A DNA stretch of 64,000 nucleotides, taken from positions 1 to 64,000 of the forward strand of contig JBCDKT010000020.1 of assembly GCA_038746285.1 (NCBI GenBank). Direction: 5' to 3'. Position numbers and translations under genes: made by a program. This DNA comes from Bacteroidota bacterium (GTDB lineage Bacteria > Bacteroidota > Rhodothermia > Rhodothermales > JANQRZ01). Of this stretch, positions 1-64,000 are shown piece after piece; the first letter of the stretch is position 1, and each line of letters begins with the position of its first letter. The notes beneath the pieces are model-generated. The model made no database searches and had not been told where the DNA came from. It saw only the letters and a list, made by a program, of their open reading frames with translations.

Positions 1-180
1 GGCGTGGAGGGCGTGGAGGGCGTGGAGGGCGTGGAGGGCGTGGAGGGCGTGGAGGGCGTGGAGGGCGTGGAGGGCGTGGAGGGCGTGGAGGGCGTCTCAA
101 GAAAAGCCAAGAAAGGTACCGAGACCCTCGCGCTCCGCGCCAAGTCTGTTCCCTCCCTACCCTCCTAACCCTCCACGCCG
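1..180. repeat. Dispersed inverted-repeat element (class A), left end expanded to a 9-bp array
   Basis: Ten complete copies of the 9-mer GGCGTGGAG run from the window edge to about position 90 and continue as a partial copy, so the array probably extends to the left. They are followed by a core containing GAAAGGTACC (111-120) and CGCGCTCCGCGCC, and by a right end CCCTCCACGCCG (169-180) that is the reverse complement of the array unit with its flanking GG. The same core and right end recur near 45.9 kb and 57.1 kb. Positions 181-374 hold no gene that I can support; a TATACT box at 304-309 could be the promoter of the next gene. Confidence 0.8.
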
Positions 181-374
181 AAATAAACTTTCCCGTTCTC
201 CCCTCTCTCCCCATTCCGCGCCAGCGGCGCACCGGCTGCGAAGGTTTGGGAAGGAATGCGCGCCGCGGCCCCGCCGCGCTTTCGCCGGGCGCGCGGCGGG
301 GGGTATACTCTGCGCTGCCTCGGCGCGCCGCGCCCGCAGGCCTCCGACCGTGCTCTCACCCTCCGCCTCGCTCC

Positions 375-1103
375 ATGTCCATACGCCACGCGACCCGCCG
401 CCGCCTGCTCGCCCTCCTCGCCGTGCCCCTCGTCCTCGCCGCGCCCCTCGTCCTCGCCGCCTGCGAGACCGCGCCCGAGACCGGCGACCTCGACACCCTA
501 GACGAGCAGGCGGCCTACATCATCGGCTTTGGCTTCGGATCTGATCTCAGCGAGCAGTCCGCCCTCCAGGGTGTCGAACTCGACCACGACCTCGTCCTCG
601 CAGCCGCCCGCGAAGGGCTGCGCGGCGACTCGATGCGGTTCTCGGACGACGAGATCGCCTCGATCATGCGCGCCTTCGGGGACACCCTCCGAGTCCAGGC
701 GACGCGGTCGAACGCGGAGGAGGGCGAGGCCTACCTCGCCGGCATCGCCGGGCAGGACAGCGTCGAGGCCACCGAGAGTGGGCTGCTCTACAAGGTGCTC
801 CGCGAGGGCGAGGGCGAGTCTCCTGAACTCGGCGAGACCGTCGTGGTCAACTACCGCGGCACGCTCCCCGACGGCACCGTCTTCGACTCGTCCTACGAGC
901 GCGGCCAGCCGCAGCAGTTCCGCGTCGGCGAGGTGATCGAGGGCTGGAACGAGGCGCTCCAGCTCATGAAGCCGGGGAGCCAGTGGATGCTCTACATCCC
1001 GGCCGCCCTCGCCTACGGCGAGCAGGCCCGCCCGCCCATCGGCCCGAGCCGCGCCCTCACCTTCGAGGTCGAGCTGATCGACGTGATCGCGGCGGAGGAG
1101 TAG
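375..1103 (+). CDS. FKBP-type peptidyl-prolyl cis-trans isomerase, lipoprotein
   Basis: The 242-residue product should catalyse cis-trans isomerisation of prolyl bonds as an envelope folding factor. It starts with a short basic stretch, a hydrophobic segment and a lipobox LAAC with Cys30, so it is likely a lipoprotein; this is why I start at 375 rather than at an upstream in-frame codon. Residues about 35-120 resemble the helical FKBP_N dimerisation region, and about 140-240 the FKBP domain, with the active-site patches GTVFDSSY, VIEGWNEAL and IPAALAYG. It is convergent with the channel gene on the other strand and looks monocistronic. FkpA/Mip-like assignment is by architecture. Confidence 0.9.
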   Translation: MSIRHATRRRLLALLAVPLVLAAPLVLAACETAPETGDLDTLDEQAAYIIGFGFGSDLSEQSALQGVELDHDLVLAAAREGLRGDSMRFSDDEIASIMRAFGDTLRVQATRSNAEEGEAYLAGIAGQDSVEATESGLLYKVLREGEGESPELGETVVVNYRGTLPDGTVFDSSYERGQPQQFRVGEVIEGWNEALQLMKPGSQWMLYIPAALAYGEQARPPIGPSRALTFEVELIDVIAAEE

Positions 1104-1155
1104 CGCAGTGCGTGTGTGATACTACCTCTTCGAGTTCGTGGTGCATCGCGGCACC

Positions 1156-1183
1156 GTAGGGGCGTAGCATGCCAGGCCCCTAC
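1156..1183. repeat. GTAGGGGC/GCCCCTAC palindrome (class H)
   Basis: GTAGGGGC (1156-1163) is matched by GCCCCTAC (1176-1183) across a short centre. It lies between two convergent genes, so it could act as a bidirectional hairpin, but no T-run follows. Related palindromes occur at 11.77, 15.81, 25.01 and 44.94 kb. Confidence 0.75.
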
Positions 1184-1277
1184 AGCGGTTGAGACGGGGC
1201 GCTGGGCGGACCGTCACCCAAGCGAACCGGCATCGCACCCTCAGCCCCCCGCACCCTGCTGCCCAGACCCGGCTCAG

Positions 1278-2978
1278 TCACGCGCCGAAGAGCTTGGCGA
1301 AGTCGCGGCGCTGCTCGCTCCCGCCGAGCATGAGGAGCTCGTCCTCGGCGGCGAGCACGGTCTCGGCCGAGAGGTCCGTCGTGACGCTGCCGTTCTGCTG
1401 CAGGGCGACGACGGTCATCCCCGTCTGGGCCCCAATACCGGTCTCGGCGAGCGCCTTGCCGCGCAGCGAGCGCGGCGTCGGGACCGAGAACAGGTTGACC
1501 CCCTCGCCGAGCACGATCAGCTCCTTGCCCTTGATGATCGAGAACACGGCCTCGGTGCCGAGCGAGGCGTAGCTCAGCACGAAGTCCGCCCCGGCGCGGT
1601 GGATGGCTTCGAGGTTGCGCTCGTGCGTGATCCGGCTGACGATGCGGGCCTCGGGGTTCAGCTTGCGGCAGTACGAGGCGAGGAAGATGTTGACGGCGTC
1701 GTCGTTGGTCGTCAGCACCACCGAGGGGGCCTTCAGCACGCCGGCCTCCTCCAGGAGGTAGTAGTCCGCTGCGTCCCCGGCGAAGACCTCGTTGCAGGCC
1801 GACTGGAGCCGCCGGCAGAGCGCCGGGTCGCGCTCGACGAGGTGGACCGGGATGTCGCGTGCCCGGAGCGACCGCGCCACCGCCGCACCGACCCGCCCGC
1901 CGCCGACGACGACGACGGGGTTCGGGTTGACGCTGTAGATGACGAGGAGGTCGTCGAGCGCCGCAAGTTGCTCCTCGGTGCCGATGACGACGAGCACGCT
2001 GTCGTTGTCGAGGTGGGTGTCGGCCCGCGCCGGAAGCAAGGCCCCGCGTCCCCAGATGCCGACTACGCTCACGCCGGAGATCTGGCGCATCCGCGTCTCG
2101 CGGATCGTCTTGCCGGAGAACGGCGTGTTGTGCACCGGCAGCTCGGCGATGAGCAGGTCCTCGTAGTGGCCGATGGGGTGGGACTGCGCGTGCTGTGCGT
2201 TGACGCGGTTGGCGAGCTGCTCGCCGAGCCACTGCTTGAGCGGGAGGACGTGCGTAGCCCCGCTCAGTTCGAGCACGTCGACGGAGTCCTTCGCGTTGGC
2301 AATCGCCACGACCGTCTCGTCCGGCTCCACCTCGCGGACGGTCAGGACGATGTTGGTATTGACCGTGTCTTCGCGGTTGGCGAGCACGAGGCGGGCATGG
2401 TCGAGGCGGAGCGCCTCGTAGGTAGCCCTGCTGTCGACCTCGCCCGCGATCACCGAAACGCCGTCCAGGTACCGGTTGGCGGCGACCGTCGGGTCGTCTT
2501 CGAGCACGAAGTAGGGGATGCCCTCCTGCTTGAGCCGCCGGATCAGCCCCGGCGCCACCGAGTCGTAGTCGCAGATCACGACGTGGCCCTCGGTGTCCGG
2601 CGGCACGGCGCGCGGGGCACGCGTGCGGACCTGCGTCTCCAGCCAGGGCGCGTAGAAGAACCGGACGAACGCGAACGGGAGGACGATCAGGAGCAGGACG
2701 ATCCCCGAGAGCAGCACGACGATGCTGAAGAGCCGCCCGAGGTCACTCTGGAACGTGATGTCGCCGAAGCCGAGCGTGCTCATCACCGTCAGCGTCCAGT
2801 AGAACCCTGTCACCCACGAGTGCTCCTGCCCCTCGTAGCGCATCACGACGTGGAACACGACGGCGTAGACCACGATCACGGCGGCGATGAACGCGACGTA
2901 CTTCAGCAGCGACCGGACGTTGCGCCGGACTTTGCGGTCCCCGAAAAAGTAGGAGAGCTGGCCGCTGACGAACTTCAT
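1278..2978 (-). CDS. Potassium channel with two RCK (TrkA-N/TrkA-C) domains
   Basis: The 566-residue protein has two transmembrane helices (about 27-46 and 83-105) flanking a pore loop with the filter TLGFGD (68-73), the Ion_trans_2 (2TM potassium channel) arrangement. Two consecutive cytosolic regulator-of-conductance modules follow: a first Rossmann fold from about residue 130 (GHVVICDYDS) and a second from about 350 (VVVVGGGRVGAAVA), each with a TrkA-C-like tail. Tandem RCKs suggest four chains form the eight-domain gating ring. The filter has Phe in the usual Tyr position (GFGD for GYGD), as seen in some prokaryotic channels. The start codon overlaps the stop of the HxlR gene by four bases, implying translational coupling. 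Confidence 0.88.
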   Translation of the reverse strand: MKFVSGQLSYFFGDRKVRRNVRSLLKYVAFIAAVIVVYAVVFHVVMRYEGQEHSWVTGFYWTLTVMSTLGFGDITFQSDLGRLFSIVVLLSGIVLLLIVLPFAFVRFFYAPWLETQVRTRAPRAVPPDTEGHVVICDYDSVAPGLIRRLKQEGIPYFVLEDDPTVAANRYLDGVSVIAGEVDSRATYEALRLDHARLVLANREDTVNTNIVLTVREVEPDETVVAIANAKDSVDVLELSGATHVLPLKQWLGEQLANRVNAQHAQSHPIGHYEDLLIAELPVHNTPFSGKTIRETRMRQISGVSVVGIWGRGALLPARADTHLDNDSVLVVIGTEEQLAALDDLLVIYSVNPNPVVVVGGGRVGAAVARSLRARDIPVHLVERDPALCRRLQSACNEVFAGDAADYYLLEEAGVLKAPSVVLTTNDDAVNIFLASYCRKLNPEARIVSRITHERNLEAIHRAGADFVLSYASLGTEAVFSIIKGKELIVLGEGVNLFSVPTPRSLRGKALAETGIGAQTGMTVVALQQNGSVTTDLSAETVLAAEDELLMLGGSEQRRDFAKLFGA

Positions 2979-3334
2979 GCCGTGCCCTCCGTGCTCTGCG
3001 CTTCGCTACACCACGGGCCGTCGAGGTGGGCGACGCCCCAGTCGGCGAGCGCGCTCAGCGCGGGCGTCAGGGCGCGGCCCTGCGCGGTGAGCGCGTAGTC
3101 CACGCGGGGCGGGACCTCAGCGTAGACCGTCCGCTCGACGAGACCGTCGGCGGCGAGGGCGCGGAGCTGCTGGCCGAGCATCTTCTCCGAGATGCCGGGG
3201 ATCGCCCGCCGAAGCGCCCCGTAGCGGCGCGGCCCGGCCTGGAGGTGCCACAGGAGCGGGATCTTCCACTTTCCGCCGACGAGCGCGACGGCAGCGGTGA
3301 CGGGGCAGGCGGCGTGGAGCGTGGCCGAAGCCAT
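2975..3334 (-). CDS. HxlR-family winged-helix transcriptional regulator
   Basis: The 119-residue protein matches the HxlR/MarR-like family: Cys10 in the N-terminal CPV motif, the hallmark GGKWKIPLLWHL, RRYGALRRAIPGISEKML and LRALAADGLVERT in the recognition helix and wing, and PPRVDYALTAQG. These small dimeric regulators often sense oxidants or reactive carbonyls through the N-terminal Cys and repress a divergent oxidoreductase gene. Exactly such a gene lies divergently at 3422. A perfect inverted repeat sits only a few bases upstream of this start. The gene is followed by the RCK channel with a four-base overlap, so the channel may share its control. Confidence 0.9.
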   Translation of the reverse strand: MASATLHAACPVTAAVALVGGKWKIPLLWHLQAGPRRYGALRRAIPGISEKMLGQQLRALAADGLVERTVYAEVPPRVDYALTAQGRALTPALSALADWGVAHLDGPWCSEAQSTEGTA

Positions 3335-3337
3335 TTC

Positions 3338-3355
3338 TTACCTCGGGGTAGGTAA
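3338..3355. promoter_or_regulatory. Candidate HxlR operator, TTACCT-N6-AGGTAA
   Basis: A perfect 6-bp inverted repeat (3338-3343 and 3350-3355) with a 6-bp spacer lies in the divergent gap between the HxlR gene and the oxidoreductase gene, adjacent to the HxlR start. Dyads of this size fit dimeric winged-helix regulators of this family. Assignment is by position and symmetry only. Confidence 0.55.
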
Positions 3356-3421
3356 CAGAGGGAACCGAACGTAGCGGAGCCTGCGTGCGCACCTCAACCA
3401 CTCACCTTGCGTTTCGATCCC

Positions 3422-4066
3422 ATGCACCTCGCCGTTTTCGGAGCCACCGGCCGGACTGGCCGCGAAGCCCTCACCCAGGCCCTCGCCGCTGGCCACACCG
3501 TCTCCGCCTTCGTGCGCAGCCGCGCCAAGCTCGCCGCCCAGCAAGACCTCTCGAACGACCGCCTCCGCGTCGTCGAGGGCGACGTGCGCGACTACGACGC
3601 CGTCGCCCGCGCCGTCGCGGGGGCCGATGCTGTCCTCTCGTGCCTCGCCCCCGTCCCTAAGGACGGCCGCGTCCAGACCGAGGGTACCGAGCACATCGCC
3701 CGCGCGATGGCGGCCCACGGCGTCCGCCGCATCGTGAGCCTCACCGGTGCCGGCGTCGACGCCCCCGGCGACCCCGAGCGCTCGCTCGGCGGGAAGATCA
3801 TGCGCGGCGTGATGGGCCTCGTGGCCAAAGACATCCTCGCCGACGCCGAGGGCCACGCCGCCGTCCTCCGCCGCTCCGACCTCGACTACGCCGTCGTCCG
3901 CGCCCCCCGCCTGACCGACGACCCGCACTCGGGCCGCTACCGCCACGGCATCCTCCAGCTCGGCCTCGGTGCCAAGATCCCCCGCGCTGACGTGGCTGAC
4001 TTCATGCTGGCCGAGGCCACCAGCGGGACCTACCGCCGCATCGAGCCCCACGTCACCGGTGCCTAG
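3422..4066 (+). CDS. NAD(P)-binding atypical SDR family oxidoreductase
   Basis: The 214-residue product has the nucleotide-binding motif GATGRTGR at residues 6-13, followed by an acidic/basic patch and the VVEGDVRDYDAVARAV region typical of NmrA-like/atypical short-chain dehydrogenases (SDR_a5, similar to biliverdin reductase B and YwnB). A later segment, SDLDYAVVRAPRLTDDP, is the usual C-terminal pattern of that group. I start at the ATG 3422, placing the glycine motif near the N-terminus; a TTG 15 bases upstream is also open. It is divergent from the HxlR regulator, probably its target. Substrate unknown. Confidence 0.85.
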   Translation: MHLAVFGATGRTGREALTQALAAGHTVSAFVRSRAKLAAQQDLSNDRLRVVEGDVRDYDAVARAVAGADAVLSCLAPVPKDGRVQTEGTEHIARAMAAHGVRRIVSLTGAGVDAPGDPERSLGGKIMRGVMGLVAKDILADAEGHAAVLRRSDLDYAVVRAPRLTDDPHSGRYRHGILQLGLGAKIPRADVADFMLAEATSGTYRRIEPHVTGA

Positions 4067-4377
4067 AACTTCTCGATGCGCAGGATCTCGACGGCCTCCA
4101 TGTAGACGATCCCCGAGTAGTTTTTGAAGTAGGTGGCGGCCACCCGGTCTACGATGGCGTCGGCCGTCGCCCGGTCGGCGACGATCACCTCGATCTTGAC
4201 GAGCGAAAAGTCGCCGACGACCGAGGCGCGGCCTCCCGCTTTGATGCGGTGCCCGCCCTTCCCGCTGCCCTCGAAGACCGAGTAGCCCGTCGCCCCGGCG
4301 TCAACGATGATCTGCTCGATCTGGTCCTCGTTGAGCTTCTCGGTGACAATCGAGACTTTGGTCGCCTGGTGGGTCAT
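4063..4377 (-). CDS. sbtB: PII-like protein, SbtB family
   Basis: The 104-residue protein has the ferredoxin-like PII fold pattern: KVSIVTEKLNEDQIEQII at the start, ATGYSVFEGSGKGGHR in the T-loop region and VKIEVIVADRATADAIVDRV in the second half. Position 35 nt downstream of an SbtA-type transporter identifies it as SbtB, which in cyanobacteria binds adenine nucleotides and regulates the transporter. The C-terminal disulfide loop found in some cyanobacterial SbtB proteins is absent here; the chain ends LRIEKF. Its 3' end overlaps the convergent oxidoreductase gene by four bases. Confidence 0.85.
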   Translation of the reverse strand: MTHQATKVSIVTEKLNEDQIEQIIVDAGATGYSVFEGSGKGGHRIKAGGRASVVGDFSLVKIEVIVADRATADAIVDRVAATYFKNYSGIVYMEAVEILRIEKF

Positions 4378-4412
4378 AGCGTTTCCTCCGGTAGCAAAGG
4401 GTTGAGCAGCGG

Positions 4413-5414
4413 CTAGAGGCCGAAGACGAGCTGGCCAAGCGTCAGGTAGAGCGGAATCCCGACCGCGATCGAGATCGGCGTGCCGATCGCTGTCGAGGAG
4501 CCGATGTAGGCCGACGGGTTCGCCGAGGGGATCCCGGCCCGCAGCGTCGGCGGACCCGAAATGTCCGAGTTCGACGCGGCGATGACCGCCAGCAGGATCA
4601 CCCCGCCCGGGCTGAAGCCGGTCGCGACGTGGGCGAGGTAGCCCAGCCCGAAGGCCACGAGTCCGTGGACGAGCGGGGCCACGAGGGCGTAGATCGCAAA
4701 CCAGTGCGCCACCTGGCGCAGCTCCGCCAGGCGCGACCACGCCTCGATGCCGAGCACCAGCATGAGGATCGAGAGCAGGCCGCGGAAGAGCGGGTCGTAG
4801 AACTCCTCGAAGAGCCCCTCGGGCCGGGCCAGCAGCCCGATCACGATGCCGAGCAGGAGCGCCGAGAGCGCCGAGCCGCGCAGGCTGTTCTTGAGGATCG
4901 GCAGGATCGCCACGCGCTCGGTGCCGTTCTGCTTCTGCGCGTGCACCCCGGCCAGCACAATCGCCAGCACGAGCGCGGGGATGTCCATGAACGGGTAGAG
5001 CGCCGGGACCCACGCCTCAAACAAGACCGTCTCCTCTTCGAGCACCACCATCGCCGCGGCGAGCGTGGAGGCGCTCACGGCCCCGAACAGGCCCGCCGTG
5101 GCGATCCCGTCCTCGGTGCTCACCTGCGGCAGCGCCGCCAGCGTCACCCGGCCGAGGATCACGACGAAGCACCCGACCACAAACGCGATCAGCGCCGGAA
5201 CCACGATCGCCCCGAAGTCGGCCTCGCGGATCTCAATTCCTGCCTCCAGGCCGATCCGCATCAGGAGCATGAACACGATGAAGCGGTAGATCGCGTCCGG
5301 GATCGTCAGCTTGGACCCCAGCGCGGCGATGCCCATGCCGCCCAGCAGAAAGGCCAGCGTCGGCTTCTGAAGCTGGGAGGCGAACGTCGAGACGAGGTCG
5401 GACAGAGCGTCCAT
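4413..5414 (-). CDS. sbtA: Sodium-dependent bicarbonate transporter, SbtA family
   Basis: The 333-residue, strongly hydrophobic protein has about ten membrane segments arranged as two halves, as expected for SbtA (DUF897). Characteristic patches are KPTLAFLLGGMGIAALGSKL at the start, EAGIEIREADFG, FGAVSASTLAAAMVVLE, ALYPFMDIPALVLAIVL and AASNSDISGPPTLRAGIP, the last resembling the substrate and sodium site of the second half. SbtA imports bicarbonate with sodium. I chose ATG 5414 because upstream in-frame codons add sequence with no membrane character. It forms an operon with sbtB. In a presumed heterotroph this may supply bicarbonate to carboxylases or serve pH balance (inference). Confidence 0.88.
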   Translation of the reverse strand: MDALSDLVSTFASQLQKPTLAFLLGGMGIAALGSKLTIPDAIYRFIVFMLLMRIGLEAGIEIREADFGAIVVPALIAFVVGCFVVILGRVTLAALPQVSTEDGIATAGLFGAVSASTLAAAMVVLEEETVLFEAWVPALYPFMDIPALVLAIVLAGVHAQKQNGTERVAILPILKNSLRGSALSALLLGIVIGLLARPEGLFEEFYDPLFRGLLSILMLVLGIEAWSRLAELRQVAHWFAIYALVAPLVHGLVAFGLGYLAHVATGFSPGGVILLAVIAASNSDISGPPTLRAGIPSANPSAYIGSSTAIGTPISIAVGIPLYLTLGQLVFGL

Positions 5415-5550
5415 GCAGAGGCGTTGAGAGAGGCAAACCGCAGAAGGGGTCGGCCGTCCACCGCCACCGGCAGCGTCCAGGCCGTCCCCAGGACTTTTGG
5501 GCGAGACCCGAGGTTCCTTTGACTGGTTAGAGCCTATCTGCCGGACGAGC

Positions 5551-5976
5551 CTACCCGCCGTCCGATGTCGAGAACCGGGCGTAGAGGTCGTCGCTCGGCG
5601 CGACGGGCCGCATCGTCGCCGGGTCGATGGGTCGCCAGAAGGTGCGGGCCTCTGCCAGCAGCTTCCGGTCCGCGGCGCGAAGGATCTCCGTGTGCCGCTC
5701 GAACGATTGTCCCCTCGTCCCCCCAAGCCATGTCCGGACGATGACGGCCTCGTCCTGCCGGAACGCCGGCCGTCGGTAGTCGATCTCGTGCCGGGCGATG
5801 ACCCAGAGTAAGCTGTCTTTCTCCTCGTCCGTCGCGGCCGCCGTCCAGTGCGCAATCGCCGCCTCCTGCACCCAGCGCAGGTAGACGACGTTGTTGACGT
5901 GGTCGAGCTGATCGATGTCCGCCGGCGTGATGGCGATCTCGACCTCAAACGGCTGGCGGAGCGGCTCAGGTTGCAT
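5551..5976 (-). CDS. Acyl-CoA thioesterase, 4HBT (hotdog) family
   Basis: The 141-residue protein is a single hotdog domain of the 4-hydroxybenzoyl-CoA thioesterase/YbgC type. The catalytic signature ADIDQLDHVNNVVYLRWVQEA is at residues about 17-37, with the Asp of DHVNN as the expected active-site residue. A later HEIDYRRPAFRQDEAVIVRTW covers the central helix-strand region. It should hydrolyse thioesters of short or medium acyl-CoAs. The start ATG 5976 lies 11 bases inside the end of the upstream membrane-protein gene, so the two are probably co-translated. Physiological substrate cannot be told. Confidence 0.88.
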   Translation of the reverse strand: MQPEPLRQPFEVEIAITPADIDQLDHVNNVVYLRWVQEAAIAHWTAAATDEEKDSLLWVIARHEIDYRRPAFRQDEAVIVRTWLGGTRGQSFERHTEILRAADRKLLAEARTFWRPIDPATMRPVAPSDDLYARFSTSDGG

Positions 5977-6469
5977 GGTCGCTGTCGCTACGATCGGACG
6001 TAGAAGCTCTTCGATACAGCACAAGGGCGAGGAGAACGCTAATAGCGAGGTGCGGAATGAAGAAGCTGAAGGCGTAGTAAACAAAGAGAATAAACATGCC
6101 TCCAAAATATTCAGCTAGAGTGGTATTGGGGCGATCCGGGGACATGATAGAAAGGGCGACGGAGATAGCGATGAACCCGGCCACAAACAAGAAGAGAGGA
6201 AAGGAGAAGGCCCAGGTTGCTGTGCACCATGGTCGTCGCCGCGAAGATGTGCGCCAGATTCTTGTTCCAACCAGCGCCCCAGTGAGCCCACAGGCAGGAA
6301 AGAGGGCAGCGAAGGGGGCAAGGGTATCGCGGAACAGGTCTGATTTGAAGGCAAACAGCAACGCGCAGCACAGGAGGCCGGCGAGAGCGGAAAGCGCGAT
6401 AGGGAAAGATTCTGACCGCAATCTAGACATCGACTCGACGTGACCCGTGTAGCCCTTATGGGTAAGCAT
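5966..6469 (-). CDS. Hypothetical four-helix membrane protein
   Basis: I do not recognise this 167-residue protein. It has four predicted membrane segments: about 22-42, 50-68, 84-108 and 125-150, with basic residues between them, and a polar Ser/Asp-rich tail (YRRASTSDRSDSDHAT). The first Met (6469) is used here; a second in-frame Met at 6430 (MSRLRSES) is an equally plausible start because neither has a clear ribosome-binding site. Its codon and base use is visibly less G+C-rich than the neighbouring genes, which suggests recent acquisition or weak constraint. Its end overlaps the thioesterase start. Confidence 0.6.
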   Translation of the reverse strand: MLTHKGYTGHVESMSRLRSESFPIALSALAGLLCCALLFAFKSDLFRDTLAPFAALFPACGLTGALVGTRIWRTSSRRRPWCTATWAFSFPLFLFVAGFIAISVALSIMSPDRPNTTLAEYFGGMFILFVYYAFSFFIPHLAISVLLALVLYRRASTSDRSDSDHAT

Positions 6470-6493
6470 GGATGTCCGCGCTAGTTGAGCGGT

Positions 6494-8020
6494 CTAGCGC
6501 TGGCGTCGGTTGCCGCGTTTGCGGCGCGGGCCGCCTTGCTTCGAGCCGCGGTCGTCGCGGCCGGGGCGCGAGCCCTCGCGGAGGGCCTGCGTCACCCGGT
6601 CGTAGTCGATCACCGGGACCGGGTAGTCCTCGCCGAGGACGACGCCGTGCCGCTCCTGCTCGGCGTCCGACATCCGGTACGGCTCGCGGGCCTGCTTCGG
6701 CGGGAGGTCGCGGAGCGCGGGCAGCCAGTGCTTCACGAAGGCGGCGTCCTCGTCGTACTTCCTGAGCTGCAGCTCGACGTCGAAGTAGCGGTCGCGCGGG
6801 TCGCTACCGACGCCGGCGTTGTAGGCCCAGTTGCCCCAGTTGCTCGTCACGTCGTAGTCCACCAGCAGCGCCTCGAAGTAGGCCGCGCCGACCCACCACG
6901 GCTGCTTGAGGTGCTTGGCGAAGAACGAGGCCACGTTCTGCCGGCCCCGGTTCGACATGAAGCCGGTCTCGTTGAGTTCGCGCATCGAGGCGTCCACCAT
7001 CGGGAGGCCGGTTCGCCCGTCGCGCCAGGCGGCGAAGAGGCCCTCGTCGAGGCGCTCCGGCATGCCCGCGACGCCCTTCGGGCCGGAGGGCCAGAACAGG
7101 CGGTCGCCATACTTGGCGCCGTAGAGCCGGAAGAAGTCGCGCCACAGCAGCTCGAAGGTCAGCCAGTAGGTGCTCCGGTTCTTGACGCGCTCGGCCTCGT
7201 AGCGCCGGACCTCGGCCTGGACGCGGCGCGGCGAAAGGCACCCGTGCGCGAGCCACGCCGAGAGCTTCGACGAGTCGTCGGGCGCGAGCATTCCGTTGCG
7301 GGTCTCCTTGTAGACGCGGAGACGGTCGGCATCCCAGAGGTAGTGATCGAGGCGCTTCAGCCCGGCCGTCTCACCGCCGCGCATCCGAAACCCGAGCCGG
7401 TCGTCCGTCTCGCGCGGCGCGACGCCGAGGGCGTCGACCGACTCGGGGATAGCGCCGGGCCCGACGCCGTCGGGCGTCGGCGGCAGCGCCTCGGGGGCGG
7501 GCTCGGGCGCGTAGTAGTCGCCCGCCGGACCCTTCTCGACGGCCTTGCGGAACTGCGTGAACACGTCCGGCGCGTCGGCGACTTCGAACGGGAGGTCGTC
7601 GAGCGAGACGAGCGTGTGGCCCCAGACGACGTTCCACGTCAGGTCCGGCAGCGCCTCGCGGAGTGCCTGCTCGACCTCCATCTCCTCCTGCATCGGCTCG
7701 TCGTGGAGGTGGATCGACGCCGCGCCGGTCTGCTCGGCGAGCGGGGGCAGCACGTCCTCCGGCCGCCCCTGCCGCACGACGAGGTCGCTGCCGAGCGAGC
7801 GCATCCGCCCGCGGAGGTCGCGGAGCGATTCGAGGACGAAGGCGGCGCGGTAGCCCTCAGTCTTACGGAAGCCGTACGGCGTCTCAGCGTAGTGGCGCGG
7901 GTCGAGGCAGTAGACGGCGAGGAGCCGCCCGTCCGGCCCGGCCGCTTCGACAGCGTCGAGGAGCGGCTCGTGGTCGTGGAGGCGGAGGTCGTTGCGGAAC
8001 CAGAGGAGGGAGGCGGGCAC
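6494..8020 (-). CDS. Cryptochrome DASH / deoxyribodipyrimidine photo-lyase family
   Basis: The protein of about 508 residues begins with the photolyase N-terminal domain (LLWFRNDLRLHDHEPLLDAV), followed by the FAD-binding helical domain with KLSAWLAHGCLSPR, ELLWRDFFR, MRELNETGFMSNRGRQNVAS and DYDVTSNWGNWAYNAGVG. The pattern YKETRNGM and the SNRGRQ and NWGNWAYNAG motifs fit the DASH clade, which repairs cyclobutane dimers in single-stranded DNA and may also sense blue light. The tail is rich in Arg, Gly and Lys (SRPGRDDRGSKQGGPRRKRG), typical of bacterial DASH proteins. I start at a GTG (8020) next to the conserved domain; a TTG at 8071 is also open. Confidence 0.88.
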   Translation of the reverse strand: MPASLLWFRNDLRLHDHEPLLDAVEAAGPDGRLLAVYCLDPRHYAETPYGFRKTEGYRAAFVLESLRDLRGRMRSLGSDLVVRQGRPEDVLPPLAEQTGAASIHLHDEPMQEEMEVEQALREALPDLTWNVVWGHTLVSLDDLPFEVADAPDVFTQFRKAVEKGPAGDYYAPEPAPEALPPTPDGVGPGAIPESVDALGVAPRETDDRLGFRMRGGETAGLKRLDHYLWDADRLRVYKETRNGMLAPDDSSKLSAWLAHGCLSPRRVQAEVRRYEAERVKNRSTYWLTFELLWRDFFRLYGAKYGDRLFWPSGPKGVAGMPERLDEGLFAAWRDGRTGLPMVDASMRELNETGFMSNRGRQNVASFFAKHLKQPWWVGAAYFEALLVDYDVTSNWGNWAYNAGVGSDPRDRYFDVELQLRKYDEDAAFVKHWLPALRDLPPKQAREPYRMSDAEQERHGVVLGEDYPVPVIDYDRVTQALREGSRPGRDDRGSKQGGPRRKRGNRRQR

Positions 8021-8103
8021 GGCAGTCGAAGAGGTAGGGAGGAGGGGCCGAGGCCAACGGTCACAGTCCAACCCATGATCCCGCGCTGCGTCCAGTCTGC
8101 CCG

Positions 8104-8316
8104 CTAGGCAGCCGCGAGGACAGCGTCTTTCGCCAGCGCGAGGAACGCAGCGGCCTGCTCACGGCTGACACTGGGGAACCCCTCCAAGAAGTCGTCGAGT
8201 GGTCGGCCCGAAGAGAGGTAGTCGAGGAGGTTCTGGACGGGAACGCGCGTGCCCTGAAACACGGGTGTGCCTCCCAAAGTGTCGGGGTCGGAATGGTAGA
8301 CCTGGTGCCGCTGCAT
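8104..8316 (-). CDS. DUF433 domain protein (antitoxin-like)
   Basis: This 70-residue protein has the DUF433 signature: DPDTLGGTPVFQGTRVPVQNLLDYLSS followed by LDDFLEGFPSVSREQAAAFL. DUF433 proteins have a winged-helix fold and often pair with a PIN-like (DUF5615) toxin as a type II toxin-antitoxin system. No such partner gene is seen on either side: the cryptochrome gene is downstream and the HNH gene upstream. It may be an orphan antitoxin or an independent DNA-binding protein. Confidence 0.8.
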   Translation of the reverse strand: MQRHQVYHSDPDTLGGTPVFQGTRVPVQNLLDYLSSGRPLDDFLEGFPSVSREQAAAFLALAKDAVLAAA

Positions 8317-8406
8317 GGCGCCCGCGTGTTTGATTCAGGGAACCGAACGCCCTCGACTCGTTCCCGATCTGGCACGGCGCAGTTGCGGCGAAACGGAAGA
8401 ATGTGG

Positions 8407-9042
8407 TCAACTAGCCGAGGAGCGCAGTTGAGCGCGCAATTCCTCAACCGGGATGGGCGGATTGCGGCGGTGTAGCATGGCGTGGCAGTTCGGGCAGACT
8501 GGCCGAAGGTCTCGAACTGGGTCAACGAGGCGAGGTCCAGCCTTCAATGCAAGCGGGACCAGATGATGAACATGGATATATCCCCGACCTATCTCCCCGT
8601 AGGCCGTCTCGAAATTGAGCCCACATACGGCGCAGTCATATCCGAAGTAGTCGAGACAGCGCTGCCGGAGTTTCGGGTCTCGTTCGTATCGGTCGAGTGC
8701 GACGCGCTTCACGGCCCCCTCGTAGCCGGGACGCGGCTCACGCGAGGCGGAAGCGGAGTCGGCGCGAGTTATAGAATTCTTGGTCGGATAGCCCGCCCGC
8801 TTTCGAAGCGCCCACGCGCCACTTCCGAGCCCCCCGACAGAGTAGAACAAATCCTCGCGGCTATCCCGATAATTTTCGGAGTCAGAGGAGTAGCTTTCGA
8901 CCTGGTTCCGAACAATCGCCCGCCAGGTCTTCGGAAGTGGGAGGCCTCGCACGCGTGCTACCTCCTCGTACAGGGCGGCGTAGGCCGCTTGCCCTCCGAG
9001 ATTCTGCATCGCGGTTACAATGTCGTCGATCCAGCGGGCCAT
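8407..9042 (-). CDS. HNH endonuclease with N-terminal winged-helix-like domain
   Basis: The 211-residue protein ends in an HNH nuclease domain: CAVCGLNFE (first zinc knuckle), YIHVHHLVPLAL (catalytic His pair), and CPNCHAMLHRRNP (second knuckle and final His). The N-terminal third, with AYAALYEEVARVRGLPLPKTW and AIVRNQVESYSSDS, resembles the small winged-helix module fused to restriction-type HNH proteins, though this part of the call is tentative. It could act in restriction of foreign or modified DNA. No methylase is adjacent. Base composition is less G+C-rich than the surroundings, in keeping with horizontal transfer. A TATCTTCC box lies 37 nt upstream. Confidence 0.85.
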   Translation of the reverse strand: MARWIDDIVTAMQNLGGQAAYAALYEEVARVRGLPLPKTWRAIVRNQVESYSSDSENYRDSREDLFYSVGGLGSGAWALRKRAGYPTKNSITRADSASASREPRPGYEGAVKRVALDRYERDPKLRQRCLDYFGYDCAVCGLNFETAYGEIGRGYIHVHHLVPLALKAGPRLVDPVRDLRPVCPNCHAMLHRRNPPIPVEELRAQLRSSAS

Positions 9043-9078
9043 ATACTTCGAGGTGGAGGGGAGGCGGGATAACGTTCT

Positions 9079-9086
9079 GGAAGATA
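9079..9086 (-). promoter_or_regulatory. Candidate -7 box (TATCTTCC) of the HNH gene
   Basis: TATCTTCC on the minus strand, 37 nt upstream of the HNH start. It matches the TAnCTT(C/G)(C/G) pattern seen upstream of many genes in this window; no convincing -33 element accompanies it. Confidence 0.4.
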
Positions 9087-9096
9087 CGTTCCTCGC

Positions 9097-9798
<702 letters not shown>

Positions 9799-9800
9799 GT

Positions 9801-9879
9801 CGAATGTCGAGTTACGAATGACGAGCGACGAATGACTGAGGGCGGCACCCACTCGAACCTCGTCATTCGTCCTTCGACC
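9801..9879. repeat. Heptad palindrome: arms of degenerate 7-bp units (CGAATGA type)
   Basis: Five consecutive 7-mers, CGAATGT, CGAGTTA, CGAATGA, CGAGCGA and CGAATGA (9801-9835), face four inverted ones, CTCGAAC, CTCGTCA, TTCGTCC and TTCGACC (9852-9879), across a G+C-rich loop. The element fills the gap between the methyltransferase gene and ftsE. The methyltransferase stop codon lies in one arm, and the ftsE start codon follows the other within three bases. Confidence 0.85.
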
Positions 9880-10669
9880 TTTTCATAATCCAATGAATGC
9901 GCTCGGAATCGTCGGTGGCCGAGGCCGTGGTGAAGCCGTCGTACGCGGCCATCACCTCCAGCGGCGAGGCGGCGGCGAGGGCGTCGATCTCGCCCAGCGC
10001 GTAGGCCCGCTGGACGTGCCGCTCGGCGTAGGCCGTGCCGTCGATCTCCAGGTCGAACGTGGTCGTGTGGAGGCGGGTCGCGGGGTCGTACTGGCTGTGC
10101 CGGGTGTACGTGAAGCGGTCGGCCTCGCCCTCGTCCTCGAAGTAGGCCTCGTTGTTGACCGAGTTGGCCGGCGTGCTTTGGTCGACGATGAACAGGCCGC
10201 CCGGCGCGAGCGCCGCCGCGACGCGCTCGAAGAGGGCCGCCACGTCGGCGTCGTCGAGGAGGTAGTTCAGCCCGTCGTAGAGCAGCAGGACCGCGTCGAA
10301 GCGCTCGTCTACGTCGAACCCTGTGAAGTCAGCCACGGCGAAGCGGAGAGCCTGCCCCGGACCCGATCCGGGGTCGCCGAGGCTCGTTCCGTGCAGGTCT
10401 GCTTTCGCCCGGGCCACGCGGACCATCGTCTCCGAGCGGTCGGTGGCGAGGTAGCGGAACCCGCCGGGCCGCCGCTCCTGCAACTCAAAGGCGAGGCTGC
10501 CCGTCCCGCAGCCGAGTTCGAGGATCGACTGCGGCTCGTGCTCGTGGAGCGCGAAGAGGTCGAGGACGTAGTCGGCCCAGTCGCCGTAGTCGACGTGCGC
10601 CATGACCACGTCGTAGCCCGCGGCGAGGGCGTCGTAGGGCGGGGTGGCGGCGGGTGTCGGGGGCGGCAT
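9863..10669 (-). CDS. Class I SAM-dependent methyltransferase
   Basis: The 268-residue protein has the SAM-binding motif I ILELGCGTGSLAFEL, motif II around YLATDRSETM and motif IV FDAVLLLYDGLNYLLDDAD, followed by APGGLFIVDQSTP. The substrate is unknown; similar proteins methylate small molecules. Two oddities involve repeats. The insert DPGSGPGQA between motifs II and III is encoded by a palindrome (10355-10373). The last residues (KRSKDE) and the stop codon come from the heptad palindrome in the downstream gap. The start at 10669 precedes a proline-rich lead; longer starts run into another heptad palindrome upstream. Confidence 0.85.
   Translation of the reverse strand: MPPPTPAATPPYDALAAGYDVVMAHVDYGDWADYVLDLFALHEHEPQSILELGCGTGSLAFELQERRPGGFRYLATDRSETMVRVARAKADLHGTSLGDPGSGPGQALRFAVADFTGFDVDERFDAVLLLYDGLNYLLDDADVAALFERVAAALAPGGLFIVDQSTPANSVNNEAYFEDEGEADRFTYTRHSQYDPATRLHTTTFDLEIDGTAYAERHVQRAYALGEIDALAAASPLEVMAAYDGFTTASATDDSERIHWIMKRSKDE
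10355..10373. repeat. Palindrome CCCCGGA-N5-TCCGGGG inside a coding region
   Basis: A 7-bp stem with a 5-nt loop lies within the methyltransferase gene. Its sequence is close to the CGGATCGGGGTCCGGGAT end of the intergenic element at 39.9-40.0 kb, so it looks like an in-frame insertion of the same palindrome family, translated as DPGSGPG. Confidence 0.6.
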
Positions 10670-10708
10670 CTCCGGTCGATGGCGGTAAGAGAAACAGCGG
10701 CGTCGTGA

Positions 10709-10786
10709 GGATGGAAGATAGAGGATGGCGAATGAAAGGGCGGTCGAGTTTGAGGTGCCATCCTCCATCTTCTACCCTCTATCCTC
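10709..10786. repeat. Heptad palindrome: arms of degenerate 7-bp units (GGATGGA type)
   Basis: Left units GGATGGA, AGATAGA and GGATGGC (10709-10729) are mirrored by CATCCTC, CATCTTC, TACCCTC and TATCCTC (10759-10786). The loop carries AATGAAAGGGCGGTCGAG. The element fills the gap between pdxA and the methyltransferase gene, and the pdxA stop codon is inside its arm. The unit sequence differs from that at 9.8 kb but the period and layout are the same. Confidence 0.85.
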
Positions 10787-11758
10787 CAGCCTGCGTCGCG
10801 CGGCGATCTCGGCGGCGAGGAGCGTGGCCTCGCGGAAGCTCGCCGCGTCGGCGAGGCCGCGCCCGGCGATATCGAAGCCGGTCCCGTGGTCGGGCGAGGT
10901 GCGGACGATGGGGAGGCCTACGCTGACATTGACCCCGCCGCCCATGGCGAGGGCTTTGAACGGGGCGAGCCCCTGGTCGTGGTACATCGCAAGGACGGCG
11001 TCGTGCCGCTCGAAGCCGCGCCGCCCGAAGAACGCGTCGGCGGGAAAGGGGCCGTGGACGCCCAGGCCCTCGGCGCGTGCCCGCTCCAGCGCCGGCTCGA
11101 CGAGGTCGCGGTCCTCGGTCCCGATCACCCCGCCGTCGCCCGCGTGCGGGTTCAGGCCGAGCACGGCGACGCGCGGGGCGTCGATCCCGAAGTCGCGCCG
11201 CAGGCTGGCGTCGAGGCGGCGGAGCGTGTCGAGGATTACCTCGGGCGTCACGGCGTCGGCGACGGCGCGGACCGGCATATGCGTTGTGACGAGCGCGACG
11301 CGGAGACCGGGAACGTGCGGGTCGAGGAGCACCATCACCACCCCATCGGCGTCGGTGCGGGCAGCGATGAACTCGGTGTGGCCGGGGACGTGGTAGCCCG
11401 CGAGCGTGATCGCCTCCTTCGAGATCGGAGCCGTCACCATCGCGTCGGCCTCGCCTGCGAGGCAGGCGTCGACGGCGCGCTCGACGGCCCGCATGGCGAG
11501 GCGGCCGCCCACCGCGTTCGTCTCGCCCCACGCAATGTCCGGCGTCTCGCCCGGCGCGACCTCCCAGATGTCTAGCCCCGTCGCCACATCTTCCAGCCCG
11601 AGCCGCGCGGCGTGCGCGTGCAGCACCGCTTCCGACCCGACCAGCACCGGATCGATGCGCGCGCGCAGGTCGCCGTCCGCGAGCGTCTTCAGCACCACCT
11701 CCGGCCCGATCCCGTTCGGGTCGCCGAGGGTGAGCGCGAGGCGAGAGCGATGGGGCAT
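10772..11758 (-). CDS. pdxA: 4-hydroxythreonine-4-phosphate dehydrogenase
   Basis: The 328-residue protein matches PdxA, which oxidises 4-hydroxythreonine 4-phosphate in pyridoxal phosphate synthesis. Family motifs are LTLGDPNGIGPEVVLK at the N-terminus, VTAPISKEAITLAGYHVPGHTEF in the active-site region with the metal-binding His, and LGLNPHAGDGGVIG plus AMYHDQGLAPFKAL, which carry further metal-binding His and Asp residues. The start at 11758 puts the first motif near the N-terminus. The final residues (LEDRG) and the stop codon are contributed by the heptad palindrome in the downstream gap. The upstream gap to the aminopeptidase gene holds a class H palindrome. Confidence 0.93.
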   Translation of the reverse strand: MPHRSRLALTLGDPNGIGPEVVLKTLADGDLRARIDPVLVGSEAVLHAHAARLGLEDVATGLDIWEVAPGETPDIAWGETNAVGGRLAMRAVERAVDACLAGEADAMVTAPISKEAITLAGYHVPGHTEFIAARTDADGVVMVLLDPHVPGLRVALVTTHMPVRAVADAVTPEVILDTLRRLDASLRRDFGIDAPRVAVLGLNPHAGDGGVIGTEDRDLVEPALERARAEGLGVHGPFPADAFFGRRGFERHDAVLAMYHDQGLAPFKALAMGGGVNVSVGLPIVRTSPDHGTGFDIAGRGLADAASFREATLLAAEIAARRRLEDRG

Positions 11759-11770
11759 AGTAGGACAATC

Positions 11771-11798
11771 GTAGGGGCACAGCATGCTGCGCCCCTAC
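11771..11798. repeat. GTAGGGGC/GCCCCTAC palindrome (class H)
   Basis: GTAGGGGC and GCCCCTAC enclose a near-perfect dyad centred on AGCATGCT. It is followed by GCCGTT, the same trailing sequence as at the 25.0 kb copy. It lies between pepA and pdxA. Confidence 0.8.
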
Positions 11799-11803
11799 GC
11801 CGT

Positions 11804-13246
11804 TCATCGGTTGAGGCGGTGCTCCAGCACGTCCACGAGCAGGCGGACGCCGAAGCCGGTGCCCTCCTTCGGGCGGTACGGGGCGGGGCTGCTGAGGAAC
11901 GCCGGTCCGGCAATGTCGAGGTGGACCCACGGGTACGCAGCCTCGTCGCCCTCGCGGGTGAAGTGCTCGAGGAACTTGGCGGCGGTGACCGTCCCGGCCT
12001 CGCGCCCGCCGACGTTCTTGATGTCGGCCGTGTCGCTCCTCAGCTGCTCGGCGTAGTGGGCGCGCATCGGGAGCGGAGCAAGCCACTCGCCGGTCCGGTC
12101 GCCGGCGGCGATAAAGGCGTCGAGGCGGTCGGCGCTGGCGTCGTCCTCGGGCGTCAGCACGGCGGCGACGCGGGTACCGAGGGCGACGACGGCCGCGCCG
12201 GTCAGCGTCGCCACGCTGACGACGAGGTCGGGGGCGTACCCTTTCGCCACGTCGAGCGCGTCGGCGAGGATCATCCGGCCCTCGGCGTCGGTGTTGAGGA
12301 CCTCGACCGTCAGGCCGGAGCGCATCGTCACCACGTCGCCGGGGACGTAGGCGGTCTCGCCGGGCCGGTTGTCAGTGGCGGGCACGAGGGCGACGACGTG
12401 GAGCGGGAGGCCGAGCGCCGCGACGGCCCGCATCGTGCCGAGGACGGCCGCGCCGCCGCCCATGTCGGCCTTCATCTTGTCCATCGAGCCCTTCGTCGGC
12501 TTGAGCGACAGCCCGCCGGTGTCGAAGACGACCGCCTTGCCGACGAGCACGACGGGCCGCTCGTTCCGGGCGCCGTCGGGCTTGTGCTCCAGGACGATGA
12601 ACGCGGGCGGGTCCTGGCTGCCCCGGTTGACGGCGAGCAGCCCGCCCATCCGCTCCTTCTCGACGCGGGCCTTGTCCCACACCTCGCAGGTCAGCCCGAC
12701 CTCGGCTGCCATCGCCTTCGCGCGCTCGGCGAGGAGCACCGGCGTCTTGTCGTGCGGCGAGGTGTTGACGAGGTCGCGCGCGAAGCACGCCGACTCGGCC
12801 CGGACGCGCGCTGCGTCGACCGCCTCGTCGATCCCGTCGCCGTGGACGTCCAGGGATTCGACGGCGGCGGGCTGGTCATCGCCGGTCTTGTAGTCGAGGA
12901 ACCGGTAGCCGCCGAGAATAAGGCCCTCGACGAGCGCGGCGGCGTGCTCCGGTCCTGCCTCGGGAAGGGCGAGGGCGACGGAGGCGGCCTTCAGCTTCTG
13001 CGCAGCGACAGCGCCTTTCGCGGCGGCCGTGCGGAGCGTCTCGGCCTCCGTGTTTTTGATGCCGACGAGCCCGAGGCGCCGGTCTCCAGCATAGAACAGC
13101 ACCGGCGCGTCGCCCGTCGTGGCATCGGCCACCGCCTGCTCGGTCCCCGGAAAGGCGTCCGCGAGGTTAGTGTCGGCGTGGACGAACAGGAGCAGGAGGT
13201 CCGCGTCGGTCTCGGTGAGCGCGGCGTTCGTGGTGGCGACGGTCAT
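11804..13246 (-). CDS. pepA: Leucyl (cytosol) aminopeptidase, M17 family
   Basis: The 480-residue enzyme is a dimetal exopeptidase removing N-terminal residues from peptides in the cytoplasm; M17 enzymes are hexamers. The C-terminal catalytic domain has VGKAVVFDTGGLSLKP (about 235-250), MKADMGGGAAVLG (258-270) and the family signature NTDAEGRMILADAL (318-331), which together give the metal ligands Lys, Asp and Glu. An N-terminal regulatory domain occupies about the first 160 residues, and SPHDKTP at 163-169 links the two. A TACCTTCC box lies 26 nt upstream of the start. Confidence 0.93.
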   Translation of the reverse strand: MTVATTNAALTETDADLLLLFVHADTNLADAFPGTEQAVADATTGDAPVLFYAGDRRLGLVGIKNTEAETLRTAAAKGAVAAQKLKAASVALALPEAGPEHAAALVEGLILGGYRFLDYKTGDDQPAAVESLDVHGDGIDEAVDAARVRAESACFARDLVNTSPHDKTPVLLAERAKAMAAEVGLTCEVWDKARVEKERMGGLLAVNRGSQDPPAFIVLEHKPDGARNERPVVLVGKAVVFDTGGLSLKPTKGSMDKMKADMGGGAAVLGTMRAVAALGLPLHVVALVPATDNRPGETAYVPGDVVTMRSGLTVEVLNTDAEGRMILADALDVAKGYAPDLVVSVATLTGAAVVALGTRVAAVLTPEDDASADRLDAFIAAGDRTGEWLAPLPMRAHYAEQLRSDTADIKNVGGREAGTVTAAKFLEHFTREGDEAAYPWVHLDIAGPAFLSSPAPYRPKEGTGFGVRLLVDVLEHRLNR

Positions 13247-13271
13247 AGAGGGGGGGAGGCTGGGGTGAGCC

Positions 13272-13279
13272 GGAAGGTA
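13272..13279 (-). promoter_or_regulatory. Candidate -7 box (TACCTTCC) of pepA
   Basis: TACCTTCC on the minus strand, 26 nt upstream of the pepA start; one of the recurrent TAnCTT(C/G)(C/G) boxes. Confidence 0.45.
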
Positions 13280-13310
13280 CGGGCGGCGGCCGTGCTTTCA
13301 CCGCGCCTTC

Positions 13311-13497
13311 AGAGGGCGTTGAGGATTCACCCTGAGGGGCTGCGCGCGGCTACTGGAGGCGTCCGCCGCGTTGCACTCCCTTCGGCTACGCTCAGGGCAG
13401 GCTCTGCCCGATGCGGGGCATCGACCTCCTCGCGCGCCTTGCGGCCCACCTACAGTCCCTCACGCTCGCCGTCCTCCCGTAAATCTCAACGCCCTCT
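13311..13497. mobile_element. 187-bp mini-element with terminal inverted repeats (class B)
   Basis: The element begins AGAGGGCGTTGAGGATT and ends AATCTCAACGCCCTCT, an imperfect inverted repeat. Its interior aligns along nearly its whole length with the copy at 27.6 kb, but has about 23 extra bases around CTTCGGCTACGCTCAGGGC. It encodes nothing recognisable and resembles a non-autonomous (MITE-like) element. No target duplication is obvious. It occupies most of the 306-bp gap between the divergent pepA and S66 peptidase genes; the rest holds the two candidate promoters. Confidence 0.8.
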
Positions 13498-13512
13498 TAC
13501 CCGTCGAGATTC

Positions 13513-13520
13513 TATCTTCC
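13513..13520 (+). promoter_or_regulatory. Candidate -7 box (TATCTTCC) of the S66 peptidase gene
   Basis: TATCTTCC lies 32 nt upstream of the GTG start and immediately downstream of the class B element. Confidence 0.4.
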
Positions 13521-13552
13521 GAACGGCCGTCTCGCCGCCCCGCCCCACGCCC

Positions 13553-14479
13553 GTGCCCACGCCGCCTCCGCTCCGCCATTCCGGCACCGTTGCCGTCGCT
13601 GCTCCCGCGAGCGCGCCCCTCGACGAGGTCCGCTACCGCGACGGCCTCGCCGCGCTCCGCGCCCGGGGTCTGCGGTTCGAGCACCCGCGCGAGATTGCCC
13701 CCTACGGCTTCCTCGCTGGGACCGACGCTGAGCGCCTGGACGAACTGAACACGCTCCTCCGGCGCGACGACCTCGACGCCATTTTCTGCGTGCGCGGCGG
13801 CTACGGCACGCTCCGCCTGCTGCCGGACCTGGACTACGCCGCCGCCCGGGCGCACCCCAAGCTCGTCATCGGCTACAGCGACATCACAGCACTCCACTGC
13901 GCGCTCTGGGCGAAGGCGGAGCTGCCCGGTCTGAGCGGTCCGATGGTCGGCCCCGACTGGTCGGCGATGGACGCGGCGAGCGAGGCCCAGTTCTGGCACC
14001 TCGCCGAGGGCGGGGTGGGGGAGGTCGTCGGCCCCGGCGGCGAGCGGCTGGAGCCGGTCCGGCCGGGCGAGGGCGGGGGCGTGCTCGTCGGCGGCAACCT
14101 CGTGATGCTCTGCGCGCTCCTCGGCACGCCGTTCCTGCCCGACTTGCGCGGGGCGATCCTGTTCGTCGAGGAGGTCGGCGAGTCGCCGTACCGGATCGAC
14201 CGGCTGTTTGCCCAACTGAAGCTAGCGGGTGTGCTCGACCATCTCGGCGGGCTCGTCCTCGGCGCGTTCACCGGGGCCGATCCGCCCGAGAATCGGCCTT
14301 CGCTTTCGCTGGACGAGGTGTTCGGCCACTACACCGCCGACCTGCCGTACCCCGTCGCCCGCGGCCTCGTCTACGGCCACCTCCGGCCGAAGAGCACGCT
14401 GCCCGTCGGCGTCCGAGCCCAGCTGGAAGTCGGTGCCGAGGCCGCCACGCTCACCGTCCTCGAACCCGTCACCGCCTGA
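13553..14479 (+). CDS. LD-carboxypeptidase, S66 family (LdcA/MccF-like)
   Basis: The 308-residue protein should cleave the L-Lys/Dap-D-Ala bond of murein tetrapeptides during wall recycling, or, like MccF, hydrolyse a peptide-nucleotide antibiotic. Family features: VAVAAPASAP at the start, FCVRGGYGTLRLL, the nucleophile region LVIGYSDITALHCAL, the acidic catalytic region FVEEVGESPYRIDR and the His-containing GHLRPKSTLPVG near the C-terminus. The start is a GTG at 13553; the reading frame is open far upstream, through the mini-element, but that region is non-conserved. The stop is three bases before purN. Confidence 0.88.
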   Translation: MPTPPPLRHSGTVAVAAPASAPLDEVRYRDGLAALRARGLRFEHPREIAPYGFLAGTDAERLDELNTLLRRDDLDAIFCVRGGYGTLRLLPDLDYAAARAHPKLVIGYSDITALHCALWAKAELPGLSGPMVGPDWSAMDAASEAQFWHLAEGGVGEVVGPGGERLEPVRPGEGGGVLVGGNLVMLCALLGTPFLPDLRGAILFVEEVGESPYRIDRLFAQLKLAGVLDHLGGLVLGAFTGADPPENRPSLSLDEVFGHYTADLPYPVARGLVYGHLRPKSTLPVGVRAQLEVGAEAATLTVLEPVTA

Positions 14480-14481
14480 CT

Positions 14482-15117
14482 GTGTCCGACGCCCTGCGAC
14501 TCGCCGTTTTCGCCTCGGGCGGTGGCTCGAACCTGCAGGCTATCCTCGACGCCGTCGCCGAGGGGTCGCTGAACGCCGAGGTGGTGCTCGTCGTCTCGGA
14601 CAGGCCCAGCATCGGGGCCCTCGACCGGGCGGAGCGGGCGGGTATCCCGACGGCCGTGCTGCACCCTCGGGACTTCGCGGCCGCCGACGTGTTCGGGGCT
14701 GCGCTGCTCGATGTACTGGGTGAGTACGGGACAACTTTCATAGCGCTCGCGGGCTACCTGAAGCAGATCCCCGCTGCGGTCGTGCGTGCGTTCCGACACC
14801 GCATTCTCAACATCCACCCGTCGCTGCTGCCGGCCTTCGGCGGGCCGGGGTTCTACGGGCGCCGCGTCCACGAAGCCGCCCTCGCCCACGGCGTCCGCTG
14901 GAGCGGGGCGACGGTCCACCTCGTCGACGAGGCCTACGACACCGGCCCCATCGTTCTCCAAGAGCCCGTGCCGGTGCATCCCGGCGACACGCCTGAGGTA
15001 CTCGCCGCCCGCGTCCTCGCCGTCGAGCATCAACTCTATCCCCAAGCCCTCCGCCTCTTCGCCGACGACCGCGTCCGCATCGACGGCCGCCACGTCAGAA
15101 TTACGAACGACGAGTGA
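14482..15117 (+). CDS. purN: Phosphoribosylglycinamide formyltransferase
   Basis: The 211-residue enzyme transfers a formyl group from 10-formyl-tetrahydrofolate to GAR in purine synthesis. Motifs: ASGGGSNLQAIL near the N-terminus for phosphate binding, ILNIHPSLLPAF with the catalytic Asn and His, and VHLVDEAYDTGPI with the catalytic Asp. It starts at a GTG three bases after the S66 gene. The C-terminal residues RITNDE and the TGA stop are encoded by the heptad palindrome that separates it from purH, so the native C-terminus may have been altered by that element. Confidence 0.93.
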   Translation: MSDALRLAVFASGGGSNLQAILDAVAEGSLNAEVVLVVSDRPSIGALDRAERAGIPTAVLHPRDFAAADVFGAALLDVLGEYGTTFIALAGYLKQIPAAVVRAFRHRILNIHPSLLPAFGGPGFYGRRVHEAALAHGVRWSGATVHLVDEAYDTGPIVLQEPVPVHPGDTPEVLAARVLAVEHQLYPQALRLFADDRVRIDGRHVRITNDE

Positions 15118-15180
15118 CGAGCGACGAGCGGATGTCACGAGCACCCGTTCGTCGTTCGACGCTCGTAACTCGACACTCGA
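15103..15180. repeat. Heptad palindrome: arms of degenerate 7-bp units (ACGAGCG type)
   Basis: Left units ACGAACG, ACGAGTG, ACGAGCG and ACGAGCG (15103-15130) face CGTTCGT, CGTTCGA, CGCTCGT, AACTCGA and CACTCGA (15146-15180). The purN stop codon is in the left arm, and the purH ATG follows the right arm after three bases. The right arm is similar to the arm that precedes the ftsE start at 9.8 kb. Confidence 0.88.
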
Positions 15181-15183
15181 ACC

Positions 15184-16788
15184 ATGATTCAGACGAAAGA
15201 CCTCCCGCCGCCGGCCGACCGCTATCCGGTGCAGCGTGCCCTCCTCTCGGTCTCCGACAAAACCGGCCTCGCCGCCTTCGCCCAGCGCCTCGCCGCGCTC
15301 GGGGTTGAACTCGTCTCGACAGGCGGGACGGCGCGCGTGCTCCGCGAGGCCGGGCTGACGGTGCGCGACGTGGCCGAGGTCACCGCCTCGCCCGAACTTC
15401 TCGACGGGCGCGTCAAGACGCTCCACCCGAAGATCCACGCCGGCCTCCTCGCCCGCCGCACCGACGCGGACGACCTCGCCCAGCTCGACGAGCACGGCAT
15501 CGCGCCCATCGACCTCGTGGTCGTCAACCTCTACCCCTTCGCCGAGGCCGTGGCGCAGGACGACGTGACCGACGCGGTCGCCGTCGAGAACGTCGACATC
15601 GGCGGGCCGACGATGGTGCGGGCAGCGGCGAAGAACCACTTCTTCGTCGGCGTCGTCACCTCGCCCGACCAGTACGACGCCGTGGCCATAGAGTTGGAAG
15701 CGCACAGCGGGCAGCTTTCGCTGGCGACGCGGCGGGAGCTGGCGGGCGCAGCCTTCACCCATACGGCCGACTACGACGCGGCGATTGCCGACTATTTCGA
15801 CCGGAACGACGGTGCAGGGGCGACCGGCCGGTCGCCCCTACCAGAGACGTTCAGCATCGCTTTGCCGAAGGCCCAGACGCTCCGCTATGGCGAGAACCCT
15901 CACCAGGCCGCCGCCCTTTACGGCGACCCCGGGCAGGCTTTCACCAAGCTCCACGGCAAGGACCTCTCGTTCAACAACCTGATCGACCTCACGGCCGCGC
16001 TCGACCTCATCCGCGAGTTCGGCGAGGCCGGGCCGGCCGTGGCGATTCTCAAGCACACCAACCCGTGCGGCGTCGGGACCGCCGAGGCGCTAGAGGTAGC
16101 CTACCACAAGGCCTTTGCGACCGACCGGCAGAGCCCGTTCGGCGGGATCGTCGCCGTCAACCGCCCGCTCGACCGGGCGACGGCCGAGGCCATCGACGCG
16201 GTCTTCACCGAGATCATCATCGCGCCGGGCTACGAGGAGGGCGTGCTCGGTTTCCTCCAGCAGAAGAAAAACCGCCGCCTGATCGAGACCCGCCCCGGCG
16301 CAGACGTGGCGGCGCTCGACGTGCGGACGGCGGCGGGCGGGCTGCTCGTGCAGGAGGCCAACCCGCCCCTCGGCTCCGCCGCCGACCTCCGCGCGCGCTC
16401 GACCGTCGCCACCGAGCGCGCCCCGAGCGAGGCCGAGTGGGCCGACCTCGACTTCGCGTGGCGGGTCTCGAAGCACGTTAAGAGCAACGCTATCGTCTAC
16501 GCTGGGGGCGGGGCGACGCTCGGCATCGGGGCCGGGCAGATGAGCCGGATCGACGCGAGCGAGATCGCCGTGATGAAGGCGGGAAAGTCGAGCCTCGCGC
16601 TTGAGAATTCGGTCGTTGCGTCCGATGCTTTCTTCCCGTTCGCCGACGGTTTGCTTGCCGCCGCCTCGGCCGGAGCCCGCGCCGTGATCCAGCCCGGGGG
16701 CTCGGTCCGCGACGACGAGGTGATCGCCGCTGCCGACGGGTACGGCCTCGCGATGGTCTTCACCGGAGCGCGGCACTTCCGGCACTGA
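15184..16788 (+). CDS. purH: Bifunctional AICAR transformylase / IMP cyclohydrolase
   Basis: The 534-residue protein performs the last two steps of IMP synthesis. The N-terminal IMP cyclohydrolase (MGS-like) domain starts at [19 protein letters not shown] and includes [13 protein letters not shown]. The AICAR transformylase domain begins near [15 protein letters not shown] and contains ILKHTNPCG, with the catalytic Lys-His, and [20 protein letters not shown]. Between the domains, residues [12 protein letters not shown] are encoded by a class H palindrome inserted in frame; this site is a linker where family members vary in length. Co-transcribed with purN. Confidence 0.95.
15811..15842. repeat. 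Class H palindrome inside purH
   Basis: A perfect 24-nt palindrome (15816-15839: AGGGGCGACC, GGCC-centred, ending GGTCGCCCCT) lies in frame within purH and continues into TACC, as in the intergenic GTAGGGGC/GCCCCTAC copies. It encodes [12 protein letters not shown] in the interdomain linker. Confidence 0.8.
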
Positions 16789-16802
16789 GTTCGGGGACAG
16801 AG

Positions 16803-16886
16803 AGCGTGGAGAGCAGGGAGAGAGCGAGGGGTGCCGCCGTCGCTGAAACGTACCATTCCCTCCTCACCCTCCGTTCCCTCCACGCC
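16803..16886. repeat. Diverged class A inverted-repeat element
   Basis: The segment starts AGCGTGGAGAG and ends CCCTCCACGCC, matching the terminal repeats of the elements at 1, 38.9, 45.9 and 57.1 kb. Its centre contains GAAACGTACC in place of GAAAGGTACC. It separates purH from mreB. Confidence 0.6.
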
Positions 16887-16920
16887 CTGCCTTCCTCCGC
16901 CCGCGCTGTCCCGTTTACCC

Positions 16921-16928
16921 TATCTTCC
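16921..16928 (+). promoter_or_regulatory. Candidate -7 box (TATCTTCC) of mreB
   Basis: TATCTTCC ends only nine bases before the mreB ATG. If transcription starts about seven bases downstream of the box, the mRNA would be almost leaderless. Confidence 0.4.
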
Positions 16929-16937
16929 ACCACCCCC

Positions 16938-17969
16938 ATGCTCACCTTCACCCACCCCGCCGCCTTGTTCCTCAACAACGACATCGCCATCGACCTCGGG
17001 ACGGCGAACACGCTCATCTACATACGCGACAAGGGGATCGTCCTCAACGAGCCGTCCATCGTCGCCATCAACCGGAGCACGGGGAAGCCGGAGGCCATCG
17101 GGCTCGAAGCCCAACTGATGCACGAGCGGACCCACCGCGAGATCGAGACGATCCGCCCGCTGCGCGACGGCGTGATCGCGGACTTCGAGGTGGCCGAGTA
17201 CCTCATCAAGGGCCTCATCAAGAAGGTCAACCCGGGGTGGTCTAAGCGGATCGGGAAGATGGTGATCTGCGTGCCGAGCGGCATCACCGAGGTCGAGAAG
17301 CGCGCCGTGCGCGACTCGGCGGAGTACGCCGGCGCGAAGAACGTCCGCCTGATCGACGAGCCGATGGCGGCGGCGGTCGGGATTGGGCTCAACGTCCGCG
17401 AGCCGATCGGCAACATGATCGTCGACATCGGCGGGGGGACGACCGAGATCGCCGTGATCGCGATGAACGGGATCGTCGTCGACGAGTCGATCCGCGTCGG
17501 CGGCGACGAGATCGACGCGGCGATCATCCAGTACTTCAAGAAGCACCACAACCTGCTGATCGGCGAGCGCACGGCGGAGCTCATCAAGTGCGAGGTCGGC
17601 AGCGCGGTCCCGCTCGACCCCGAGCTCGAGCTCTCGATCAAGGGCCGCGACCTCGTCTCGGGCGTCCCGAAGACGCGGACCGTCTCGTCCGAGGACGTGC
17701 GCGAGGCACTCCGCTCGCAGATCGCCCAGATCGCGGCGGCCGTCATGCGCGCGCTCGAGAAGACCCCGCCGGAGCTCGGCGGCGACATCCTCGAGCGCGG
17801 CATCATGCTCACCGGCGGCGGGGCGATGCTCAAGGGCCTCGACGTGATGCTCCGCGAGCGGACCGAGCTTCCGGTCTACGTCGTCGAGGACCCGCTGACG
17901 GCTGTCGTGCGCGGGACCGGCAAGGTGCTCGAAGAGCTCGAAGACTACGAGCGCGTGCTGTCGTACTAA
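16938..17969 (+). CDS. mreB: Rod shape-determining protein MreB (bacterial actin)
   Basis: The 343-residue actin homologue polymerises under the membrane and directs elongation-phase wall synthesis. Nucleotide-binding motifs: IAIDLGTANTLIYIRDKG (phosphate 1), MIVDIGGGTTEIAVIAM (phosphate 2) and IMLTGGGAMLKGLD (adenosine). LIDEPMAAAVGIGL is also characteristic. I start at ATG 16938, next to the amphipathic N-terminal stretch; the frame is open upstream through a repeat. A heptad palindrome follows the stop codon, then mreC. The presence of mreB predicts a rod-shaped cell. Confidence 0.96.
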   Translation: MLTFTHPAALFLNNDIAIDLGTANTLIYIRDKGIVLNEPSIVAINRSTGKPEAIGLEAQLMHERTHREIETIRPLRDGVIADFEVAEYLIKGLIKKVNPGWSKRIGKMVICVPSGITEVEKRAVRDSAEYAGAKNVRLIDEPMAAAVGIGLNVREPIGNMIVDIGGGTTEIAVIAMNGIVVDESIRVGGDEIDAAIIQYFKKHHNLLIGERTAELIKCEVGSAVPLDPELELSIKGRDLVSGVPKTRTVSSEDVREALRSQIAQIAAAVMRALEKTPPELGGDILERGIMLTGGGAMLKGLDVMLRERTELPVYVVEDPLTAVVRGTGKVLEELEDYERVLSY

Positions 17970-17972
17970 CGG

Positions 17973-18063
17973 TTTCTGGTTCTTAGTTTCTAGTTTCTGG
18001 TTCGGCACCGGTGACCAGGTGCGACGAACGAGAAACCAGGAACTCGAAACTAGAAACTGCGAA
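17973..18063. repeat. Heptad palindrome: arms of degenerate 7-bp units (TTTCTAG type)
   Basis: Left units TTTCTGG, TTCTTAG, TTTCTAG and TTTCTGG (17973-18000) are mirrored by CGAGAAA, CCAGGAA, CTCGAAA and CTAGAAA (18029-18056). The central loop has its own small dyad, CACCGGTG. The element begins three bases after the mreB stop and ends a few bases before the mreC start, so it occupies the whole gap. Confidence 0.88.
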
Positions 18064-18068
18064 GCCCC

Positions 18069-18896
18069 ATGCTGAGCCACCTCTGGGCGCGCGCCCGCGA
18101 CTTCGTCCTCCTCGCGGCGCTCCTCATCGTCTCGCTCGTCGTGCTGCTCTCGCAGAACGGGCCGCTGTTCCGCTCGGCGCGGGCGCTCTCGCTCCAGGCG
18201 ACGGCCCCGGTCGAGGGCGGCTTCTCGTGGACCCAGCGCTACACGCGCGCCCTCGAAGAGAACGACGAACTCCGCGAGGACAACATCGACCTCGCCGCCG
18301 AGGTGGCGCGCCTCCGCGAGGCCCGCAGCGAGAACGAGCGGCTCCGCGCCCTGATTGCCTTCCGCGACTCGGTGGACTACAACATGGTCCCGGCCCGCGT
18401 CGTCGGCAAGGACATCACGAAACAGGAGAACCTCCTCACGCTCAACGTCGGCGCGCGCGACAGCGTCGCGGTGGGGATGGCCGTCATCGACGAGCGCGGG
18501 ATCGTCGGCAAGGTGGTCCTCGTCAGCGAGCGCTACAGCCTCGTCATGCCGCACCAGAACACCGACTTCCGCGTCCCGGCCAAGATCGACCTCCTGGGGC
18601 GCGACGGGGTCGTGCTCTGGGACGGAGCCTCCAACGACCGCCTGCTGATGGAGTACGTCGTCAAGACCGAGCCCGTCTTCAAGGGGCAGCTCGTCACGAC
18701 GAGCGGGTTCAGCGGGACCTTCCCGGCCGGCATCCCCGTCGGCGAGGTCGACTCGGTCTACGCCGCGCGCGGCCGCAACGACCTCGTGATCTACCTCCGC
18801 CCGGCCTCGTCGGTCAGCACGGTCGACTACGTCTACGTGCTCCTCGACCAGATCTCGGTCGAGCGCACCGAGCTAGAGGCGACGCCGATCCAGTAG
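18069..18896 (+). CDS. mreC: Rod shape-determining protein MreC
   Basis: The 275-residue protein has one N-terminal membrane anchor (about residues 12-30), a short coiled coil (about 55-95, with LEENDELREDNIDLAAEVARL) and the periplasmic beta-barrel MreC domain, including LTLNVGARDSVAVGMAVIDE, GIVGKVVLVSERYS and QLVTTSGFSGTFPAGIPVG. MreC links MreB filaments to the elongation transpeptidase complex. It follows mreB; the usual next gene mreD is not here but near 42.4 kb. Confidence 0.94.
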   Translation: MLSHLWARARDFVLLAALLIVSLVVLLSQNGPLFRSARALSLQATAPVEGGFSWTQRYTRALEENDELREDNIDLAAEVARLREARSENERLRALIAFRDSVDYNMVPARVVGKDITKQENLLTLNVGARDSVAVGMAVIDERGIVGKVVLVSERYSLVMPHQNTDFRVPAKIDLLGRDGVVLWDGASNDRLLMEYVVKTEPVFKGQLVTTSGFSGTFPAGIPVGEVDSVYAARGRNDLVIYLRPASSVSTVDYVYVLLDQISVERTELEATPIQ

Positions 18897-18941
18897 AGTT
18901 TCCGGTTTCTTATTTCGACCGCTGTGCTTCCGTCTTGACCA

Positions 18942-20477
18942 GTGATGGACTTTCTCTCTTCCGCTCTTCCACTCTTCCGCTCTTCCGTTCTTCCGCTCCT
19001 CCTCGCCGCTACCCTGCCGCTCCTCCAACCGGCGCAGGCGCAGAACTGGCGGGGCCAACTCGACGCGGTCCTCGACGACGAGGTCTTCGACGACGCGCAC
19101 TGGGGCGTCCACGTCCTCGACCTCGCCACCGGGGAGACGCTCTACGCCCGGAACGCCGGCAAGAACTTCGTCCCGGCCTCGGTGACGAAGCTCTTCTCGA
19201 CCGCCGCTGCGCTCGACGGCCTCGGCCCCGACTTCCGCTACTCGACCACGCTCTACCTCGACGGCAGGGTCCGGGACAGCGTCCTCACCGGCCACCTCGT
19301 CGTCCGCGGCTCCGGCGACCCGACGATCAGCGACCGACTTTTCGGAGACGGCTACCCCCGCAGCGGCGACCCGACGGCGCTCTTCCGGTCCTGGGCTGAC
19401 TCGCTGAAGGCGCGCGGCGTCACCTCCGTCTCGGACCACGTCATCGGCGACGACGACGTCTTCGACGACACGGAGCTCGGCAACGGCTGGGCGTGGGACG
19501 ACGTGCCCTCGCGCTTCGCCGCCGAGATCAGCGGTCTCAGCTTCAACGAGGGTCGCGTCACCGTCACCGCCGAGGCCGGGCAGGTCGGCCGCACTGCTGA
19601 CCTCGCGGTCGAGCCCGAGACGGACTACGTCTACTTCATCAACCGCACCGAGACCGTCCCCCGCAGCGAAGGCTCCGACCGCGAGATCCGCCGCGAGCGC
19701 GGCGGCAACGCCTTCTGGGTCGAGTCCGAGGTGGCCGAGGGGCGGACGCTCCGCCACACCGTCTCGGTCCACAACCCGACGCGCTACTTCGCCCACGTCC
19801 TCCGCGAGACGCTCATCGCCGAGGGCGTCTACGTCGACGGCGACCCCGTGGACATCGACGACTGGCGCGACAAGCCGGACTACGCCCGCCTCGTGCCCGT
19901 CGCCACCCACACCTCGCGGCGGCTCGCCGACCTCGCGGCGCTCGTCAACAAGGAGAGCCAGAACCTCGTCGCCGAGCACCTGCTCAAGACGCTCGGCGCG
20001 GTCCGCTGCCCCGCGGAGCGGCCCGAGCAGGTGGAGTGCGGCTCGGTCTGGGCGGGGCTGCTCGCGGCGCGGCTCCTCTTCGAGCAGGCGGGGCTGGAGC
20101 TGGAGACGATGCGGCTGCGCGACGGCTCCGGCATGTCGCCCTACAACGCCGTGGCCCCCGAGGACGTGACGGGGCTGCTCCGTGCGATGTGGATTCACCC
20201 CGACCCGGCCGTGACCGAGGCGTATTTCGACTCGTTCGCGGTGGGTGGCGAGGACGGGACGCTCGCGCGCCGCTTCCGTCAGGGGCAGGCGCGGGGCAAC
20301 GTGCGCGGCAAGACCGGGACGGTGACCGGCGCAAAGAACCTCGCGGGCGTCGTCACGACGGCCGGCGGCACGCCGCTCGCCTTCGCGCTCTTGGCAAACA
20401 ACTTCGGCACGACCCCGTCGCGGGTGACACGCGCCCAGGACGGCATCGTCGAGGTGCTGGCACGGCAGACGTGGTAA
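18942..20477 (+). CDS. dacB: D-alanyl-D-alanine carboxypeptidase/endopeptidase, S13 (PBP4) family
   Basis: The 511-residue exported enzyme trims or cleaves peptidoglycan peptide side chains. The penicillin-binding motifs are SVTK (80-83), SQN in NKESQNLVAEHLLK and KTG in RGKTGTVTGAKNLAG. The PBP4-type inserted domains between the first two motifs are present. The signal peptide is unusual: residues about 6-20 (SSALPLFRSSVLPLL) are encoded by an octamer repeat CTCTTCCG. Cleavage probably follows AQA near residue 33. It follows mreC by 45 bases on the same strand, so it probably belongs to the cell-shape operon. Confidence 0.93.
   Translation: MMDFLSSALPLFRSSVLPLLLAATLPLLQPAQAQNWRGQLDAVLDDEVFDDAHWGVHVLDLATGETLYARNAGKNFVPASVTKLFSTAAALDGLGPDFRYSTTLYLDGRVRDSVLTGHLVVRGSGDPTISDRLFGDGYPRSGDPTALFRSWADSLKARGVTSVSDHVIGDDDVFDDTELGNGWAWDDVPSRFAAEISGLSFNEGRVTVTAEAGQVGRTADLAVEPETDYVYFINRTETVPRSEGSDREIRRERGGNAFWVESEVAEGRTLRHTVSVHNPTRYFAHVLRETLIAEGVYVDGDPVDIDDWRDKPDYARLVPVATHTSRRLADLAALVNKESQNLVAEHLLKTLGAVRCPAERPEQVECGSVWAGLLAARLLFEQAGLELETMRLRDGSGMSPYNAVAPEDVTGLLRAMWIHPDPAVTEAYFDSFAVGGEDGTLARRFRQGQARGNVRGKTGTVTGAKNLAGVVTTAGGTPLAFALLANNFGTTPSRVTRAQDGIVEVLARQTW
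18956..18995. repeat. Five tandem octamers CTCTTCCG within the dacB signal sequence
   Basis: CTCTTCCG, CTCTTCCA, CTCTTCCG, CTCTTCCG and TTCTTCCG run through codons 5-18 of dacB. A related sequence in the opposite sense (AAGAGCGG units) lies at 33250-33281 after radC. Confidence 0.8.
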
Positions 20478-20514
20478 GCTAAAGGCACGGTCGGCATGGC
20501 ACGGGGACGACCGG

Positions 20515-20545
20515 TTGATTCGGGCGGGGCAGGCCCGTAGCTTGG
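20515..20545 (+). promoter_or_regulatory. Candidate promoter of the T9SS cargo gene (TTG ... TAGCTTGG)
   Basis: TTGATT at 20515 and TAGCTTGG at 20538-20545 resemble the TTG/TAnnTTTG pair described for Bacteroidota. The gene starts 31 nt downstream. The same TAGCTTGG is found upstream of the DUF2279 gene at 58.2 kb. Confidence 0.45.
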
Positions 20546-20575
20546 CTGCATTCCCAACCCCTTACCGCCTTCGCC

Positions 20576-23200
20576 ATGCCGTGGTCCATGCTTCTTCGCT
20601 ACGCTACCGCCGCTCTTCTCGTCGCGCTCACCGTCGTTCCCGCCGAAGCGCAGCAGACCATCACGGCTCGCGAAGCCGCCCTCAGCGAGGTGCCCTCGGC
20701 TGACGGCGATGCCTGGGTCGAGACCCACATCGTCGCGGGCGATGCTGAGGCGCAGCGCCGCATGACGGAGGCCCTCCTCGCAGGCGGCGCGCGCTCGGCG
20801 GGGCTGACGATTCTCACGCCGGGCGACGACCCCGAGGGCGACAACATCGGCGAGGCGGCGTTCACGCCGGACGGGGGGCGGCTCCTTCTCGCCAACGGCT
20901 ACACGGACAACCTGACCGTCCTCGACGCCGCCACGCTCGAGGTGCTCGCCAACGTGGACGTGTGCAACTTCCCGACGAACGTCGCCGCCTCGGCGTCGGT
21001 CGCCGTCGTGGGGTGCCTCGAAGGACTCTCGCTCGTAGACCTTGATACCTACACCGCCACCGAGGTCGCCGGCTTCGGCGAGGTCGGGGCGGCCGAGATC
21101 ATGCCGGACGGCATGCGCGCCGTCGTGGCCGACCTCGACGCGCAGTCGGGCCGGATCATCGACCTCGCTACCGGCGCGACGGACGTGAGCTTGGCGACGC
21201 TGCCCACCTCGAGCGTCGGGTTCGAGTTCCTCTTCCCGACGACGCGCTCCCGGGTCGAATACTCCAAGGTGCTCATCGCCGACGGCGGCGCGACCCTCAT
21301 CGTCCCGCGCTTCGACGAGGAAGGGGTAAACGGCGGCCTCCTCTTCGTCGACGCCGCGACCGGCAACTTCGAGGACATCACGGTCGGCGTGAACGCGGTC
21401 GAACTGGTGCTGAGCGAGGACGGCGCGTTCGTCGTCGCCGCCGACCGCTTCGAGGACAGGCTGATCGTCCGCGTTGACGCAGCGGAGCGGGCGGTCGACA
21501 CGACCTACGTCCTGCCCGAAGGCGTGCGCGGCAACGGCCTCGGCGACTTCACCGCGAATGCCGACGGGAGCAAGGTCCTCTGCGCGTTCGCGCCCGTAGG
21601 CGGCGGGACGATCCAGAACTACGTCATCGACCTCGACGCGGGCACCGAGCAGAACCTCGGGACGACGGCCCTCATCCACTGGCACGCGCCGCTCGCCGGC
21701 GGGCGCTACGTCGCCGGCAGCGGCGCGAGCGGGACGGCCGTTTTTGATTTCCAGACCGATGCCGTCACCCAGATCGTCGGGCCGGACGTGTGGGCGTGGG
21801 GCGGAGCCGTCACTCCGGACGGCGCGCGGTTCGCCTCGTGGACGATCGTCGAGCAGGAGCGGGCCTTCACCTACGACATCGCGGACGGCACGGCGAGCCT
21901 CCTCGGCGAGCAGGTCTCAGGTGCTCCGGCCGAGGCCGACAGCCCGATCCAGCTCAGCGTCTACCCGGACGGCGACCGCGCGCTCGTGACCAACCGGAAG
22001 TCGTACAACCTCAGCGTGCTCGACCTCGAAACGATCACCGAGGTCGAGATCATCGACGTTCCGAACGGCGTCGAGCCGCGCCGGGCGGTGGTCCTGCAAG
22101 ACGGCGAGCGCGCCGTCGTTGGCAACCGGCAACTGCCGTCCTCGTGGCAGTTCCAGCTCCTCGACCTGGAGACCGGCGACCTCCTCGACGCGGTCTCGCT
22201 CCAGGCGCTCCCCGAGGCGCGCGGCGTCGACGGCGGCGTCTTCGCGCTCAACCTGAGCGACGAACTGTTCTTCTTCGACACGAGCGGCGACGAACTCGAT
22301 CTCGTCGAGGGGCCGAGCACGTTCATCGTCGACGCCTGGGCCACGCCCGACGACGGGGCGCTCTTCTTCGCAATGGACGAAGCGGCCGGGCTCGTGCGGT
22401 TCTACGACGGCAGCACCGGCCTCTCGGTCGCCGAGTTCTCGGTCCCCCAGCCTGTGTCGGTGGCGTTCACGCCGGGCGGGGCTCTCGCCTTTGCGCTCAG
22501 CGGCACCGGCGAGGTGTTCCGCTACGCGGTCGACGGCGCGACCGTCACGGCCGACAGATCGTTTTCCTGCGTATGCTCCAATCCTGTCTATGTCGCCGCT
22601 AACGACGAGACGGTTGGCGTCGCGGCAGAGGACGGCGTACTCCTGTTCCGCGTGGTAACGGGCGCGTCCGAGGGCTCGGTGAGCGCCGGCGGAACCGTCT
22701 CGTGGCTGGCCGTCCGGCCGAACGGGGGCATCATCGCGGAGCTTACCCTCTCGGGCGGCGCGAGCGGGCTCTACCTCGACGGGACGGTGGAGACGCTGCC
22801 GCGCGGGACGTTCAACCCCGAGTACGCCCGCGAGGCGGACCTCGCGCTCCTGCCGCTCCCCGGCCCCGACGCCGTCGCCATCGGCACGCCGGTGGCGGTG
22901 TCGAACGAAGCCGGGCCCGGCACGGTGTCGCCCCTCACGCTCACCGCTGCGCCCAACCCGACGCGCGGCACGGCCGCCGTGCGTGTGGCGTGGGCCGAAG
23001 GTGCGTCCCCGCAAGGCGGTCGCCTGGAGGTGTTCGACGTGCTCGGTCGCCGCGTGCTCGCGTTCGACCTCGACGAGCACCGGTCGGCACCCGGCCGGGC
23101 TGCGGTCGAGCTGGCGGGGCGGCTGCCGAGTGGGGTCTACGTGCTCCGGGCGTCGGTCGGGCGGCACGAGCAGAGCCTGCGCCTGACGGTGGTGGAGTAG
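20576..23200 (+). CDS. Exported beta-propeller-like protein with T9SS type A sorting domain
   Basis: The 874-residue protein has a signal peptide (MLLRYATAALLVALTVVPAEA). The long middle repeats a propeller-like pattern (e.g. LLLANGYTDNLTVLDAATLE, ALVTNRKSYNLSVLDLETIT), similar to YVTN/WD-type blades. The last ~85 residues carry the type IX secretion signal: LTAAPNPTRGTAAVRVAW, LEVFDVLGRRVLAFD and LPSGVYVLRASVG. It should cross the outer membrane by T9SS and be attached to the surface or released. No catalytic motif is visible; a binding or adhesive role is possible. Met at 20588 is an alternative start. Confidence 0.88.
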   Translation: MPWSMLLRYATAALLVALTVVPAEAQQTITAREAALSEVPSADGDAWVETHIVAGDAEAQRRMTEALLAGGARSAGLTILTPGDDPEGDNIGEAAFTPDGGRLLLANGYTDNLTVLDAATLEVLANVDVCNFPTNVAASASVAVVGCLEGLSLVDLDTYTATEVAGFGEVGAAEIMPDGMRAVVADLDAQSGRIIDLATGATDVSLATLPTSSVGFEFLFPTTRSRVEYSKVLIADGGATLIVPRFDEEGVNGGLLFVDAATGNFEDITVGVNAVELVLSEDGAFVVAADRFEDRLIVRVDAAERAVDTTYVLPEGVRGNGLGDFTANADGSKVLCAFAPVGGGTIQNYVIDLDAGTEQNLGTTALIHWHAPLAGGRYVAGSGASGTAVFDFQTDAVTQIVGPDVWAWGGAVTPDGARFASWTIVEQERAFTYDIADGTASLLGEQVSGAPAEADSPIQLSVYPDGDRALVTNRKSYNLSVLDLETITEVEIIDVPNGVEPRRAVVLQDGERAVVGNRQLPSSWQFQLLDLETGDLLDAVSLQALPEARGVDGGVFALNLSDELFFFDTSGDELDLVEGPSTFIVDAWATPDDGALFFAMDEAAGLVRFYDGSTGLSVAEFSVPQPVSVAFTPGGALAFALSGTGEVFRYAVDGATVTADRSFSCVCSNPVYVAANDETVGVAAEDGVLLFRVVTGASEGSVSAGGTVSWLAVRPNGGIIAELTLSGGASGLYLDGTVETLPRGTFNPEYAREADLALLPLPGPDAVAIGTPVAVSNEAGPGTVSPLTLTAAPNPTRGTAAVRVAWAEGASPQGGRLEVFDVLGRRVLAFDLDEHRSAPGRAAVELAGRLPSGVYVLRASVGRHEQSLRLTVVE

Positions 23201-23282
23201 GGACGGTGGTGGAGTGGGGGCCGCAGGCGGCCGCCGGTCCACCCGGTCGTTCGTTCCCACAACCATTCCGCGGTTGTTATCG

Positions 23283-23290
23283 TATCTTTA
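23283..23290 (+). promoter_or_regulatory. Candidate -7 box (TATCTTTA) of the hslV operon
   Basis: TATCTTTA lies about 73 nt upstream of the chosen hslV start and 28 nt upstream of an alternative ATG at 23319. It fits TAnnTTTG in all but the last base. Confidence 0.4.
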
Positions 23291-23363
23291 CCTCTCGGGT
23301 AGCCATTGATACCGTACAATGCCTCCTGCTGCTACCCCTACAGTACTCGTCTCCGGTCTCTGC

Positions 23364-23999
23364 ATGCGCTCTTCCCACCCTCCGATTATTCACGCGACGA
23401 CGGTACTCGGCGTCCGCAAGGGCGGCACCGTCGCCCTCGGCTCCGACGGGCAGGCGACGATGAAGGACACCGTCCTGAAGCACAGCGCCCAGAAGGTGCG
23501 CCCCCTCTTCAACGGTACCATCCTCGCGGGCTTCGCCGGGGCCACGGCCGACGCGTTCACCCTCTTCGAGCGCTTCGAGGAGAAGCTCCAGAAGTACGGC
23601 GGCAACACCACCCGCGCCGCTGTCGAGCTCGCCAAAGACTGGCGGACCGACCGCTACCTCCGCCGCTTGGAAGCGCTTCTCGCCGTCGCCGCCCCGGACC
23701 GGCTCCTGCTTATCAGCGGCACCGGCGACGTGATCGAGCCCGACGACGACATTCTCGCCATCGGCAGCGGGTCGCCCTACGCGCTCGCCGCCACGCGCGC
23801 GCTCCTCAAGCACGGCGACGGGCTCTCGGCCCGCGAGATCGTAGAGGAAGGGCTCCACATCGCCGCCGACATCTGCATCTATACCAACCATACCCTCACC
23901 ATCCTGGAACTGGAGGCAAAGCCGCCCTCGGGCGGTCCGTCCCCGGATGAGCCCGAGCCGGAGGCCGCCACCACGGCCAACGGGTCGGGCGAATCGTGA
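23364..23999 (+). CDS. hslV: ATP-dependent protease peptidase subunit HslV
   Basis: HslV is the threonine peptidase of the HslUV (ClpYQ) proteasome-like complex. The mature N-terminus is expected at the first Thr of [12 protein letters not shown] (Thr12 with this start), followed by [27 protein letters not shown] and [20 protein letters not shown], all typical. The C-terminus has an added tail of about 25 residues rich in Pro, Glu and Ser. I chose ATG 23364 to keep the pro-sequence short; ATG 23319 is open too. It is the first gene of hslV-NYN-hslU, an arrangement that separates the two HslUV subunits. Confidence 0.93.
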
Positions 24000-24031
24000 G
24001 GTCAGTCACTCACCCAACACCACCATCCGTC

Positions 24032-24988
24032 ATGAACCATCCTCAGCCTCAGGTCCGCGCCGCGGTCCTGATTGATTATCAGAACCTGTACTACTACCTC
24101 AAGAACCGGCTCGAAGGCCACAATTCGCCGGGCGAGCACATCCTCGACATGCTCGACACGCTCCGCGAGCGGCTCTCCGAGGACGGCGTGCCCGTGGCCG
24201 TGGGCCGCGCCTACGCCGACTTCTCGGGCCTCGACGACCACGCCCGGCACGTCCAGCGCGCGCTCTACCTCCTCGGCGTCGACCCGCGCTTCGTGCCCTC
24301 CACGATGCACCGCAACACGACCGACCTCCAGCTCTGCATCGACGCCATCGACTTCGTCGAGGACCGGCCCGACATCCGCACCGTCGTCCTCGTCTCCGGC
24401 GACCGCGACTACGTCCCGCTCGTGCAGGCCCTCGGCCGGCGCGGCCGCGACGTGGTGATGGTCTCGTTCCGCGAGCACCTCTCGGCCCGCCTCTTCGACA
24501 ACATCGAGGCTGGACGCTTCCTGGACGCCGAGACGCTGATGACCGAGGAGGCCCGCGACCTCCTCCAGGAGGACCACCATGCCAACGGCCAGCCCGAGAT
24601 GACGACCGAGTTCGCCGAGATCGTGGACCTGCCGTTCGACGTGGACATCGAGGCGCTCCGCGTGATCGAGGACTACTTCGGGCAGTACGACGAGGTCTAC
24701 CTGACGCCGCTGCTCCGCAAGCTCTCCGAGGAGCTCGGCGACATCGAGGACCACGACCCGAAGTCGCTCATCGGCGACCTCGAGGAGTGCGGGGCCTGCC
24801 GCCTCGAGCGCCGCAAGGGGATGCCGTACGACTACACCGTGCTCATCGTCAACAGCGAGCACCCGGCCGTCCGCGAGGTCCAGGACGAGATGCGCGGCGG
24901 CGGCGACGACTTCGACGACTTCGAGAGCGGCGACGGGGCCGACGTCGAGGGCGAGTACGAGGGCGACCTCGCCACCGAGGAGGAATAA
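24032..24988 (+). CDS. NYN (PIN-like) domain protein, LabA/DUF88 family, with C-terminal winged-helix-like domain
   Basis: The 318-residue protein has an N-terminal NYN domain: AAVLIDYQNLYYYLKN (first catalytic Asp), TDLQLCIDAIDF and VVLVSGDRDYVPLVQALGRRG (further acidic residues), so it is predicted to be a metal-dependent RNase. The second half (VIEDYFGQYDEVYLTPLLRKL to MPYDYTVLIVNSEHP) looks like a winged-helix or OST-HTH-type RNA-binding module. The tail is very acidic (DDFDDFESGDGADVEGEYEG). A GTG at 23996 overlapping the hslV stop is an alternative start. It sits between hslV and hslU, which hints at a shared role in stress physiology (inference). Confidence 0.85.
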   Translation: MNHPQPQVRAAVLIDYQNLYYYLKNRLEGHNSPGEHILDMLDTLRERLSEDGVPVAVGRAYADFSGLDDHARHVQRALYLLGVDPRFVPSTMHRNTTDLQLCIDAIDFVEDRPDIRTVVLVSGDRDYVPLVQALGRRGRDVVMVSFREHLSARLFDNIEAGRFLDAETLMTEEARDLLQEDHHANGQPEMTTEFAEIVDLPFDVDIEALRVIEDYFGQYDEVYLTPLLRKLSEELGDIEDHDPKSLIGDLEECGACRLERRKGMPYDYTVLIVNSEHPAVREVQDEMRGGGDDFDDFESGDGADVEGEYEGDLATEEE

Positions 24989-25009
24989 AGCCCTCGTCCA
25001 TCTGAGTCT

Positions 25010-25038
25010 GTAGGGGCAGGTTTCAAACCTGCCCCTAC
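25010..25038. repeat. Perfect class H palindrome between the NYN gene and hslU
   Basis: A 29-nt sequence with perfect 14-bp arms begins GTAGGGGCAGGTTT and ends with its reverse complement. It is followed by GCCGTTTT, so as RNA it would form a strong hairpin with a short U-stretch and might attenuate hslU expression. Confidence 0.85.
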
Positions 25039-25123
25039 GCCGTTTTGCACGTCGCCGATTCTCCATAAAACACGGCCCGGGCCGCGCCGTACAACGCCGC
25101 ACTCCGTCTCCAACCGCCCCGCC

Positions 25124-26533
25124 ATGCACGAAGAACTCACCCCGCGCCAGATCGTCGCGGAACTCGACAAGTACATCATCGGGCAGACCGACGCCAAGAA
25201 GAGCGTCGCGATCGCGCTCCGCAACCGGTGGCGCCGCATGAACGCGCCCGAGGAGATGCGCGACGAGATCATGCCCAACAACATCGTCATGATCGGCCCG
25301 ACGGGCGTGGGCAAGACCGAGATCGCCCGCCGCCTCGCCCGCCTCGCCGGCGCGCCGTTCATCAAGGTCGAGGCCACGAAGTTCACCGAGGTCGGCTACG
25401 TCGGGCGCGACGTGGACTCGATCATCCGCGACCTCGCCGACTTCGCGGTCGGAATGATCAAGGAGGAGCAGGCCGAGGGCGTGCAGGAGCGGGCCCGCCA
25501 GCAGGCCGAGGAGCGCGTGCTCGACGTGCTGATCCCGCCCTCGGAGCCGCGCAAAGAGAAGGCCGGCACCCTCCTCAACGGCCCCGGCTTCGTCATCCGC
25601 CCGCAGGAGGACGTCGACGAGCCCGCCAGCGAGGACGACCTCCGCGAGCGCACGCGCGAGCGCTTCCGCACCATGCTCCGCGAGGGCAAGCTCAGCGAGC
25701 GCGAGGTCGAGATCGACGTGGCGAGCGAGGGCACGCCGACGCTCCAGATGTTCGGGCCGATGGGGATGGAGGAGATGGGGATCAACATCCAGGAGATGTT
25801 CGGCAACCTCGGCGGCGGCAAGAAAAAGAAGAAGCGCCGGATGACGGTCGACGAGGCCATCGAGGCCCTCGCGGTCGAGGAGGCGCAGAAGCTGATCGAC
25901 ATGGACGCCGTCCAGAAAGAGGCCATCGAGCGCGTCCAGCAGGCCGGGATTGTGTTCATCGACGAGATCGACAAGGTCGCCGGCGGCTCGCGCCAGGCCG
26001 GCGGGCCGGACGTCTCGCGCGAGGGCGTCCAGCGCGACCTCCTGCCGATCGTCGAGGGCTCGAACGTGATGACGAAGTACGGCATGGTCAAGACCGACCA
26101 CGTCCTCTTCATCGCCTCCGGCGCGTTCCACGTCTCCAAGCCCAGCGACCTCATCCCCGAACTCCAGGGCCGCTTCCCGATCCGCGTCGAACTCGACAAC
26201 CTCACCGAGAGCGACTTCTACAAGATTCTCACGATCCCGCAGAACGCGCTCCTCAAGCAGTACCAGGCCCTCCTGGCCTCCGAAGGCGTCGAGATCGAGT
26301 TCACCGAGGACGCCGTGCGCGAGGTTGCCCGGATCGCGGCCCAGGTCAACGCGGAGGTCGAGAACATCGGGGCCCGCCGGCTCCACACGATCCTGACGAC
26401 GCTCCTCGAAGAGATCCTGTTCGCCGTCCCCGAAGAAGAGCAGGACGACAAGGTCGTGGTCGACGAGGCCTACGTCCGCGACCGGCTCCAGTCCGTCGCC
26501 GAGAACCGCGACCTGAGCCAATATATTTTGTGA
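25124..26533 (+). CDS. hslU: ATP-dependent protease ATPase subunit HslU
   Basis: The 469-residue AAA+ unfoldase feeds substrates to HslV. It starts with [17 protein letters not shown], has Walker [10 protein letters not shown], the pore-loop region [15 protein letters not shown], the I-domain (about 110-240) with the Lys/Arg-rich KKKKKRR stretch, Walker [11 protein letters not shown], and sensor motifs near [11 protein letters not shown]. The C-terminus DLSQYIL is the conserved tail that docks into HslV. It is separated from the NYN gene by a strong palindrome but is on the same strand. Confidence 0.96.
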
Positions 26534-26624
26534 CCGGGGGATTGATAGATCAGGGGATTGGAGCACAGTCCTGAACGCATCGTCTCCATACCGCACATCG
26601 CTGCACGGGCTCGATGACGAGGCG

Positions 26625-27560
26625 ATGCGCTCGGCGTGGGAGGCGCTGCTGGCCCGGAGTCCACAGGCGTCGGTGTTCTCGCACCTCGCGCTCGGCGAGC
26701 ACGTCGGGCGCGCCTTCGGACTGAGGCCGCGCGTAGCAGGCGCGTGGGAGGGCGACGTGCTCCGCGCGGGCGTCCTGCTCTACGAGAAGCGCCGAGGGCC
26801 GTACTGCGCCGCCGCGATCCCGCCGCTCGTGCCGCGCGTCTCGCCGCTTCTCGACCGCCCGCCGCGTGAGGCCGACACTCACTACCGACGCTCGCCGCTC
26901 CAGGCGCTCCTCGGGTGCGTGGCGGAACGCTTTCACCAGGCGAGCCTCGCCGCGCACCCGTCGCTCGTGGACGCGCGCCCGTTCCAGTGGGGCGGGTGGC
27001 ACGTCACGCCCGCCTACACCTACGCGCGCGACCTCCGGCCCGGCGAAGAGGTCACGGCGGCGTGGTCCTCGACCACCCGGCACGCCTGGCAGAACCACCG
27101 CGAGGCGTTCGAGGTCGCCGAGGGCGTGGACGGCCTGGACGAAGTGCTGGCGCTTGTCGAGGCGTCGCACGAGCGGCAGCAGCAGCCGCTCAGCGTGCCG
27201 TCTGCTGCGATGCGAAGCCTCCTGGCCAGACTGGCCGAGTCCGGGCTCGCGCGCCTCTTCGTCGCCCGGCGCGACGGGGACGCCGAGGCGGGCGTCGCCG
27301 TGCTCTCGGACGGGCGGGCGGCACACTACTGGCTTGCCGGCAGCCGGCCCGGACCGGCCATGACCGTCCTCGTCGCCGCCGTCCTGACCCGGCTCCGGGA
27401 CGAGGGCGTAGCGTATTTTGACTTCGCCGGGGCCAACACGCCCTCGATCGCTGAGTTCAAGCGCAAGTTCGGCTGCCGCCTCGTGCCCTACGTCCGCGCC
27501 CGCCGCGTGTCGCGCCCCGAGCTTCGCCTGCTGGACGCCCTCCGCCGGAGGAGTTTCTAG
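26625..27560 (+). CDS. GNAT/FemAB-like acyltransferase (BioF2-like)
   Basis: The 311-residue protein has the FemAB-like GNAT pattern seen in polysaccharide gene clusters: SPQASVFSHLALGEHVGRAFG near the start, TPAYTYARDLRPGEEVTAAW and TRHAWQNHREAFEV centrally, and YFDFAGANTPSIAEFKRKFG at the end, the FKxxFG motif being characteristic. It may acylate or add an amino acid to a cell-surface sugar. The true start may be upstream of ATG 26625, since in-frame sequence before it looks coding (VLNASSPYRTSLHGLDDEAM), but only CTG or ATT codons are available there. Its TAG stop is part of a heptad repeat. Confidence 0.75.
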   Translation: MRSAWEALLARSPQASVFSHLALGEHVGRAFGLRPRVAGAWEGDVLRAGVLLYEKRRGPYCAAAIPPLVPRVSPLLDRPPREADTHYRRSPLQALLGCVAERFHQASLAAHPSLVDARPFQWGGWHVTPAYTYARDLRPGEEVTAAWSSTTRHAWQNHREAFEVAEGVDGLDEVLALVEASHERQQQPLSVPSAAMRSLLARLAESGLARLFVARRDGDAEAGVAVLSDGRAAHYWLAGSRPGPAMTVLVAAVLTRLRDEGVAYFDFAGANTPSIAEFKRKFGCRLVPYVRARRVSRPELRLLDALRRRSF

Positions 27561-27805
27561 TTCCTCGTTTCTCGCCATGCAGGAGCCGCCGACCGTGCTC
27601 GAAGAGAAACTAGAAGCTGAGAGGGCGTTGAGGATTCACCGCGACGGGCTGCGCGTGGTCGCTGAACCCGTCCGCTGCGTTGCGCTCGTCGCCCGATGCG
27701 GGGGCATCTGGCTTCTCGCGCGCCTTGCGGGCCGTCTCCAGCCCCTCACGCTCGCCGTCCTCTCGAAAATCTCAACGCCCTCTAAAAACTGGAAACCAGA
27801 AACGG
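27554..27805. repeat. Heptad palindrome (TTTCTAG type) interrupted by a class B mini-element
   Basis: Left units TTTCTAG, TTCCTCG and TTTCTCG (27554-27574) face AGAAACT and AGAAGCT, then, after the 164-bp class B element, AAAACTG, GAAACCA and GAAACGG. The right arm is thus split by the insertion. Unit sequence is nearly the same as in the palindrome between mreB and mreC. Confidence 0.75.
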
Positions 27806-29400
27806 CATCGCTGCCGCTCTGGCTTGCCCTGCTTACGCTCGTCGGGGCCTTCCTCCGGTTCGGCTACGTCTACGGCACCGGCGACCAGGACGAGCTGATC
27901 CCATCGGTGCTGCACCTGCTCGACGGGGCGCTGTTCACGCAGGACTGGCTCGTGCAGACGGTCACCTCGGGCGTGAACGTGCGGACGTACTTCCTCTGGC
28001 TGACGGCGCTGCCGAGCCTCGCGCTGCCGGTGTGGCTCACGTCGGCAGTGCTGTGGGGCGGGGTGATGGTCGCGCTCGCGTACGGCGTCTACGGGCTAGC
28101 GTGGGAGGTGACGCGGAGCCGGCTCGGGGCGGCGCTCGCGGTGCCGGTGGCGCTCGCCGTGGCGGTGAAATGGACGCTCGGGGCAAACGCGCTCGTCTCG
28201 AACGCGCACGTCCCGGAGAGCGTGGCGTGGGCGCTCATCGTGCCTGCCGTGACCGTCTTCCTCCAGCGGCGATGGGTGCGCGCCGGGCTGCTGCTCGGGG
28301 TCGCGGCGTGGCTCCACCTCCTCGCGGCGGCGCAGGTCGCGCTCGTCCTCGGCGTGGTCGGGCTGGCGCAGGCCGTGGCGGCGGTCGAACTCGACGGGCG
28401 GCAACTGCGGGCTGATTTTGTAGCCCTGCTCGCCTTCGGCGGCGTCTTCTTGCTCGCGGCGCTGCCGGCGCTGGGGCCGGTCGTGCTGGACCAGCTCACA
28501 CCCTCGGGTGGACTCGCCGAGGCGGCACCGCCATTCTACATCCACGCCCAGTTCCGCAACCCCTTCCACCACCTGTTCTCTTCGTTCGAGGTGGCGCACC
28601 ACCTGCGGTTCTGGCCTCTCGTCGCACTCGGACTGGCGTCGGGGGTAGGGCTGGACCGGCGGGGCGCGCTGCGGCACGGGCGAGCACTGGCAGTCGGTGG
28701 ATCACTTGTCGCAGCGCTCTGCGCCCTCGCCGTGGTGTTCGTGGAAGTCGTCCCGGTGACACTCGTGGCGAAGCTGCAGTTTTTCAAGCTGACGGTGCTC
28801 GTGAACCTCCTGTGCTCAGTCCTGATCGCGGCGGCGCTCGTCCACCTCCTGCCCGCGCCGTTGCGCCGAACCGGGCGGTGGCTGCTGGAGCAGCGCCGAG
28901 CCGGGCTGGCCCTCGCGCTCGGGTTCGCGTTCGTCGTCGGGGTGCTCGCCGTGCAGGGTGTAGGACGGCCGGGGGCCCTGCTCGTCCCGGTGCGCCACCT
29001 CGCCTCGCCGCTCGGCGAGGCCGAGCAGTGGGCGCGGGCCGAGACGCCGCCTGACGCCCTCTTCGCGGTCCCGCCGTCGGTGAGTTCGTTCCGGTCCTTC
29101 GCCCACCGCGCGGTCGTGGCGAACTACGCTGGGTTCGTGTTTGCGGACCGGGACATGCAGGTCTGGTTTCGGCGGCTGATGGACCTCGCCCCGATCTCGC
29201 CGCCGGAGACCGGGATTGGCGTCAAGCCCGTGCTCGACGCGGCCTACGCGCGCCATGAGCCGGAGGCGTGGCGGCGCTTGCAGTCGGGCTACGGTATCGA
29301 CTACATCCTCATGCCGCAGGAGGCGGCGGCGCTGCCGTTCCGGGTCGCGTTCGAGAACGAGGGCTGGTTGGTCTACCGGCTGCCGGAGGCGACCTCGTGA
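27577..29400 (+). CDS. Polytopic membrane protein of a surface-polysaccharide locus
   Basis: From about residue 78 the protein is a multi-pass membrane protein of roughly ten to twelve helices, with FGYVYGTGDQDELIPSVLHL in the first extracytoplasmic loop and a soluble C-terminal region (ISPPETGIGVKPVLDAAYAR). The acidic GDQDE motif after the first helix recalls GT-C type glycosyltransferases and DUF6798-like proteins; no firm family is claimed. The first ~77 residues are encoded by repeat DNA: the end of a heptad palindrome and an entire class B element read through in frame. No ATG, GTG or TTG lies between that repeat and the first helix, so ATG 27577 or a codon inside the repeat must be used. 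Confidence 0.7.
   Translation: MQEPPTVLEEKLEAERALRIHRDGLRVVAEPVRCVALVARCGGIWLLARLAGRLQPLTLAVLSKISTPSKNWKPETASLPLWLALLTLVGAFLRFGYVYGTGDQDELIPSVLHLLDGALFTQDWLVQTVTSGVNVRTYFLWLTALPSLALPVWLTSAVLWGGVMVALAYGVYGLAWEVTRSRLGAALAVPVALAVAVKWTLGANALVSNAHVPESVAWALIVPAVTVFLQRRWVRAGLLLGVAAWLHLLAAAQVALVLGVVGLAQAVAAVELDGRQLRADFVALLAFGGVFLLAALPALGPVVLDQLTPSGGLAEAAPPFYIHAQFRNPFHHLFSSFEVAHHLRFWPLVALGLASGVGLDRRGALRHGRALAVGGSLVAALCALAVVFVEVVPVTLVAKLQFFKLTVLVNLLCSVLIAAALVHLLPAPLRRTGRWLLEQRRAGLALALGFAFVVGVLAVQGVGRPGALLVPVRHLASPLGEAEQWARAETPPDALFAVPPSVSSFRSFAHRAVVANYAGFVFADRDMQVWFRRLMDLAPISPPETGIGVKPVLDAAYARHEPEAWRRLQSGYGIDYILMPQEAAALPFRVAFENEGWLVYRLPEATS
27620..27783. mobile_element. 164-bp mini-element with terminal inverted repeats (class B)
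   Basis: Starts AGAGGGCGTTGAGGATT and ends AATCTCAACGCCCTCT like the copy at 13.3 kb, with shared interior blocks such as CGCGCGCCTTGCGG and CCCTCACGCTCGCCGTCCT. It has inserted into the right arm of a heptad palindrome and is open in the frame of the membrane-protein gene. Confidence 0.82.
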
Positions 29401-30857
29401 ACCGACTCGTCCGCCTCCTTCCCGAGTCGCTGCGCGCGCTCGCGCGCGGGACGCTCGCCGGACCAGTGCTGACGCTCGTCTCTGGGACGGTCGCGGCGCA
29501 GGCACTGGCCTACCTCGCCCGCCCACTCCTGACCCGCCTCTTCACGCCCGAGGCGTTCGGCCTGCTCGGCTTCTACCTCGCCGCCGTCGCCGTGCTCTCG
29601 ACAGCGGCGACGGGGAAGTACGAGGACGCGATCCCGCTCCCGGCCTCGGAGCGCGACGCGGCGGGCGTGTGGACGCTCGCGCTCGGGCTCAGCCTCGTCG
29701 TGTCGCTGGCGAGCCTGGCGGTCATCCCGCTGCGCGAGCCGGTGGCGGCGCTGCTCGGCCGCCCGGAGGTGGCGATGGCGCTGTGGTTCGTCCCGGTGGG
29801 CGTGTGGGCAGCGGCGTGGGGCCGGGCCAGCGAGGTCTGGCTGACGCGGACGGACCGCTTCGGCTCGGTGTCCGGCGCCCGCGTTGCGCAGAACGCGGTG
29901 ATGGTGCCGGCGCAGATCGGAGCTGGACTGACGGGCGGGGCGGCGACAGGCCTCGTCGGCGGTCACCTCGCCGGGCGGCTCGTGGGGACGGCGGTGCTGA
30001 CCGGCGTCGCGCTGCGCAAGGTGCGGCCCGCTCTAGCCGACCTCCGGCGGCTCGCGCGTCTGTACCGGCGGTTTCCGCTGTTCTCGATGCCGTCGGGGTT
30101 CCTGAACACGCTCTCGATGCAGCTCCCGGCGTTCCTGCTGCTCGCGTTCTTCGCGCCGGACGTGCTCGGGCTCTACGTCCTCGCCTACGGCACGCTCGCC
30201 GTCCCGATGCAACTCGTCGGCGGGGCCGTCGGACAGGTTTTCTTCGTCCGGGCCGCCGAGGCGCGGCGCGAGGGTGCGCTCGGTGCGCTCACGCAGACGG
30301 TCTTCGCCCGGCTGAGCGCGTTCGGGTTGTTTCCGCTCGCGGCGATGCTCCTGGCGGCTCCGTCGGCGTTTGCCGTCGTCTTCGGGGACGCGTGGCGCGA
30401 GGCGGGGGTCTTCGCCCAACTGCTTGCGCCGTGGCTCTACTTTTCGTTCGTCAGCGCGCCGCTCTCGGCCCTCTTCGACGTGCTGGAGCAGCAGCCGTCG
30501 GAGCTTGCCTTCAACGTCGCCCTCGTCATCGCCCGAGCCGCCGCGCTCGTGCTCGGCGGGCAGAGCGGGAGCGCCCTCGTCGCGGTCGGATTGTTCGGGG
30601 CCGTGAGCGCCGCCGGCTGGCTCGTCCACACGGTGTGGATGCTGCGGTGGGGCCAGGCCGACGTGCGGGAGGCAGTCCGCGCCGTCGGGCGCCATGCGCT
30701 CGTGGCGGCCGGTCCGCTTGCGCTCGTCGGAGCGGCCGTGTGGGGGCTCGGCAGCGACCTCGCCGTGACCGGCGTGTTGATCGCCGCCGCCGTCCTGTGG
30801 CTCGGCCTCGCGGCGCGCTTCACCCCGCTGTGGCCGAGCGCGGAGGCTTCGCCATGA
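29397..30857 (+). CDS. Oligosaccharide flippase family protein (Wzx-like)
   Basis: The 486-residue, strongly hydrophobic protein has about 12-14 membrane segments and the MOP/Wzx arrangement: LVSGTVAAQALAYLARPLLT at the first helix, RLFTPEAFGLLGFYLAAVAV, GKYEDAIPLPASERDA (the typical KYE.AI.LP motif of this family) and FPLFSMPSGFLNTLSMQLP. It should flip lipid-linked saccharide units to the periplasm. It starts at GTG 29397, overlapping the previous stop by four bases, and its own stop overlaps the next ATG by four, so these genes are tightly coupled. Confidence 0.88.
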   Translation: MNRLVRLLPESLRALARGTLAGPVLTLVSGTVAAQALAYLARPLLTRLFTPEAFGLLGFYLAAVAVLSTAATGKYEDAIPLPASERDAAGVWTLALGLSLVVSLASLAVIPLREPVAALLGRPEVAMALWFVPVGVWAAAWGRASEVWLTRTDRFGSVSGARVAQNAVMVPAQIGAGLTGGAATGLVGGHLAGRLVGTAVLTGVALRKVRPALADLRRLARLYRRFPLFSMPSGFLNTLSMQLPAFLLLAFFAPDVLGLYVLAYGTLAVPMQLVGGAVGQVFFVRAAEARREGALGALTQTVFARLSAFGLFPLAAMLLAAPSAFAVVFGDAWREAGVFAQLLAPWLYFSFVSAPLSALFDVLEQQPSELAFNVALVIARAAALVLGGQSGSALVAVGLFGAVSAAGWLVHTVWMLRWGQADVREAVRAVGRHALVAAGPLALVGAAVWGLGSDLAVTGVLIAAAVLWLGLAARFTPLWPSAEASP

Positions 30858-32482
30858 GGCTCCACCTCTCCGAGGGCGGAGCGCGACCGTGGCACCGGGC
30901 CGGAGCCGTCTGGGCACGCGGCGTCGCGTTCGCCCCGGACGGGGCGCTGCTCATCGGCGCTGCACTGGCCGATCATCTCGACGGTGCGGGAGAGGACTTC
31001 GCAGGACGGGTCGCTGCGCTCGACGGCACCTTTGCCGCCGTACGCACGGGCGAGGTCGCGGTAGCCGCCGTGGACCGCGTCCGCTCGATGCCGCTGTTCT
31101 ACGGACGCGGTGCAGAGGGCACATGGCACCTCAGCGATGATGCTCGCCACGTCGCCGACCGGACCGGCGCACAGCTCGACGATCCGCTCGCGGTCGCCGA
31201 GTTCATGCTGGCGAGCGCTACCAGCGGTCCGAGCACACTCTCGACCTCGGTCCGGCAGGTCCAGGCGGGCGAGGCGGTGACGCTCGGCGCGGGCGGGGCG
31301 ACGGGCACGCGCTACTACCGCTACGGCGTAGCACCGCTCTTCGACGCTCCCGAGGAGGACCTGGTCGAGGAAGGGGCGCGCCTGTTCGATCGGGCCTTCG
31401 AGCGCTTCCTAGTATCGGTGCAGGGACAGCCCATCGTCGTGCCGCTCAGCGCAGGGCTCGACTCGCGCCTGATCGCGGCGATGTGCGTGCGCGGCGGGCG
31501 GACAGACGCGCTCTGCTTCAGCTACGGGCGGCGGCGCTCGTTCGAGGCGCAGGCGAGCCGCCGGGTGGCGGACGCGCTGGGGCTGCGCTGGACGTTCGTC
31601 CCCTACGCCAACCGCGCCTGGCACCGGTGGTTTGCGAGTGCGGGCTTCCAGCAGTTCCGCCGCGCGGCGACCGGCCTCACCGCCATCGAGCACGAGCAGG
31701 ATTGGCCCGCCGTCCTTGCTCTTCGCGAACGGGGCCTACCCGAGGACGCGGCATTCGTCCCCGGCCACTCGGGCGACTTCATCAGCGGCGCATTTTACGC
31801 GGCCTCCCCGGCCGACTTCGAGCGGGACCCGGTCGAGTGGCTGTGGCGGAGGTACTACGCTGAGTGGCCGTCGCAGGGGCTCGCGCCGCAGGTCGTCGCC
31901 GGGCTGCGCGACCGCATCGCCGAGCGCATCGAGGATGCGGCGAGTCCGCTGGAGGCCTTCTCGAAGTTTGGCTGGCAGGAGCGGCAGGCGAAGATGATCG
32001 TCAACAGCATCCGGGTCTACGAGCACCACGGGTTCGACTGGCGGCTCCCGCTCTGGCTGAGCGGCGACGTGCTCGACTTCTGGAGCCGCGTCCCGGTCGA
32101 GCTTCGGCGCGGGCGCGCGCTCTACCGCCGCGTCGTCCGGCGGCTCGTCGGCGACGCCGTCTACGACCTCCCGAGCACGCTCCGCCGTGAGCCGCCGCTG
32201 ACCGGCAAGCTCCGCCGCCTCACCGACCGCGACGCCGGGCGCTACGGCATCTGGCTCGGCCCTCGTCCGCTCGCTGCTGCGCTTCGCACCCGCGTCGAGG
32301 ACCTCGTCGCCGATCACACGCGTGCGCACCCGGTCGTCGGGCCGGTCGTCGACGCCGTCGTCCGGCCGCTCGCTCGGCGTCCGGTGCCGTGGGCGACGAT
32401 CAACGGGCTCCTCGCGCTCAGCGAGCTAAACGACCTCACGCGGGAGGGCAGCACGTTATATCTCGGCCGGAGCGGTGTCTAA
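30854..32482 (+). CDS. Asparagine synthase-related protein
   Basis: The 542-residue protein has a glutamine-amidotransferase-like N-terminal half (about 1-170) and an asparagine-synthase ATP-pyrophosphatase half beginning near VVPLSAGLDSRLIAAMC; the loop is SAGLDS instead of the usual SGGLDS. The N-terminal catalytic Cys expected at position 2 is absent (MRLHL), so the glutaminase site is probably inactive. Such proteins occur in capsule and exopolysaccharide clusters and may amidate or otherwise couple sugar acids using ATP. It is coupled to the flippase gene by a four-base overlap. Confidence 0.8.
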   Translation: MRLHLSEGGARPWHRAGAVWARGVAFAPDGALLIGAALADHLDGAGEDFAGRVAALDGTFAAVRTGEVAVAAVDRVRSMPLFYGRGAEGTWHLSDDARHVADRTGAQLDDPLAVAEFMLASATSGPSTLSTSVRQVQAGEAVTLGAGGATGTRYYRYGVAPLFDAPEEDLVEEGARLFDRAFERFLVSVQGQPIVVPLSAGLDSRLIAAMCVRGGRTDALCFSYGRRRSFEAQASRRVADALGLRWTFVPYANRAWHRWFASAGFQQFRRAATGLTAIEHEQDWPAVLALRERGLPEDAAFVPGHSGDFISGAFYAASPADFERDPVEWLWRRYYAEWPSQGLAPQVVAGLRDRIAERIEDAASPLEAFSKFGWQERQAKMIVNSIRVYEHHGFDWRLPLWLSGDVLDFWSRVPVELRRGRALYRRVVRRLVGDAVYDLPSTLRREPPLTGKLRRLTDRDAGRYGIWLGPRPLAAALRTRVEDLVADHTRAHPVVGPVVDAVVRPLARRPVPWATINGLLALSELNDLTREGSTLYLGRSGV

Positions 32483-32516
32483 GGAGAGAACGCCCTCTCC
32501 ACGCATCTGGCCTGCC

Positions 32517-33251
32517 ATGCACGACGTCGTCAACCCCGCCGCTGAGCCGGACATCCAGTACCACCTCCCGATCAACCAGTGGGACGCCGCCGAGCGGCCC
32601 CGCGAGAAGCTCATGGCGCGCGGCGCGGCGGCGCTCTCCGACGCCGAGCTGATCGCGCTCATCTTCGGCAACGGGACGCGGACCAAAGAGGGTAGCTTGT
32701 CGGCGGTCCAGCTCGGGCAGGCGCTGCTCCAGACCTACGGCTCGCTCGCCACGCTGTCGAAGAAAGACCGGAAGCTCTTGCAGCGCGTCGTCGGGATCGG
32801 CCCGGCGAAGGCGGTGCAGCTTATGGCCGCGTTCGAGATCGGCCGGCGCGTCGAGGCGCAGGGCGACGGCGAGCGCGTCCAGGTCTGCTCGCCCGCTGAC
32901 GTGGCGGCAGCCTACGGCCCGAAGCTGCGCGACCTGAAACGCGAGGTCTTCGTCATCGTGCTGCTCAACACGGCCAACGTCATCACCGGCGACTTCACCG
33001 TCTCCGAGGGCGGTCTCGCCGCCAGCATCGTCGAGCCGCGCGCCGTCTTCCAGCGGGCCGTCGTCGAGAACGCTGCGGCTATCGTGTGCCTCCACAACCA
33101 CCCCTCCGGCAACCCCGAGCCGAGCCGGGAAGACGTGCAGATCACGAAGCAGCTCGTCGAGGCCGGCAAGCTGATGGGCATCCCTGTCCACGACCACCTC
33201 ATCATCGCCGGGCGCGGCTACACGTCGCTGGCGGAGCGGGGGCTGATGTAG
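32517..33251 (+). CDS. radC: RadC family JAB/MPN domain protein
   Basis: The 244-residue protein begins with INQWDAAERPREKLMARGAAALSDAELIALIFG, has a helix-hairpin-helix segment (LLQRVVGIGPAKAVQLMAAFEIGRR) and a JAMM metalloenzyme domain with CLHNHPSGNPEPSREDVQIT and LMGIPVHDHLII, giving His, His and Asp ligands. The exact biochemical role of RadC is unsettled; it is not needed for classic recombination repair in E. coli-type tests. I start at ATG 32517; a GTG at 32475 overlapping the previous gene is open but adds non-conserved residues. An octamer repeat begins at its stop codon. Confidence 0.92.
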   Translation: MHDVVNPAAEPDIQYHLPINQWDAAERPREKLMARGAAALSDAELIALIFGNGTRTKEGSLSAVQLGQALLQTYGSLATLSKKDRKLLQRVVGIGPAKAVQLMAAFEIGRRVEAQGDGERVQVCSPADVAAAYGPKLRDLKREVFVIVLLNTANVITGDFTVSEGGLAASIVEPRAVFQRAVVENAAAIVCLHNHPSGNPEPSREDVQITKQLVEAGKLMGIPVHDHLIIAGRGYTSLAERGLM

Positions 33252-33281
33252 GAGCGGAAGAGCGGAGGCGGGGAAGAGCGG
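33250..33281. repeat. Four tandem octamers (AAGAGCGG type) at the radC stop
   Basis: AGGAGCGG, AAGAGCGG, AGGCGGGG and AAGAGCGG follow each other from the last base of the radC stop region. They are the reverse-complement type of the octamers in the dacB signal sequence. No opposing arm is seen here. Confidence 0.65.
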
Positions 33282-33314
33282 CAGGGTCTCGTTCACCAAG
33301 CGGTGTGCAGCGCG

Positions 33315-33710
33315 ATGACTATTGATCGAGTGGAGCAGTTGCGTATCTATCAACGCGCCTTTGAGGCAGCGATGGACGTGTTCGAGTGGTCGAAGCAATG
33401 GCCGCGAGAAGAGCGGTACGCGCTCACAGATCAGGCTCGTCGCTCGTCGCGGGCGGTCTGCGCGAATCTCTCCGAGGCGTGGGCGAAGCGGCGCTACCCG
33501 AAGCACTTCGTCAGCAAACTGAGCGATGCTCACGGCGAGGCCGAGGAAACCCTGACGTGGCTCCGCTTCGCCCACGGATGTGGCTATCTGCTCTCCGACG
33601 CTGCCGAAAAGCTCATCTCACGCTACCGGCAGATCATCGCCGGTCTCGTCCGCATGATGGCCTCACCCGAATCGTGGTGCCTCCCGGATCCAGTGCGCCA
33701 TCAGTCATAG
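33315..33710 (+). CDS. Four-helix bundle protein, S23/IVP family
   Basis: This 131-residue protein matches the four-helix bundle family first noted in 23S rRNA intervening sequences: LRIYQRAFEAAMDVFEWSKQWPREERYALTDQARRSSRAVCANLSEAWAKR-like order of motifs, with RRSSRAVCANLSEAW as the hallmark, then KLSDAHGEAEETLTWLRFA and a final helix (LISRYRQIIAGLVRMM). Here it is a free-standing chromosomal gene, as is common in Bacteroidota relatives. Function is unknown. ATG 33315 is chosen over a GTG 12 bases upstream. Its 3' end overlaps the convergent immunity-like gene by ten bases. Confidence 0.85.
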   Translation: MTIDRVEQLRIYQRAFEAAMDVFEWSKQWPREERYALTDQARRSSRAVCANLSEAWAKRRYPKHFVSKLSDAHGEAEETLTWLRFAHGCGYLLSDAAEKLISRYRQIIAGLVRMMASPESWCLPDPVRHQS

Positions 33711-34195
33711 CCGCCAGGCAGCTTAGCTTGATGGCTTGAAATGAATCCTTGTGCCCAATGATGCAGATCGCCCTCCGGATATTCCCGGCATCCCATCTCG
33801 TCTAACTCGGCTCCGTAGAGCCTACGCGCTTCTTCTCGCCGCGTCGTCCAAGTCTCTTCCAGTCGCTGCAGCGTGAGTTCAGCAATTGACAGTGCTCGCT
33901 TCAGGTGCTTGGGATGAATCTCCCAGTACGATGACGGAAGGTGCATCACACTGTGCAATAGCTCCCCTGGATAGTGGTAGTCCCAGACGAGCGGGTCGCG
34001 CTCCAGCATCTCCAGCGCGCGCGGCATGAGGTGCTCGGTGCCGACATTCTGCTCAATCATCACGCGCAGGTCTTCAACGCTGAACTGATCTATCGGCTTC
34101 TTGCGTAGCTCGTGGCAAGTGAGAATGAGTTGCGACCATTGGTCGTCAGGCTCATTCCACACTTGCCCTTCCAGTTGTTCTATGGTTTCGCTCAT
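33701..34195 (-). CDS. Contact-dependent growth inhibition immunity-like protein (CdiI-type)
   Basis: The 164-residue soluble protein matches the CDI-system immunity family pattern: LILTCHELRKKPIDQFSVED followed by LRVMIEQNVGTEHLMPRALE, then PLVWDYHYPGELLHSVMHLP with YW a few residues on. Members neutralise contact-delivered toxins of neighbouring cells. No toxin or TpsB transporter gene is nearby, so this is an orphan immunity gene. It is visibly less G+C-rich than its neighbours. I start at MSETIEQLEG (34195); an upstream Met adds six residues. The stop overlaps the convergent S23-like gene. Confidence 0.75.
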   Translation of the reverse strand: MSETIEQLEGQVWNEPDDQWSQLILTCHELRKKPIDQFSVEDLRVMIEQNVGTEHLMPRALEMLERDPLVWDYHYPGELLHSVMHLPSSYWEIHPKHLKRALSIAELTLQRLEETWTTRREEARRLYGAELDEMGCREYPEGDLHHWAQGFISSHQAKLPGGYD

Positions 34196-34222
34196 ACTAT
34201 AGCGGGGCCCCACCTCTCTCTT

Positions 34223-35548
34223 CTATCTCCTCTCTGCCACTCGTCGCCAGAAGCTCGACGAAAACGCCGGGTCTACAAACGCCGCGAACGTTTCCCACTC
34301 GGGGTAGAACCGCCGGAAGTCCTCGCCGCTCATGCAGGCATCTTTGGCCGGGTAAAGCCGTCCGCCCGCCTCGCGGACGAGTGCGTCGAGGTCAGCGAAG
34401 AGCAGGCGGGTTCGGGCCCCCCGGTTCGGAAAGTCGAGCGCGAGCGTGACGCCGGGACGCGGGAATGAGAGCAGGCCGGGCGATGCGAGGTCGCCGAACG
34501 TTTTGAGCACGGCCAGGAACGACGCCTCGCCACTGCGAGCGATGCGGTCCAGAATCTCACGGATCGCGGCGTGGCCGTCGGCGTGGGGGACGACGCACTG
34601 GTACTGGTAGAACCCGCGCCGCCCGTAGAGCCGGTTCCAGTCGCCGAGCGCGTCGAGGGGGTAGAAGAACGGCTCGTAGTGGGTGCGCCTGCGGACGACC
34701 CGCTGAAGCTGCTGACGGTAGTAGAGCGCGTTGAAGGCGCGGACTGTCGCCTTGTTGAGCAGCCCTGCCGGTGCGTCGAGCGGAATCGTGACGCGCGGCT
34801 CGGCTGGGTCGCCCGGCTTCGGCAGCGGGGGACCGTTGGGAGGTCCTGGCGCATGGTCGCCCTCGATGTAGAGGCCGCGCCCGAGGCGCTGGCCTGTCGC
34901 CGTCGTGTCGATCCAGGCGACGGTGTACCGCGACCGAGCGTTGGCCTCGGCGTTGAGGTCGAAGAACGCGTCGAGCGAGCCGAAGCGCTCGCGGCGTAGG
35001 TCGATCCGGTCGCTCTGGATGGGGATGAGTTGAATCTCCGCCCAGCGGATCAGGCCCGTCAGCCCCAGCCCCGCAATCGTGGCACGGAAGAGGCCGGCGT
35101 TGGCGTCCGGCGAGCAGACCGTCTTCGAGCCGTCGGACCGCCACAGTTCGAACCGGCGGACGAAGCGCCCAAAGGTGCCGTCGCGGTGGTGGTTCTTGCC
35201 GTGCACGTCGTTGGCGATCGCGCCGCCGACGGTGACGTACTTCGTCCCCGGCGTCACTGGCAGAAACCACCCCTGCGGGACACTGAACGCGAGCAGTTTG
35301 GCGAGCGTGATCCCGGCCTCGCACCGAACGATGCCCGTCTCGGCGTCGAAGGCGAGGACACGGTCGAGCGCGTCGGTGTCGAGGAGCGTACCGCCGATGT
35401 TGAGGCAGGCGTCGCCGTAGGAGCGGCCCTGCCCGTAAGCAAGGACAGAGCCCTCCACCTCGGGCAGCGCCTCGCCGTCTGGCATCAGGTGGACGACGCG
35501 CTCCGGCGTCGAAGTTGGCGTCCGGCCCCACGAGGCGTAGCTCTTCAT
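34223..35548 (-). CDS. FAD-binding oxidoreductase, DprE1-like
   Basis: The 441-residue protein belongs to the VAO-type FAD oxidases. It has AYGQGRSYGDACLN and GGAIANDVHGKNHHRDGTFG for FAD binding, both matching decaprenylphosphoryl-beta-D-ribose 2'-oxidase (DprE1), and a C-terminal ALO-like domain ending near FRRFYPEWETFAAFVDPAF. DprE1 oxidises the 2'-OH of polyprenyl-phosphoryl ribose on the way to an arabinose donor. It is coupled to a UbiA-family gene by a four-base overlap, the expected partner that makes polyprenyl-phosphoryl ribose. The reductase DprE2 is not in this window. The start at 35548 follows that overlap. Confidence 0.85.
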   Translation of the reverse strand: MKSYASWGRTPTSTPERVVHLMPDGEALPEVEGSVLAYGQGRSYGDACLNIGGTLLDTDALDRVLAFDAETGIVRCEAGITLAKLLAFSVPQGWFLPVTPGTKYVTVGGAIANDVHGKNHHRDGTFGRFVRRFELWRSDGSKTVCSPDANAGLFRATIAGLGLTGLIRWAEIQLIPIQSDRIDLRRERFGSLDAFFDLNAEANARSRYTVAWIDTTATGQRLGRGLYIEGDHAPGPPNGPPLPKPGDPAEPRVTIPLDAPAGLLNKATVRAFNALYYRQQLQRVVRRRTHYEPFFYPLDALGDWNRLYGRRGFYQYQCVVPHADGHAAIREILDRIARSGEASFLAVLKTFGDLASPGLLSFPRPGVTLALDFPNRGARTRLLFADLDALVREAGGRLYPAKDACMSGEDFRRFYPEWETFAAFVDPAFSSSFWRRVAERR

Positions 35549-36465
35549 AGCGAAGCGATCAGCAGGACCACGCCGATGAGGCCGAAGGTCGCGTAGCTCG
35601 CCGGGTCCTTCGCGGCGAAGAGGATCGGGTCGTCGTCGAGGTCGCCGCGCCCGGCCAGGAGCCAGGCCCGCGTGATCCAGTAGAGCAGCAGGACGGCGAC
35701 GCCCCAGAGCAGCCACGGCTTCGCGTAGAGCACGCTCACCTCGGGGCTGCGGATGTGGAACGCGAGGACGAAGACCGAGAGGTAGCCCGCTGCCTGTCCG
35801 GCCGTGCGGAGGATCGGCACGTCGTCGCCCCGGTAGCCTCGGCCGCGCAGCGAGGCCGCCGGATCGAGCTCGGTCCGCCGCAGCTCGGCGAAGCGCTTGA
35901 GGAGCGCGAGCGAGAGGAAGAAGAACATCGAGAACGCCAGGAGCCACTCCGAGACTGGGACGCCGGTCGCTGCCCCGCCGGCGAAGATGCGGAGCGCGTA
36001 CAGCCCTGCCAGCACGAGCACGTCGAGCACCGGCTGCTGCTTGAGGACGAACGAGTAGGCCAGCGTCACGATGAGGTACACCGCGAGCGTCCCCCGGAAC
36101 GCCGCCGGCAGCGCCACCCACGCCAGCCCGAACGCCGCCGCGACGAGTGCCGGCGCGAGCACCATCCCGAACCCGAACGAGAGCGCGCCCGAGGCGAACG
36201 GGCGGTGCTGCTTCGCCGGGTGCGCCCGGTCGGCCTCGCGGTCCACGAGGTCGTTGACCACGTAGGCCGACGACGCGCACAGGCTGAAGGCGACGAACCC
36301 GAGCGCAGCGCTCATCCACAACGCCGGCTCGGCGATGCGGTGCGCCATCAGCATCGGCACGAACAGCAGGAGGTTCTTCACCCACTGGTACGTCCTGAGC
36401 GCCCGGTTGAGGGCACCGAGGCGCGACTGCGCCGGCAGCGTCGAGGTGTGGGTGGCGGACATCAT
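35545..36465 (-). CDS. UbiA-family prenyl/polyprenyl-phosphate phosphoribosyltransferase-like
   Basis: The 306-residue integral membrane protein has about eight to nine helices and the first UbiA metal-binding motif NDLVDREADRAHP with KQHRPFASG. The early RTYQWVKNLLLFVPMLMAHR and the later SEWLLAFSMFFFLSLALLKRFAEL are typical of decaprenyl-phosphate phosphoribosyltransferase-like members, which transfer phosphoribose to a polyprenyl phosphate. The adjacent DprE1-like gene supports that role. Three Met codons (36477, 36465, 36462) are possible starts; I took the middle one. Confidence 0.85.
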   Translation of the reverse strand: MMSATHTSTLPAQSRLGALNRALRTYQWVKNLLLFVPMLMAHRIAEPALWMSAALGFVAFSLCASSAYVVNDLVDREADRAHPAKQHRPFASGALSFGFGMVLAPALVAAAFGLAWVALPAAFRGTLAVYLIVTLAYSFVLKQQPVLDVLVLAGLYALRIFAGGAATGVPVSEWLLAFSMFFFLSLALLKRFAELRRTELDPAASLRGRGYRGDDVPILRTAGQAAGYLSVFVLAFHIRSPEVSVLYAKPWLLWGVAVLLLYWITRAWLLAGRGDLDDDPILFAAKDPASYATFGLIGVVLLIASL

Positions 36466-36532
36466 CGGGAAAAACATGTGCGGGGACGCTACGGTGTGTA
36501 GCGCCCCCGCAATCTAACAGTTGTGACAGCCC

Positions 36533-37813
36533 TTAGTTGGTGCGGGTCGCCAGTTCCTTCGCCACCTGGGGCTTCGCATGCCCGTTGGCCTGGCCGTTGC
36601 TGGCCGGCAGGTCGTTGCCGCGCGGCATGAAGGCCTGGAGGCCAGTGACCTCGCGCCCGAGGATGAGGCCGTGGATGTCGTAGGTGCCCTCGTAGGTGTT
36701 GACCGATTCGAGGTTGACCATGTGGTGGATCACGCGGTACTCGCCCGTGATGCCGTTGCCGCCCATCATGTCGCGTGCCACGCGGGCGATGTCGAGTGCC
36801 TTGCCGACGTTGTTGCGCTTGCCGAGCGAGATCATCGGCGGGGCGGCCCGGTTCTCGTCCTTGAGCTGGCCGAGGCGCCACGCGAGAAGCTGCATCTGCG
36901 TGATGTCGGTGAGCATGTTGGCGAGCTTCGTCTGGACGAGCTGGTTCGCCGCGAGGGGATAGCCGAACTGCGTCCGCTCGGCGACGTAGCGCCGCGCCCG
37001 CTGGTAGCAGTCCTCGGCCGCGCCGACCGCGCCCCAAGCGATGCCGTAGCGCGCGTTGTTGAGGCACGAGAACGGCCCCTTCAGGCCCCGGATCTCGGGG
37101 AAGACGTTGGCGTCGGGGACGAAGCAGTCGTCGAAGACCATCTCGCCGGTGTAGCTGGCGCGGAGGCTCATCTTGTTGTGCGTCGTCGGCGTCGAGAAGC
37201 CCTCCATCCCGCGCTCAACGAGGAAGCCGCGGATCACGCCGTCCTCGCCGTCGCCCTTCGACTTGGCCCAGACCACGCCTACGTCAGCGACGGGCGAGTT
37301 CGTGATCCACATCTTCGCGCCGTTGAGGACGAAGCCGCCGTCCACCTTCGTGGCGGTCGTCTCCATCGAGCCGGGGTCGGAGCCGTGGTTCGGCTCGGTC
37401 AGCCCGAAGCAGCCGATCATCTCGGCCGTGGCGAGCTTCGGCAGGAAGCGCAGGCGCTGCTCCTCGGTCCCGAAGTCGTGGATCGGGTACATCACGAGCG
37501 ACGACTGCACCGACGCGAACGAGCGGTAGCCGGAGTCGACGCGCTCGAGCTCGCGGGTGATGAGGCCGTAGGCGGTGTAGCTCGCGCCGAGGCCGCCGTA
37601 CTCCTCGGGGATCGTCGCGCCGAGGAGGCCCATCTCGGCCATCTCGCCGGGGATCTCGTCGTGGAAGACGCCCTCCTGGTTGCCTTCGAGCGCGCGCGGC
37701 TCGAGGTTCTGCTGCGCGAAGTCGCGCGCGGACTGCATGATGAGGCGGTCCTCCTCGCCGAGCATCTGCTCAAAGAGGAGGGCGTCGTCGGTGTTGAACG
37801 GCTGCTTCGGCAT
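36533..37813 (-). CDS. gcdH: Acyl-CoA dehydrogenase, glutaryl-CoA dehydrogenase-like
   Basis: The 426-residue flavoenzyme has the acyl-CoA dehydrogenase order: helical N-domain ([20 protein letters not shown]), beta domain with [18 protein letters not shown] and [16 protein letters not shown], and C-domain with [17 protein letters not shown] and the catalytic Glu in [18 protein letters not shown]. The NTYEGT-DIH context and [16 protein letters not shown] match glutaryl-CoA dehydrogenases, which oxidise and decarboxylate glutaryl-CoA in lysine and tryptophan breakdown. It is downstream of etfB and etfA, its electron acceptor. The C-terminal [17 protein letters not shown] tail is extra. Confidence 0.85.
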
Positions 37814-37840
37814 AGAAAGTCGTTGGTCTGGTGCAGATCG

Positions 37841-37848
37841 TGAAGATA
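37841..37848 (-). promoter_or_regulatory. Candidate -7 box (TATCTTCA) of gcdH
   Basis: TATCTTCA on the minus strand, 28 nt upstream of the gcdH start, suggests the gene has its own promoter in addition to any read-through from etfA. Confidence 0.4.
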
Positions 37849-37870
37849 CGTCCGTGCTTAGGGGGATCCC

Positions 37871-38872
37871 CTACCCGGCAGAGGCCATTTCGTTCGCGCT
37901 CTGCGTCTTTTTGATCTCGGCGATGAGGGCGGGCAGCACCTCGTAGAGATCGCCGACGAGGCCGTAGGTCGCCACGTCGAAGATCGGCGCGTCGGGGTCT
38001 TTGTTAACCGCGACGATGACGCGGCTGCCCGACATTCCGGCCAGGTGCTGCAGCGCGCCCGACATGCCGATGGCGAAGTAGATGTCCGGCGAGACGACCT
38101 TCCCCGTCTGCCCGACGAGCGCCTCCTCGGGAAACATCCCCGTCTCGATGTTGCCCCGGCTCGCCCCGATGGCGGCTCCGGTGACGGCGGCGAGTTCCTC
38201 GACAAGCTGCTTGCCCGCCTCGTCCTTCACCCCGCGCCCGGCGCTGACCACGATGCGCGCGTCCGAGAGGTCGACCCCGTCCGACACGCTCGCGATGACC
38301 TCGCGGAGCGTCTGCCGAACCTTGCCCGCCTCGAACGGCACGGCCTCGACCGCACCCTCGACCGGTGCCTCCTCGGCAGCGTAGGACCCGTTGCGGACAG
38401 AGACGAGGACGGGCGCACCCTCTGGGGCTTCAGCACGGGTGCGGGCGAGGAGCTTGGCTGTCATCACCGGCCGGAGGGTGTCGAGACCCGCATCCGCAAG
38501 GTCGAACGCGGCCACGTCGGAGACGGCGACCCCGCCGGTCCGCACGGCGAGCGCGCCGAGGATGTCCTTCACGCGCTCCGTCGAGGGGAACGCCACGAGC
38601 ACCGGCTGCGCCCGCTCGATCACGGCGGCGAGTGCGTCGACCAGGTGGGGGTTGAGCGCCTGCTCGAAGGCATCGTCGGACACGGCGTAGACCGTCGCGG
38701 CCCCGTAGCGCTGCACGACCTCGGCTCCGGACTCCGCGTCCGGCGCGGCGATGACGGCGGCGAGCGCGTGCCCGTGCGCCCGGGCGAGTTCGCGGCAGCG
38801 CGTGAGCACGCCGAGCGAGGCGCGCGTGGGCTCCCCGTCCGCGAGGGTGATGTAGCTGAGGATCGTTGGCAT
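37871..38872 (-). CDS. etfA: Electron transfer flavoprotein alpha subunit
   Basis: The 333-residue protein carries the C-terminal FAD-binding domain: RIVVSAGRGVKDEAGKQLVEELA, IGASRGNIETGMFPEEALVGQTGK, YFAIGMSGALQHLAGM and VAVNKDPDAPIFDVATYGLVGD. With EtfB it forms the heterodimer that takes electrons from acyl-CoA dehydrogenases to the ETF-quinone oxidoreductase. The start ATG 38872 fits the family N-terminus (MPTILSYITL). It lies between gcdH and etfB on the same strand; a class A element separates it from etfB. Confidence 0.93.
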   Translation of the reverse strand: MPTILSYITLADGEPTRASLGVLTRCRELARAHGHALAAVIAAPDAESGAEVVQRYGAATVYAVSDDAFEQALNPHLVDALAAVIERAQPVLVAFPSTERVKDILGALAVRTGGVAVSDVAAFDLADAGLDTLRPVMTAKLLARTRAEAPEGAPVLVSVRNGSYAAEEAPVEGAVEAVPFEAGKVRQTLREVIASVSDGVDLSDARIVVSAGRGVKDEAGKQLVEELAAVTGAAIGASRGNIETGMFPEEALVGQTGKVVSPDIYFAIGMSGALQHLAGMSGSRVIVAVNKDPDAPIFDVATYGLVGDLYEVLPALIAEIKKTQSANEMASAG

Positions 38873-38892
38873 GGAGTGGGAAGGGTTGGTTC

Positions 38893-39043
38893 GGCGTGGA
38901 GGGTAGGGAGGGTGTGAGCGCTGAGAGAAGCCGGTCAAGGTAGCGAGATCACCACACTTTGCGCCAATGTCCGTTCACCTTCTCATCCGCTCCTTCTTTC
39001 TTCAACCGTCAACCCCCCCTTACTCTCCGTTCTCTCCACGCCG
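38893..39043. repeat. Class A inverted-repeat element between etfB and etfA
   Basis: Begins GGCGTGGAGGG (38893-38903) and ends with TCTCCACGCCG (39033-39043); the interior is diverged from other copies. On the minus strand it contains TACCTTGA (38935-38942), about 63 nt upstream of etfA, which resembles the promoter box used in this genome. Confidence 0.65.
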
Positions 39044-39057
39044 AGCCAACCCCGTTC

Positions 39058-39807
39058 TCAGAGAACGCTCGCTTCCTGAAGGTGACGGACGAGCGTGGCA
39101 GCCTGCGTGGGCGGCGTGCCCTCGACGATCTCGCCCGGCTCGCGCGTCGGGAGGGGCTCGTAGCTGACGGTTCGGACCGAGGCAGTGGGCACGTCCTCCA
39201 CCGCGACGGTCTCGATGGGCTTCTTCTTCGCCGCCATCACGCCCCGGAGGTTGGGGATGCGCGGGTCGTTCATGTTGTTCGAGATCGTCACGACGCAGGG
39301 CGTCGGGAAGGCGATGACCTCCTGCGCCGTGTCGCCCTGCCGGGTCACGACGAACGTGTCGCTATCGGCAGCGAGGACGACGGCGTTCGTGACGTAGGCC
39401 AGCCCGAGACGCTCGGCGAGCATCGAGCCGGTGAGGCCGGCGTCGGTGTCCTGCGCCTGCTTGCCGGCGGCGATCACGTCGTACGCCTTGTCGCGGAGGT
39501 AGTCGGCCAGAATCTGCGACACGGCAGCCGAGTCGAGGTCGGCGTCTTCGGGCACGACGAGGTGGAGGCCCCGGTCGGCACCCATCGCGAGGGCTTTGCG
39601 GACGGTCTCCGCCGCCCGCTCCGGCCCGACGAGGAGCACGTCAATCGTGCCGCCGTATTCCTCAACGAACGTGAGCGCGCCCTCGACGGCACTCGCGTCG
39701 TAGGCGTTGAGCACGACGCGGCCGGCGTCTACGACGAGGTCGCCGCCCTGGACGTGCATGGGAGCCGACACGTCGGGGACCTGCTTGATGCAGACGCAGA
39801 AGTTCAT
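39058..39807 (-). CDS. etfB: Electron transfer flavoprotein beta subunit
   Basis: The 249-residue protein starts MNFCVCIKQVPDVS and continues with LNAYDASAVEGALTFVEEYG, VLLVGPERAAETVRKALAMGAD, KQAQDTDAGLTGSMLAERLG and NNMNDPRIPNLRGVMAAKKK, all typical of EtfB, which binds AMP and the docking surface for dehydrogenases. It is the first gene of the etfB-etfA-gcdH group, and a TACCTTCG box lies about 32 nt upstream. Confidence 0.94.
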   Translation of the reverse strand: MNFCVCIKQVPDVSAPMHVQGGDLVVDAGRVVLNAYDASAVEGALTFVEEYGGTIDVLLVGPERAAETVRKALAMGADRGLHLVVPEDADLDSAAVSQILADYLRDKAYDVIAAGKQAQDTDAGLTGSMLAERLGLAYVTNAVVLAADSDTFVVTRQGDTAQEVIAFPTPCVVTISNNMNDPRIPNLRGVMAAKKKPIETVAVEDVPTASVRTVSYEPLPTREPGEIVEGTPPTQAATLVRHLQEASVL

Positions 39808-39838
39808 CGGTCAGAGGGAAGCGGTCGGGGTAGTCGAG

Positions 39839-39846
39839 CGAAGGTA
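39839..39846 (-). promoter_or_regulatory. Candidate -7 box (TACCTTCG) of etfB
   Basis: TACCTTCG on the minus strand, 32 nt upstream of the etfB start; part of the recurrent TAnCTT pattern. Confidence 0.42.
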
Positions 39847-39922
39847 CCGCCCCTCCGGAGGGTCGTCTGTCGAAATCTAGGTCAACTGCTACGTGCTGCG
39901 ACAAGCTCACGTTGACAGGTAG

Positions 39923-40011
39923 GTCATCCTGAACGTGGTTCAGACCGCGCAGCAGCGGCGCAGCCCATCTCCAAGCCTTGCCTTAGATCCCGGATCGGGG
40001 TCCGGGATGAC
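39923..40011. repeat. Intergenic repeat with GTCATCC/GGATGAC ends
   Basis: The 89-bp segment starts GTCATCCTGAACGTGGTTCAG and ends in a strong dyad, CCCGGATCGGGGTCCGGGATGAC in two overlapping blocks. Its right end resembles the palindrome inside the methyltransferase gene at 10.36 kb. It lies in the 567-bp non-coding stretch between etfB and the small protein at 40.4 kb; apart from this repeat, the etfB promoter and the hairpins at 40153-40201, I see nothing recognisable there. Confidence 0.6.
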
Positions 40012-40152
40012 AAAGAAGAAAGCCTGTCCGTCTCAACGTGCCAGAGGACCAAGAGACTGTTTGGATTCAGAGCGCGTAGGCGAGAGCGAGCGCGGCGCGG
40101 AGCCTGCAGGGCGTCCGAATGCGCAGCATCGAGGAGCGCAGCGACTCCACCA

Positions 40153-40201
40153 GCCGATGCACCGCATCGGCGATGCGGCACAACGCCGAAGGCGTCGTGC
40201 C
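40153..40201. other. Two adjacent perfect hairpins in a long intergenic region
   Basis: GCCGATGC-ACC-GCATCGGC (40153-40171) is followed by a second stem made of GGCAC and ACGCC pairing with GGCGT and GTGCC around a GAA loop (40177-40201), with one A-C bulge pair. This could be a small structured RNA or a repeat end. The minus strand of this region is open but the translation resembles nothing I know. Confidence 0.45.
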
Positions 40202-40374
40202 ACGCCGTTGGCAGCCGGTCACGTTCGGTTCGAATACAGGCTCTGAGACACATGTTCGCACAACGAGGCGTGCACCGGCATGGTTAGTTGGTAGTTGACG
40301 AAGTGTGACCGTATTATAGTTCAGCATCGTGCAGGCAGATGGGTTGTTATTCTGCACATCCTAATCACTACTAA

Positions 40375-40767
40375 GTGGGGCTCTTTGTGGGATATTCCGT
40401 TGCAATACAGAAGGGAGAAAGGCTCGCCGTGGTCGAGCTCCGGGACGAAGTGCGCGGCAGGGACATTGTGGAGGCGGCCCAGGGGCTCCTCCAAGACGCG
40501 CGGTGGGACCGGCAGTTCGACGTGATCTGGGACGGGCGGCTGATCAGGTCGCTCATTCTCGAGCCCGAAGACTTGATGGCGATGGTGAACGCTAAAGCGG
40601 CGGCCAGCAGCGGAGTCGAGGTGACGATCGCCGTGCGCCCGCTCGACCGTGAGATGGCGAAGCTGTGCGCGCTGCTGCTGCGCGGGCGCGGGCGCGTAGC
40701 CCGGGTGGTCAGCACGCTCGAAGAGGCGCTTGCCGCACGGCGCGCTGGAGTGCTGGTGGACTCGTAG
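40375..40767 (+). CDS. Hypothetical small protein (STAS/SpoIIAA-like appearance)
   Basis: The ~130-residue product is not firmly recognised. It begins SVAIQKGERLAVVELRDEVRGRDIVEAAQ, has FDVIWDGRLIRSLILEPEDL and IAVRPLDREMAKLCALLLR, and ends VVSTLEEALAARRAGVL. The strand-helix alternation and the 'eggshell' length resemble SpoIIAA/STAS-like proteins that occur singly in this group of bacteria. No ATG is available; GTG 40375 is used and GTG 40390 is possible. It converges with the outer membrane protein gene 11 bases downstream. Confidence 0.55.
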   Translation: MGLFVGYSVAIQKGERLAVVELRDEVRGRDIVEAAQGLLQDARWDRQFDVIWDGRLIRSLILEPEDLMAMVNAKAAASSGVEVTIAVRPLDREMAKLCALLLRGRGRVARVVSTLEEALAARRAGVLVDS

Positions 40768-40778
40768 ACCGCCGCAGG

Positions 40779-41297
40779 CTACAGTCCCACCCGCAGACCG
40801 CCTACGAACGTCCCCGCGCTCCCGCTGGACAGGGTAGCGCGCCCCTGAACGAACAGGCTGACCGGCCCGAGGCCGCCGAACGCGACCCCGGCCAGCAGGT
40901 TGGCCCCGACGTTGTTCTCCGCGCTGTCGAGGTCGCCCTCGACGGCGTCGTCGTCCGAGGTGTCGAAGCTGATCAGGCGCACGCTGAGCCCGGCTCCGGC
41001 GTAGGGCTGGATGCCCGGTGTCCCGAGGCGGGCGATGAGGTCGAGGTTGACCTGGCCCATCGTCCGCGTGAAGACGCGGTCGGCGACGGTGATGTCGGTC
41101 GCGAGGAGGTACTCACCCGAGGGCCGCACCGCGAGCGCGACGGGGGCCGCGACGGGCAGGTCTACCTCAGCACCGACGCCGACGACGAGCCCCTCGGCAT
41201 CGGTGTCGTAGCCGGCATAGCCGAGGACGCCGATCTGAGCATGGGCCGCCGGCAGGGCGAAGGTCAGGAGGAAAGCGAGAGCGAGCGTGCAGCGCAT
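40779..41297 (-). CDS. Outer membrane beta-barrel-like protein
   Basis: The 172-residue protein has a signal peptide (MRCTLALAFLLTFALPAAHA) and a body of alternating hydrophobic strands, for example GVLGYAGYDTDAEGLVVGVG, PSGEYLLATDITVADR and GANLLAGVAFGGLGPVSLFV, ending in VGGLRVGL, whose terminal aliphatic residue is common in outer membrane barrels. An eight-strand OmpA/OmpW-like barrel is plausible. Function is unknown. The start at 41297 is set by the signal peptide. Confidence 0.7.
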   Translation of the reverse strand: MRCTLALAFLLTFALPAAHAQIGVLGYAGYDTDAEGLVVGVGAEVDLPVAAPVALAVRPSGEYLLATDITVADRVFTRTMGQVNLDLIARLGTPGIQPYAGAGLSVRLISFDTSDDDAVEGDLDSAENNVGANLLAGVAFGGLGPVSLFVQGRATLSSGSAGTFVGGLRVGL

Positions 41298-41434
41298 GAC
41301 GAAGCCGGTTGAGCGAAAGAGGCAAGGACGAGGGCGGGCCCTCACAGGAGGACGCAGCAAACGTGCCTCTTACCGATCACCGGACGACACACAAAACCCA
41401 AGCTGGCCGACCTTGAGCGTACAGTCCGACCCTG

Positions 41435-41920
41435 CTACGAACCGGTCGGCGCGCCGGCGGTGCGCTGCTCGGGGGACTCGCCCTCGGCGAAGAAGGCGAG
41501 TGCCGCCGAGTTCATGCAGTAGCGGTTGCCGGTCGGCGGCGGGCCGTCGGGGAAGACGTGCCCGAGGTGGCCGTCGCAGCGGGCGCACCGCGTCTCGGTG
41601 CGGATCATGAAGTGCGAGACGTCGCGGAGTTCGCGGATGTGCTCGGAGGCGACGGGCTGGAAGAAGCTCGGCCAGCCAGTGCCGGACTCGAACTTGGCTC
41701 CGCTCCCGAACAGCGGGAGGCCGCAGAGACGGCAGACGTAGGTGCCGGCCTTCTTGTTGTCCAGGAGGAGGCCGCAGCCGGGGCGTTCGGTGCCGTGGTC
41801 GAGGAGGATGCGGCGCTCCTCGGCGTCGAGGCCTGCCGCGTCGGCCGCGCGGTCGCGCGCGTCGCCGCGCAGCGGGGTGAGGTCGTAGCCGAGAGTGGAG
41901 GTGTTGGCAGTGTCAGGCAT
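41435..41920 (-). CDS. msrB: Peptide-methionine (R)-S-oxide reductase
   Basis: The 161-residue protein is MsrB, which reduces the R-epimer of methionine sulfoxide in proteins. Motifs: zinc ligands in CRLCGLPLF and [24 protein letters not shown] in the substrate site and the catalytic Cys in [10 protein letters not shown]. An N-terminal stretch of about 30 residues ([20 protein letters not shown]) precedes the domain. It has no signal peptide and should be cytoplasmic. Confidence 0.95.
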
Positions 41921-41942
41921 AGGGTGAACAAAGCGGCAGGAA

Positions 41943-42182
41943 TTAGGCAGGAGTTTCGGGAGCGAGGCCGGCGTCGGCCAGCGCGGTCTGCGCGGCCTTT
42001 GCGTCCTGCTCCAGCACGATCAGCTTGGCACCCTCGGTGAGTTGGAGCGGCACATGCACGTCATCGGCTGCGACAAAAGCCTCGATCCCTGCATCACGGA
42101 GTGCGTCGCGGGCCATCTCGGCGTAGTGGCGGGCAGGGTAGACGGCGACAACCGTTGTGTGGTCGGAATCTCGGACAGGCAT
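41943..42182 (-). CDS. DUF2007 domain protein
   Basis: The 79-residue protein has the DUF2007 (putative signal-transducing/PII-like small domain) pattern: [41 protein letters not shown] and [20 protein letters not shown]. It may sense or relay a signal, but no partner is indicated. I start at ATG 42182; the frame is open further upstream without conserved sequence. It lies 22 bases from msrB on the same strand. Confidence 0.75.
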
Positions 42183-42351
42183 GGTGATCGGCGCGCTGAT
42201 TGAAGGAGGATATGCTCTCCTGGAGGGTGTGCTCTGCCAGGGAAAACGGTAGACGCCTCGAGATGTTGCTGGACGGCGGCTGAGCCTGTCCTCGTTCTGG
42301 CGCTCGCCGTATTTTAGACGGCCGCTCACCTCTCACCCGCGCCTTTCTCCG

Positions 42352-42822
42352 ATGCCCGTCGTCCTCCGCCAGGTCCTGATCGGCCTCGGCGTCGTTGCCC
42401 TCCAGTGGCTCGTGTTCGGACGGCTCAAGCTGTGGGGGGCGTACCCCGACGTGGTACTGCTCTACGTGGCCTACATCGCGCTCCGCTTCGGGCGCGTCCC
42501 AGGCACGGCGAGCGGCTTCGCGGCGGGCCTGCTGATGGACATGCTCCACGGGACCTGGGGTATCCACATGTTCGTCAAGACGCTGCTCGGGTTCATCGTC
42601 GGGCTGTTCGAGTCGGAGAGCACCGAGGGGCCGCGCCTCGGGCCGGTGCAGACGGCCATCGGGACGCTCGGCCTCGCGCTGATCCACAACGGGCTGTTCG
42701 TGGTCTTCCTCGCGCTCGCGCACAGCACGCGGACGCCGACGCTGGTGTGGGCGCTGTGGCTCGGCGCGGCTCTCTACACGACGGTCGTCGCCGTCGTCTG
42801 GTCGCTCGTCCAGGCGCGCTGA
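42352..42822 (+). CDS. mreD: Rod shape-determining protein MreD
   Basis: The 156-residue protein has five to six membrane helices and the MreD pattern: PVVLRQVLIGLGVVALQWLV, LWGAYPDVVLLYVAYIALRFG, GFAAGLLMDMLHGTWGIHMF, TLLGFIVGLFESES and HNGLFVVFLALAHS. MreD is the third membrane component of the elongation machinery with MreC. It is isolated here, about 23 kb from mreB-mreC, with a TATTTTAG box about 35 bases upstream. Confidence 0.85.
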   Translation: MPVVLRQVLIGLGVVALQWLVFGRLKLWGAYPDVVLLYVAYIALRFGRVPGTASGFAAGLLMDMLHGTWGIHMFVKTLLGFIVGLFESESTEGPRLGPVQTAIGTLGLALIHNGLFVVFLALAHSTRTPTLVWALWLGAALYTTVVAVVWSLVQAR

Positions 42823-42883
42823 GTCGGGTTTTTTGCCGAGTGGGATGTGTTACGACCGAGGACGTGCGAGCGGCTATAGGACC

Positions 42884-42891
42884 TACCTTGC
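42884..42891 (+). promoter_or_regulatory. Candidate -7 box (TACCTTGC) of the glycosidase-like lipoprotein gene
   Basis: TACCTTGC lies 36 nt upstream of the start at 42928. The identical octamer is found upstream of gyrA on the other strand. Confidence 0.42.
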
Positions 42892-42927
42892 CTGTCCGAT
42901 ATCTCGTTCCTCTAGCCCCCTGGAATC

Positions 42928-44088
42928 ATGACGATACGCCCGCGTTTTATTTCCCTGATCCTCCTGCTGGGTATGCTGGCGGCAGGCTGCTCCGAGGCCC
43001 CGGTGGCGCCCGCCGAAACGTCGGAGGCGGCGTCGCTGCCGCTCCTCGCGTCCGGGCGCGTGCTCAGCCTCTCCGCCTACGGCAGCGCCGACCTCCCGGC
43101 CGAGGGTACGCCCGAGCGGGCGCTCTTCGACGACGCCGTGACTGGCGGCCTGCGCGGCTTCACCTTCTACGTGGACTGGCCCGACCTCGAACCCGAGCCG
43201 GGCGTCTACACGCTGGACGACTTCACCGAGGCGCTCGACGCGGTCCAGGCGCTCGGCCTCACGCCGTTCGTCAACCTCACCGTCGGCGACATCGAGGACT
43301 ACAACCTCCCCGACGACCTCTCCGACGGCAGCGGCGGCCTCGGCGACGGCGTCTCGCTCGACGACCCGGCCATCATCGAGCGGTTCGGCCGGGTCCTCGA
43401 CCGCGTCGTGCCGATCCTCGCGGCGCGGGGCGGGTTCTACCTGGGCGTCGGCAACGAGATCGATTCCCGCTTCGACGGGGAGTTTCCCGAAGAGCGGGCA
43501 CCCTACGTCCGGTTCGTCGAAGCGGCCCGCGAGCGGGTCCACGACATCGAGCCCCGCCTCGCCGTGGGTGTCACGCTCACGGCCGGTGCCATCCGCGCGC
43601 AGTCGCAGACCTTCCGCGACCTCCGGGCCGTGACGGACATCATCCCGTTCAACTACGGACCGATCCAGCTCGACGTCCCGCTGGAGGACTTCTTCACCGT
43701 CTTCGCGCTGGACGACATCCTCGACGACTTCCGCGAGGTCGCCGCCGCCTACGGCTCCGGCCCCATCGCCATCCAGGAACTGACCTGCCCGAGCCCCGAG
43801 TCGATGGGCGCGTCCGACGCGTGGCAGCGCGGGTGCTTCGAGCGGCTCTTCGCCGAGATCGGCCGCACGCCGCAGGTCCGGTTCGCGTCGATCTTCACGT
43901 TCCAGGACTTCGGCGGGGCCACCTGCGACCTGTTCAACGAAGCGATCTGGGGCGACGAGTTGGACGACCTCCCGCCGGCGCTCGCACAGCGGCTCCGGGA
44001 CTACGTCTGCTTCCTCGGCGTCGTCGCGCCGGACGGGACGCCGAAGCCGGCCTGGAACGTGGTTCGGACGGCCGCCTCACAAAGCTGA
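42928..44088 (+). CDS. Lipoprotein with TIM-barrel glycoside hydrolase-like domain
   Basis: The 386-residue protein has a lipoprotein signal (ISLILLLGMLAAGC, Cys21). The body looks like a clan GH-A TIM barrel: RGFTFYVDWPDLEPEPGVYT as the beta-2 strand region, GFYLGVGNEIDSRF with a candidate acid/base Glu, and GPIAIQELTCPSPESMG with a candidate nucleophile Glu, then ASIFTFQDFGG. It may act on a polysaccharide at the cell surface; no exact GH family is assigned. Two Cys pairs near the end may form disulfides. It is convergent with dapD. Confidence 0.7.
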   Translation: MTIRPRFISLILLLGMLAAGCSEAPVAPAETSEAASLPLLASGRVLSLSAYGSADLPAEGTPERALFDDAVTGGLRGFTFYVDWPDLEPEPGVYTLDDFTEALDAVQALGLTPFVNLTVGDIEDYNLPDDLSDGSGGLGDGVSLDDPAIIERFGRVLDRVVPILAARGGFYLGVGNEIDSRFDGEFPEERAPYVRFVEAARERVHDIEPRLAVGVTLTAGAIRAQSQTFRDLRAVTDIIPFNYGPIQLDVPLEDFFTVFALDDILDDFREVAAAYGSGPIAIQELTCPSPESMGASDAWQRGCFERLFAEIGRTPQVRFASIFTFQDFGGATCDLFNEAIWGDELDDLPPALAQRLRDYVCFLGVVAPDGTPKPAWNVVRTAASQS

Positions 44089-44092
44089 GGGC

Positions 44093-44923
44093 TCACCGTA
44101 GCGCCTCTTCGAGCGTCGTCGCGGCGTCGGTCGAGGCGTCGCGGTACTTGACGATGCAGGGCGCGCTCAGGCTCAGCCCCTGGGCGCGCCCGAAGTCGGA
44201 ATCGACGGCCCGCGTGCCGGGGACGACGACGGCTCCGGCGGGAATCTCCAACGGTCCATCGCCCGAGCGCCGGAGGACGGTCTCGTTCGGGAGATCGTAG
44301 ACCCGCGCCGAGCCGGTGAGGATGACCCCCGCCGCGAGGACGGCCCCTTCGCGGACCACGCAGCCCTCGTAGACCCCGCATCCGCCGCCGACGAACACAT
44401 CGTCCTCGATCACGACCGGCACGGCCCCGATGGGTTCGAGCACGCCACCGACTTGGGCGGCCGCCGAGAGGTGCACGCGCTTCCCGATCTGCGCGCAGCT
44501 CCCGACGAGTGCGTGCGAGTCGACCATCGTTCCCTCGTCCACGTAGGCCCCGACGTTGATGTACATCGGTGGCATGCACACGACCCCGGCCGCGACGTAG
44601 CTCCCGCGCCGGATGGTCGAGCCGCCGGGGACGATGCGGACGCCCCGGTCGAGGCTGAGCGGCTGCGTCGGGTAGGTCGCCTTGTCGAAGAAGGCGAACG
44701 GGCCGTCGGAGTAGTCCACGATGTCGCCGAGCCGGAAGCCGAGGAGGATGCCCTCCTTCACCCAGCCGTTGGCGTGCCACGCGCCGTCCGCACCGCGCTC
44801 GGCCGAGCGGACGGTGCCGGCTTCGAGGGCGTCGAGGAAGGCGCTGAAGTCGGCGAGGGCGGCGTCGCGGTCGAGCGTGTCGGCGGCGACGTGGTGCTCG
44901 ATGCGCTGGCGGAGGTCAGACAT
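44093..44923 (-). CDS. dapD: 2,3,4,5-tetrahydropyridine-2,6-dicarboxylate N-succinyltransferase
   Basis: The 276-residue enzyme succinylates tetrahydrodipicolinate in the succinylase branch of lysine/meso-Dap synthesis. It has a helical N-terminal region and a left-handed beta-helix of hexapeptide repeats: [60 protein letters not shown] and [17 protein letters not shown]. It is the last gene of thrA-dapB-dapA-dapD on this strand. ATG 44923 fits the family start; the frame is open upstream across a palindrome. Confidence 0.93.
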
Positions 44924-44942
44924 GGATGCGGGTGAAGTGAAC

Positions 44943-44966
44943 GTAGGGGCGCAGCATGCTGCGCCC
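44943..44966. repeat. Truncated class H palindrome between dapA and dapD
   Basis: GTAGGGGCGCAGCATGCT is followed by GCGCCC and then directly by the dapA stop codon (read on the minus strand), so the right arm lacks the last bases (CTAC) found in other copies. Confidence 0.7.
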
Positions 44967-45869
44967 TCAGGAAGGGATAGCCGCTGCGATGTGCGGGCGG
45001 TAGGCGTCGAGGACGCGGCGGCGCGTCTCGGCTGTGACGGGGGCGAGAGGCGAGCGGACCGACTCGTGCAGCATCCCCATCTCGGCAAGCACAGCTTTGA
45101 CCGGACCGGGGTTGGCCTCGAAGAACGACGCTCGCATCGCGCCGAGGAGCGCAAAGTGCTGCGCCCGTGCCGTCTCGAAGTCGCCCCGCAGCCCGAGTCT
45201 CACCATCCCAGAGACCGCACCGGGGACGGCGTTGCCGATGACCGAGACGAGGCCGTCCGCGCCGAGAGCGAGCATCGCGAGCGTCATGTCGTCGTCGCCG
45301 GAGTAGACCCCAAACCCGTCGGGCCGGTGGGCGAGGAGGTCGGTGATCTGGGCGAGGTCGCCGCTCGCCTCCTTCGTCCCAAACACGCTCGGCACCACCT
45401 CGGCAATGCTCAGCGTAGTCTCGGCGGTGATGTTGGAGCCGGTGCGACCGGGGACGTTGTAGAGCAGGATCGGCGCGTCGGTCGCGTCGGCAATGAGGGA
45501 GACGTGGCGGAGCAGTCCGGCGGGCGTCGGCTTGTTGTAGTACGGCCCGACCACGAGGAGCGCGTCGGCCCCGGCGTCGGCGGCCTCCTTCGAGAAGGTC
45601 ACGCTCTCGGCCGTGTCGTTCGTCCCGGTCCCGACGATGACCGGTACGCGGCCGGCCGCTTGGTCGAGGGCGAGGTCGATCAGCAAACGCCGCTCGTCAT
45701 GCGTGACCGTCGGGTTCTCACCCGTCGTCCCGAGGACCACGAGCGCCTCCATCCCGCCGTCGATCTGGAAGTCGACCAGGCGGCGGAAGGCAGCTTCGTC
45801 GATCCGGTCGTCCGGCGTGAACGGGGTGACGAGGGCAGGGGCGGTGCCGCGGAAGAGGAGGTCGGGCAT
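44967..45869 (-). CDS. dapA: 4-hydroxy-tetrahydrodipicolinate synthase
   Basis: The 300-residue class I aldolase condenses pyruvate with aspartate semialdehyde. Motifs: [63 protein letters not shown] with the catalytic Tyr, and [13 protein letters not shown] with the Schiff-base Lys. ATG 45869 is chosen by homology. Just upstream lies an array of about ten CTCCATTCC units (minus strand), which belongs to a class A element and would form the 5' leader if transcription starts in or beyond it. The array could be read in frame as HSL repeats, which I regard as non-coding. Confidence 0.94.
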
Positions 45870-45881
45870 GACGGCGCAGAG

Positions 45882-46054
45882 GGAATGGAGGGAATGGAGG
45901 GAATGGAGGGAATGGAGGGAATGGAGGGAATGGAGGGAATGGAGGGAATGGAGGGAATGGAGGGAATGGAAATAAGAGCCGAGAAAGGTACCGAGGCCGC
46001 CGCGCTCTGCGCCAACGCTCTCGTCCCTCCTCGCTCTCCCCACTCTCCACGCCG
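45882..46054. repeat. Class A element with a 9-bp array, between dapB and dapA
   Basis: About ten copies of GGAATGGAG (45882-45970) are followed by the core GCCGAGAAAGGTACCGAG and CGCGCTCTGCGCC, and by CTCTCCACGCCG at the end. The core and right end closely match the copy at 57.1 kb. On the minus strand, the core contains TACCTTTC (45983-45990), about 114 nt upstream of dapA. Confidence 0.88.
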
Positions 46055-46056
46055 GA

Positions 46057-46848
46057 TTATCCCTCGGACTCCCGGCTCACCTCCTCCAGCATGTCGTCGA
46101 GCGTGAAGAGGCCGGTGCGGCCGTGGACCCACGCGGCGGCGCGGACGGCTCCGGCGGCGAACACCGCACGGCCCTTCGCCATGTGCCGAAACGTGAGCCG
46201 GTCGACCGGGCTGTCGAACCCGACGGTGTGCTCACCGAAGACATATCCAGCACGCGCCGAGGTAACGTGGAGCGCGTCGGGGTCGATCCGGCCGTGCTGC
46301 GTCTCGGTCTCGGTGCGGGTCTTACGGCCGAGGCCGGCGAGCAGTTCGTCGGCCAGCATCAGCGCCGTCCCGCTCGGGCTGTCGACCTTGCCCGTGTGGT
46401 GGGTCTCGTGGACGAATGGGTCGTAGTCGGCGAGCCGGTCGAGGAGCGGGAGTGCGCCCCGGATTGCCCGAACGAGGACGGCCACGCCGAGCGAGAAGTT
46501 CGGGGCCCACAGCACCCCGTTCTGCCCTTCCTCAACCCACCCCTCGACCTTCGCCAGGTCGTCCGTCCAGCCCGTCGTCCCGACGACCGCGTCGAGGCCC
46601 CAGAAGCAGTACTGGTGGAGGTGGTCGAGCGCCACGTCCGGGGCTGAGAAGTCGATGGCGAGGTCGGCGCCGTGCAGCTCGTCCTCGGGGTCGCGCACGT
46701 CCGCGAGCGGGTGCGCCGCGTCGAACCGGGCGACGATGGTGTGCGGGCTGTCCGCGACGACGGCCTCGACGGCCTGTCCCATCCGGCCCGTCCCGACGAG
46801 GGCGATGCGGAGCGGGTCGGGGGTCGGAGGTCGAGGGTCGGAAGTCAT
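46057..46848 (-). CDS. dapB: 4-hydroxy-tetrahydrodipicolinate reductase
   Basis: The 263-residue enzyme reduces the DapA product with NAD(P)H. It has the nucleotide motif IALVGTGRMGQAVE, LAIDFSAPDVALDHL, VVGTTGWTD, the catalytic region FVHETHHTGKVDSPSGTALM and RTGLFTLDDML at the end. The first ten or so codons (MTSDPRPPTPDP) are made of degenerate heptamers of the GGGTCGG type, so the N-terminus is repeat-derived. Its start is 17 bases from the thrA stop, indicating an operon. Confidence 0.94.
   Translation of the reverse strand: MTSDPRPPTPDPLRIALVGTGRMGQAVEAVVADSPHTIVARFDAAHPLADVRDPEDELHGADLAIDFSAPDVALDHLHQYCFWGLDAVVGTTGWTDDLAKVEGWVEEGQNGVLWAPNFSLGVAVLVRAIRGALPLLDRLADYDPFVHETHHTGKVDSPSGTALMLADELLAGLGRKTRTETETQHGRIDPDALHVTSARAGYVFGEHTVGFDSPVDRLTFRHMAKGRAVFAAGAVRAAAWVHGRTGLFTLDDMLEEVSRESEG
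46814..46848. repeat. Single heptad arm (GGGTCGG type) within the dapB 5' end
   Basis: GGGTCGG, GGGTCGG, AGGTCGA, GGGTCGG and AAGTCAT run consecutively on the plus strand, the last including the dapB start codon. No opposing arm is present in the 17-bp gap to thrA, so this looks like half of a heptad palindrome. Confidence 0.7.
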
Positions 46849-46865
46849 CGGGACGAGGGGGCGGC

Positions 46866-49319
46866 TCACCGCATCGCTTCGGCGGCCCGGACGATGTCGG
46901 CGAGGAGGACGGAGGCGGTGATCTCGGCGCTCGCACCCGGACCCTGCACGACGAGCGGGTCGGCGGCGTAGCGGGCGGTGTGGAAGGCGACGACGTTGGC
47001 CGCGCCGCGGAGGTCCGCCAGCGGCGAGTCCGGCGGCAGCACCTCGACCCCGGCGCGGATCGCCTCGGGCGTGAGGACGGAGACGTACTGCACCTGGCCG
47101 TCGGCCTCGGCGAGCCGGTGGCGCCACGCGGCGTCGGCGTCGGGCAGCCGCTCCCAGAAGTCGGTGAGCGGCACATCTCGGAGTGCGTCGGGGACGAGCG
47201 ACTCGACCCGGACGGCGTCGGGCTGGAGACCTAGCTCGCGGGCGAGGATCGTCAGCTTGCGGCCTACGTCGTCGCCCGAGAGGTCGTCGCGGGGGTCCGG
47301 TTCGGTGTAGCCCGCGTCGGCGGCGGCGCGGACGGCCTCGGAAAACGCCGCGCCCTCGCGCATCGCGTTGCAGACGAACGCGAGCGTCCCCGAGAGCACG
47401 CCCTCGATCCGGCGCACGGTGTCGCCGGTGCGGACAAGGTCGCGGAGCGTCGAGATAACCGACAGGCCTGCGCCGACCGTCGTCTCGTAGAGGTAGGGTG
47501 CCTCGCCGTCTCGGGCCGCGTCGCGGACGGACTTGTAGACGTCCTCGCCGAGGGTGTTGGCCTGCTTGTTCGGGGTGACGACCGCGGCCCCGGCACGCAG
47601 CCACTCGGGATAGCGGCGCGCCACCGCCTCGGACGCCGTCGCGTCGACCACGACGAGCCGTTCGAGCCGCGCCCCGGTGACGCGCTCGGTGAGGGGGCCG
47701 AGCACGTCGCCTCCAGTCTCTTCGAGCCGGTCGAGGGCCGCGTCGAACCCGATCCCGGCTTCATCCCATGCGAGCCGCCGGCTGTCGGCGAGGCCGACCA
47801 GGCGGAGGTGCAGCCGCTGTCGCTCCCCCAGCTCCGGCGCCTGCCAGTGGAGAAGGCCGAGGAGCCGCGCACCAATCGTCCCTGTGCCGACGAGGACGAC
47901 ATGCGCCCGCGTGCGGCGGAGCGCGAAGGCCTCGTGCAGCGCCTCGACCGCGTGCGGCGCGTCAGCGTCGCGGATGACGGCTGAGAGGTTGTGCTCGCTC
48001 GCGCCCTCGGCAATCGCGAGGACGTTGACGCGGGCGCGGCCGAGGGTAGCGAACATCCTGCCCGCGAGGCCGGAGGCGTGCTGCATCCCGTCGCCAACCC
48101 CGGCGATCACGGCGAGGTCGGACTGAGCCGCAATGCCGTGGAGATCGCCGCGCTCGCACTCGCGCTCGAACGCCCGGTCGAGTACGCGGACCGACTCCGC
48201 AGCGTCGGCCCCGCGCACGGCGAAGCACAGGCTGCCCTCGCTGGAGGCCTGGGCGATCAGCAGGACCGGCACCTCGGCCTCGGCGAGGGCGGCGAAGGCG
48301 CGCGCCGTGAGGTCGGGCACGCCGAGGATGCCCGCCCCTTCGAGCGTCACGAGCGCGGCGTCGCGAACCGATGTGACCGCTTTGATCGACCCTTCGCTCG
48401 GCGGCGGGTCGGCGGTGACGAGCGTGCCGTGGGCCTCGGGCTGCATCGTGTTTTTGATCCGAAGCGGGATGCGCGCTTTCTCGAGCGGGCGCATCGTGCG
48501 CGGGTGCAGCACCTTCGCGCCGAAGTGGGCCAGCTCCGCCGCCTCGCGGTACGAGAGGTGCGGGAGGGTAAACGCCTCGGGCACGATGCGCGGGTCAGCC
48601 GAGAGCACCCCGTCCACGTCGGTCCAGATCACGACCTCGGCAGCGTCGAGCGCCCCGCCAAGAATCGTTGCCGTGTAGTCGCTCCCCGACCTCCCGAGCG
48701 TCGTCGTGACGCCCTCGGCAGTCGAGGCTAGGAAGCCGGTGACGACGGGGACCAAGCCGGGGTCGAGTCCGGCGAAGCGGTCCTGGACGAGCGTCCGGGT
48801 CGCGGCGAAGTCGACGGCGGCCTCGCCGAAGTCGTCGTCGGTACGGACGAGGTGCGTGGCATCGAGCGCGACGGCGTCGTGCCCCGCCTGCCGGAAGGCG
48901 GCGGCGACGAGCGGAGCAGACAGGCGCTCGCCCGCCGAGATGATCGCGTCCTGGAAGCGCAGCGAGCAGTCGCGCAGCAGGTAGACCCCGTGCAGCAGCT
49001 CGGCGGTCGCGCCAAAGACCGCGTCGAGGTGATCGCGCAGGGCCTCTCGCTCGGCTTCGGGCGCGAGCGCGCCGAGCGCTTCGGCGTGGCGGGCGCGGAG
49101 CGCGCCGAGGACCGAGCGGTGCTCGCCCGTCCGCCCCTTCGCGGCCTGGATCGCGCCGAGCAGCTGGTCCGTCACCCCGCCGAAGGCCGAGGTCACCACG
49201 GCCCGGCGCTCCGGCATCGCCGCGACCAGCCGGACCACCTCGCGCACCCGCTCCGGCGTCGCCACCGACGTGCCGCCGAACTTGGCGATGCGGACCGGTT
49301 GGGTAGAGGCGCCGGGCAT
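46866..49319 (-). CDS. thrA: Bifunctional aspartate kinase / homoserine dehydrogenase
   Basis: The 817-residue fusion catalyses the first and third steps of the aspartate pathway. The kinase domain begins with VRIAKFGGTSVATPERVREV and includes TTLGRSGSDYTATILGGAL and VWTDVDGVLSADPRIVP-like motifs. Two ACT domains follow (about 320-460), suggesting threonine feedback. The homoserine dehydrogenase domain starts near VLVGTGTIGARLLGLLHWQ and has TVGAGLSVISTLRDLV and EPDPRDDLSGDDVGRKL. It is the first gene of the lysine/threonine operon and has a TATCTTCC box 28 nt upstream. Confidence 0.95.
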   Translation of the reverse strand: MPGASTQPVRIAKFGGTSVATPERVREVVRLVAAMPERRAVVTSAFGGVTDQLLGAIQAAKGRTGEHRSVLGALRARHAEALGALAPEAEREALRDHLDAVFGATAELLHGVYLLRDCSLRFQDAIISAGERLSAPLVAAAFRQAGHDAVALDATHLVRTDDDFGEAAVDFAATRTLVQDRFAGLDPGLVPVVTGFLASTAEGVTTTLGRSGSDYTATILGGALDAAEVVIWTDVDGVLSADPRIVPEAFTLPHLSYREAAELAHFGAKVLHPRTMRPLEKARIPLRIKNTMQPEAHGTLVTADPPPSEGSIKAVTSVRDAALVTLEGAGILGVPDLTARAFAALAEAEVPVLLIAQASSEGSLCFAVRGADAAESVRVLDRAFERECERGDLHGIAAQSDLAVIAGVGDGMQHASGLAGRMFATLGRARVNVLAIAEGASEHNLSAVIRDADAPHAVEALHEAFALRRTRAHVVLVGTGTIGARLLGLLHWQAPELGERQRLHLRLVGLADSRRLAWDEAGIGFDAALDRLEETGGDVLGPLTERVTGARLERLVVVDATASEAVARRYPEWLRAGAAVVTPNKQANTLGEDVYKSVRDAARDGEAPYLYETTVGAGLSVISTLRDLVRTGDTVRRIEGVLSGTLAFVCNAMREGAAFSEAVRAAADAGYTEPDPRDDLSGDDVGRKLTILARELGLQPDAVRVESLVPDALRDVPLTDFWERLPDADAAWRHRLAEADGQVQYVSVLTPEAIRAGVEVLPPDSPLADLRGAANVVAFHTARYAADPLVVQGPGASAEITASVLLADIVRAAEAMR

Positions 49320-49346
49320 GGTCAGGCAGTGAGGGGAGAAGGGGCT

Positions 49347-49354
49347 GGAAGATA
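49347..49354 (-). promoter_or_regulatory. Candidate -7 box (TATCTTCC) of the thrA operon
   Basis: TATCTTCC on the minus strand, 28 nt upstream of thrA. The 16-bp tandem repeat begins 16 bases further upstream. Confidence 0.45.
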
Positions 49355-49370
49355 CCGTGCCGACGGGTAG

Positions 49371-49450
49371 GGCACCCCGTGTCTACGGCACCCCGTGTCT
49401 ACGGCACCCCGTGTCTACGGCACCCCGTGTCTACGGCACCCCGTGTCTGC
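49371..49450. repeat. Five tandem copies of a 16-bp unit
   Basis: GGCACCCCGTGTCTAC is repeated five times (last copy with one change), between the thrA promoter and the tRNA-Ala promoter. No spacers separate the units, so this is not a CRISPR. It may bind a regulator several times or be a neutral minisatellite. Confidence 0.9.
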
Positions 49451-49478
49451 GGCCCTCTGGGTCTTCGCCCGGTCTCCA

Positions 49479-49508
49479 TTGACACGCCGCGCCTGCGCAT
49501 GGTAGATT
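49479..49508 (+). promoter_or_regulatory. Promoter of tRNA-Ala (TTGACA, 18 bp, TAGATT)
   Basis: TTGACA (49479-49484) and TAGATT (49503-49508) with 18-bp spacing lie 29 bases upstream of the tRNA. TAGATTGT also fits the TAnnTT form used elsewhere in the window. Confidence 0.65.
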
Positions 49509-49536
49509 GTCCGCCCTGCCGGAAACGGCGTGCGCT

Positions 49537-49609
49537 GGGGCTATAGCTCAGTTGGTAGAGCGCTGCAATGGCATTGCAGAGGTCAGGAGTTCGAATCTCC
49601 TTAGCTCCA
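49537..49609 (+). tRNA. tRNA-Ala (anticodon GGC)
   Basis: The cloverleaf is complete: acceptor GGGGCTA pairing with TAGCTCC (one G-U), D-arm AGCTCAGTTGGTAGAGC, anticodon stem CTGCA/TGCAG with loop ATGGCAT (anticodon GGC, reading GCC and GCU), and T-arm AGGAG-TTCGAAT-CTCCT. The discriminator is A; the CCA end is not encoded. A strong promoter and a terminator flank it, so it is a single-gene unit. Confidence 0.97.
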
Positions 49610-49617
49610 CATTCCGA

Positions 49618-49649
49618 AAGCGTCTCTCACCCTGTGGGAGGCGCTTTTT
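49618..49649 (+). terminator. Rho-independent terminator of tRNA-Ala
   Basis: AAGCGTCTCTCAC and GTGGGAGGCGCTT form a stem with G-U pairs and a CCT loop, followed by TTT. Confidence 0.85.
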
Positions 49650-49695
49650 GGCTAGAAACCCCCGTGCTCGCTCTCGTCGCTAGACCCCCGAACCC

Positions 49696-50580
49696 ATGCG
49701 CCTCGGACTTCTCGCGCCCGCCCTGCTGGTCTCGCTCCTCGGCTTAGCCTTGCCGGAGCCGCGCTGGGGCGAGCACGGCCACCGCCTGATCGGGCACGCG
49801 GCGACGGCGGCGCTCCCCGAGGCAATGCCGGTCTTCTTCCGCGACGCCACCGAGCACCTCGCCTACCTCAACCCCGAGCCGGACCGCTGGCGCGACTGGG
49901 TCGAGCGCGGCTTCGACCCGGCCCTCAACGCGGCCCGCGCCCCGGAGCACTACGTCGACCTCGAGCTGGTCCCGCCCGGGGCGCTGGACGCGCCCGACCG
50001 CCTCGCCTTCGTCGACTCGCTGTTCGTCCACGGCGAGCGACCGAGCACGGTGGGGCTGCTGCCGTACCAGATGCTCGAACTCACCCAGCAGCTTCGCGTC
50101 GGCTTCCGGCTGTGGAGGGCGTCGGAGAGCGAGGCCGAGCGCGCCTGGATCGAGGCCCGCATCCTGAACGACGCGGGCATCCTCGGGCACTACGTCGCCG
50201 ACGCGTCGAACCCGCACCACACGACGATCCACTTCAACGGCTGGGTGGGCGACAACCCACGCGGCTTCACGACCGAGCGCGGCTTCCACGGCCGGTTCGA
50301 GAGCACCTACGTGCAGGCGCGCATCACGCTGCCGCAGGTCGAGGCCGCGCTCGTGGAACCGCCCCAGAGCTTCGGGAAGCTGCGGCCGGCCATCTGGTCG
50401 TACATCGACGACAGCCACCGCCTCGTCGAGCGCCTCTACGAACTCGACCTCGCCGAGCCGTTCGGGCCGGAGACGACAGGGGCCGCGCACGAGCGCTTCA
50501 CCGTCGGCCGCCTCGCGGCCGGGGCGACGATGCTCCGCGACCTGTGGTGGACGGCCTGGGTGAGCAGCGCCGCCCCGTGA
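49696..50580 (+). CDS. S1/P1 nuclease-like / zinc-dependent phospholipase C superfamily protein
   Basis: The 294-residue exported protein has a signal peptide (LLAPALLVSLLGLALPEP) and starts its mature part near Trp24-Gly in WGEHGHRLIGHAATAALPE, where N-terminal Trp and His ligate zinc in this family. Other ligand regions are GILGHYVADASNPHHTT and the His-containing YIDDSHRLVERLY. Members hydrolyse single-stranded nucleic acids or phospholipids. Periplasmic or secreted location is expected. It directly follows the tRNA gene. Confidence 0.75.
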   Translation: MRLGLLAPALLVSLLGLALPEPRWGEHGHRLIGHAATAALPEAMPVFFRDATEHLAYLNPEPDRWRDWVERGFDPALNAARAPEHYVDLELVPPGALDAPDRLAFVDSLFVHGERPSTVGLLPYQMLELTQQLRVGFRLWRASESEAERAWIEARILNDAGILGHYVADASNPHHTTIHFNGWVGDNPRGFTTERGFHGRFESTYVQARITLPQVEAALVEPPQSFGKLRPAIWSYIDDSHRLVERLYELDLAEPFGPETTGAAHERFTVGRLAAGATMLRDLWWTAWVSSAAP

Positions 50581-50633
50581 CGGGGAGTGCGCGCATCGCT
50601 ATACTTGCGCTTCGCACGCTGCCTGCATAGCTC

Positions 50634-52283
50634 ATGGAACTCGGTCTCGGCTCGCTCGACTGGGGCGTCATCGCGCTCTACTTCGCCGTCGTCTTCGGCG
50701 TGGCGATCGCCGGGACGCTGCGGGAGCGGCGGCAGGGCGGTGAGGACTCAGCGGACTACTTCCTCGCCGGGCGCAACGTCGGGTGGTTCGTCATCGGCGC
50801 GTCGCTCTTCGCCTCGAACATCGGGAGCGAGCACCTCGTCGGCCTGGCCGGGTCGGGGGCGACGAGCGGGGTGGCGCCGGGGCAGTTCGAGGTGCTGGCC
50901 TCGCTGATTCTGCTGCTCCTCGGCTGGGTGTTCGTGCCGTTCTACCTCACGAGCGGCGTCTTCACGATGCCCGAGTTCCTGGAGCGGCGCTACTCGGCCG
51001 GCGCGCGGTGGTACCTGGCGACCGTCAGCATCCTGGCCTACGTCCTGACCAAAATCTCGGTGACCATCTTTGCCGGGGCGGTCGTGTTCTCGGCGATCGG
51101 GGTGCCGTTCTGGACGGGCGCGTTCGTCGTGGTCCTGGCGACGGGCGCGTACACCGTCTTTGGCGGTCTCCGGGCGGTGCTCTACACGGACCTCTTGCAG
51201 ACGTTCGTGCTCGTCGGCGGAGCCGCAGCAGTGACGGTCGCTGGGCTGGCCGCCGTCGGCGGATGGGACGCGCTCGCGGCCGAAGTCGGGCCGGACTTCT
51301 TCGACATGTGGAAGCCGGCGACGGACCCGGACTTCCCGTGGACCGGCATCCTGTTCGGCGCGCCGATCCTGGGGGTGTGGTACTGGTGCACGGACCAGTT
51401 CATCGTGCAGCGCACGCTTTCGGCGCGCTCGGTGGACGAGGCGCGGCGGGGGACGATCTTCGCGGGCTTCCTGAAGCTCCTGCCGCTGTTCATCTTCGTG
51501 CTGCCGGGGATGCTAGCGGCGGCGCTCGTCGCGCAGGGCGCGATGACGCTCGGCAACGCGAACGAGGCGCTCCCGAAGCTGGTGGCGACCCTCCTGCCGG
51601 CGGGGCTGCGCGGCCTCGTGATCGCGGGCCTCCTGGCGGCGCTCATGTCGTCGCTCTCGAGCGTCTTCAACTCGTCGTCCACGCTCATCACCTGGGACGT
51701 CTACAAGCGGCTCCGGCCCGAGGCGTCGGAGCGGCAGCTCGTCTGGGTCGGGCGGCTCTCGACGGTCGCGCTGACCGTCCTCGGGCTGGCGTGGATTCCG
51801 TTCGTCGAGGCCGCCGAGGGGGGGCTGTACGTCTACATCCAGTCGGTCCAGGCCTACATCTCGCCGCCGATTGCCGCCGTCTTCCTGTTCGGCCTGCTCT
51901 GGTCGCGGGCGAACGCGCAGGGGGCCCTTGCCTCGCTCCTCGTCGGGCTCGCCCTCGGCCTCGGGCGGCTGGCGCTGGAGGCCGTCCACGGCCCCGACCA
52001 GACCGGCCTCGCCGCCGGGTCGCTGGCGGCAACCCTCGCCGAGATCAACTTTCTCCACATCGCCATCCTACTCTTCGCCGTCTGCGTCGCCGTGCTCGTC
52101 GCGGTGAGCCTTGCGACGGCCCCGCCGCCGCGCGCGCAGATCGCCGGGTTGACCTTCGCCACGGCCGACGATGCCGGCGCGGGGCAGGCTCCCTCGCCCG
52201 CCCCCGGCTGGCGCCGCACCGACGGCATCCTGACCGTCCTCCTCGTCGCGCTCGTTGGCGCGGTCTGGCTGTTCTTCTCGTGA
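50634..52283 (+). CDS. Sodium:solute symporter (SSS/SGLT family)
   Basis: The 549-residue membrane protein has about 14 helices and the SGLT-like signature: DYFLAGRNVGWFVIGASLFA followed by SNIGSEHLVGLAGSGA, VPFYLTSGVFTMPEFLERRY, YTVFGGLRAVLYTDLLQTFV and LAALMSSLSSVFNSSSTLIT. It should couple sodium entry to uptake of a sugar or similar solute. The next gene encodes a GH97 glycosidase 20 bases downstream, so a released hexose is a likely substrate (inference). Confidence 0.92.
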   Translation: MELGLGSLDWGVIALYFAVVFGVAIAGTLRERRQGGEDSADYFLAGRNVGWFVIGASLFASNIGSEHLVGLAGSGATSGVAPGQFEVLASLILLLLGWVFVPFYLTSGVFTMPEFLERRYSAGARWYLATVSILAYVLTKISVTIFAGAVVFSAIGVPFWTGAFVVVLATGAYTVFGGLRAVLYTDLLQTFVLVGGAAAVTVAGLAAVGGWDALAAEVGPDFFDMWKPATDPDFPWTGILFGAPILGVWYWCTDQFIVQRTLSARSVDEARRGTIFAGFLKLLPLFIFVLPGMLAAALVAQGAMTLGNANEALPKLVATLLPAGLRGLVIAGLLAALMSSLSSVFNSSSTLITWDVYKRLRPEASERQLVWVGRLSTVALTVLGLAWIPFVEAAEGGLYVYIQSVQAYISPPIAAVFLFGLLWSRANAQGALASLLVGLALGLGRLALEAVHGPDQTGLAAGSLAATLAEINFLHIAILLFAVCVAVLVAVSLATAPPPRAQIAGLTFATADDAGAGQAPSPAPGWRRTDGILTVLLVALVGAVWLFFS

Positions 52284-52302
52284 ACTACCCCATCGCTTCG
52301 CC

Positions 52303-54339
52303 ATGTACCATGCCCTTGTCTTCGCCCTCGCCCTTTTCCTGGCTGGCGCTGTGACGGCGCAGCCCGCTACGGTCGCCTCGCCCGACGGACGCATCGTCGT
52401 CACCGTCGATCTCACCTCGGACGGCGCGCCGACCTACCGCGTGGACCGCGACGGGCAGCCGCTCGTCCTCCCGTCGCGCCTCGGGATTGTGCTCGGGCGC
52501 AGCGACACGCTCGGGGTGGGGATGCGGATCAGAGACACGGCGCGGAACACGGTCGACGAGACGTGGACGCAGCCGTGGGGCGAGGTCGAGCAGGTCCGCG
52601 ATCACCACAACGAGCTGCGGCTCACGCTGTCGCAACTGCTCGGGCGACACGCGCGCGAGATGAATCTGGTCTTCCGGGTCTTCGACGACGGGGTCGGGTT
52701 CCGGTACGAGTGGCCTGAGCAGTGGACCCTCGGGCCGTTCGAGATCATAGACGAGCTGACCGCGTTCCGCTTCGCCGAGAACCCGGAGGCGTGGTGGATT
52801 CGGGCGTACGAGAACAACCGCTACGAGTACCTCTACGAGCAGTCGCCCCTGGACCGGGCGGGCTACGTGCTCCACACGCCGATGACAATGGCGTTTCCCA
52901 GCGGTGGGCCGTTCGTCGCCGTTCACGAGGCCGCCCTCGTAGACTACGCGGCGATGCAGCTTCGCCGCGTCGGGCCGACCGCGTTCCAGGCTGACCTCGC
53001 GCCGTGGAGTACCGGCGTCCGGGTCTATGCCGAAGCGCCGCACCGCTCGCCGTGGCGCGTGCTTCTCATCGGCGACACGCCGGGCGACCTCGTCACGAAC
53101 TATACCGTCCTCAACCTCAACGAGCCGAACGCGCTCGGCGACGTGTCGTGGGCGCAGCCCGGCAAGTACGTCGGCATCTGGTGGGCGATGCACCTCGGCC
53201 AGTGGTCCTGGAGCAGCGGGCCTAACCACGGCGCGACGACCGAGCACGCCCGGCGCTACATCGACTTCGCCGCCGAGCACGGCTTCGACGGCGTCCTCGT
53301 CGAGGGCTGGAACCGGGGCTGGGACGGCGACTGGACCGCCGGCAAGTCCGCCTTCTCCTTCACCGAGCCGTACCCCGACTACGACCTCGAGGGGCTGGCG
53401 GCCTACGCCCGCGAGCGCGGCACCCGCCTCATCGGGCACCACGAGACCGGCGGCGGCATCCCGAACTACGAGGCCCAACTTGACGACGCCTTCGCGCTCA
53501 TGAACCGCCTCGGCGTGCGGGCCGTCAAGACGGGCTACGTCGACTGGGGGATGCACTTTCCGCACGTCACCGCCGCAGGCGACACGACGCGCGAGTGGAA
53601 CTACGGGCAGGCGATGGTGAACCACTACCAGCGCTCGGTCGAGGCCGCGGCGCGGCACCAGGTGTCGGTCAACATCCACGAGCCGGTCAAGGACACCGGC
53701 CTCCGCCGGACCTACCCCAACCTGATGACGCGCGAGGGCGCGCGAGGGCAGGAGTACAACGCCGCCTGGGGCGGCGGCAACGGCCCCGACCACGTCCCGA
53801 CGCTCGTCTTCACCCGGATGCTCGCCGGCCCGATGGACTTCACGCCCGGCATCTTCGACCTCGACGCCGAGGGGGAGGGTGCCAACGCCGTCCCGACGAC
53901 GCTCGCCGGGCAGCTTGCGCTCTACGTCGTCCTCTACAGCCCGCTCCACATGGCCGCCGACCTCGTCGAGAACTACGCCCCGCACCTGGACGCCTTCCAG
54001 TTCATCAAGGAGGTCCCCGTCGACTGGGCCGACACGCGCGTGCTCGAAGCCAAGATCGGCGACTATGTCACCATCGCCCGCAAGGACCGGAACTCGGAGG
54101 ACTGGTACCTCGGTGCGAAGAACGACGCCGCGCTGCGCACCGTCGACGTGGCGCTTGGCTTCCTCGACGCCGGGCGCACCTACACCGCGACCGTGTACCG
54201 CGACGGGGACGACGCCGACTGGGAGACGAACCCGCTGGACTACGTCGTCGAGACGCGCGAGGTGCGGGCGGGCGAGCCGTTCCGCGTAGACCTCGCGCCG
54301 GGCGGCGGCCTCGCCGTCCGCTTCGCGCCGGTGGACTAG
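52303..54339 (+). CDS. Glycoside hydrolase family 97 protein
   Basis: The 678-residue exported enzyme has a signal peptide (LVFALALFLAGAVTAQP) and the GH97 layout: N-terminal beta domain (SPDGRIVVTVDLTSDGAPTY), central barrel with FDGVLVEGWNRGWDGDW, GVRAVKTGYVDWG and VSVNIHEPVKDTGLRRTYPN, then VLYSPLHMAADLVENY and a C-terminal beta domain. GH97 enzymes are alpha-glucosidases or alpha-galactosidases of Bacteroidota. It is likely periplasmic or surface-exposed and coupled to the upstream symporter. Confidence 0.93.
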   Translation: MYHALVFALALFLAGAVTAQPATVASPDGRIVVTVDLTSDGAPTYRVDRDGQPLVLPSRLGIVLGRSDTLGVGMRIRDTARNTVDETWTQPWGEVEQVRDHHNELRLTLSQLLGRHAREMNLVFRVFDDGVGFRYEWPEQWTLGPFEIIDELTAFRFAENPEAWWIRAYENNRYEYLYEQSPLDRAGYVLHTPMTMAFPSGGPFVAVHEAALVDYAAMQLRRVGPTAFQADLAPWSTGVRVYAEAPHRSPWRVLLIGDTPGDLVTNYTVLNLNEPNALGDVSWAQPGKYVGIWWAMHLGQWSWSSGPNHGATTEHARRYIDFAAEHGFDGVLVEGWNRGWDGDWTAGKSAFSFTEPYPDYDLEGLAAYARERGTRLIGHHETGGGIPNYEAQLDDAFALMNRLGVRAVKTGYVDWGMHFPHVTAAGDTTREWNYGQAMVNHYQRSVEAAARHQVSVNIHEPVKDTGLRRTYPNLMTREGARGQEYNAAWGGGNGPDHVPTLVFTRMLAGPMDFTPGIFDLDAEGEGANAVPTTLAGQLALYVVLYSPLHMAADLVENYAPHLDAFQFIKEVPVDWADTRVLEAKIGDYVTIARKDRNSEDWYLGAKNDAALRTVDVALGFLDAGRTYTATVYRDGDDADWETNPLDYVVETREVRAGEPFRVDLAPGGGLAVRFAPVD

Positions 54340-54342
54340 GTC

Positions 54343-57018
54343 CTACGCCGTCTCCGGTGCTTCGGGCGTTTCCGCTGTCGGTTCGGCCGCGGAGCCTGTG
54401 GTGAGCGCAGCCGAACCATCGCCGCTCGGAGACGTCATGGCCTCGTCGTCCACATCCAGGATGAGGCGGGCCACGTCGGCGATCGCGTCGCCGGGCTTGA
54501 GGTTGATCACGCGGACGCCCTGCGTGTTGCGGCCCATCTCGCGGATGCCGGCGACCCGCATGCGGATCGTGATGCCGTTCTGGGTGACGATCATCAGGTC
54601 GTCCTCGTCGATCACGCTCTTGAGCGCGACGAGGCGGCCCGTCTTCGGGGTCGTCTTCATCGTGAAGATGCCCTTGCCGCCGCGGCTTTGGAGGCGGTAC
54701 TCCTCGAGCGGGCTGCGCTTGCCGTAGCCGCGCTCAGAGACCGTCAGCACGCTCGCGCCGTCGCGCTTGACGGCGAGCATCCCGACCAGTTCGTCGTCGT
54801 CGTCCAGGCTCATCCCGCGCACGCCGCGCGTCTTACGGCCCATCGGGCGGGCGTCGGACTCGTGGAAGCGGACGGTCTTCCCGTTCGTCGCGCCGAGGAT
54901 GACCTCGGTGTCGCCGTCGGTGAGCTTGGCCTCGATCAGCTCGTCGCCCTCCACGATGTCGATGGCGATGATGCCGGTGACGAGGGGGCGGCGGAAGGCG
55001 TGAAGCGAGGTCTTCTTGACCTGCCCGCGTTTGGTCGCCATCAGGACGTGGTGGTTCTCCAAGAACGCCTCGCTCTCGAAGTCGGCCTTCGGGACCGAGA
55101 GCACGGCGCGGACGCGGTCGTCCTGGGCGATCTGGATCAGGTTGCGGATGCTCCGGCCCTTCGCGGTGCGCCCGCCCTCGGGGACTTCGTAGACGCGCAG
55201 CCAGTAGCACTGCCCGGCGTCGGTGAAGAAGAGCATGTAGTCGTGCGTGCTCGACGTGAACAGGTGCTCGACGAAGTCTTCGTCGCGCGTGCCGGCCCCG
55301 ATCAGCCCGCGCCCGCCGCGCCCCTGCTGGCGGTACTCGGTGATCGAGGTCCGCTTGACGAGGCCCTGGTGGCTGACCGTCACGATCACCGGCTCGTCCT
55401 CGATCAGGTCCTCCCAGTCGATGTCGCCGCCGCCGACGTAGTCGATCTCGGTCCGGCGCTCGTTGCCGAAGCGCTCGCGCATGGCGACGAGTTCGTCCTT
55501 GACGATCTGCATCCGCAGCTCGCGCGAGGCGAGGATGCTCCCCAGGCGTTCGATCTCCTGGAGGATCTCGCGGTACTCGGCCATGATCTGCTCGCGCGCG
55601 AGGCCGGTGAGCCGCGAGAGGCGGAGCGCGAGGATGGCGTCGGCCTGGGCCTCACTGAGCGCGAAGAGGGCGTCGGCCTCGGACGTGCCGCCGGCCGGCA
55701 GTTCGAGGCGCTGGCGCTGCTCCGGCGTGAGCTGCTCGGGGTAGAGCCCCGCCATCAGGTTGCGCCGGGCCGACTCCGTGTCGGCCGAGTGGCGGATGAT
55801 CGCGATCACCTCGTCGAGGTGGTCGAGGGCGACGACGAGGCCCTCCAGGATGTGGGCCCGCTCCTCGGCCTTGCGGAGGTCGAACTCCGTCCGGCGCAGG
55901 ACGATCTCGTGCCGGTGGTCGATGTAGTGCTGCACGGTCTCGCGCAGCGTCAGCGTCCGGGGACGCCCGCCGACGAGCGCGACCATGTTGATCCCGAACG
56001 TCTGCTGGAGCTGGGTGTACTTGAAGAGTTGGTTCTGGACGACGGCCGGGACGGCGTCCTTCTTGAGCTCCATCACGATCCGCATCCCGTCGCGGTCGGA
56101 CTCGTCGCGCATGTCCGAGATGCCCTCGATCCGCTTGTCGCGCACGCTCGCGGCGATCTTCTCGATCAGCGTGCTCTTGTTGACCTGGTACGGGATTTCG
56201 GTTACGATGAGCGCGTTGCGGGACCCGCGCAGCACCTCCTCGTGCATCGTGGCGCGGATCACGCAGCGCCCGCGCCCGGTGCGGTACGCCTGCCGGACGC
56301 CGCTATGGCCGTAGATCACCCCGCCCGTCGGGAAGTCCGGCGCTTTGATGTGCTCGGCGAGGTCGTCGTTTCCCATCTCCGGGTCGTCGATGAGCGCGAC
56401 GATGCCGTCGACGAGCTCCGGGAGGTTGTGCGGCGGGATGTTGGTCGCCATCCCGACAGCGATGCCCGACGCGCCGTTCATCAGGAGGTTCGGGAGCGCC
56501 GCCGGGAAGACGGTCGGCTCCTCCAGCGAGTCGTCGAAGTTGGGGACGAACTCGACGGTCTCCTTTTCGAGGTCGTCGAGGAGGGCGGCGGCGGCGGGCG
56601 TCATCCGCGCCTCGGTGTAGCGCATCGCGGCGGCGGCGTCGCCGTCGACCGAGCCGAAGTTGCCCTGCCCGTCTACGAGCGGGGTCCGCATCGAGAACTC
56701 CTGCGCGAGCCTCACCATCGCCTGGTAAACCGACTGGTCGCCGTGCGGGTGGTACTTGCCGAGCACCTCGCCGACGATACGGGCGCTCTTGCGGTGCGCC
56801 TTGCCGGGCGTCAGCCCGAGGTCGTTCATCCCGTAGAGGACGCGGCGTTGGACCGGCTTCAGGCCGTCGCGCACGTCCGGCAGCGCCCGGCTGACGATGA
56901 CCGACATCGAGTAGTCGATGTAGGAGGAGCGCATCTCCTCCTCGATGTTGATCGGGATGATGCGGTTAGACGGCGCGCCGTTGGAGGGCGTGCCGCCGAG
57001 GTCGTCGGTAGGCTCCAT
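54343..57018 (-). CDS. gyrA: DNA gyrase subunit A
   Basis: The 891-residue type IIA topoisomerase subunit has the catalytic Tyr134 in MRYTEARM, and six C-terminal blades with the gyrase-specific GyrA box in LQSRGGKG, separating it from ParC. The quinolone-resistance region reads [18 protein letters not shown]: positions equivalent to E. coli Ser83 and Asp87 are Gln95 and Gln99, both substitutions at the two main resistance sites. The tail is rich in Ala, Pro and Glu. A TACCTTGC box lies 34 nt upstream. It is convergent with the GH97 gene, three bases away. Confidence 0.96.
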
Positions 57019-57051
57019 GAGGGGGCGGGCGTTGGCAGGTTCGCAGTCCGT

Positions 57052-57059
57052 GCAAGGTA
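57052..57059 (-). promoter_or_regulatory. Candidate -7 box (TACCTTGC) of gyrA
   Basis: TACCTTGC on the minus strand, 34 nt upstream of the gyrA start. Confidence 0.45.
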
Positions 57060-57090
57060 CGAAATCGCAGCGTCAGGGGCCTGTCAGACG

Positions 57091-57194
57091 GAGGGAATGG
57101 AGGGAATGGAAATGAAAGCCGAGAAAGGTACCGACCCCGCCGCGCTCTGCGCCGACGCTCTCGTCTCTCCTCGCTTTCCCCGCCCTCCACGCCG
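57091..57194. repeat. Class A element with two 9-bp units, upstream of gyrA
   Basis: Two GGAATGGAG-type units precede GAAAGCCGAGAAAGGTACCG, CGCGCTCTGCGCC and the end CCCTCCACGCCG. It is nearly the same as the 45.9 kb copy apart from array length, so array copy number varies between copies. Confidence 0.88.
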
Positions 57195-57223
57195 CAAGAA
57201 CCCCCTCTGCGCCGAACCAGCCC

Positions 57224-58159
57224 TCAGTACGCCACCAGCACGAACGCCGGGCGCGGCGTCAGCCGGATGCCGGGCGCGGGGAAGTGGACATGGCGCAGCC
57301 ACCCGGCCACGGTCTCCCACGCCTTGCCTCGGAGCGGCAGGATGGTCGGCTCGATGTCGAGCGCGAGGTAGACGTAGCTCGTCGTGAGAAAGTCGATCTC
57401 GTCGCGGTCGCGGGCGGCGTAGCCGACGGCGAGGTTTAGCCACTCCGGCATCGCCTCCTTGAAGGCCCCGGCCGGGGCGAGGCGGTGCGGGTTGGCCGTC
57501 AGCCAGAACGTCTGCCCGGCGTAGTCGTCGGTGAAGTTCTTGCCCTCCCAGCCGCTGGGCCAGTAGCTCGCCTTGAGCGTGAACGCGTTCAGGGCCGGGA
57601 CGTAGGCCTGCGCCGTCGTGAACCCGACGCCGACCGTGTTGAAGGCCAGGTCGCCGGGGGAGAAGCCCCAGATCGGGCCGAAGCCGTCGAGGATCTCGTA
57701 GTAGAGCATCTGCGTCCACGCCGCCCCCGCCGCCCACAGCGGGGCCGTCCGCTCCGAGACGCCCGCCCACTCGAACGAGGCCCGGTAGTACCGGGTGAAG
57801 AACGACGACGAGTAGACGTGCCCAATCTTGTCGCTCCAGCGCACGTACGCCCAGTCGTTGAGGACGCGGAAGCGCGGGTTGCGGTCGGCCCACCAGCGCC
57901 GCCGCTGCGTCTCCAGCACCGCTAGGCCCGCCCCGACGCTGAGGCCCGTGACGGCAGTGATCCGCCACGCGCTGACCGGTCTCTTCTCCGCGCGCAGAGT
58001 GTCGGCGCGGAGACGAAGAGTATGGTCGAGCCCCCACGGACGCGTCGTGTCAGCCGCAGCCGGCACCGCCCCGATCAGCGCCTGCGCCTGCGCCGGCAGC
58101 GCGCCAGCACCGACGAGCACCGCAATCCAGAGGAGACGGCGGAACCAGGGCGAGGGCAT
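57224..58159 (-). CDS. DUF2279-type membrane-associated protein
   Basis: The 311-residue protein has a signal peptide (LLWIAVLVGAGALPAQAQA) and a body matching DUF2279-like periplasmic/outer membrane proteins of Bacteroidota: NDWAYVRWSDKIGHVYSSSF, WAGVSERTAPLWAAGAAWTQ, EILDGFGPIWGFSPGDLAFN and TANPHRLAPAG. Function is unknown. I start at Met 58159, six residues inside the longest frame, to centre the signal peptide. A TAGCTTGG box lies about 37 nt upstream. Confidence 0.75.
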   Translation of the reverse strand: MPSPWFRRLLWIAVLVGAGALPAQAQALIGAVPAAADTTRPWGLDHTLRLRADTLRAEKRPVSAWRITAVTGLSVGAGLAVLETQRRRWWADRNPRFRVLNDWAYVRWSDKIGHVYSSSFFTRYYRASFEWAGVSERTAPLWAAGAAWTQMLYYEILDGFGPIWGFSPGDLAFNTVGVGFTTAQAYVPALNAFTLKASYWPSGWEGKNFTDDYAGQTFWLTANPHRLAPAGAFKEAMPEWLNLAVGYAARDRDEIDFLTTSYVYLALDIEPTILPLRGKAWETVAGWLRHVHFPAPGIRLTPRPAFVLVAY

Positions 58160-58196
58160 GGGCGGGCAGATCGGCACAGGCAGGGAAGAGGCGGGG

Positions 58197-58204
58197 CCAA
58201 GCTA
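58197..58204 (-). promoter_or_regulatory. Candidate -7 box (TAGCTTGG) of the DUF2279 gene
   Basis: TAGCTTGG on the minus strand, 37 nt upstream of the start; identical to the box of the T9SS cargo gene. Confidence 0.42.
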
Positions 58205-58425
58205 CGGACGAAAGGGCGGAGCTTGGTGCCCAGCGGCAGAGTTGCCTCAAGACAAAGAGTAGCCTCAAGACGATGTGTGCACCCGATGATGAGGGCAAAG
58301 TGCGGTCTCCCTTTCAGGCATCGAACGTTGTATATTCGGCCTAGCGGACGTGCGTGCCTGGGCTTTGGAATAATGCGGATAAGCCTGGTGCGGACTGTTT
58401 TTCTGACTCCTAGACGGGACTGACT

Positions 58426-59106
58426 ATGGCGAGCGTGGAGACCAACCGGGTGCGGATGCTGGTGGTGGACGACCATCCGATCGTGCGCCAGGGGATCGAA
58501 CAGCTCATCGACCAACTCGACGGCTACGAGGTGACGGCCCAGGTGGGTTCGGCCCCAGAGGCGCTCGACCTGGCCTCCGATGAGGCGTTCGACCTCGCCA
58601 TCATCGACGTATCGCTGCAGGGCCTGAGCGGCCTCGAACTCGTCAAGCAGATCCGCGAGCGGAGCGTCGAGATGCCGATCCTGATGATGTCGATGCACGA
58701 CGAGTCGTTCTACGCGGAGCGTGCGCTGCGGGCCGGGGCGCAGGGCTACGTGATGAAGCAGCGCGCCACGGCCGAGATCGCCTCGGCCATCGACAAGGTC
58801 ATGGGCGGCGAGCTCTACCTCAGCGACGAGCTCTCGGCGAAGCTGCTGCGCCGCGCCGTGGAGGGCACGAGCGACCCTGAAAAAGGCGGCGTCGGCCAGC
58901 TCTCCGACCGCGAACTGGAGGTACTCCAACTCCTCGGCCAGGGCGTCCCCACGCGCGAAGTTGCCGACCGGCTCAACCTGAGCATCAAGACGATCGAGTC
59001 CTACCGCGCCAACATCAAGCGCAAGATGGACCTCAAGAACGCGAGCGAGCTGATGCGCTTCGCCGTGGACTGGGTGCGCACCTCCGGCCGCGTGGCGGGC
59101 AGCTAG
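58426..59106 (+). CDS. NarL/LuxR-type response regulator
   Basis: The 226-residue protein has a receiver domain with acidic pair DD (15-16), phosphoacceptor Asp61 in AIIDVSLQG and the conserved Lys in GYVMKQ, and a C-terminal LuxR helix-turn-helix (LSDRELEVLQLLGQGVPTRE, LNLSIKTIESYRANIKRKM). It should activate transcription as a phosphorylated dimer. No histidine kinase is adjacent. Upstream are a TATATTCG box (58331-58338) and two GCCTCAAGAC direct repeats near 58240-58270, a possible binding site. Confidence 0.92.
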   Translation: MASVETNRVRMLVVDDHPIVRQGIEQLIDQLDGYEVTAQVGSAPEALDLASDEAFDLAIIDVSLQGLSGLELVKQIRERSVEMPILMMSMHDESFYAERALRAGAQGYVMKQRATAEIASAIDKVMGGELYLSDELSAKLLRRAVEGTSDPEKGGVGQLSDRELEVLQLLGQGVPTREVADRLNLSIKTIESYRANIKRKMDLKNASELMRFAVDWVRTSGRVAGS

Positions 59107-59352
59107 GGCGTGTGAGCGGCTGCGAGGTCAGGCTCGCGAGGTCAGGATTGTGGCTTCGCGAAGCGCGCTAGGGTGGCGTGGGCACAGGCGCGGGAATAGG
59201 GTCTCCCCTATGTCAGAATACTATGCATCCCGATAGGCGGGAGCCTCTTCTTGCAGTAAGTAGGTAGAGTGACACCGCGTGCAGCGTCCCGCCCCCGTGC
59301 GACACTGGAGGCCCGCCGCCACTGTTCGTTCGCCTACGCTAGGAAGAGGACC

Positions 59353-59709
59353 ATGGAAACCACCGCGCAGAAAGGACTCCCCTCGTACACGCTTTCGCTG
59401 GTAGACTGCCACGGAACGGTGCAGTACCAGAGCGCGGCCATCGAGCCGCTGCTCGGCCACAGGCCGGACGAGGTCGCCGGAGCGGCAGGGCTCCTCTTCG
59501 TCCATGCGGAGGATATCCGGCCGGTACGGAAGGCGTTCGACGAACTGGTAAGGCAGGAGGGCGGGCAGGTGCGCTTCCGGGCAGCCGAAGGGGCGTGGCA
59601 GTCCGTCGAGGTCCAGGCACACAACCTGCTGGCGGACCCGGACGCGCGCGGCATGCTCCTGAGCCTCCGAGCTCTGCAGCGGCCCCGCACAGACGAGGCC
59701 CTGCGATGA
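59353..59709 (+). CDS. Stand-alone PAS domain protein
   Basis: The 118-residue protein is essentially one PAS domain: LPSYTLSLVDCHGTVQYQSA, EPLLGHRPDEVAGAAGLLFV, HAEDIRPVRKAFDELVRQEG and QVRFRAAEGAWQSVEVQAHN. PAS domains sense ligands, redox or light or mediate protein contacts. With no output domain it may bind a kinase in trans; the orphan response regulator upstream is a possible partner in the same pathway. ATG 59353 is preceded by AGGAAGAGGA, a good ribosome-binding site, unusual in this window. The 246-bp gap before it holds no recognisable gene. Confidence 0.78.
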   Translation: METTAQKGLPSYTLSLVDCHGTVQYQSAAIEPLLGHRPDEVAGAAGLLFVHAEDIRPVRKAFDELVRQEGGQVRFRAAEGAWQSVEVQAHNLLADPDARGMLLSLRALQRPRTDEALR

Positions 59710-59812
59710 GCTGGCGAACGAGAGACATGACGCGCCTCTGGGTGCGGGGCAGGGAGAAGGCGTCCCGAGCGCTGGACGCTGCTTCAGCCCCGTCTGAGGT
59801 CGTGAGGCGGAG

Positions 59813-59820
59813 TATCTTCC
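59813..59820 (+). promoter_or_regulatory. Candidate -7 box (TATCTTCC) of pyk
   Basis: TATCTTCC lies 31 nt upstream of the pyruvate kinase start. Confidence 0.45.
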
Positions 59821-59851
59821 GTCTCACCCCGCTGCTCTCGCTCTCGACCTC

Positions 59852-61276
59852 ATGGAACGCCGCACCAAAATCGTCTGCACCCTCGGCCCCGCTAGCTCCA
59901 GCCCCGACGTCATCCGCGGACTGATCGGCGCGGGCATGGACGTGGCCCGGCTGAACTTCTCCCACGGCACCCACGACGACCACCGGGCGACGATCCGGCT
60001 CGTCCGGGAGGAGGCCGAGCGCGCCGGCCGCGTCGTCCCGATCCTCCAGGACCTGCAGGGCCCCAAAATCCGGCTCGGCAACATGGCCGAGGGGAGCGTG
60101 CCGATCGAGCAAGGCCAGACCCTCGTGCTCACGAGCGAGCCGCTGGAGGTCAGCACCCAGGAGCGCGCCTTCGTCTCCTACGACTCGCTCGCCGACGACC
60201 TGGAGCCCGGCGGGCGCATCCTGATCGACGACGGGCTGATCGAACTGCGCGTCACCGAGACCCACGGGGCCGACGTTGCCACCGAGGTGGTCGTCGGCGG
60301 TCCGCTGCGCTCGAAGAAGGGCGTCAACCTGCCGCACATCCGCACCTCCCGCCCGTCGATGACGGAAAAGGACCTCGACGACCTCGCGTTCGGGCTGGCC
60401 AACAACGTGGACCTCGTCGCGCTCTCGTTCGTCCGCACGGTGAGCGACGTGGACGCCCTCCTGGAGCGCGTCCGCGAGAGCGGGCGCGAGGTCGGGGTGA
60501 TCGCCAAGATCGAGAAGCCCGAGGCGGTCGACCACTTCGACGAGATCCTGGGCAAGGTGGACGGCGTCATGATCGCGCGCGGCGACCTCGGCATCGAGAT
60601 GCCGATGCAGGAGGTGCCGATCGTGCAGAAGCGCATCATCCGCAAGTGCCTCGAGGCCGCGACGCCGGTCATCACGGCGACGCAGATGCTCGAGTCGATG
60701 ATCGAGAACCCGCGCCCGACGCGCGCCGAAGCCTCGGACGTGGCCAACGCCGTGCTCGACGGCTCCGACGCGGTGATGCTCTCCGGCGAGACCGCCGCCG
60801 GCACCTACCCCGTCCGCGCCGTCGAGGCGATGGCCGGCATCATCCGCACCGCCGAGCAGAACCGCCGCAACCTCGGCAGCTGGCAGGTCACCCCGGAGGT
60901 CCACCCCGACGGGAGCCGCGTGACCGAGGCCATTTCCTACACCGCCGTCGAGCTAGCGCGCAAGGTCGGGGCGGTGGCGATCGCCTGCCTCACCCACTCC
61001 GGCTCGACGGCGCAGGCCGTGGCGCGCCACCGGCCCTCAGTGCCGGTCTACGCCTTCACCGACGAGCAGCGGGTCGTCGGGCGGCTCGCTCTCGTCTGGG
61101 GGACGCAGGGCATCGGCGTTCCTTTCCAGCACCACACCGACGACGGCATCGGCACCGTCCGCCGCATCCTGACCGAGCGCGGCGTGGCCAAGCCCGGCGA
61201 CAAGATCATCATCACCGCCGGCCTCCCCCTCCCGGCGAAGGGCCTGACGAACATGGTCCATGTGAGCCAGCTCTAG
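59852..61276 (+). CDS. pyk: Pyruvate kinase
   Basis: The 474-residue enzyme converts phosphoenolpyruvate and ADP to pyruvate and ATP. It starts RRTKIVCTLGPASSSPDVIR, with MDVARLNFSHGTHDDH, LQDLQGPKIRLG, the catalytic Lys region VGVIAKIEKPEAVDH, and MIARGDLGIEMPMQEVPIVQ followed by MLESMIENPRPTRAEASDVA and VMLSGETAAGTYPV. The C-terminal domain is present in full. The stop codon directly precedes a heptad palindrome. Confidence 0.96.
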   Translation: MERRTKIVCTLGPASSSPDVIRGLIGAGMDVARLNFSHGTHDDHRATIRLVREEAERAGRVVPILQDLQGPKIRLGNMAEGSVPIEQGQTLVLTSEPLEVSTQERAFVSYDSLADDLEPGGRILIDDGLIELRVTETHGADVATEVVVGGPLRSKKGVNLPHIRTSRPSMTEKDLDDLAFGLANNVDLVALSFVRTVSDVDALLERVRESGREVGVIAKIEKPEAVDHFDEILGKVDGVMIARGDLGIEMPMQEVPIVQKRIIRKCLEAATPVITATQMLESMIENPRPTRAEASDVANAVLDGSDAVMLSGETAAGTYPVRAVEAMAGIIRTAEQNRRNLGSWQVTPEVHPDGSRVTEAISYTAVELARKVGAVAIACLTHSGSTAQAVARHRPSVPVYAFTDEQRVVGRLALVWGTQGIGVPFQHHTDDGIGTVRRILTERGVAKPGDKIIITAGLPLPAKGLTNMVHVSQL

Positions 61277-61277
61277 G

Positions 61278-61353
61278 CGAGCGACGAGGTACGAGCGGCG
61301 AGCGACGAACGGACATCCCGCTCGTCGTTCGTAGCCCGTCGTTCGTTGCTTGC
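61278..61353. repeat. Heptad palindrome: arms of degenerate 7-bp units (CGAGCGA type)
   Basis: Left units CGAGCGA, CGAGGTA, CGAGCGG, CGAGCGA and CGAACGG (61278-61312) are mirrored by CGCTCGT, CGTTCGT, AGCCCGT, CGTTCGT and TGCTTGC (61319-61353). It starts one base after the pyk stop codon. Confidence 0.88.
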
Positions 61354-61423
61354 CCGCCCCGCACAATTTCGTATTCTCCTCGGCGTTAGCCGGTCCCTGG
61401 GTCCCGATCACCTCCTCGTGCCG

Positions 61424-64000
61424 ATGCGCCGTCTCCCCGCCCTCCTCGCCGTGCTCGTGCTGGGGTCCGCCCTCGCCGGGTGCAGCCGGATCTTCGGGCA
61501 GCGCTACGACAACTTCACGTCGTACTACAACACCTTCTACAACGCCAAGATCGAGTTCAACCGCGAGGAGGAGCAGCTCCTCAAGGCCGAGACCCGGGTC
61601 GACCGCGAGCGCTACCTCGCGCTGTTCTACGAGCCCCGCGAGGGCGGCGAGCAGCGCGCGGGCTTCGAGAAGTCCATCGAGAAGGGGGCCGACCTGCTGC
61701 GCGAGCATCCCAACTCGAAGTGGGTCGACGACGCCCTGCTGCTGATCGGGAAGGCGCGCTTCTACCAGGGCGACTGGTCCGGGGCCGAGGAGAAGTTCCG
61801 CGAGGTCATCGAGGCAGGCGAGCCCAAGCTCGTCGACGAGGCGTGGTTCTGGCTGGGCCGCACGCTCGTGGCGGCGGAGCAGTACGAGGACGCCGCGCTC
61901 GCGCTGCGCGAGGGGCTCGACCGGTCGGACGTGCGCGAGGTGTGGGCGGCCCGGATGCGCCTCGCCCTCGCCGAGACCGACGTGCGGGCGGGCAACTGGA
62001 TCGAGGCCGTCACGTCGCTGCGCGAGGGCATCGTCGGCATCCGAGACCGCGAGCTGACCGCCCGCGCCGAGTTTCTGCTCGGGCAGGTCTACGAGACGAT
62101 TGACGAGCCGGCCGAGGCCGCCGCCGCCTACCGGCGCGCGCTCGACACGCGGCCGCGCTACGAACTAGCCTACGCCGCAGGCGTCTCCGAAGCCGTGGCG
62201 CGCAGCCAGAGCGGCGAAGGCGACGAGGCCCTCCGGCTGCTGAGGCAGATGGGGCGCGACGACAAGAACTTCGAGAACCGGGGCGAGATCGAGATGAAGC
62301 GCGCCCAGGTGCTCGCTGCCGTCGGGCGGCCGGGCGACGCGCGCGACCTCCTCCTCGACCTCCTCTACGACCCCGATCCGACGATGCAGATGGGCTCGAT
62401 CCGGGGACCGGTCCACTACCGCCTGGCCGGGGTCTACCGCGACGGCTTGACGGACTACATCAGTGCCGCCGCCCACTACGACACAGCGGCCACCACCATC
62501 CGCGAGGTCTCGCTCGCCGAGGAGCGCACCACGCCCCAGGCCATCACCGACGCCACCCTCCTGGCCGATGCGTTCGGGGCGTACGCGGGCGTGGCGGGGG
62601 AGATCGCCGAGATGGACTCGCTCCTCTACCTCGGCGGCCTGAACGACGAAGACTTCGACGCGGCGATCGCCCAGATCCGGGCCCAGCGCGAGCGCGAAGC
62701 CCGCGAGCGCGAGCGCGACCTCGCCCGCCGCCGGTCCGAGCAGGGCTTCGGCGGCGTGCCGGTCGGGGGCATCGGCGGCCGGCCCGAGGACGACGCCGGG
62801 GGAGGGGGAGCGACCGGCGGTGCCGGCACCGTCGGGGGCGATTTCGGCTTCCTCGACTACCGCAACCCCGTCCGGGTGCAGGAAGAACTCATCGCCTTCC
62901 AGGGCCGCTGGGGCGAGGTTCCCTACGCCCCCAACTGGCGCCGCGCCCAGGCCGTCACGGCCGCAGCCGGGGTCGCCCGGAACCTGGACGAGACCCTCGG
63001 CGGCACGCCGGACGCCCAGGCCCAGAGCCTCGCGCGCGAGACGTTCGTCGACGTCTCCGCCGTGCCCCGCACCGACGCCGCGCAGCGGATCATGCGCGCC
63101 GACCGGGCCGCGGCGCGCTTCGAACTGGGCAACACCCTCTTCCTCTCGCTCAGCCGGCCGGACTCGGCGATCGTGCTCTACCGCAGCGCGCTCGGCGAAG
63201 ACGCCGACCCGGCGGTTGCACAGCGCGCCTACTTCGCCCTTGCCGAGGCCGAGCGCGTCCTCGGCAACGACGCCGAGGCCGAGCGGCTCTACAGCGACAT
63301 CCTCGCTCGCTACCCCGACTCGCGCTTCGCCGAGCAGGCGCGCGCCCAGCTCGGCCTCGCCCCCGCCGACCAGGGCCTCGCCGTGGACTCGCTGAGCCTG
63401 GCCGAGGCCGCCTACGACGCCGCCTTCGCCACCTGGCAGACGGGCGCGCACGAGCAGGCGCTCGACCAAATGCTCACCCTGAGCAACCGCTACGCCAACA
63501 CGCCCGTCGCGGCCCGGGCCCGCCTCGCCGCAGGCGCAGTCTACACCGAGTGGGCCGCTGGCGACGAGGAGACGCTCCTCGCACCCACACCCGCTCTGGC
63601 CTCTGCCATCGACGAAGCCTTGCTCTTTCTCCCGCCGCCCGACACGACCCGCGTGCCGGCCGAAGCGCCGGACGAGGGCGGCGAGGAAATGCAGGAGGAC
63701 ACCGAGGCTGCCGAAGACGAGGCCCCGGCCGACCCGTTCGGAGAAGGCCTGTTCGAGGACGCCGAAGGAGTCGTGGTGGACTCCGCAGGCACGCTGATCT
63801 TTCCGGCCGAATCGGCGGACATCGATCCGGAGACGCTCGGTCCAGACCCCCTCGAACTGCCGTCCGGTGTGGAGGGCGACCCGGCGTCGTTCGACCCGGC
63901 GGCGCTTGACCCCGCGGCGTTCGACCCGATGGCTACGGGCGCAGACTCCGTGGTGACGACGACAGACTCCACGCTCGCCGCGGCGGACTCGACGGGCGGT
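61424..64000 (+). CDS. SprE/PorW-like T9SS lipoprotein with TPR repeats (3' end beyond window)
   Basis: At least 859 residues are open, and no stop occurs before the window ends. It starts with a lipoprotein signal (LLAVLVLGSALAGC, Cys20), followed by RIFGQRYDNFTSYYNTFYNAK, which resembles the conserved start of SprE/PorW, a periplasmic T9SS and gliding-motility lipoprotein. A long series of TPR-like helices follows (e.g. ADLLREHPNSKWVDDALLLI, YQGDWSGAEEKFREVIEAGE), then a Gly/Arg-rich break near residue 440, more TPRs, and an acidic low-complexity region (DPASFDPAALDPAAFDP). Its presence fits the T9SS sorting domain on the 20.6 kb protein. Confidence 0.82.
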   Translation, partial: MRRLPALLAVLVLGSALAGCSRIFGQRYDNFTSYYNTFYNAKIEFNREEEQLLKAETRVDRERYLALFYEPREGGEQRAGFEKSIEKGADLLREHPNSKWVDDALLLIGKARFYQGDWSGAEEKFREVIEAGEPKLVDEAWFWLGRTLVAAEQYEDAALALREGLDRSDVREVWAARMRLALAETDVRAGNWIEAVTSLREGIVGIRDRELTARAEFLLGQVYETIDEPAEAAAAYRRALDTRPRYELAYAAGVSEAVARSQSGEGDEALRLLRQMGRDDKNFENRGEIEMKRAQVLAAVGRPGDARDLLLDLLYDPDPTMQMGSIRGPVHYRLAGVYRDGLTDYISAAAHYDTAATTIREVSLAEERTTPQAITDATLLADAFGAYAGVAGEIAEMDSLLYLGGLNDEDFDAAIAQIRAQREREARERERDLARRRSEQGFGGVPVGGIGGRPEDDAGGGGATGGAGTVGGDFGFLDYRNPVRVQEELIAFQGRWGEVPYAPNWRRAQAVTAAAGVARNLDETLGGTPDAQAQSLARETFVDVSAVPRTDAAQRIMRADRAAARFELGNTLFLSLSRPDSAIVLYRSALGEDADPAVAQRAYFALAEAERVLGNDAEAERLYSDILARYPDSRFAEQARAQLGLAPADQGLAVDSLSLAEAAYDAAFATWQTGAHEQALDQMLTLSNRYANTPVAARARLAAGAVYTEWAAGDEETLLAPTPALASAIDEALLFLPPPDTTRVPAEAPDEGGEEMQEDTEAAEDEAPADPFGEGLFEDAEGVVVDSAGTLIFPAESADIDPETLGPDPLELPSGVEGDPASFDPAALDPAAFDPMATGADSVVTTTDSTLAAADSTGG

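Follow-up and report, generated by a model that had tools for sequence, protein, structure and literature searches.

What is a short tandem repeat doing in the first codons of a gene for a cell-wall enzyme? The question is raised by dacB (18945..20477, + strand), one of the genes in a 64,000-nucleotide stretch of a Rhodothermales genome, which was analysed as a whole and is called here the window. Its product is a D-Ala-D-Ala carboxypeptidase of the S13 (PBP4) family according to the gene call and to a match to PF02113 (E 2.2e-90, residues 38-508). In a preliminary description of the window, the beginning of this gene was said to consist of octamers that form part of the hydrophobic export signal and that, because of their length, might switch the gene by slippage. 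Is the array real and translated, is it peculiar to dacB, and does it make a switch of the gene?

The array and the putative signal peptide of dacB

TRF, run on the window, reports an array at 18956..19002 (+ strand) with period 8, 5.9 copies, 87% match and the unit CTCTTCCG, and a scan with that unit scores it 38. The units follow each other in the order CTCTTCCG CTCTTCCA CTCTTCCG CTCTTCCG TTCTTCCG CTCCTCC, with single changes in the second, fifth and sixth, and the longest stretch of perfect period 8 (18972..18987, + strand) measures 16 bp, i.e., two units. The array starts 11 nt past the ATG at 18945 and, counting from that codon, encodes residues ~4-20 of the preprotein (MDFLSSALPLFRSSVLPLLLAATLPLLQPAQA|Q), inside both the coding sequence and the putative signal peptide. 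An octamer array at the start of dacB, as described at the outset, is hence borne out; the five octamers assigned to codons 5-18 translate as SSALPLFRSSVLP, which occupies residues 5-17. It is not a product of chance, because its period-8 run score of 24 was reached neither by shuffling the order of the codons (0/20,000) nor by resampling sequences for the same protein with the codon usage of the genome (0/20,000). Within the first 78 nt, a score above 7 is found in only two of 285 called genes in 464 kb (dacB with 24 and one other with 26), and 10 matches to the octamer 16-mer at up to three mismatches are present in the window, against 1.83 expected.

The preprotein begins with MDFLSSALPLFRSSVLPLLLAATLPLLQPAQAQNW. 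Translation is assigned to the ATG at 18945, with a GTG at 18942 as an alternative in the same frame, two codons behind an in-frame TGA. Read from its sequence, the leader has a single Arg (array-coded), a hydrophobic stretch and the residues AQA|Q five positions before the Pfam domain. The rest of the signal peptide, LLLAATLPLLQPAQA (18996..19040, + strand), is probably native, judging by hydropathy and by an alignment by eye with LLLLFVLPTLGPVQA of a congener, and ends before Gln in what we take to be an AXA-type cleavage site; the last 16 residues up to the post-cleavage Gln match the congener's dacB by eye, and the array stands in front of them. The ten most hydrophobic residues, VLPLLLAATL, lie partly within the array and partly beyond its end, and the peak hydropathy of the array-coded peptide alone is 1.25, versus 2.41 for the part behind it. 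The array does lie in the putative signal peptide, as had been proposed, but it is only mildly hydrophobic and shares the core with the sequence that follows. It would supply the front of the signal peptide of dacB, leaving a native-looking core and the AXA site in place.

Among 38 other genomes with a dacB match, 29 relatives were inspected, and none has an octamer array near the start of the gene (best score 8, versus 38 in dacB). The signal peptides of the congener (MTKRVVGICLLLLFVLPTLGPVQAQD) and of a genome of the same family (MTRTALLLVLGFVWLAGPARAQS) are ordinary and array-free. In the congener, the gap between mreC and dacB contains a different palindrome, and the ATG of dacB lies within the palindrome's end; the possibility that this palindrome is itself a dispersed element was rejected, as a 38-bp pattern finds a single copy in three genomes at up to three mismatches.

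A dispersed octamer with two readings

The unit is by no means restricted to dacB. At up to one mismatch, the octamer 16-mer has 66 matches in the genome of the window and none for the reversed control, whereas the congener has two (control, two), the same-family genome 37 (control, one) and the 37 other genomes of the order a total of eight; at up to two mismatches, the count is 211 against 34. In the same-family genome, there are runs of up to 17 overlapping exact matches, at contig ends. Thirty-nine arrays were delimited at the 16-mer loci of the genome of the window, 23 of them intergenic and 16 overlapping called genes, where gene edges are those of a simple in-house gene caller and not of a curated annotation. 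The overlapping arrays comprise four at 5' ends, in the CTCTTCCG sense, seven at 3' ends, in the GAGCGGAA sense, where they encode charged tails (e.g., AEERKSGRAEE), and five interior ones, in FtsK, a chromate transporter, a two-domain oxidoreductase and a membrane protein, the last with a pair of which both arms are included. None of the six frames of the unit contains a stop codon, and its translation, whatever the frame, is (LFRSSALP)n in one sense and (RKSGRAEE)n in the other.

Outside arrays, single octamers are not over-represented (28 versus 33.7 expected in a 400-kb sample), which makes the repeat unlike an uptake sequence, and that candidate was rejected. The same happened with a REP-type Y1 transposase as the engine of the spread, given that none is found in the genome of the window or in the congener and one is found in the same-family genome. 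Nor was a clean in-frame insertion of an octamer pair upheld at two further loci, L078 and L072, where the orthologues carry variable charged linkers.

The claim that the unit recurs in reverse sense after radC holds: an array is present on the minus strand at 33252..33281, directly behind the radC stop (33249-33251), but it is weak (TRF 3.8 copies, 72% match; unit-scan score 21). Right after it, at 33315-33710 (+ strand), lies a gene for a four-helix-bundle protein of the 23S_rRNA_IVP type (PF05635, E 8.7e-28), with a comparable reading frame at the corresponding place of the congener.

Polarity at gene edges and inverted partners

With respect to the called genes, 30 of the 39 arrays lie within 30 nt of an edge, four lie farther away and five are interior. 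At the edges, the pyrimidine-rich sense is found at starts and the purine-rich sense at stops in 28 of the 30 arrays, with two against the rule (sign test, 4e-7). This polarity is partly a matter of general composition, because array-free flanks show the same bias in a milder form, their purine fraction being 0.367 before starts and 0.516 after stops. Furthermore, an inverted partner lies no more than 120 bp away from 18 of the 39 arrays, and the purine arm leads in 18/18 pairs; hairpin folds with z between -2.01 and -3.97 are obtained for the loci L078, L156, L161 and L167. At the gathering threshold, the only known RNA family found in the window is tRNA.

The dacB array has no inverted partner and forms no hairpin (fold z -0.26), and the gap that separates the gene from mreC (stop at 18896; gap 18897..18944, + strand) contains no purine arm. 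No promoter-like core is present at dacB either, according to an HMM scan of the window, which does find such cores elsewhere in it (see below).

Origin of the dacB array and competing explanations

An array that is present and read in frame at dacB, dispersed over the genome, polarized at gene edges and absent from the relatives inspected is probably a member of a lineage-specific family of short-unit repeats that accumulates at those edges. Since the octamer is free of stops in all six frames, arrays may cross gene edges at little cost: in one sense the unit could enter the first codons as a mildly hydrophobic stretch without ending translation, and in the opposite sense it could run into linkers or the codons at the end of a gene, giving a charged tail. 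At dacB, the array would either have lengthened the leading part of the signal peptide or taken its place, accounting for residues ~4-20 and the sole Arg, with the native hydrophobic core and the cleavage site staying behind. Most likely, as far as the sequence tells, it is a tolerated and working n-region and early h-region; in line with this, we infer a functional export of the product, a replacement of the original front and a spread of the repeat by a neutral process of copying and slippage. Some points weigh against a dispersed repeat: the dacB copy, unlike many others, has neither a hairpin nor an inverted partner, the polarity is in part compositional, and the analysis found no donor copy, no target-site duplication and no copying enzyme.

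Could the array have grown in place instead? The DNA for the signal peptide of the congener is rich in CTT/CTC/TTC and contains CTTACTCCTTCTCTTCGTGCTTCCGACGCTC, which keeps alive the idea that slippage in native Leu- and pyrimidine-rich codons built the array locally, its likeness to the dispersed octamer being convergence. Other units at the same place in other genes speak for it as well. Three samples were searched with TRF, namely 464 kb of the genome of the window (window included), 400 kb of the congener and 400 kb of the same-family genome, and they yielded 20, 8 and 9 arrays, respectively, with a period of 6-10 and at least three copies. Those of period 7-8 that lie mainly inside a called gene are at its start or stop in 6/6 cases over the three samples, the cases from the genome of the window being dacB and the loci L101 and L105; this placement counts in favour of the edge-repeat family. 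In the ABC-transporter ATPase gene of L101 (L101:3377-4081), a CTCTCGCC array of 4.6 copies (96% match) begins 8 nt past the called GTG, that is, a unit other than the octamer takes up a position comparable to that of the array in dacB. Nonetheless, we consider local growth unlikely, as the unit in dacB is that of the most repeated octamer array of the genome, with its 66 matches against none in the control, which convergence leaves unexplained, and as the same-protein resamplings mentioned above never reach the score of dacB.

Improbable, too, is that dacB is a contingency locus, in which slippage by 8 bp toggles the gene on and off as the CTCTT repeats do in the opa leaders of Neisseria. The frame logic of this proposal, which had been made for dacB from the start, is sound: the unit is not divisible by three, it is located right behind the start codon, as in opa, and the loss or gain of one unit does shift the frame, truncating the product at a stop after 148 or 82 codons. 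There is also the parallel of the pentameric CTCTT repeats that encode part of the opa leader (PMC3960869) and, in the account that PMC4692102 gives of the work of Lin and Kussell, the general enrichment of simple repeats near gene termini, especially N-termini, taken there as a sign of phase variation. The switch itself is weakened by the anatomy of the array, which is interrupted and does not contain the long uninterrupted tract of the opa type, and fast slippage is not expected at dacB because its perfect stretch extends over only 16 bp. Moreover, the octamer family is genome-wide and mostly intergenic, and the array is absent from the dacB relatives inspected. Finally, DacB is a cell-wall enzyme, not the product of a typical contingency gene.

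Many arrays of this kind do sit between the promoter side and the start codon, and dacB might accordingly start downstream, leaving the array as an untranslated leader, but the start codons make this very improbable. The next in-frame ATG, GTG or TTG past the array is the GTG at 19182, in the conserved mature domain, with the CTG at 19014 as the sole earlier alternative, while the dacB orthologues align from residues 17-30 onward. A start codon beyond the repeat had been named in the preliminary description as an observation that would contradict it; none of the three usual kinds is found in frame before 19182, and the array must consequently be translated if dacB makes its conserved N-terminus. 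An assembly or adapter artefact deserves next to no credence, for although the unit resembles, as we presume, part of a common sequencing adapter, and long arrays do interrupt contigs, two of the 17-copy class lying at contig ends in the same-family genome, the 47-bp array of dacB is inside a 65.8-kb contig and in a sensible open frame, and its unit recurs in an independent genome.

Inverted arrays that may encode signal peptides

Beyond dacB, three more octamer arrays are found at 5' ends that resemble signal peptides, one at L073 (MLFRSFALSLFLALPAAQAQ) and two in genes of L077, and in all three a purine-rich stretch that could encode a charged n-region precedes the array. One of the loci, L077, includes a TPR-repeat gene whose relatives have ordinary leaders without octamers. 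The gene at L073 (L073:2308-3999) has orthologues in the congener (L176, 79% identity) and in the same-family genome (L177, 64%), and both have the same purine-then-pyrimidine anatomy made of other units, RRARGAREEGRDRRESRFLLYLFPLFPLFYLFSVAQAQ and KGDERKRGRAEAGNNRGGGRDEGLPLFHTSALPLLALLALLALSTPARAQ, respectively. The pair anatomy is thereby present in 3/3 family members with three different units (L073:2227-2352; L176:3106-3231, minus strand; L177:1387-1512). In L176 and L177, the sole start before the cleavage site is a GTG or ATG that overlaps the upstream stop, so the whole array pair must be translated. The hairpin fold z is -2.31 for L176 and -2.13 for L177; that of L073 does not go beyond -0.74 and is equalled by 53 of 200 shuffles, which suggests that the arms of L073 are related more by composition than by strict pairing. 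In nine further relatives, from other families of the order, an inverted-array signal peptide of this gene is not apparent by eye.

It is possible, and we put it forward tentatively, that inverted arrays at gene starts serve this bacterial family as templates for signal peptides, with the purine arm providing the charged n-region and the pyrimidine arm the hydrophobic core, and that lineages rewrite the units genome-wide while keeping the anatomy. Should this be so, dacB would be a half-version with only the pyrimidine arm.

A promoter-like core and other repeats of the window

A second element deserves attention. A 32-base core, TTGGCGCRGAGCGCGNCGGYCTCGGTANNTTT, has 47 copies in the genome of the window at up to three mismatches (reversed control, 0), and at that threshold it is found neither in the congener nor in the same-family genome, although a profile of it detects weak relatives in 400 kb sampled from the latter. 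We take the core to resemble a promoter of the Bacteroidota (TTG and TAnnTTTG). Behind each of the 20 copies with up to two mismatches comes a tandem array with a period of 7-9 and a locus-specific unit, a count that stands without a random-position control. This array begins 14-18 nt downstream in 19 of the 20, and 10 have an array upstream. The cassette of core plus array may matter more than the dacB array does. The HMM scan places copies of the core on the minus strand of the window at 98-143, 45971-46015 and 57111-57155; around the second (45870-46056), the two flanking genes lie close together in the congener, with no core module between them.

Other short repeats are also present. Heptamer arrays of the GTTTCTA/GTTTCTC type occur at 17972-18063, as an inverted pair before mreC, and at 27550-27578; both corresponding gaps of the congener contain a comparable inverted pair of heptamers, whose unit is a variant. 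A short palindrome, GTAGGGGCGCAGCATGCTGCGCCCCTAC (11759-11803 and 44924-44966), recurs in many gaps of the sample of the genome, with 15-19 matches listed per copy, and part of the gap at 39808-40428, CAGGTAGGTCATCCTGAAC ... GGATCGGGGTCCGGGATGACAAAG, has seven matches in other gaps of that sample. Upstream of a tRNA (49537-49609), an array of a 16-bp unit with 5.2 copies and 98% match is located at 49371-49453.

Comparison with known repeat systems

Short-unit arrays at gene edges are known in a few lineages, and here they are seen in relatives within the Rhodothermales. With the two readings of the octamer, the idea that new signal peptides and protein tails originate from repeats can be put to the test, and the same applies to the octamer's spread to dozens of loci in one species together with its near-absence in the congener. 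Among the open-licence literature, no paper was found on the octamer or on tandem repeats of Salinibacter or Rhodothermus.

Several systems described elsewhere share single traits with the dacB array. Translated repeats or inverted repeats are known as PARCELs (PMC2996958) and as the coding palindromes of Nematomorpha mitochondria (PMC6649704), but the sources present the former as repeat domains of 25 residues and the latter as long perfect palindromes in conserved protein regions, and not as short-unit arrays in signal peptides. BrickBuilt, a minisatellite within a MITE of Porphyromonas gingivalis, is dispersed, as is the octamer, and consists of tandem units with promoter activity between genes; its unit, however, has 23 nt and is described as always intergenic (PMC4596501), which brings it nearer to the promoter-like cassette of the window than to the dacB array. 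The TAACTGA heptamers are reported from Beggiatoaceae, cyanobacteria and some Bacteroidetes, with a mechanism of spread that the source gives as not known; they differ from the octamer in their unit and in being rarely inverted, and no role in signal peptides figures in the available part of that source (PMC4679880).

For a repeat within a leader peptide, the closest parallel among the sources at hand is that of the opa genes of Neisseria, whose coding CTCTT repeats change at ~1e-3 per cell per generation (PMC3960869). As in dacB, a repeat containing CTCTT, with a unit not divisible by three, lies in the region that encodes the leader. The opa repeats vary and switch surface proteins, whereas the array of dacB is interrupted, belongs to the gene of a cell-wall enzyme and is one of a dispersed family.

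For the family as a whole, the closest match in the same body of sources is the GGGNATC heptamer of Xanthomonas and Nostoc. According to PMC4692102, these repeats are dispersed and mostly intergenic, 70 of the 186 repeats of one strain form convergent inverted pairs, and the G-rich sense is found just after stops and the antisense just before starts; its authors regard phase variation as unlikely and see no link to mobile elements. The octamer shares the dispersal (23 of 39 arrays intergenic; 66 matches, against 0 in the control), the strand rule (28 of 30 edge arrays) and the convergent inverted pairs (18 of 39 arrays), the dacB copy being unpaired. It differs in that the GGGNATC repeats have a unit of 7, runs of at least three G and quadruplexes, whereas GAGCGGAA has a unit of 8 and only GG, with no GGG, and in its near-absence from a congener, a difference that holds against the GGGNATC repeats as that source portrays them. 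The octamer works, in short, like the GGGNATC family but is not that repeat itself.

Follow-up and report, generated by a model that had tools for sequence, protein, structure and literature searches.

A 162 bp IS5-type mini-element has been inserted in frame into an older heptad array that joins two genes in the window (the whole stretch of 64,000 nucleotides that was analysed), which belongs to an uncultured bacterium of the Rhodothermales type. Our preferred reading, to which we assign a probability of roughly 0.78, is that this is an in-frame MITE fusion that is read through from a start codon in the loop of the array.

The mini-element and its relatives

The two genes that meet here are both located on the forward strand. 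The upstream neighbour (open reading frame at 26625..27560) codes for a GNAT acetyltransferase according to its Pfam match (Acetyltransf_6, PF13480). The downstream gene (27577..29397 if its predicted repeat-encoded N-terminus is included) codes for a membrane protein with a DUF6798 domain near the C-terminus (PF20604, E 2.4e-15 in a Pfam profile search) and has matches in 31 of 40 relatives. The junction of both genes consists of the split heptad array and the mini-element. The left arm of the inverted array (27554..27574, TTTCTAG TTCCTCG TTTCTCG, + strand) closes the acetyltransferase reading frame, whose TAG stop codon (27558-27560) lies within the first heptad. It is followed by the loop (27575..27602), which holds two candidate start codons upstream of the element, and by the right arm, the first part of which (27603..27620, AGAGAAA CTAGAAG CTGA) precedes the element and the second part of which (27786..27802, AAA CTGGAAA CCAGAAA) follows it. 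Joined to 27617-27620, the second part reads CTGAAAA CTGGAAA CCAGAAA.

The element itself is located at 27621..27782 (+ strand) and is delimited by its inverted repeat, by comparison with its other copies and by the empty sites in a related genome. Its terminal inverted repeats are 12 bp long and perfect, with GAGGGCGTTGAG at the left end (27621..27632) and its inverted counterpart, CTCAACGCCCTC on the forward strand, at the right end (27771..27782). The 13 nt inverted repeat 27620-27632/27771-27783 is 100% complementary as well. A length of 164 bp had been proposed from the sequence alone; the element is 162 bp long, because the outer A and T fall into a target-site duplication of the TNA type. 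This duplication is imperfect, with TGA on the left (27618..27620) and TAA on the right (27783..27785). Removal of zero to eight right-hand bases together with the element showed that the heptad register (CTGAAAA CTGGAAA CCAGAAA) returns only if three are dropped. A target duplication of 8 bp (AGAAGCTG/AAAAACTG, 6 of 8 positions matching), which also yields the heptad register, was rejected, as the other copies and the empty site of one of them (C33) have a 3 bp TNA duplication.

Altogether, nine full-length copies of the MITE with lengths from 156 to 212 bp were found in the bacterium's own genome (G000). Class A copies have GAGACTGTTGAG-like ends; in class B, to which the element studied here belongs, the ends are GAGGGCGTTGAG. 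The two ends of each copy match closely. A search with CKAGAAACKAGA gave ten matches in the genome and none with the reversed control. The 13-mer end has two further exact copies in the window (13311-13323 and 13485-13497); therefore the element is present twice in the window. The second class B copy (13312..13496, + strand) is 185 bp long, 74% identical and flanked by TCA/TTA; compared with the other copies it has an additional CCCTTCGGCTACGCTCAGGGCAGGCTCTGCC-like stretch. Exact TNA duplications flank two copies (C81, TTA/TTA; C33, TGA/TGA), and one-base variants are found at most others. No MITE was found in the related genome G001 of the same genus; one full-length relative of about 159 bp is present in a genome of another family (G058).

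There is no transposase gene inside the element, which has 53-54 open codons in one frame only. A search for RNA families returned matches to microRNA models alone, far under the gathering score. The bacterium's own genome does encode IS5-family transposases (196.9 bits with NCBIfam NF033580, cut-off 110 bits; also PF01609 and PF13340), and a resident IS5 transposase gene is located at C21:28667-29125. The autonomous IS5 elements of this genome and of G002, a genome one genus further out, have the ends GAGACTGTTTGG/GAAGCTGTTTGG and are flanked by TNA duplications (TCA/TCA at L107 and TTA/TTA at L105 in G002, TCA/TGA at L110 in the own genome). The first approximately nine bases of the resident IS5 ends (GAGACTGTT) are common to class A; in the class B ends (GAGGGCGTT), seven of these nine positions agree and two do not. 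An autonomous IS element with exactly matching ends was not found in the own genome or in the 40 relatives, although the assembly breaks inside IS copies. Judged by its ends and duplications, the 162 bp element resembles an IS5-type MITE, and we have filed it as such. A core of the form CGTTGCGCTCGTC...CGATGC...GCATCG...CTCCTCGCGCGCC recurs in elements with differing outer sequence in several genera (L005, L008, L196, L198, L200).

Heptad arrays, empty sites and the order of events

The arrays consist of CNAGAAA/TTTCTNG heptads, in which the second base is free and the arms are inverted. A search for three consecutive heptads that allowed up to three mismatches gave 124 matches in the own genome and none in the reversed control. 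In G001, 39 matches were found (control: 1), and in G002 the three-heptad arrays are absent. The arrays are also common in some families outside this one; examples are G031, with 580 matches compared to 104 in the control, and G013, with 32 compared to none. In the own genome each arm of an array comprises about four heptads, and the loops in G000 and G001 often hold a CGACCG/CGGTCG core. The sequence-only reading had described a TTTCTAG-type palindrome here. Facing heptad arms are indeed present, but their letter-by-letter pairing at the variable base is not above chance (21 of 68 facing heptads match, 20.3 expected), and a base-paired palindrome was thus rejected.

Heptad arrays are dispersed (17972-18057 in the window; L029-L038 and L131-L152), often in place of a whole short intergenic spacer. 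Both window arrays and three further sites (L036, L142, L152) are common to G000 and G001. At three sites with an array in G000 only (L033, L034, L135), a short plain spacer is found in G001. When the arrays at 17972-18057 and 27554-27802 are compared with G001 (C8), the free base differs in many heptads and the C..AAA frame is kept. Another gene (L037, 1434-1508) has its start ATG inside the loop of an array, and translation of the heptad arm gives QRETRNEKLETERE as its predicted N-terminus. Predicted repeat-encoded N-termini are therefore not unique to the locus at 27554-27802. A description of the CNAGAAA heptad family did not turn up in the literature searched, and the arrays are less explained than the MITE. 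A tentative idea, which we consider possible rather than likely, is that they are undescribed small mobile-like elements that are gained and lost from species to species, take the place of whole intergenic spacers and can supply stop codons, start codons and first residues; the MITE would then form the second layer of an all-repeat junction. The window also contains a tandem 9 bp repeat of the GGAGGGCGT type at positions 1-90, seen as repeated matches with two mismatches.

The order of events at the junction can be read from the related genomes. In G001, a Rhodothermales MAG, the counterpart locus (JANQRZ010000018.1) has kept both genes and the heptad array at their junction, and the element is absent. 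The syntenic gap between the flanking BLAST blocks comprises 237 bp in the window and 72 bp in G001, a difference of exactly 165 bp, which corresponds to the element and one copy of the duplication (162 + 3). Alignment to G001 gave a value of 220.5 for the sequence with the element removed, compared to 145 for the filled sequence. Likewise, the site of MITE copy C33 is empty in G001, and removal of 160 + 3 bp leads to an ungapped junction. For the copy at 13311 no clean empty site was found in G001, which has approximately 2.4 kb of other DNA there. G002 has neither the element nor the heptad array at the junction.

Because G001 has the array without the element, the insertion came second, as the sequence-only reading had proposed. 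The comparison with relatives that it called for recovered an empty site in which the heptads are present; its refuting case, an empty site that lacks heptads, was not found in the nearest relative. The outgroup G002 lacks both. The simplest reading of these genomes is that the insertion postdates both the array and the split from G001.

Start codons and predicted read-through of the element

The frame of the membrane protein is open from 27412 to 29397, with the whole composite included, as had been noted before; the sequence also agrees with the earlier observation that ATG, GTG and TTG are all missing downstream of the element (from 27783) until the first predicted helix is reached. One of the six frames of the element is stop-free, namely the frame in use. 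Together with the duplication it comprises 165 bp, which correspond to 55 in-frame residues (RALRIHRDGLRVVAEPVRCVALVARCGGIWLLARLAGRLQPLTLAVLSKISTPSK).

Two candidate starts are located in the loop upstream of the element, both on the + strand. ATG 27577..27579 is in frame with the membrane protein and would give a product of 607 amino acids (MQEPPTVLEEKLEAE...), and it has no Shine-Dalgarno sequence. GTG 27595..27597 is preceded by AGGAG (27581-27585) at a spacing of 9 nt, and in the alignment its equivalent is the sole start in the G001 loop. Neither of the two is a strong start. The most likely start lies upstream of the element at one of these codons, and the gene is predicted to begin with about 70-76 residues read from repeats. 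Since the loop start is followed by 165 bp without a stop, the predicted protein carries a 55-residue insertion ahead of helix 1. Without the element the predicted product begins with MQEPPTVLEEKLEAENWKPETASLPLW; with it, the 55 residues are added after E15. If the GTG is the start in G001, the repeat-encoded N-terminus would be older than the element, because part of the protein upstream of helix 1 would then come from the heptad arm in G001 as well.

We propose the following sequence of events for the in-frame fusion. The heptad array first formed the junction, where its TAG ends the acetyltransferase gene and its loop and right arm would supply the membrane protein with a start region and N-terminal residues. 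A non-autonomous IS5-family MITE, presumably mobilised in trans by an IS5 transposase, then transposed into a TNA target in the right arm. This added 55 codons without a stop in the used frame, and ribosomes that probably start at one of the loop codons would read through the element. The extension might be tolerated because the N-terminal tail is not conserved. Among the relatives, neither the length nor the sequence of the segment preceding helix 1 is constant; those with an upstream ATG start roughly 8-38 residues ahead of the helix, and the outgroup G002 starts, like the candidate at 27577, with ATG CAG, about 38 residues ahead of it and without heptads. The predicted extension is moderately hydrophobic (Kyte-Doolittle maximum of 1.54 over 19 residues) with arginines present, and it may be partly membrane-associated. 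An AlphaFold prediction of the 607 amino acid protein with three sequences had a mean pLDDT of 35 and gave no usable model. Open reading frames across the emptied junctions of the other MITE copies are indistinguishable from chance ORFs in GC-rich DNA.

The element could also lie in the 5′ untranslated region, with translation starting from CTG 27811, where helix 1 begins, and no repeat residues being made. G001 has a TTG at exactly this codon, and the hairpin predicted for the element is strong (−79.2 kcal/mol, z −2.9) and could impede ribosomes. This explanation requires a CTG start, however, and would give an unusually short N-terminus compared with the relatives that use an upstream ATG; in addition, the 162 bp are open in the sole permissive frame. 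Altogether, we regard it as unlikely.

Still less probable is a start inside the element, which would then have donated the start codon. TTG 27628 and GTG 27655 are both in frame, but TTG 27628 is located within the terminal hairpin stem, and the loop starts upstream are older than the element. Of the earlier suggestion that translation begins either in the repeat or in the element, a repeat-encoded start region thus remains likely, and an element-internal start is not needed, as ATG 27577 and GTG 27595 lie upstream. It is very improbable that the composite arose by misassembly or as a chimera. The draft genome consists of 134 contigs and repeats are classic chimera points, but synteny with G001 extends over the two flanks on a single contig, with no rearrangement, and the lengths differ by precisely the element plus its duplication.

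Comparison with known elements

In Porphyromonas gingivalis, the IS5-family element ISPg4 has the end GAGACTGTTGCA, which is common to MITE464/MITEPgRS (PMC4596501). The elements described here are similar to IS5-family MITEs of this kind in their short length, the lack of a transposase, the presence of a resident IS5 with similar ends and class A ends that begin with GAGACTGTTG. They differ in their internal sequence, in matching the resident IS over the first approximately nine bases only and in having class B ends (GAGGGCGTT); in addition, the TNA duplication is resolved here through empty sites.

Heptamer repeats of the sequence TAACTGA have been described in Beggiatoaceae and some Bacteroidetes, where they are intergenic, near start codons and in some cases inside the ends of ORFs (PMC4679880). 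Both families form heptamer arrays near starts and are of unknown function. The TAACTGA arrays repeat a single invariant heptamer in direct orientation, whereas in the arrays found here two inverted arms flank a conserved loop and one base of the heptad is free; the CNAGAAA arrays are thus not tandem direct repeats of one heptamer. Elhai and co-workers reportedly found heptameric STRR repeats in cyanobacteria with small dispersed repeats inserted into them. That would be a similar nesting of a small mobile element in a heptamer array, with other heptads and in other taxa.

Rickettsia palindromic elements (RPE) recur in the ORFs of many genes, according to a review (PMC10969869). As here, a palindromic element of approximately 150 bp is located in frame inside a host gene; in our case the open coding frame was demonstrated for one copy only, and the review's passage on RPE reports no link to IS5. 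QMITEs of Coxiella burnetii likewise add in-frame residues to host proteins, in the case of enhC as a C-terminal extension (PMC5896051), whereas the insertion predicted here is N-terminal and adjoins the start codon. In-frame MITE fusions as such are already known from QMITEs and RPE (PMC5896051; PMC10969869), and the fusion at 27621-27782 is a predicted one.

The locus represents an ordered two-step case, in which an array built the junction and a transposon remnant then added 55 codons to the predicted protein, with the empty sites proving the order. It allows a direct test of N-terminal tails of membrane proteins as free ground for insertions, and it draws attention to a heptad repeat that is widespread in Rhodothermales and apparently has no name yet.
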